The translations under genes and the position numbers were made by a program. Shown in pieces: positions 1 to 17,848 of a stretch of 17,848 bases of DNA (position 1 is the stretch's first letter; every line of letters starts with the position of its first letter). The DNA is from Deltaproteobacteria bacterium. Its GTDB lineage: Bacteria > Desulfobacterota > DSM-4660 > Desulfatiglandales > HGW-15. The stretch covers positions 660,448 to 678,295 of the forward strand of contig CP070840.1 in the NCBI GenBank assembly GCA_020342025.1, given 5' to 3'. A model generated the notes under the pieces. That model searched no databases. It was not told where the DNA came from and was given only the letters and a program-made list of their open reading frames with translations.

Positions 1-1
1 C

Positions 2-1342
2 CGCGTGGGTGAAGCCCTGGCTCTGGGGATCAATGTGGAACAGGGCGCAGGGTCTGTCATTCCCATTCAGGCCACGCGCATTCTCATTGGAGGGGATAAA
101 GAGGTTCGGCGACAAGGATACCTCAGCATGGTTCATGCCACAGGTAACATTCAAAAAATCATGGACGAAAGCCGCACGGTAGCCACCACAGGGATTCTAC
201 ACTGTGCGGAATCTCTTGGCATCGATCTCAGCCAAGTGGAATCCCCCATCCATCTTCATTTTATGGGGGCATCCACCCAGAAGGATGGCCCTTCGGCAGG
301 TGGTGCTATCGCCCTTGCCCTTGCCTCGGTGCTCTCCGGTCGGGCCATCCGAAGAGATGTGGCCATGACCGGTGAAATTGACACCCACGGAAGGATCAGA
401 AGTGTCGGCGGGCTGGATATAAAGCTGGAGACGGCTTGCGATGCGGGCTGTAGAACCATGATCATTCCAACAGAAAACCTGCAAGCTGATGGAGGCATGG
501 AAGGATTACCGGATGCCCTGAAAATGGAGCTCCAGATCCTCGGTTATGAAGAATGGAAAGGGAAGCACGATCCTTTTGATTATGAGCGCCATGTCCTTCA
601 GGTTGTGGCCGTAGACCATATCGTCCAGGCAGCGGACATTGCATTCATCAACCAGGAGGAAATAGATGAGCTTGAAAAAAGTCTCATTCCCCATGCACGC
701 TCGGTGGCAAAAGCATTAAGAGAGGCTCAAGAAGCCCCCAAATCGTCTTTTCGCCTCATGTATATGAAAGAACCCAAAGAACTCGACGTGGAAGGTCTTG
801 AAGACGCTTTCTGGGAACATTGTGGATGTATCTTTCTGCTGCGACCAGAATTAAGAAAGATGATTCTTGCCAAGTGTCCTGAATTGGAGACATTCAATCA
901 GTTTTGGGATTTTGATCCCCCCCGATCTAACCTCAACACCGTCATTGAAGCCATAGAAAGATCGTCTTCCTCAGAGTCAAAAGCTCCAGGCCGTATTTCT
1001 CTGGTAGCGCCTTTTTATTTTTTGATAGGGTCCGGTATTCGCCGAGAAGACTTCTCTCTAGGCTCGTCTTTTGAAGGCCTGAGGCTCTTTGCGAATAACT
1101 ACACTTTGCAAGGTGTGAAGATAAAGGGGTGCAAACCCACTCTAAATCGCGTATGTTGCCATATCGCTCAACTGGAAGCCGCAGAGGTGGACGCTTGTCC
1201 TTTTCTGGCCAAGCGTGATGGCATTTACACCGTAGATCTATCCTTCATTCCTGAGAAATACCGCTTAGACGTAAAGCATGCGGAGAAGATCCTAAATGGC
1301 GCCCTGATCCAGTGGTTGGCCGCTGTTGAGGGTCCTACCTAA
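2..1342 (+). CDS. Lon-family (S16) serine protease, C-terminal part, with a C-terminal extension
   Basis: The frame is open at the left edge, so this is the 3' part of a longer gene; the GTG at position 5 is internal. Numbering from that GTG, residues 1-215 form a Lon proteolytic domain. The nucleophile Ser97 sits in KDGPSAGG and the partner Lys140 in GGLDIK. They are 43 residues apart, the same spacing as Ser679 and Lys722 of E. coli Lon, so the Ser-Lys dyad is intact. The AAA+ ATPase part should lie upstream of the window. After the protease domain there is an additional segment of roughly 220 residues that I do not recognise. It contains several cysteines and ends in a predicted helical stretch. 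Ordinary bacterial Lon ends soon after the protease domain, so this is an atypical Lon-like protein. A BrxL- or LonB-like identity cannot be decided without the ATPase half. The protease call is firm and the subfamily is open. Confidence 0.88.
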   Translation, partial: RVGEALALGINVEQGAGSVIPIQATRILIGGDKEVRRQGYLSMVHATGNIQKIMDESRTVATTGILHCAESLGIDLSQVESPIHLHFMGASTQKDGPSAGGAIALALASVLSGRAIRRDVAMTGEIDTHGRIRSVGGLDIKLETACDAGCRTMIIPTENLQADGGMEGLPDALKMELQILGYEEWKGKHDPFDYERHVLQVVAVDHIVQAADIAFINQEEIDELEKSLIPHARSVAKALREAQEAPKSSFRLMYMKEPKELDVEGLEDAFWEHCGCIFLLRPELRKMILAKCPELETFNQFWDFDPPRSNLNTVIEAIERSSSSESKAPGRISLVAPFYFLIGSGIRREDFSLGSSFEGLRLFANNYTLQGVKIKGCKPTLNRVCCHIAQLEAAEVDACPFLAKRDGIYTVDLSFIPEKYRLDVKHAEKILNGALIQWLAAVEGPT

Positions 1343-1373
1343 AGCCTGAAACCGATCTCTAGTTGGACGGATG

Positions 1374-1452
1374 AGGCACAGGGCGCAAGGCCTCGGGCGT
1401 AGGAAGTAATGTATGGGAACTTTAATGTTTTCTGTCCTTGCGCCCTGAGCCT
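1374..1452. repeat. Inverted repeat downstream of the Lon-like gene
   Basis: Perfect 12-bp arms CAGGGCGCAAGG (1379-1390) and CCTTGCGCCCTG (1436-1447) enclose a 45-nt loop. The pairing extends outward to about 18 bp with two mismatches. No T-tract follows the right arm, so a classic intrinsic terminator is unlikely. It may be a dispersed palindromic element or an RNA-stabilising 3' structure of the upstream transcript. Confidence 0.6.
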
Positions 1453-1481
1453 TGCCCCTTGGCCATGACATTGCATCTTAG

Positions 1482-1511
1482 TTGACATCTAATTGTGTTT
1501 TTCGCTATAGA
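1482..1511 (+). promoter_or_regulatory. Sigma70-type promoter for the lipoprotein gene
   Basis: A perfect -35 box TTGACA (1482-1487) is followed after 18 nt by TATAGA (1506-1511, 4 of 6 matches to TATAAT). It would start transcription near 1518, about 55 nt before the downstream gene, which also has an AAGGAG ribosome site at 1556-1561. Confidence 0.6.
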
Positions 1512-1571
1512 TATCAGTCCCCGAACACGAAATCCATTTCGAATATTTAAGAGAAAAGGAGAAAATCAGCC

Positions 1572-2111
1572 GTGATGAAGAAAGTCATGTCTCTATGCGT
1601 GATTGTTGCGGCCACTTTTGCCCCTTGGAGTCCACTTGGATGCTCGTCTCAATTAACATTACAAAATGTTTCTGTCGAGCCCCCGCAGGGATGGCGTAAG
1701 GTAAGTAGCACTGAATACATCATGATAACGAGAGATGGGGCCTTTGCTCAATATATCCTCGTTCAGAAACGCCATGTGGATAAACCCTTCACGAATACAA
1801 AGAGGATGCTGAGGCGTGATATGCTTCCGCAGCAAGCTGCGGAGGTCATCGTGGACGAAATCAATTCTGATGCCCAAATTTTCGATCCGCAGGTCATTGA
1901 GCGCGTTCCGGCCAAAGTAAATGAATACGATGGTTTTCGAATTGTGTTCACATACAAAAGCAAGTATGGGACGAGGTATAAGACCATGTATTATGGGTTT
2001 TTGAAGGGAAGGTGGTTGTATAGTTTGCGCTACAGTGCCCTGGAATCGAAGTACTCTGAGGAAGACGTTCGAGCCTTTGAAAAAGTCATGGGTAGCTTGA
2101 AAATTGAATAG
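1572..2111 (+). CDS. Putative exported lipoprotein, possibly PsbP/Mog1-like fold
   Basis: This encodes a protein of 179 residues. It begins with a basic Met-Met-Lys-Lys and a hydrophobic segment to about residue 23, then a cysteine in the context PLGCSS. This resembles a lipobox but has Pro at -3, so lipid attachment is plausible and not certain. The mature part has a PPQGW start and an alternating strand/helix pattern. It ends in a helix with the sequence EEDVRAFEKVMGSLKIE, a layout seen in PsbP/Mog1-like small exported proteins; this fold guess is inference. Start: GTG 1572 or the adjacent ATG 1575; AAGGAG at 1556-1561 is 10 nt from the GTG and 13 from the ATG. The gene has its own promoter and ends 6 bp before a palindromic element. 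Function is unknown. Confidence 0.75.
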   Translation: MMKKVMSLCVIVAATFAPWSPLGCSSQLTLQNVSVEPPQGWRKVSSTEYIMITRDGAFAQYILVQKRHVDKPFTNTKRMLRRDMLPQQAAEVIVDEINSDAQIFDPQVIERVPAKVNEYDGFRIVFTYKSKYGTRYKTMYYGFLKGRWLYSLRYSALESKYSEEDVRAFEKVMGSLKIE

Positions 2112-2117
2112 TGAAAA

Positions 2118-2212
2118 GGGGGTCAGACGTTGACATTGGACAAAGGCTCCAGATCCGAAGCCATATCTTGTGACGACCAGGCCCAAAATGTCCAATGTCA
2201 AGGGCTGACCCC
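2118..2212. mobile_element. MITE/REPIN-like palindromic element, copy 1
   Basis: The left arm (2119-2142) and right arm (2189-2212) are 24-nt inverted repeats that differ at two or three bases. The right arm reads TGTCCAATGTCAAGGGCTGA followed by CCCC. The centre (2143-2188) matches the centre of the copy at 3914-4009 in part, sharing GGACAAAGGCTCC, ATCTTGT and CAGGCCCAAAATGTCC. The element carries no gene. Palindromes with GGGGTCAG ends of this kind are, from general knowledge, typical of non-autonomous elements moved by IS200-like/REP-associated (Y1) transposases. No such transposase is in this window. The element supplies the stop codon of the minus-strand gene that follows. Confidence 0.75.
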
Positions 2213-3400
2213 AATTGCAGGAATGGTAGTCATTGTAGCCAGTCGTCTTTTCAGATCAGCGGGGACTCCAGAATTGGCCTCGATAAAATGTAACTGAGGA
2301 ACTCCGTCAAAAAGCTGAAATGCCCGTCTAAGGGTTGGATCATCCCAAATGGTTTCTAGATTTTTTCTCAAGAGTGTCTCTGCTCCTACGGCCCGGCTCA
2401 CTCCACCTAGAAGTTTGACAACCCATCGGTTAGCCACATTAACGATGAACTGGCTGCTGTAAGGGTCCCGAAGACCTCTCTTATGTTCTTCTGGGACCAT
2501 CTTCCTGGATTGTAGAAGCCAGGCCAAGGATATCATGTCATGGGCAATGAGTGATTCGGAGGCAAAGATAAGCCCGGTCTTGGGTGCCACCACATACCCC
2601 TTGTCCGGACCAAAAGTGGCTTGAACTTTGTCTGCAACAGTCAGAGTGAGGCGTTGCTTTTCTCTCAGACTGGCCACGGTGTTGGCCTCTGCCGTCTTCT
2701 CATGAAATGTAGCAGCATCGTGATGATATTCTAATCGGCTATCTGTGCGCCAATACCCAACGGCCGCTTTCATCCCAAGAGTAGCGCCAGCCAGAGCGTG
2801 CCTACTGCAGCGGGGCAGCAGGACAACGTGATCTACTTCCCTTAGAATTTTAGGCATCATAATTCCGGATTTCCAACTGGATCCGGGGGCAGGACTATCT
2901 TCAAAAAATGCTGCCCAACCCTGTTCTTCAGGAAGATACAGTTCCGAACCGCCTTCCTCGGCCACCCGAGCTACTCCGCAGGACTGCATCAATTCCCTAG
3001 TGCTTCCCCGCATCTTATCAGGTGAGAGTTTGACGTGCTCGATCCCGGACATATCACTAACCACGATACGCTTGGCTCCCGTCTCTCTTAAAAGGGTTAT
3101 CATGGCTTTCAGCCCGGCTGGGCTGGTCGTGGCGGGATATGGATTGCCGGAATTGACAACAGGCTTTATCAGGACAGATTCCCCGCGAGAAAGCCAAGAA
3201 AAATCCGTTGCCGACTCAGCCGCTTCTCGAACTGCCGCTAAAAGTTCCCTCTCAGAGACGCCTTGTGTCACCCCGGCCAGACTCACCTTGACTTCAGGAC
3301 CGGAAACGAGGTCTTTTTCTGCAGCACGCACCAATTCATATGGCATAGCCGCAGCCACTAGAGTCAGGCTCATTGCTTCAAGAAATTTACGCCGGTTCAT
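2198..3400 (-). CDS. Tat-exported DUF362-domain protein
   Basis: This encodes a 400-residue protein read from ATG at 3400. The N-terminus MNRRKFLEAM followed by a hydrophobic stretch and Ala-rich cleavage region is a twin-arginine signal, so a folded protein is probably exported. The body fits the DUF362 family: a segment with VLIKPVVNSGNPYPATTSP near residue 85, then a GAKRIVVSDMSG motif, and a later DHVVLLP...H segment. The biochemical role of DUF362 is not established; some members carry 4Fe-4S motifs, but no CxxCxxC ferredoxin motif is visible here. An upstream TTG at 3415 would add five residues before the Tat motif, so ATG 3400 is preferred. The last residues (IGVSP) and the TGA stop are encoded by the palindromic element at 2118-2212, so the original C-terminus may have been replaced. 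Confidence 0.82.
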   Translation of the reverse strand: MNRRKFLEAMSLTLVAAAMPYELVRAAEKDLVSGPEVKVSLAGVTQGVSERELLAAVREAAESATDFSWLSRGESVLIKPVVNSGNPYPATTSPAGLKAMITLLRETGAKRIVVSDMSGIEHVKLSPDKMRGSTRELMQSCGVARVAEEGGSELYLPEEQGWAAFFEDSPAPGSSWKSGIMMPKILREVDHVVLLPRCSRHALAGATLGMKAAVGYWRTDSRLEYHHDAATFHEKTAEANTVASLREKQRLTLTVADKVQATFGPDKGYVVAPKTGLIFASESLIAHDMISLAWLLQSRKMVPEEHKRGLRDPYSSQFIVNVANRWVVKLLGGVSRAVGAETLLRKNLETIWDDPTLRRAFQLFDGVPQLHFIEANSGVPADLKRRLATMTTIPAIGVSP

Positions 3401-3562
3401 GCTGGTATAATACAAGAATGAGTAGGTGTCATGAATTTACTTCGGTCAGATTTACCTCAAGAAATCAGTAGGACCTCTTCCTTCTGTTTTCTATTAAGCA
3501 TTAACAGGCCTCGGTGCAACTGACCGGGGACAATAATTTCTGCTTTAGAACATGTAGAATGA

Positions 3563-3805
3563 TCGTCCAAGACTTTTCGCTATAAGGCGGAGGCCTATTA
3601 TGGCAAAGCCATTGAAGTGGCTAAAGAGATCGGCGCCAAAGGAACTGAGGGGCAGGCCTATCTAGATTTGGGATTCCTGCACAAGGCAAAGAAGAGACCC
3701 TCTCAAGCAAGGGAATACCTCATAGAGGCTATTCAACTTTTCGAGCAGTGCGAGGCAAATGGATACTTGAAGCAAGCGAAGGATGCTCTGGAATCTTTAT
3801 ATTAG
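3563..3805 (+). pseudogene. Remnant: C-terminal TPR segment of a larger protein
   Basis: An open frame of 80 codons runs from just after a TGA at 3560 to TAG at 3803. It contains about two tetratricopeptide-type helical pairs: YYGKAIEVAKEIGAKGTEGQ, then YLDLGFLHKAKK and AREYLIEAIQLFEQ. This sequence style is typical of the C-terminal ends of large TPR proteins, including those attached to class III adenylate cyclase domains in delta-proteobacteria. There is no ATG or ribosome site in frame before the repeat homology begins; the only possible start is the internal GTG at 3617 without a Shine-Dalgarno. The rest of the gene is absent upstream, where the DUF362 gene runs the other way. I therefore call it a decayed fragment left by a rearrangement. 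Confidence 0.65.
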
Positions 3806-3913
3806 ATGCATGCTTCCTGCGCCTTAATTCCATATCTTCTGTATGCCTAAAATAACTCACCACTCAATGCTTTTGCTATATAGTCTTTACCCAAAGCGTA
3901 CTGGGAAATGACA

Positions 3914-4009
3914 GGGGGTGAGCCCTTGACTTTGGACAAAGGCTCCAAGTCACGGAGCCAGATCTTGTAAATATCAGGCCCAAAATGTCCAATGTCAAGG
4001 GCTGACCCC
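3914..4009. mobile_element. MITE/REPIN-like palindromic element, copy 2
   Basis: This is the second copy of the element at 2118-2212, in the same orientation. The arms at 3915-3938 and 3986-4009 are inverted repeats with two mismatches, and the right arm is identical to that of copy 1, including the following AATTG. The centre has an inner hairpin, GGCTCC (3941-3946) with GGAGCC (3954-3959). The rest of the 3806-4255 gap shows no gene. The two copies bracket the DUF362 gene and the TPR remnant. Confidence 0.75.
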
Positions 4010-4255
4010 AATTGGTTATTTACAGATTGTAAGAAATGCTGACATCAATATCCCCTGCTTTTCTTCGTATGTCCCGTCATAGATTAAACATCTCATTTAA
4101 AATCAGATACTTAGCCACGCAGAGGACCTTCCTTCACTTGGCACACCCTTTGCTCTAAACAATAGACCGAAGAGTACTGAATCGCCAAAGGGCTCTCCGC
4201 AATAGTAGATGGATCGCGACAGAAAAAAAGAATAGTACAAATAATGGAGAATAGC

Positions 4256-4867
4256 ATGACTAGACAGAAAGCCACTAACGTATACTGGCACCAAGGAGCC
4301 ATTGTCCGGGCAGACCGAGAGCGTTTAAACGACCACCGCGGATTCACCATTTGGTTTACCGGCCTTTCGGCAGCAGGCAAATCCACGCTCGCCGTTGCCG
4401 CCGAGGAAGCACTGTATGAGCGAGGATACCATACATATATCCTCGATGGCGATAACGTTCGACATGGACTCAATAAGAACTTAGGCTTTTCCCCGGAAGA
4501 TCGTGAAGAAAATATTCGTCGAATAGGGGAAGTAGCAAAGCTCTTTCGTGATTGCGGAATCATAAATATGACCGCATTTATCTCTCCATATCGTAAAGAT
4601 CGCCAAGACGCTAGAGAGCTTGGGAGTGACGATGAATTTATCGAAGTATTTGTAGACTGTCCAATAGAGATATGCGAACAACGCGATCCCAAGGGCGCAT
4701 ACAAGAAAGCACGTGAAGGTATCATTAAAGATTTTACCGGAATTGGCGCTCCTTACGAGCCTCCAGAGAACCCAGAGATCCATTTACACACCGACAAAAT
4801 GTCAGTGGAGGAGTGCGTTCAGAGAATAATAGACTATCTTATAAAAAACAAATATATACCAAAGTGA
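4256..4867 (+). CDS. cysC: Adenylylsulfate (APS) kinase
   Basis: The enzyme phosphorylates adenosine 5'-phosphosulfate with ATP to give PAPS, the sulfate donor for sulfotransferases and for assimilatory reduction. From ATG 4256 the protein is 203 residues, the usual single-domain size. Visible motifs, numbered from the upstream ATG at 4244, are the P-loop GLSAAGKST (40-48), DGDNVRHGL (68-76), ENIRRIGEVA, FISPYRKDR (112-120, holding the serine of the phosphoenzyme motif) and the DPKGAYKKAR/FTGI region. ATG 4256 is chosen because GGAG at 4246-4249 lies 6 nt before it, whereas ATG 4244 has no ribosome site. No sulfate adenylyltransferase genes (cysD, cysN, sat) are adjacent, so the ATP sulfurylase step must be encoded elsewhere. 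In a likely sulfur-cycle organism this stand-alone kinase would suit PAPS supply for sulfation. Confidence 0.94.
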   Translation: MTRQKATNVYWHQGAIVRADRERLNDHRGFTIWFTGLSAAGKSTLAVAAEEALYERGYHTYILDGDNVRHGLNKNLGFSPEDREENIRRIGEVAKLFRDCGIINMTAFISPYRKDRQDARELGSDDEFIEVFVDCPIEICEQRDPKGAYKKAREGIIKDFTGIGAPYEPPENPEIHLHTDKMSVEECVQRIIDYLIKNKYIPK

Positions 4868-5099
4868 ACTGGTTTACATGAAGGATATCCTTTTGGAGGC
4901 TAGGCACAAGGACAAAGTCTTTATTCGCAAAGCCAAGTCTATGAATTTTCAATATTACGAATTGTAATCGCAATGAAATCCAAGGTTTCAAAAGCAAAGA
5001 CTTCGATAAGTAGCCTGCAATTTAAGGATTATTTGCGTAGTCTATAACCCGTATTTTTGATAGCTCACAAAAGGAAATCATAAGGCAGCGGGGGCAGGA

Positions 5100-5468
5100 A
5101 TGAAGCCATCAAAGATCAATTTCATGGAAAAGTTTTCAAAACTTCCAGATGGAGATTATTCTGTTCGAATTATCGCCAAAATGAACGATTATGAATTCAA
5201 GATCGTGAAGTTCAAGGGCGAGTTTATTTGGCATAGGCATCCTGATACGGATGAAACCTTCATCATCCTGGATGGCAAGATGATTATGCATTTCAGAGAG
5301 AAGTTGGTAGAAGTTAGTCGTGGAGAGATGATCGTCATTCCTAAGGGTGTGGAACATAAACCATCATCCAAACAGGGATACAAAGCACTTCTTATCGAGC
5401 CGGAGGATGTCTCCAACACTGGCGACGTGAAGAGCGAGGTGACGATAAACAAAATAGAATGGACATAG
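5100..5468 (+). CDS. Small single-domain cupin protein
   Basis: This encodes 122 residues forming one cupin barrel. Motif 1 has His45 and His47 in WHRHPDTDE with Glu52, and motif 2 has GEMIVIPKGVEHKP with His86. These four residues are the usual metal ligands and all are present, so a metal-binding beta-barrel is expected. Family members of this size and sequence are often annotated as mannose-6-phosphate-isomerase-like cupins, but substrate and reaction cannot be read from the sequence. The start at ATG 5100 is preceded by a G-rich stretch (GGGGGCAGGA) that is an imperfect ribosome site. The gene stands alone: 232 nt of non-coding AT-rich sequence separates it from cysC and nearly 300 nt from the next gene. 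Confidence 0.85.
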   Translation: MKPSKINFMEKFSKLPDGDYSVRIIAKMNDYEFKIVKFKGEFIWHRHPDTDETFIILDGKMIMHFREKLVEVSRGEMIVIPKGVEHKPSSKQGYKALLIEPEDVSNTGDVKSEVTINKIEWT

Positions 5469-5759
5469 GTGCCCATAACCTGCCGCCGCAAGGGTCTGCT
5501 CGTACATCGCCGTCCCGCAAATTTAGTTTTTTGAAACCAAGTATTTACTTGCCTATCTCCGCTATTGCTGCTAAGAGGGGATAGTCTAACCACCTGGGTT
5601 CTAGGTAAACTTTTCAGCCTTCCTGTCTGGTATTTCTTTCGTTCTTTCTCCACAGTGGATAAGCGTTTTTGTTCTTACCATTTGACCTTCTTACAGAGGC
5701 AAGTCAACAGCGAAACTTTTCAAATTGTACATACTGAGCCACTGAATGAAGGAGGAATT

Positions 5760-6059
5760 ATGGCGAATGTAAAAATTCTAGTGGAAGTTGACCACACATT
5801 GGCTGAGAGATTTAAAGACCTAGCCATGAAAGGCGCGTTCGGGGTCTCAGCAGCATCTTCCTCGTTCAACTTCAATCAGATAATGAATAGTTTGATCTAT
5901 AAAGCGATTGAACTGGGTGACAAAAAGCTCATGGAGGAGCAGAAGAAAACGGATCAAACGGTACGACAGAAAAAAGCTTCACCAGCCTTGAATGGAATCC
6001 AAACATTAAGATTCACCAGGGAGAGGCAGGTAATTCGACCTCTGGAGGTGATCGCTTAA
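5760..6059 (+). CDS. Small hypothetical protein, 99 residues
   Basis: The frame is open further upstream to 5565, but the start is set at ATG 5760 because AAGGAGG (5749-5755) lies four bases before it, one of the best ribosome sites in the window. The protein has an N-terminal strand-like VKILVEVD, a helix HTLAERFKDLAMKGAF, a Ser/Ala-rich turn, a second helix FNQIMNSLIYKAIELGDKKL and a basic, charged tail to residue 99. A short strand followed by two helices is compatible with a ribbon-helix-helix-like DNA-binding protein, but no diagnostic residues are clear and this is speculation. I do not recognise a family. A weak hairpin (AGAAC 6067-6071 with GTTCT 6079-6083) follows the stop. Confidence 0.6.
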   Translation: MANVKILVEVDHTLAERFKDLAMKGAFGVSAASSSFNFNQIMNSLIYKAIELGDKKLMEEQKKTDQTVRQKKASPALNGIQTLRFTRERQVIRPLEVIA

Positions 6060-6146
6060 AGAGATCAGAACGTTTTTTGTTCTCTCAACCACGTTTTTCC
6101 CTTCCATCAGTTAATCTCCTAGTGGGGATAAGGGTCCTTTCCTGGC

Positions 6147-6175
6147 TTGACACACAACCCTCATTTTTCTACTAT
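6147..6175 (+). promoter_or_regulatory. Sigma70-type promoter for the MFS gene
   Basis: Perfect -35 TTGACA (6147-6152), 17-nt spacer, -10 TACTAT (6170-6175, 4 of 6). Transcription would start near 6182, only about 5 nt before ATG 6187 but about 47 nt before TTG 6229, which supports the TTG start of the transporter. Confidence 0.55.
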
Positions 6176-6228
6176 CCGTTCGCCTGATGAAAACAAGCCG
6201 TTCGTCTTGGGTTGAAAGAGGTGAACCG

Positions 6229-7467
6229 TTGAATACTTCAAGCGCAACCTTGCTGCGAATCTTTGTTCCTTTTGCCATCGGATATTTTTTCTCATACCTG
6301 TACCGCGTGGTTAATGCCGTGATCGCACCCAATCTGGTGGCAGACCTCAGCCTGGGACCTGCAGACCTGGGCCTTCTCACATCCACCTATTTTCTCACTT
6401 TCGCCGCTTTCCAACTCCCCTTAGGGGTATTGCTCGATCGCTTTGGATCTAGAAAAACCGAGGCCTGCCTGCTGATCTTTGCCGCCCTTGGGGCCTTTGT
6501 TTTTGCAAGGGCAGAAAGCGCGTCGGGTCTGGTCGCTGGTCGGGCCCTCATCGGGTTCGGGGTCTCATCCTGTTTGATGGCTCCGTTTACGGCCTACGCA
6601 ATCTGGTTCGCCAAAGAACGATTGCCCCTCGTCAATGGTCTTCAAGTGGCCGTGGGGGGTCTTGGTGCGCTAACCGGTACAGCACCAGTGGAAGCCGCCC
6701 TTCAGATCACAGACTGGCGAGGGGTATTCAGCGTGCTGGCTGTGCTTACGCTGGCAGTGGCTGTAGCCATATTTTTTGTGGTACCGGACCGCAAGCCCGA
6801 GGGAGGGAGCGCGAACCTGAGAGATCAATTGGGCGGTATTGGCAGGGTCTATTCAAGTTTTGTTTTTTGGCGTATCGCACCCTGGGCGGTCATGACCCAG
6901 TCCACTTTTCTCGCCGTACAAACCCTATGGGCAGGGCCCTGGTTGCGGGACGTGGCCGGCCTGGATCGAACGGGCGTGGCCAATGGACTGCTGTTGATTG
7001 CAGCGGCGATGATTGCAGGCTTTGCCCTGTTGGGGGCATTGGCGGAGCGCCTGAGCAGGTTGGGGATAAAACCACTCCATGTGGCCGTATTTGGCATGAG
7101 CCTTTTCATGGTTGTGGAGGCACTGATTATCCTGGAGTGGACGGTTCTAACAAGGCCTCTTTGGATACTTTTTGGCTTCTTCGGGACAACGGGTATCATC
7201 ACGTATGCGATTCTGTCCCAGAGTTTTCCGGGGAATCTTGCGGGTAGGGTGAACACGGGCCTCAATGTGATGCTGTTTGTGACAGCGTTTGGCATGCAGT
7301 GGAGTATTGGTGAAGTGATTAACCTGTGGCCCATTTCTCCTGACGGGAATTACTCTCCCGTGGGATACAAGGCAGGCTTTGGTCTCATGCTTGCGCTGCA
7401 GGTAATCTCGGTGCTCTGGTTCATCATCGCGAGTCTCATGATGCGTAGGCAGGAAAAGAAAATCTGA
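6229..7467 (+). CDS. Major facilitator superfamily transporter
   Basis: This encodes an inner-membrane secondary transporter of 412 residues with about twelve hydrophobic segments. The loop between segments 2 and 3 carries the MFS motif A form PLGVLLDRFGSRKTEA, and a second-half counterpart is weaker. The start is set at TTG 6229: AGAGGTG at 6217-6223 lies 5 nt before it, while ATG 6187, in the same frame, has no ribosome site and would sit almost on the predicted transcription start. The first residues after the TTG lead directly into the first membrane helix. Substrate cannot be determined; the general pattern is that of anion or sugar-acid MFS porters, which is only a guess. The gene converges on the slp-like gene with 3 bp between their stops. 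Confidence 0.88.
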   Translation: MNTSSATLLRIFVPFAIGYFFSYLYRVVNAVIAPNLVADLSLGPADLGLLTSTYFLTFAAFQLPLGVLLDRFGSRKTEACLLIFAALGAFVFARAESASGLVAGRALIGFGVSSCLMAPFTAYAIWFAKERLPLVNGLQVAVGGLGALTGTAPVEAALQITDWRGVFSVLAVLTLAVAVAIFFVVPDRKPEGGSANLRDQLGGIGRVYSSFVFWRIAPWAVMTQSTFLAVQTLWAGPWLRDVAGLDRTGVANGLLLIAAAMIAGFALLGALAERLSRLGIKPLHVAVFGMSLFMVVEALIILEWTVLTRPLWILFGFFGTTGIITYAILSQSFPGNLAGRVNTGLNVMLFVTAFGMQWSIGEVINLWPISPDGNYSPVGYKAGFGLMLALQVISVLWFIIASLMMRRQEKKI

Positions 7468-7470
7468 TGG

Positions 7471-8004
7471 CTACCAGTATCTGTAAGGGTACGGGTGATA
7501 CCACCACCAGGGGTAAGGGCCATAGGGGTGCGGATACGGATAAAGTCGCTCTTTCCTTTCGGCCGGCCAGAGGTGTAATTGCCTGACCAGGATAAGGGGA
7601 TAGGCATACTGGATATCGCCCAAGGGCAAAACCCGCTTTTCCTTGATTTCACCGGCTATGGTTACTTCCCTTTCACGTGCGTATATGGCTGCATCCAGAA
7701 AACCATCATAGAGGGCCAAGAAACGACCGTCGGAGTGATCAACCGCCTTTGGCCTTCCCTCCCGATCCGTAGGCTTTTGCAGGACCTCTATCAGGGTTCC
7801 TTCTTTCTGGTTCTCAGCCTTAATGATTACACCACCCCAGAGGACCAGTTTACCCTTGTAGGCTTCAGGGTCTTGCAGGACCTCCTTGAAACTAAGATCC
7901 CGCGCCACTTGATCCCTAATGTCCTTTGAAATGACCGGTGCACAGCCAGCAATGATGAGGATGAAAAACGTAACCAGCCGTGCACTGTGAATTGTTTCTT
8001 TCAT
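7471..8004 (-). CDS. slp: Slp-family outer-membrane lipoprotein
   Basis: This encodes a 177-residue protein with an N-terminal basic/hydrophobic signal ending in a lipobox IAGC, so Cys21 should be lipidated and the protein anchored in a membrane, in this family the outer membrane. The mature part matches the Slp (starvation-inducible lipoprotein) family: SFKEVLQDPEAYKGKLVLWG near the start, then DGRFLALYDGFLDAAIY, VTIAGEI and YAYPLILVRQLHLWP. The family's exact function is not known; E. coli slp responds to starvation and stationary phase. After the family domain ends there is a tail (residues 153-177) made almost wholly of Tyr, Pro, Trp and His. The gene converges on the MFS gene and has a candidate promoter at 8046-8074. 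Confidence 0.88.
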   Translation of the reverse strand: MKETIHSARLVTFFILIIAGCAPVISKDIRDQVARDLSFKEVLQDPEAYKGKLVLWGGVIIKAENQKEGTLIEVLQKPTDREGRPKAVDHSDGRFLALYDGFLDAAIYAREREVTIAGEIKEKRVLPLGDIQYAYPLILVRQLHLWPAERKERLYPYPHPYGPYPWWWYHPYPYRYW

Positions 8005-8045
8005 TGCTCTCTAATGCCCTATTGGGAATTTAAGACGCCTTTTGG

Positions 8046-8074
8046 GATATACAAGTTTTTTGGTCATATCACAA
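8046..8074 (-). promoter_or_regulatory. Candidate sigma70 promoter for the slp-like gene
   Basis: On the minus strand, TTGTGA (8074-8069, 4 of 6) and TATATC (8051-8046, 4 of 6) are separated by exactly 17 nt, about 40 nt upstream of the ATG at 8004. A second perfect TATAAT on the same strand lies at 8092-8087 but has no recognisable -35 partner. The rest of 8005-8251 is AT-rich and shows no gene. Confidence 0.4.
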
Positions 8075-8251
8075 GTTCCCGAGCGCTATTATACAAATCA
8101 TGATGCCCATCGTTTTTCTTTGGAAGACGCTTTTCTGCAAATTTCTTTTTTGTTATGTATTTTTTCGCATCACAGAAGTAATTTTTCCTGACGTTCGAGC
8201 AAAAACATATCCTCCTGAAACTTTTTCTCCCCGTGAGAACGAGACGCTGTC

Positions 8252-9328
8252 ATGAAAGCATTGAGAGCAATATCCGATCGGATTCTTTCTTGGTATGGCC
8301 GTCACAAGCGCGACCTTCCTTGGCGTAAAACGAGGAATCCTTACTTCATATGGGTCTCAGAAGTCATGCTCCAACAGACCCAGGTGGACACAGTAATTCC
8401 GTACTACCACCGATTCTTGAAGCAATTCCCCACCATTGAGGCGTTGGCCAAGGCATCGCTTCAAGAGGTACTGAAAGCGTGGGAGAATATGGGCTACTAC
8501 GCCCGAGCGCGCCATTTGCATGCTGCAGCTGGAGAGGTGGTGAACCGAATGGGCGGTAAGATTCCCCAGACCTGGGATGAACTCATTCGTTTGCCAGGTA
8601 TTGGGTCCTACACCGCCTCTGCCATCCTGAGTTTCGCCTTCGGAAAGACGTTTCCGACAGTGGATGGCAATGCACAACGGGTCCTGTGCCGTTTGCATGC
8701 TATACAGGAGCCCATCGATCAAAGCAGTACCCAAAAAAAGGTATATGAATTGGCGGCCAGAATGATCCCGTCTAAGGACCCTGCCAGCTTCAACCACGGG
8801 ATCATGGAACTGGGGGCTACTATCTGCAAGCCTCGGAGCCCCTTATGTAACACCTGTCCTGTTGCGGATCTCTGCCTCGCCATTCAAAAGGGATTGCAGG
8901 AAGTGTTACCGATCATGAGGGAAAGAAAACCCCTCCGCCACAAAGAGATGACGGCCGCCGTGATTGGGGATAAACGAGGACGATTGCTCATTGTTCAGAG
9001 GCCCAACAGGGGTCTCCTTGGTGGTCTGTGGAAGTTTCCTGGAGGCGAGAGAGGACCAGACGAGACCCTTCAACAGGGCTTGCGCAGGCGTGTGCGCGAG
9101 GAGTTGGGGATAGGAATTAGGGTGGGAGAGGCTTTTGCGTCCGTTGACCACGCCTATACCCACTTCCGGATCACTCTCCATGCATTCCGGTGTGCAAGAA
9201 GGAACGGCAGGCCCAGAGCCATCGACTGCCATAAGGTCCAGTGGGTGAAGCCTGACAGGTTAGACGATTTCCCCTTTTCAAGGGCAGATCGAAAGGTGAT
9301 AGAGGCCCTCTGGGAGCGGAATATCTGA
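8252..9328 (+). CDS. mutY: A/G-specific adenine DNA glycosylase MutY
   Basis: The enzyme removes adenine mispaired with 8-oxoguanine, preventing G:C to T:A mutations. The 358-residue protein has the full MutY plan. The N-terminal helix-hairpin-helix domain contains catalytic Glu37 (SEVMLQQTQV), the hairpin LPGIGSYTASAI (114-125) and catalytic Asp138 (VDGN). The 4Fe-4S ligands are Cys192, Cys199, Cys202 and Cys208 with C-x6-C-x2-C-x5-C spacing. These positions are numerically the same as in E. coli MutY. The C-terminal domain (from about 230) is the MutT-like 8-oxoG recognition domain, with a Tyr-Thr-His (302-304) at the place of the FSH loop that reads 8-oxoG. Its Nudix box is almost complete but has Arg where the R-E-U-x-E-E core has the first Glu. 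The start ATG 8252 has only a weak ribosome site. Confidence 0.96.
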   Translation: MKALRAISDRILSWYGRHKRDLPWRKTRNPYFIWVSEVMLQQTQVDTVIPYYHRFLKQFPTIEALAKASLQEVLKAWENMGYYARARHLHAAAGEVVNRMGGKIPQTWDELIRLPGIGSYTASAILSFAFGKTFPTVDGNAQRVLCRLHAIQEPIDQSSTQKKVYELAARMIPSKDPASFNHGIMELGATICKPRSPLCNTCPVADLCLAIQKGLQEVLPIMRERKPLRHKEMTAAVIGDKRGRLLIVQRPNRGLLGGLWKFPGGERGPDETLQQGLRRRVREELGIGIRVGEAFASVDHAYTHFRITLHAFRCARRNGRPRAIDCHKVQWVKPDRLDDFPFSRADRKVIEALWERNI

Positions 9329-9335
9329 AATGGGA

Positions 9336-9418
9336 TATTTACGATTTCCGTAAATAAATACAACAAACGTAATTTTTATCTTGACAAATCGTTTACTAAT
9401 GTACAATATATTTACGAT
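9336..9418. promoter_or_regulatory. Operator-like cluster of TTTACG half-sites and tetR promoter
   Basis: A perfect inverted repeat, TATTTACG (9336-9343) and CGTAAATA (9349-9356) with a 5-bp spacer, starts 8 bp after the mutY stop. TATTTACG recurs at 9409-9416 and ATCGT/ACGAT arms occur at 9388-9392 and 9414-9418. A promoter with perfect -35 TTGACA (9381-9386) lies between them; its -10 is TACAAT (9402-9407, 15-nt spacing) or CAATAT (9404-9409, 17-nt spacing). The half-sites overlap or flank the promoter of the TetR gene, as expected for an autoregulated TetR repressor. The assignment to this regulator is inference. Confidence 0.55.
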
Positions 9419-9470
9419 ATATGTTTTATGAATACCATTTCGTATACATTTTGGCTGGAAGGGAGATTAA

Positions 9471-10052
9471 ATGGCCAGCAAAACCGATCACACAAACTCC
9501 AAGAAGCATGAACAGATCGTTGAGACCGCAGAAAGACTTTTTACCCGCCACGGCATAAAGCGGATCACCGTGGAGGAAATCTGTCAAAAGGCGGGTGTGA
9601 GCAAAATGACCTTTTACAAGTATTTTTCCAATAAGACAGACCTTGTAGAACATATCTTTAATAACTGGATAGAAGAGGGTTTTGAGAAACTGGATGAGAT
9701 CAATGCATTGACTATCCCTTTCCCGGAAAAGATAGAGATGATGTTTAAGTGGAGAACAGAGTTGGTCTCAAAGATGAGTACGGAATTCATTGAAGAGGTC
9801 CTTCCCATAGATCTTGAATACGGAAAGATCACGGAGCGTATTCTGAAGTTCATCGTAGATTCCCAAAAAAAAGGGGATATCCGGCCGGAAATCCGCCCAG
9901 AATTCATTGCAGCGGTCATTGATAAGATGCACGAACTGGCGCGCGATGAGAAATTAATGAGAATGTATCCCAGCTATATAGAGTTTAATCGTGAATTAAA
10001 GGATTTTTTTTGGTTCGGGCTTCTTCCTCGGCCTACGCATCCTAAGGAATAG
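9471..10052 (+). CDS. TetR-family transcriptional regulator
   Basis: This encodes a 193-residue protein. The N-terminal helix-turn-helix is a clear TetR type: ETAERLFTRHGIKRITVEEI, then CQKAGVSKMTFYKYFSNKTDLVEHIF (residues about 18-65). The C-terminal helical part is the variable ligand and dimerisation domain. GGGAG at 9461-9465 is 5 nt before ATG 9471. The gene lies 77 bp upstream of an RND membrane-fusion gene in the same direction, the usual arrangement of a local repressor of an efflux operon that responds to pump substrates. Half-sites upstream of it suggest autoregulation. Ligand is unknown. Confidence 0.9.
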   Translation: MASKTDHTNSKKHEQIVETAERLFTRHGIKRITVEEICQKAGVSKMTFYKYFSNKTDLVEHIFNNWIEEGFEKLDEINALTIPFPEKIEMMFKWRTELVSKMSTEFIEEVLPIDLEYGKITERILKFIVDSQKKGDIRPEIRPEFIAAVIDKMHELARDEKLMRMYPSYIEFNRELKDFFWFGLLPRPTHPKE

Positions 10053-10129
10053 CAGGAAGGAAGGCAGATTGAGTGGAGGGGAACCTGCATTTGGATAAAA
10101 GAAGGACACTATAAGGAAAGGTATTTTCT

Positions 10130-11425
10130 ATGGGTCACGATAGACGGTTATGGATTTCGGTAAGCCTTGTTATTTTAATCCTCATTTTGACTGGGGTGGG
10201 AATCTTTGTCCTGATGAAGACAGGCAAGGAGAGCACGGCCAAGATTCAGGAACCGCCGCGCCGGGTGGCCGTGGTGCTTCAAGAACTTGTGCCGCGGCCA
10301 TTCACCAAGACGGCGGAGGCGTACGCCACGGTATCGCCCCTCAAAAAAGGGACGGTGAGTGCCAGGATCGCTGGGCCGATAGACCAGATCTCGCCCATTG
10401 CTGAACCTGGAAGGTCTGTGTCCAAAGGGGAAGTGCTGGGTCGAATAGAGGAGAGGCGTTATGAGATAGCCCTGGAAAAAGCCGAGGCGTCCCTTAGTAA
10501 ATTCAAGGCGCTGCTGAAGATTGAACGCAGCGAAAATGAAAAGCGAGCGGCCCTTTTCAACATCGCCAAACAGAGGTTTGAACTTGCCAAGTCAGATTAT
10601 GGTCGCAAAAAGGTCTTGCACGAGGGGAAGCTTATTGCGAAACAGGAGCTTGAAATTGCTGAAAGCCAACTGGAGCTTCAACGATCAGAGTTGGAGAATG
10701 CGCGAAGTGAGCTCCAAAAACGAGAGTCCCGGATCCAGTCCGTTAAGGCCGACATTGCCTCTGCTGAAGCTGAAATCAAGAGGCTTAAGGAAGACTTATC
10801 AGACACCTTCATTCGCGCCCCTTTTGACGGCGTCATAGGCGAGCGCTACGTGGAAGTGGGTGATCAAGTCTCACCCAATCAGAAGCTTTTCACGGTCTTG
10901 GATGTCTCCACAGTAAAGGTCATCGCACGTATCCAGTCCCATGAGATTTCTCGCGTGAAGCAGGGAGTCGATGTCCAGATCACCACGAGGGCCTACCCCG
11001 AAATTGGATTCATGGGTCAAGTGGTTTATATCCACCCAGAGGCAGACCCCAAGAATCGGACCTTTTCTGTGGAAGTCCACGTCAAAAACAGAAAGGAGCC
11101 CATGCTTCTGCCTGGAATGTTCTCAAGAGTCCGGATTCCTCTTCAGAAATTCGATGAAGCCTTGATGGTACCCCGTGATGCACTCTTGGAAGACAATAAG
11201 GGTCCCTATCTATACGTGGCAGATGAGTCAAACCGTCAAGCACGAAGACGAGATGTGGTCGTTGGGGAACTTGGACCAGAGGAGGCCCTCATCATCTCAG
11301 GGGTCAACGCAGGCGAGTCCCTCATCATCAGGGGTCAAGAGCTTCTAAATGATGGAGCGTTTATCCATTGGGAGAAGCAGGGTCCCGATCCGTCTTCAGA
11401 TCGAATTCGGCAAGCCGATAAGTAG
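10130..11425 (+). CDS. RND efflux membrane-fusion (periplasmic adaptor) protein
   Basis: The protein is 431 residues and links the inner-membrane RND pump to an outer-membrane channel. It has an N-terminal membrane anchor (about residues 7-29) and no lipobox cysteine. A first half-lipoyl segment (GTVSARIAGPIDQISP) is followed by a long alpha-helical hairpin (about 105-225, with heptad-like AESQLELQRSELENARSEL). The second half-lipoyl segment is FIRAPFDGVIGERYVEVGDQV, and beta-barrel and membrane-proximal domains end near VNAGESLIIRGQELL. AAGGAAAGG at 10113-10121 is 8 nt before ATG 10130. It is followed after 20 bp by the RND pump gene, so the two are surely one operon. Confidence 0.93.
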   Translation: MGHDRRLWISVSLVILILILTGVGIFVLMKTGKESTAKIQEPPRRVAVVLQELVPRPFTKTAEAYATVSPLKKGTVSARIAGPIDQISPIAEPGRSVSKGEVLGRIEERRYEIALEKAEASLSKFKALLKIERSENEKRAALFNIAKQRFELAKSDYGRKKVLHEGKLIAKQELEIAESQLELQRSELENARSELQKRESRIQSVKADIASAEAEIKRLKEDLSDTFIRAPFDGVIGERYVEVGDQVSPNQKLFTVLDVSTVKVIARIQSHEISRVKQGVDVQITTRAYPEIGFMGQVVYIHPEADPKNRTFSVEVHVKNRKEPMLLPGMFSRVRIPLQKFDEALMVPRDALLEDNKGPYLYVADESNRQARRRDVVVGELGPEEALIISGVNAGESLIIRGQELLNDGAFIHWEKQGPDPSSDRIRQADK

Positions 11426-11445
11426 AAAGGACTCGTGGCAAGACA

Positions 11446-14400
11446 ATGGTCCGCTTTTTTGTCCGCAACTCTGTTTTCGTGAACCTCCTGATGATCGTCA
11501 TCTTGGTTGCAGGGGTTTTTGTCTACTTGACGATCAGTCGTGAGATCTTTCCCGAGTTCTCCCTAGATTCCATTTCCATTACCACTGCCTACCCAGCGGC
11601 ATCTCCTCAAGAGGTGGAAAAACTCATCACCATTAAGATCGAGGATGAAATTGCTGATATTGACGGTGTAGACAATATCTATTCTGAATCTCAGGAAGGC
11701 CTCTCCCTCATCACCGTGGAACTAAGGAGCGGTGCCGATTTAGATCGCGCGCTCAATGATATTTCCTCGGCTATAGAAAGAACGGAAGACCTCCCTGAAG
11801 ATGCCGAGGATTCCGTGGTGGCGGAAGTCAAGAACGCATTCCCGGTGATCACGGTCTCTCTGTATGGTGCTCTTCCCGAACTGAGCATGAAGGATCTGGC
11901 TGAGGAGGTTCGAGACGAATTACGCAGCATTCCTGGGGTGGCCACCGTTTACATCTCTGGGGCCAGAGACCGGGAGGTCTGGGTGGAGGTGGACCCCAGA
12001 CGCTTGGAGCAATACCAACTCAGTCTTGGGGACATCCAGGGGGCCCTGGAGGCGAGGAATCTCAATCTTCCGGCGGGAACCATAAAGTCCGATCAGGGGG
12101 AATTCCTCGTGCGTACAGTGGGAGAGATTCTAGAGGCCCGCCAACTTGAGGATGTCATTGTCCGTTCTGATCCTGACGGAAACCTGTTAACCCTTTCTCA
12201 GGTGGCACGGATTCGGGATGTGTTTGAGGAACCTGTGACCTTTGGTCGTTTTAACGGCCAGCCAGCCATGAATCTTGCCATAAGCAAGGAGAAAAAGGGC
12301 GATGCCATTGCCATATCTCAAGCGGTGAGAAAACTGGTTGAAGAATATGAGAAGAGGCTTCCACCCGGGGTGCACCTGGATGTGTTCAACGATTTTTCCG
12401 TCTATATTACGAACCGGCTAAATACGCTCATAAGAAACGGGGTTGCGGGATTCGCCCTGGTGCTCATCATTCTGGGGGTCTTCTTCAACGTTCGCCTCTC
12501 TGCAATGACAGCTCTGGGCATTCCGGTTTCTTTCTCAGGAGCTCTGATTCTCATGCAGGCCTTTGACATCTCACTCAACATGATGTCCATGTTCAGTCTT
12601 ATTCTTGTGCTTGGGATCATTGTGGATGATGCCATCGTGGTCTCAGAAAACACCTACCGATACATGGAGTCAGGCCTTTCCCCAGAAGAAGCGGCAGTAA
12701 AGGGCACAAATCAGGTGATGGCTCCCGTGGTGGCCACCATCCTCACCACCATCGCCGCCTTCCTTCCCATGCTGCTCATTGGTGGAACCATGGGAAAATT
12801 CCTTTCTGTACTCCCGAAGGTGGTGACATTTGCCCTCTTGGCGTCCCTCGTGGAAGCCCTAGTTATCTTGCCTTCCCATCTGGCAGATTGGTCCCCGAGG
12901 CGTGTTCGGGATCTGTCCACGCACCGCTCAGAAGTATGGTTAAACAGGATCAGGAAGGTTTACACTCGATTCCTTCGGCTTTGTCTGAAATGGAAATATG
13001 TGAGCCTTGTGGCAAGCTTTGGGATCACGGCCTTGATTATTACTTTTGCGGCCACGAGGATCCCGTTTGTCTTGTTTCACGAATTCGAGTCCACACAGTT
13101 CTTTATCAACGTGGAGACACCGGTTACGTCTAAACTGGAGGACACCCGAGATGTGGTCGCGCGCATAGAGAAGCTGATCATTGAGAATCTGCCTCCGAGC
13201 GAACTTGAATCCCTGGCTACCAATGTGGGGCTTATCTTTCTGGATGTGAATCGTATTGTCCGGGGTTCCAATGGTGGTCAGATTATTGTGGAACTGACAG
13301 AGGCCCACAAACGCAAGCGCTCGAGCAACGAAATCATAAAGGCACTGCGCAAGTTGACCGAGCGGGTACCCGGGGCCACCAAGATCCAGTATCTCACGCC
13401 ACAGGCAGGCCCTGGAGGCCCTGCCATTGAAATCCGGATCGTGGGCGATAACCTTGAGGTCCTTCAACAGATAGCGGAGGAAATTAAGGACTACCTATCC
13501 ACCATACCCGGGGCGAAAGACATAAGGGACGATTTCCTGCCTGGGAAAAGGGAGCTTCTGATTGTGACTCGACCCGAGGCCAAGAGCCTGGGGCTGGACG
13601 TGAGATCCGTTGCCATGCAGGTGAAAAATAGCTTTTATGGCGCAGAGTCTTCCAAGATCCTTCGTTCTGACGAGGATATCCCCATCATGGTGAAGTACCC
13701 TGAAGACTACCGGGTTCGCCCATCGAGTGTGGAGGATCTTGTTTTGACAACGCCCACTGGGGAGAAGGTCTACTTCAAGGAAGTGGCGGAGGTCCGGGAG
13801 GGGAAAGGATATACCAAGATTGTGCGATCAGACGAGAAGCGCACCATTACGGTCCTGGGAGACGTGGATGAAAAAGAGGGCAATACCCTCGAGATTACCA
13901 GTCAGGTCCAAAGGCACTTCCAGGATCTGAGTCGTCGTTACCCAGGTTACAAATTGGAATTCAAAGGGAAGAGGCAGGAGATTGAGCAGTCTCTCATGGA
14001 TCTTCTGAGAAGTTTCGGCGTGGCCGTCCTCCTCATCTATTTGATCTTGGGGGCCTTGTTCAAGTCCTATATTCAGCCCCTGGTGGTCATGTTGGCCATT
14101 CCCTTTGCGGCCAACGGGGTCGTCTTGGGCCATGCCGTCATGGGAATAAACCTGGGGTTTCTTTCCTTGATGGGAATGGTCGCATTGGGAGGGGTGGTGG
14201 TCAATGATTCCCTCATATTGGTGGATTTTATCAATCAGAGAAGAAAGGCGGGGGAGCCCCTCATCGAGTCTATCGTACATGCCGGGCAAATTCGTCTTCG
14301 ACCGATCCTCATCACCACAATCACCACAGTGGTGGCCTTGGTCCCGTTGGGATTCTTCGCCTCAGGTCAGGCCAAGTTTCTCGCTCCCATGGCCATCTCA

Positions 14401-14556
14401 CTCATTTTTGGGCTCGCAGTCGCTACACTCCTTACCCTGGTTATAGTCCCCTGCTCTTATGCCATTGTTGACGGGTGGCGAGGGACCCTGCGTCAGTTGT
14501 TGGGTCTGCGTAGAGATCATCTGCGGCAGGAAGAAGTCAAAGATCCTGTCTCATAA
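11446..14556 (+). CDS. RND efflux pump, inner-membrane transporter (HAE1-like)
   Basis: This encodes a proton-driven exporter of 1036 residues, the usual length for RND pumps, forming a trimer in the inner membrane. Transmembrane helix 1 is at about residues 9-29, the first periplasmic porter region follows, helices 2-6 lie near 330-490, the second porter region lies near 560-850, and the last helices are at about 860-1010. The proton-relay aspartates of helix 4 are present as Asp394-Asp395 in GIIVDDAIVVSENTYRYME. In helix 10 the relay lysine of AcrB (Lys940) is Val919, in GGVVVNDSLILVDF, followed by Asn920-Asp921. The only nearby purine-rich ribosome site (AAAGG, 11426-11430) is a rather long 15 nt from ATG 11446, so translational coupling with the upstream gene is likely. 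Substrates are unknown; an outer-membrane factor is not encoded here. Confidence 0.95.
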   Translation: MVRFFVRNSVFVNLLMIVILVAGVFVYLTISREIFPEFSLDSISITTAYPAASPQEVEKLITIKIEDEIADIDGVDNIYSESQEGLSLITVELRSGADLDRALNDISSAIERTEDLPEDAEDSVVAEVKNAFPVITVSLYGALPELSMKDLAEEVRDELRSIPGVATVYISGARDREVWVEVDPRRLEQYQLSLGDIQGALEARNLNLPAGTIKSDQGEFLVRTVGEILEARQLEDVIVRSDPDGNLLTLSQVARIRDVFEEPVTFGRFNGQPAMNLAISKEKKGDAIAISQAVRKLVEEYEKRLPPGVHLDVFNDFSVYITNRLNTLIRNGVAGFALVLIILGVFFNVRLSAMTALGIPVSFSGALILMQAFDISLNMMSMFSLILVLGIIVDDAIVVSENTYRYMESGLSPEEAAVKGTNQVMAPVVATILTTIAAFLPMLLIGGTMGKFLSVLPKVVTFALLASLVEALVILPSHLADWSPRRVRDLSTHRSEVWLNRIRKVYTRFLRLCLKWKYVSLVASFGITALIITFAATRIPFVLFHEFESTQFFINVETPVTSKLEDTRDVVARIEKLIIENLPPSELESLATNVGLIFLDVNRIVRGSNGGQIIVELTEAHKRKRSSNEIIKALRKLTERVPGATKIQYLTPQAGPGGPAIEIRIVGDNLEVLQQIAEEIKDYLSTIPGAKDIRDDFLPGKRELLIVTRPEAKSLGLDVRSVAMQVKNSFYGAESSKILRSDEDIPIMVKYPEDYRVRPSSVEDLVLTTPTGEKVYFKEVAEVREGKGYTKIVRSDEKRTITVLGDVDEKEGNTLEITSQVQRHFQDLSRRYPGYKLEFKGKRQEIEQSLMDLLRSFGVAVLLIYLILGALFKSYIQPLVVMLAIPFAANGVVLGHAVMGINLGFLSLMGMVALGGVVVNDSLILVDFINQRRKAGEPLIESIVHAGQIRLRPILITTITTVVALVPLGFFASGQAKFLAPMAISLIFGLAVATLLTLVIVPCSYAIVDGWRGTLRQLLGLRRDHLRQEEVKDPVS

Positions 14557-14683
14557 AAGCGTATAGAAGCGTCGCCTCAGACCTACGATCACAATGGTCC
14601 CTTTCACTTTGGTGGCGTTACAAAGACTTGATCCGAACGTTAAGATCCTGAGCCACGAACACGCCACCTATCGTTCACCCATT

Positions 14684-16024
14684 CTACATAACTTTAAGCA
14701 ATTGGTTTGCGGCGGTGAGCAGGGGATCCCAAGTGGGGCCGAACGGTGGCGCATAGGCCAGATCGGACTGACTGAATTCTTCAACAGTAAACTTGGCGTG
14801 CAAGGCAATGGCCGCTGCATTGACCCGATGGGCAGCCCCATCTCTTCCAACCAACTGAGCGCCTAAAAGACGTCTGGATTTCCTGTCCGCCACCATCTGC
14901 ACGCCAATCTTGGATGCCCCGGGGTGACGGTGGGCTCGGGTGGAGCTCTGGATCATCATCTCCACCGGCTCAAATCCGAATTCCTCAGCCTCAACCATGC
15001 TCAGTCCGGTGCGGGCCACCTCAAGTCCAAGAACCTTGAAGGCGGCTGTTCCAGCAACCCCTGGCAGCTCTGCGTTTCTGCCCGTCACATTATCAGCGAC
15101 CGCCCAACCGGCCCTGTTGGCCCTTAAAGCAAGGGGGATCCATGTCCTTTGGTCCGTGACCACATGAAAGGCGTCTGCACAGTCCCCAGCTGCATAGATA
15201 TGCGGGTCGGAGGTGAGAAGCCCCTTGTCCACAGCAATGGCGTTTTCCGGCCCAAGTTCCAAGCCTGCCTTTTCTGCCAGTTGGCTGTTGGGAGTGATTC
15301 CAATGGCCACTAATACCATCTGGCCCTCCAGCGTCAGGTCCGAGCAGACAACCTGAAGTATTCCATCCTTTTTCTCGATCCTTTTAACATCGTGACCCAG
15401 GTGCATGTTAATGCCGTTGGACTCAATCTCCTCCTTGACCATGTCAGCCAATTTTTCATGTATCCAGGGCAGAAAGACGGGCCGGGATTTCACCATATCC
15501 ACCCCCATACCCCTCTCATGGAGGGCCTCGCACATCTCCAGAGCAATATACCCCATGCCAATGATGATGGCCTTTTTCACATTTTGATCATGAATAAACT
15601 GCTTTATTCTTCTGCCATCTTTCAGGGTTTTCAGGACCATGACGCCAGGAAGGTCAAAACCTGGCAAGTCCGGAATGACGGGGGAGGCACCGGTTGCTAT
15701 TAAGAGCTTTTCATAGGGTAATTGGAAATCCTCGCCCTTTAGCGTCTTTCCCTTGACAATTTTAGTGGAAGGGTCAATAAGCTCCACCCGATGCTCGGTT
15801 CTCAGGTCTATGCCCTGTTCTTCCCTGAAAACGTGCGCCTGTCTTACTACAAGATCATCTATGTCCCGACCGGGATCAGCAATGTTATAGGGAATCCCTC
15901 AGGCACTGTAAGAGACGTCTCTCGTTTGTTCTAAAACGCTTACCTCCATATCAGGTTGTTTCCTCTTTGCCCGGCTGGCCGCGCTCATACCCGCCGCATC
16001 CCCGCCTATAACCACAAACTTCAT
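14684..16024 (-). CDS. Predicted selenoprotein: CoA-disulfide-reductase/NADH-oxidase-like FAD enzyme with Sec42
   Basis: Read on the minus strand from ATG 16024 to the TAA/TGA-type end at 14684, this is one frame of 446 residues plus stop, interrupted only by TGA at codon 42 (15899-15901). AAGGAGG (16030-16036) lies 5 nt before the ATG. Domains: FAD-binding VVIGGDAAGMSAASRAKR (4-21); the redox motif VSYSA-U-GIPYNIAD, where the family has Cys; ATGA (110-113); NAD(P)-binding GMGYIALE (156-163); FAD-binding AAGDCAD (278-284); and a C-terminal dimerisation domain ending with DLAYAPPFGPTWDP (421-434). Family members reduce CoA disulfide, other disulfides, persulfides or oxygen with NAD(P)H through the single active-site Cys (Cys43 in S. 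aureus CoA-disulfide reductase). A hairpin with a GGUC loop follows the UGA. I infer that UGA is decoded as selenocysteine. A simple caller would start at GTG 15787, losing the FAD motif. There is no rhodanese domain. Confidence 0.85.
15857..15883 (-). promoter_or_regulatory. SECIS-like hairpin downstream of the in-frame UGA
   Basis: Numbering the U of UGA as 1, RNA bases 27-38 fold as UCCC-GGUC-GGGA, with the apical loop GGUC at 31-34 (genomic 15871-15868). The loop begins 27 nt after the UGA, within the range accepted for bacterial SECIS elements. The stem extends below a bulged A26 with G25-C39 and U24-A40, then after two mismatches with three more pairs (19-21 with 43-45). E. coli fdhF also has a GGUC loop and a bulge lower in the stem. 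The fold was made by eye. Confidence 0.6.
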
Positions 16025-16147
16025 CTTTTCCTCCTTCACCACGTATTAAGTTAGACCACGAATATCCGTTGCCCGGTTTCACGGGGCGCTCAAGCTATCT
16101 TCCATTAGATGATCAAAGAAATCCAGTCTAATTAAATACCCTGTGGC

Positions 16148-16202
16148 TCTGCGAACCCTGCCCGCCATCGCTCTCGCTCAGGCGAGGCAGGCGGGTCTGC
16201 GA
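16148..16202. repeat. Small GC-rich palindromic insertion flanked by 7-bp direct repeats
   Basis: A 41-bp block (16155-16195) contains nested inverted repeats: CCCGCC (16161-16166) with GGCGGG (16190-16195), and inside it CTCGC (16173-16177) with GCGAG (16182-16186). The block is bordered by the direct repeat TCTGCGA at 16148-16154 and 16196-16202, as a target duplication would leave. It resembles a small dispersed palindrome; no gene is present. Confidence 0.45.
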
Positions 16203-16214
16203 GAGATATACAGA

Positions 16215-16258
16215 GACCCTTTCGGGGTCGGCAATCAAGCCACCACTTCGAGTGGTGG
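16215..16258. repeat. Tandem pair of strong hairpins
   Basis: GACCC (16215-16219) pairs with GGGTC (16225-16229) around TTTCG, and CCACCACT (16240-16247) pairs perfectly with AGTGGTGG (16251-16258) around TCG. No T-tract follows on either strand, and the flanking genes diverge, so terminators are not expected. Possible readings are a REP-like element or the hairpin end of a lost IS200/IS605-type element; both are inference. The remaining sequence of 16025-16560 shows no coding capacity. Confidence 0.5.
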
Positions 16259-16462
16259 TAATTGACTCATCTTAGTTTTCTCTGCCCAAAACGCAACACT
16301 TTTGCTCACTTTCAACGGAACGCCAGATTCTTTGGAACGGGGTCTCAAATCCCTCCTCTTAGTCAAGTATTGAGACTGGAACCGGCAGATTATGCCCTGG
16401 TGGTGATCAGGGGGTGAAAAAGGTTTGACTTGGAGAAGGGAGGTATGTTAAGGTTTGAAAAA

Positions 16463-16480
16463 TGAATGAAAGCTCATTCA
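16463..16480. promoter_or_regulatory. FadR-type (TetR family) operator
   Basis: A perfect 18-bp palindrome, TGAATGA-AAGC-TCATTCA, lies about 100 bp before the hydroxyacyl-CoA dehydrogenase start. From memory, the Bacillus FadR (TetR-family fatty-acid degradation repressor) consensus is TGAATGA-N4-TCATTCA, so arms and spacing match exactly. Such repressors are released by long-chain acyl-CoA. A -35-like TTGACT (16425-16430) lies just upstream, but its -10 partner is weak. The repressor gene itself is not in the window. Confidence 0.75.
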
Positions 16481-16580
16481 GTTTAGTTTTAATTAAATAA
16501 ATCAATAAGATATGTAAAATTCTCGAAAGCCAGTTTTTTGAAAGCGGTCAAATGGGGGATATAGTGGGGGAGGTCTTTCT

Positions 16581-17848
16581 ATGAGGAAGAAGATTGAGAG
16601 GGTAGGGGTGCTTGGTGCAGGGGTGATGGGGGCAACCATTGCAGCTCAATTGGCCAATGTGGGTATTGAGACGATTCTGCTCGATATTGTGCCCCCTGAA
16701 TTCACGGAGGAGGATAGGAAAAAGGGGCTCACCGAGGAAAGCAAGGCATTTAGAAACAAATTTGCGCAAAAAGGGTTAGATACGGCCCTGAAGTCAAAAC
16801 CAGCCTCCTTTTATATACCCGAAAATGCCAAGCTGATCAGCATGGGGAACCTGGAAGATGATCTTGAAGGTCTAAGAGATGTGGACTGGATCATCGAGGT
16901 GGTGGTTGAAAGGCTGGATATCAAGCAATTGGTATTTGAAAAGATCGAAAGCGTTAGGGCGCCTGGCACCATTGTGACCTCCAACACCTCCGGCATACCC
17001 GCCAAGGCCATGTGTGAGGGGCGTTCAGAGGACTTCCAGAAGTATTTTGCCATCACCCATTTTTTCAATCCCCCCAGATATATGAAGCTTCTAGAAATTG
17101 TACCAGGACCAAATACGCTCCCCGAGGTGATAGAGGTTCTGGCAGAGATATGTGAAAAGGTGCTGGGTAAAGGGATTGTGTATGCCAAAGACACACCCAA
17201 CTTTATAGCCAATCGGATTGGGACCTTTAGCATGTTTTCTGCCATGAAGAATATGATGGATCTGGGATTGAGCATTGAAGCCGTGGATCAGTTGACAGGG
17301 CCCGTTGTGGGGAACCCCAAAAGCGCGTCGTTCAGAACAGCTGACCTGGTGGGCCTTGATACCTTGATACACGTGGCGAATAATGTGTATGAGGGGGCGG
17401 CTGAAGATGAGAAGCGGGAGATGTTCAAGGCGCCCGATTTCATCATTCAGATGATCGAGAACAAGCTTCTGGGTGAAAAGACCAAACAGGGCTTTTACAA
17501 GAAGAGCAAGGATGCTGAAGGGGGTAAGGTCATCCTTTCCCTGGATTACAATTCAATGGAATATACCCCGCAGGAAAAGGTTAAACTCGCATCGTTGAAT
17601 ACGGCGAAAAATATTTCAGGGGCTTCGGAGAAGATCAAGTCCCTTTACTATGCGGGTGATGCGGGGGGGGAGTTCACCTTTAGAAGCATGTCAGAAACGC
17701 TCATCTATGCAGCCAACCGGATCCCGGAGATTGCTGATGATATTGTGAACGTGGATAACGCCATGAAGTGGGGTTTTGCCCGAAAACTAGGGCCCTTTGA
17801 GGCCTGGGATGGCATCGGTGTGAGTGAATCTGTGGCCAAGATGAAAGG
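16581..17848 (+). CDS. fadN: 3-hydroxyacyl-CoA dehydrogenase, FadN-like (3' end outside the window)
   Basis: This is an open frame of 422 complete codons running off the right edge. It oxidises 3-hydroxyacyl-CoA to 3-ketoacyl-CoA with NAD in fatty-acid beta-oxidation. The N-terminal Rossmann fold has GAGVMG (12-17) in VGVLGAGVMGATIAAQLANV and an acidic Asp ending the second strand (ILLD). TSNTSGIP marks the substrate-contact Ser/Asn region. The catalytic pair is His160 in THFFNPPRYM and Glu172 in LLEIVPG, 12 residues apart as in known enzymes. The first C-terminal helical domain (DTPNFIANRIG, then DLVGLDTL) and a second such domain (KLGPFEAWDGIGV) follow. This layout fits the long FadN type of Bacillus, where an enoyl-CoA hydratase domain comes last; that part would lie beyond the window. 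GGGGGAGG (16566-16573) precedes ATG 16581 by 7 nt. A FadR-type operator lies upstream. Confidence 0.92.
   Translation, partial: MRKKIERVGVLGAGVMGATIAAQLANVGIETILLDIVPPEFTEEDRKKGLTEESKAFRNKFAQKGLDTALKSKPASFYIPENAKLISMGNLEDDLEGLRDVDWIIEVVVERLDIKQLVFEKIESVRAPGTIVTSNTSGIPAKAMCEGRSEDFQKYFAITHFFNPPRYMKLLEIVPGPNTLPEVIEVLAEICEKVLGKGIVYAKDTPNFIANRIGTFSMFSAMKNMMDLGLSIEAVDQLTGPVVGNPKSASFRTADLVGLDTLIHVANNVYEGAAEDEKREMFKAPDFIIQMIENKLLGEKTKQGFYKKSKDAEGGKVILSLDYNSMEYTPQEKVKLASLNTAKNISGASEKIKSLYYAGDAGGEFTFRSMSETLIYAANRIPEIADDIVNVDNAMKWGFARKLGPFEAWDGIGVSESVAKMK

Follow-up and report, generated by a model that had tools for sequence, protein, structure and literature searches.

Sequence comparisons indicate that a gene in the DNA analysed here almost certainly encodes a selenoprotein, in which selenocysteine (Sec) would occupy the place of the redox-active cysteine of flavoproteins resembling CoA-disulfide reductases. 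The window, that is, the whole stretch of DNA that was analysed, comprises 17,848 nucleotides from a Deltaproteobacteria bacterium. We consider the explanation as a whole, Sec insertion combined with CoA-linked or polysulfide chemistry whose substrates are drawn in outline only, to be very likely. The original prediction had given the plus-strand positions of the gene correctly but had left out the strand, and the gene lies on the minus strand. The features are as follows:

14684..16024, minus strand: coding sequence of 446 residues for a CoA-disulfide-reductase-like protein dependent on FAD and NAD(P)H, with predicted Sec42 (open reading frame, families, alignments, predicted fold).
15899..15901, minus strand: TGA codon 42, predicted to be read as Sec, at the site of the redox Cys (sequence, alignments, homologous genes).
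16030..16035, minus strand: ribosome binding site AGGAGG, 5 nt 5' of the ATG (sequence).
15864..15875, minus strand: SECIS-like apical hairpin UCCC-GGUC-GGGA, with the loop GGUC at 15871-15868, 27 nt past the TGA (fold prediction, gene comparison, published limits).
15856..15884, minus strand: possible longer stem around the GGUC hairpin, from a predicted minimum-energy fold (52 nt, -13.1 kcal/mol).
15848..15889, minus strand: codons 46-59, the 14-codon stretch of top synonymous-codon conservation among six GGUC genes (codon comparison).

The frame runs from an ATG to a TAG between 16024 and 14684, and its sole inner stop is the TGA within SYSA-U-GIPYN, so that the single interruption at codon 42 had been described correctly. 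The plus-strand frame of 14684-16024 was ruled out as coding because of its many stops. The strong ribosome site that had been claimed was located as the AGGAGG listed above, and the claim that the frame stays intact past the TGA through the NAD, FAD, and dimerisation parts agrees with the Pfam families Pyr_redox_2 (residues 2-303) and Pyr_redox_dim (residues 328-429), which together cover the frame. In alignments to three solved relatives (6ruz, 4fx9, and 3kd9), the TGA codon coincides with their conserved Cys, confirming its assignment to the redox position. We saw no other inactivating change in the gene.

Comparison of codon 42 in 155 distinct homologous genes, the window gene included, revealed TGC in 86, TGT in 34, and TGA in 35, and neither TAA nor TAG in any. 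Across the aligned stretch, every TGA gene carried a single stop, located at the homologous codon, and the Cys genes carried none. A bacterial selenoprotein is expected to show its TGA aligned with a conserved Cys in at least two sequences; here, 35 TGA genes align with 120 Cys genes, which also answers the earlier call to look for Cys or Sec at residue 42 of homologues. Given that 35 of the 155 genes have TGA at this place, the codon is not a stray nonsense mutation, and the original judgment that a random one is improbable is upheld by the 34 genes other than that of the window with TGA at exactly the same codon. Together with the 13 other open reading frames of the window (4512 codons as delimited here), which contain no inner stop, this recurrence puts the TGA beyond chance.

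Genes with more than 50% identity to the window protein were termed close (114 genes; 15 TGA and 99 Cys), and the remaining 41 (20 TGA and 21 Cys) formed a distant set that was hand-picked, half of it for having TGA, so that the TGA and Cys counts are not frequencies. Among 80 loci fetched from genome contigs with the window protein, codon 42 was readable in 78, as TGC in 52, TGT in 18, and TGA in eight. A less biased view came from the order to which the nearest TGA genome belongs: 85 of its genomes were searched, 47 gave a match at E <= 1e-100, and eight of these 47 had one inner stop, always TGA. A sample of the phylum yielded matches at E <= 1e-70 in 242 of 395 genomes; among the matches listed, at least four close and at least 49 distant ones had one inner TGA and none had TAA or TAG, and 20 of these at least 49 distant matches were fetched as the distant TGA genes. 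The best 120 database proteins included 15 with 80-99% identity to the window protein, all of them short (365-403 residues) and starting after codon 42, six at residue 44, while the other 105 were at most 77% identical and 446 residues or longer. The 15 closest database relatives among these 120 are thus recorded without their FAD-binding N-terminus, an annotation fault most simply explained by gene callers stopping at the Sec codon, and we infer from the protein starts that their genes carry TGA at codon 42.

The sequence downstream of the TGA contains a candidate SECIS element. According to a published model of bacterial SECIS elements (PMC13188914), the loop has 3-9 nt with a G in its first two places, the stem 4-16 bp, the spacing is 16-37 nt, and the MFE is <= -7.5. 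The window hairpin falls within these limits, with its GGUC loop, a stem of 4 bp (the minimum), a spacing of 27 nt, and an MFE of -13.1 kcal/mol for the 52-nt fold. This fold after the TGA was not more stable than its shuffled versions (z -0.41; 62 of 200 shuffles as stable), and an Rfam search of the window with E up to 10 returned six matches, all far under their gathering scores. The comparative evidence for a SECIS element is stronger than the fold energy of the window's own sequence. The core CCCGGTCGGG was present in six of the 15 close TGA genes (the window gene, L001, L048, L093, L101, and L108) and in none of the 99 close Cys genes, including two that encode the same residues, ADPGRD. 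Among the six GGUC genes, same-codon use at codons 46-59 was 0.747, the highest of 433 14-codon segments (gene-wide, 0.431). At codons 43-56, the same codon was used in 121 of 176 comparisons within the GGUC group versus 973 of 2551 among Cys relatives, the latter comprising 25 relatives compared pairwise at 60-82% identity. Hairpins allowed by the model at -3 kcal/mol or better were found in 13/15 TGA versus 23/99 Cys genes of the close set and in 20/20 versus 4/21 of the distant set. The hairpins of TGA genes were more stable than those of Cys genes in rank tests not corrected for relatedness (p 2e-5, close; p 2.5e-7, distant). Of the close TGA genes, L077, which comes from Desulfatitalea alkaliphila, had no hairpin under a contiguous-stem rule, and L062 had only an unstable one.

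A close TGA gene was found in 14 genomes, each of which had at least two of selA, selB, and tRNA-Sec. The selA gene was over the cut-off in 13 of them (in the remaining one, G004, it is a fragment), selB in 13, and tRNA-Sec, at 59.8-75.2 bits, in 12 (missing in G005 and G007). Only tRNA-Sec matches well above the gathering score of 47 were counted, because weaker matches slightly above 47 occur as well and five of the 14 genomes of the control set exceed it. The nearest TGA genome, G002, whose protein is 75% identical to the window protein, had selA at 611 bits and tRNA-Sec at 73 bits and was the one without selB over the cut-off. Twelve genomes with the Cys form were equally equipped (selB over the cut-off in 11/12, tRNA-Sec in 11/12), indicating that the machinery is permissive and no specific mark of the TGA form, and that the lineage is Sec-competent in general. 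The host, a member of Desulfobacterota (Thermodesulfobacteriota), is probably anaerobic, judging by the names of its nearest relatives alone. The central proposal of the original prediction, that Sec replaces the redox Cys, is supported by the pattern of TGA and Cys at codon 42, the SECIS-type hairpin and the synonymous-codon conservation around it, and the Sec machinery of relatives.

A pseudogene, a sequencing error in which TGC or TGT was miscalled, or a genuine N-terminal truncation with a downstream start could account for a frame broken by one stop alone and for close relatives recorded as short proteins in 15 of the best 120 database entries, and yet any of these is very improbable. The same stop recurs in the other TGA genes, never as TAA or TAG and with no second stop in the aligned stretches, the sequence 5' of it is under purifying conservation (the FAD motif IGGDAAGM is kept in 13 of the 15 close TGA rows), and synonymous-codon conservation peaks 3' of it; a product starting past codon 42 would be without the FAD-binding N-terminus. 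The recurrent TGA and the synonymous conservation led us to reject a pseudogene. A changed genetic code with TGA as an ordinary sense codon, under which the frame would also be open on read-through, is more improbable still. It was rejected on the ends of open reading frames and on TGG use: none of the 13 other open reading frames has an inner TGA and four of them terminate in one, Trp is encoded by TGG (61 codons in the 14 open reading frames of the window), and relatives use only Cys codons at the place of the TGA. A third alternative accepts Sec insertion, concerns function, and would make the selenoprotein similar to NADH peroxidases or oxidases, with H2O2 or O2 oxidising the selenol to a selenenic acid, and with a role in oxidant defence over CoA-linked sulfur chemistry. 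Structural matches indicate that NADH oxidases and peroxidases have the fold of the window protein in common. We regard this alternative as unlikely, although it deserves more weight than the other two, since CoA-disulfide and persulfide reductases rank first among both the sequence families and the structural matches, the model for H2O-forming NADH oxidase scored 262.8 bits versus 399 bits for the best family, and the YAPPF motif of CoA-type relatives is retained.

That best family is TIGR03385, the top NCBIfam match across nearly the full length of the window protein, at 399 bits with a cut-off of 578.8; NF007123 reached 392.9 bits with a cut-off of 458. Since the cut-offs are not reached, we classify the window protein as one that works like a CoA-disulfide reductase and not as a proven one. 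The CoA-disulfide reductase cut-offs are likewise missed by the proteins of L142, L146, L048, and L002, of which three are further Sec forms and one is a Cys form, and by the protein of L154, for which TIGR03385 is the best family at 436.9 bits. The Sec form of this family is recognised by a UGxP motif within TIGR03385, and the window protein reads UGIP. According to the alignment and the structure model, one redox residue, the predicted Sec in place of Cys, lies next to FAD; the model, built with Cys for Sec, has the same fold as the single-cysteine enzymes, and the FAD and YAPPF motifs are retained. S. aureus CoA-disulfide reductase has two active-site tyrosines, Y361 and Y419, which may correspond to the YAPPF tyrosine and to the place where 6ruz and 4fx9 read HYYPG and the window protein HRHPG. 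That place reads AHAHPG in 65 of 96 Cys rows of close relatives. No rhodanese match was present among the six Pfam families of the window protein, which ends at residue 446. Function similar to that of a CoA-disulfide or persulfide reductase is probable from these analyses, and the choice of substrate is uncertain given HRHPG for HYYPG, the cut-offs, and the fold held in common with NADH oxidases and peroxidases.

Enzymes of the single-cysteine class use FAD and bound CoA for the NAD(P)H-dependent reduction of di-, per-, and polysulfides (PMC6026696), and their catalytic Cys, Cys 42 in A. fulgidus Npsr, is located on the flavin's si face (PMC7969121). In the mechanism that we propose, SelB and tRNA-Sec would decode the UGA of codon 42 as Sec, aided by the GGUC hairpin downstream, which would place Sec42 next to FAD at the redox Cys position of single-cysteine pyridine nucleotide-disulfide oxidoreductases. 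By analogy, NAD(P)H would reduce FAD, which would in turn reduce the selenenylsulfide that links CoA to Sec42; the released pair of selenolate and CoA could then reduce CoA-disulfide, CoA-persulfide, or polysulfide.

The distribution of Sec was examined in a tree of 121 rows (the 35 TGA genes, 49 of the 99 close Cys genes, the 21 distant Cys genes, and, from the database, two Cys proteins plus 14 of the 15 short ones). In it, the window gene, the TGA gene L048, and the 14 short proteins formed a clade with an SH-aLRT of 100 and no Cys row. By a quick method, at least 11 changes between TGA and Cys rows were required in this tree, of which starred branches force six (TGA group) and four (Cys group). 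A tree of the 83 close rows required seven changes, with only one forced by starred branches. AU tests did not reject a single Sec clade, whether it comprised every close Sec row plus the short proteins (p 0.505) or the GGUC group plus the short proteins (p 0.605). Several origins of Sec inside the close subfamily are unsupported, as starred branches force one change and the AU test keeps a single clade. Residue 44 (codon 44, 15893-15895), two past the redox residue, was Met in all 99 close Cys genes, and Ile in nine and Leu in one of the 15 close Sec genes; on well-supported branches, its linkage to Sec was not significant (four independent pairs, median p 1).

Two genomes, G044 (L109 and L158) and G070 (L110 and L157), each hold a window-type Cys copy and a distant Geobacter-type TGA copy, indicating that the two subfamilies coexist as paralogs. 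It is quite possible, and we propose it tentatively, that the CoA-disulfide-reductase family gained Sec on at least two separate occasions, in paralogous subfamilies, one of the Geobacter type and one of the window type with its Desulfobacterota relatives (about 41% identical), and that a GGUC SECIS loop and a shift at residue 44 accompanied the exchange in the latter, yielding a selenol-based CoA-persulfide or polysulfide reductase.

A distant TGA clade comprised L145, L146, L150, L151, L152, L155, L156, L159, L160, and L161, along with one Cys row, L179. This Cys (TGT) gene is nested beside the TGA gene L161 with a support of 100, and is a candidate for Sec-to-Cys reversion. The ten TGA genes have their Sec codon at about residue 41, followed in each case, at a distance of 18 nt from the TGA, by a strong hairpin whose loop is GGN. 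The residue following their Sec is not Gly (UETP, USEP, ULMP, UPTP, UDLP, and UPMP), which places the clade outside the UGxP motif listed for the family.

Gene neighbourhoods were hardly informative. The flanks of the homologous genes differed greatly in length; L048 and L010 have a mutY relative close by, and L004, L010, L073, and L112 a relative of 3-hydroxyacyl-CoA dehydrogenase. In the window itself, a TetR-type regulator (Pfam) is followed by a putative membrane-fusion protein and a 1036-residue RND transporter, both identified by eye (9471-14556), an ordinary efflux arrangement that adjoins the Sec gene on the opposite strand. A lone TPR-like fragment of 62 codons (3617-3805; Pfam TPR below the cut-off) lies in a region with few other ORFs that spans about 800 bases (3416-4243) and is perhaps a gene remnant.

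The many natural pairs of Sec and Cys forms of one enzyme in related bacteria provide material for studying the benefit of selenium to a single-cysteine, CoA-assisted flavoenzyme. The original prediction had asked whether Sec members of this family were already described, and they are recorded as 'NADH oxidase' or 'FAD-dependent oxidoreductase (CoA-disulfide reductase)'. Records of Sec in the CoA-disulfide-reductase family go back to 2006: a selenoprotein list for Geobacter metallireducens contains one 'NADH oxidase' sequence (PMC1794560), one Sec sequence of the family was reported from GOS data (PMC2398784), and WP_011365774.1, which we infer to be the G. metallireducens protein, is listed as a selenoprotein under 'FAD-dependent oxidoreductase (CoA-disulfide reductase, NADH oxidase)' (PMC9312934). 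The same selenoprotein family has also been given with the motif UGxP, TIGR03385, and the grade 'Predicted with high confidence' (PMC13188914). The window gene is a well-supported new branch of this record, and what is new, as far as sequences tell, is a distinct Sec subfamily. We found no report of its Sec form in the part of the literature covered, and an earlier description is possible.

Among known systems, the NF049943 FAD oxidoreductase is likewise a predicted Sec protein in Desulfobacterota, but it has an HxxU motif, belongs to another family, and was absent from the best 25 of the 52 family matches of the window protein. The Pyrococcus horikoshii CoA disulfide / persulfide-polysulfide reductase (4fx9 and 3kd9) is 36% identical to the window protein and differs from it in having Cys for Sec and HYYPG for HRHPG. 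Npsr of A. fulgidus (6pfz, with active-site Cys 42) and S. loihica (3ntd) shares the FAD/NADH core, whereas it has Cys instead of Sec and a C-terminal rhodanese domain of its own (about 100 residues; PMC7969121). The known Sec family (WP_011365774.1; PMC9312934, PMC13188914, PMC1794560) resembles the window protein in its predicted Sec, its UGxP motif, and TIGR03385. However, its Geobacter sp. AOG1 Sec member, represented by the distant TGA gene L154 (100% identical over 80% to protein P0245 of this strain), shares 41% identity with the window protein and belongs to another subfamily of the tree.
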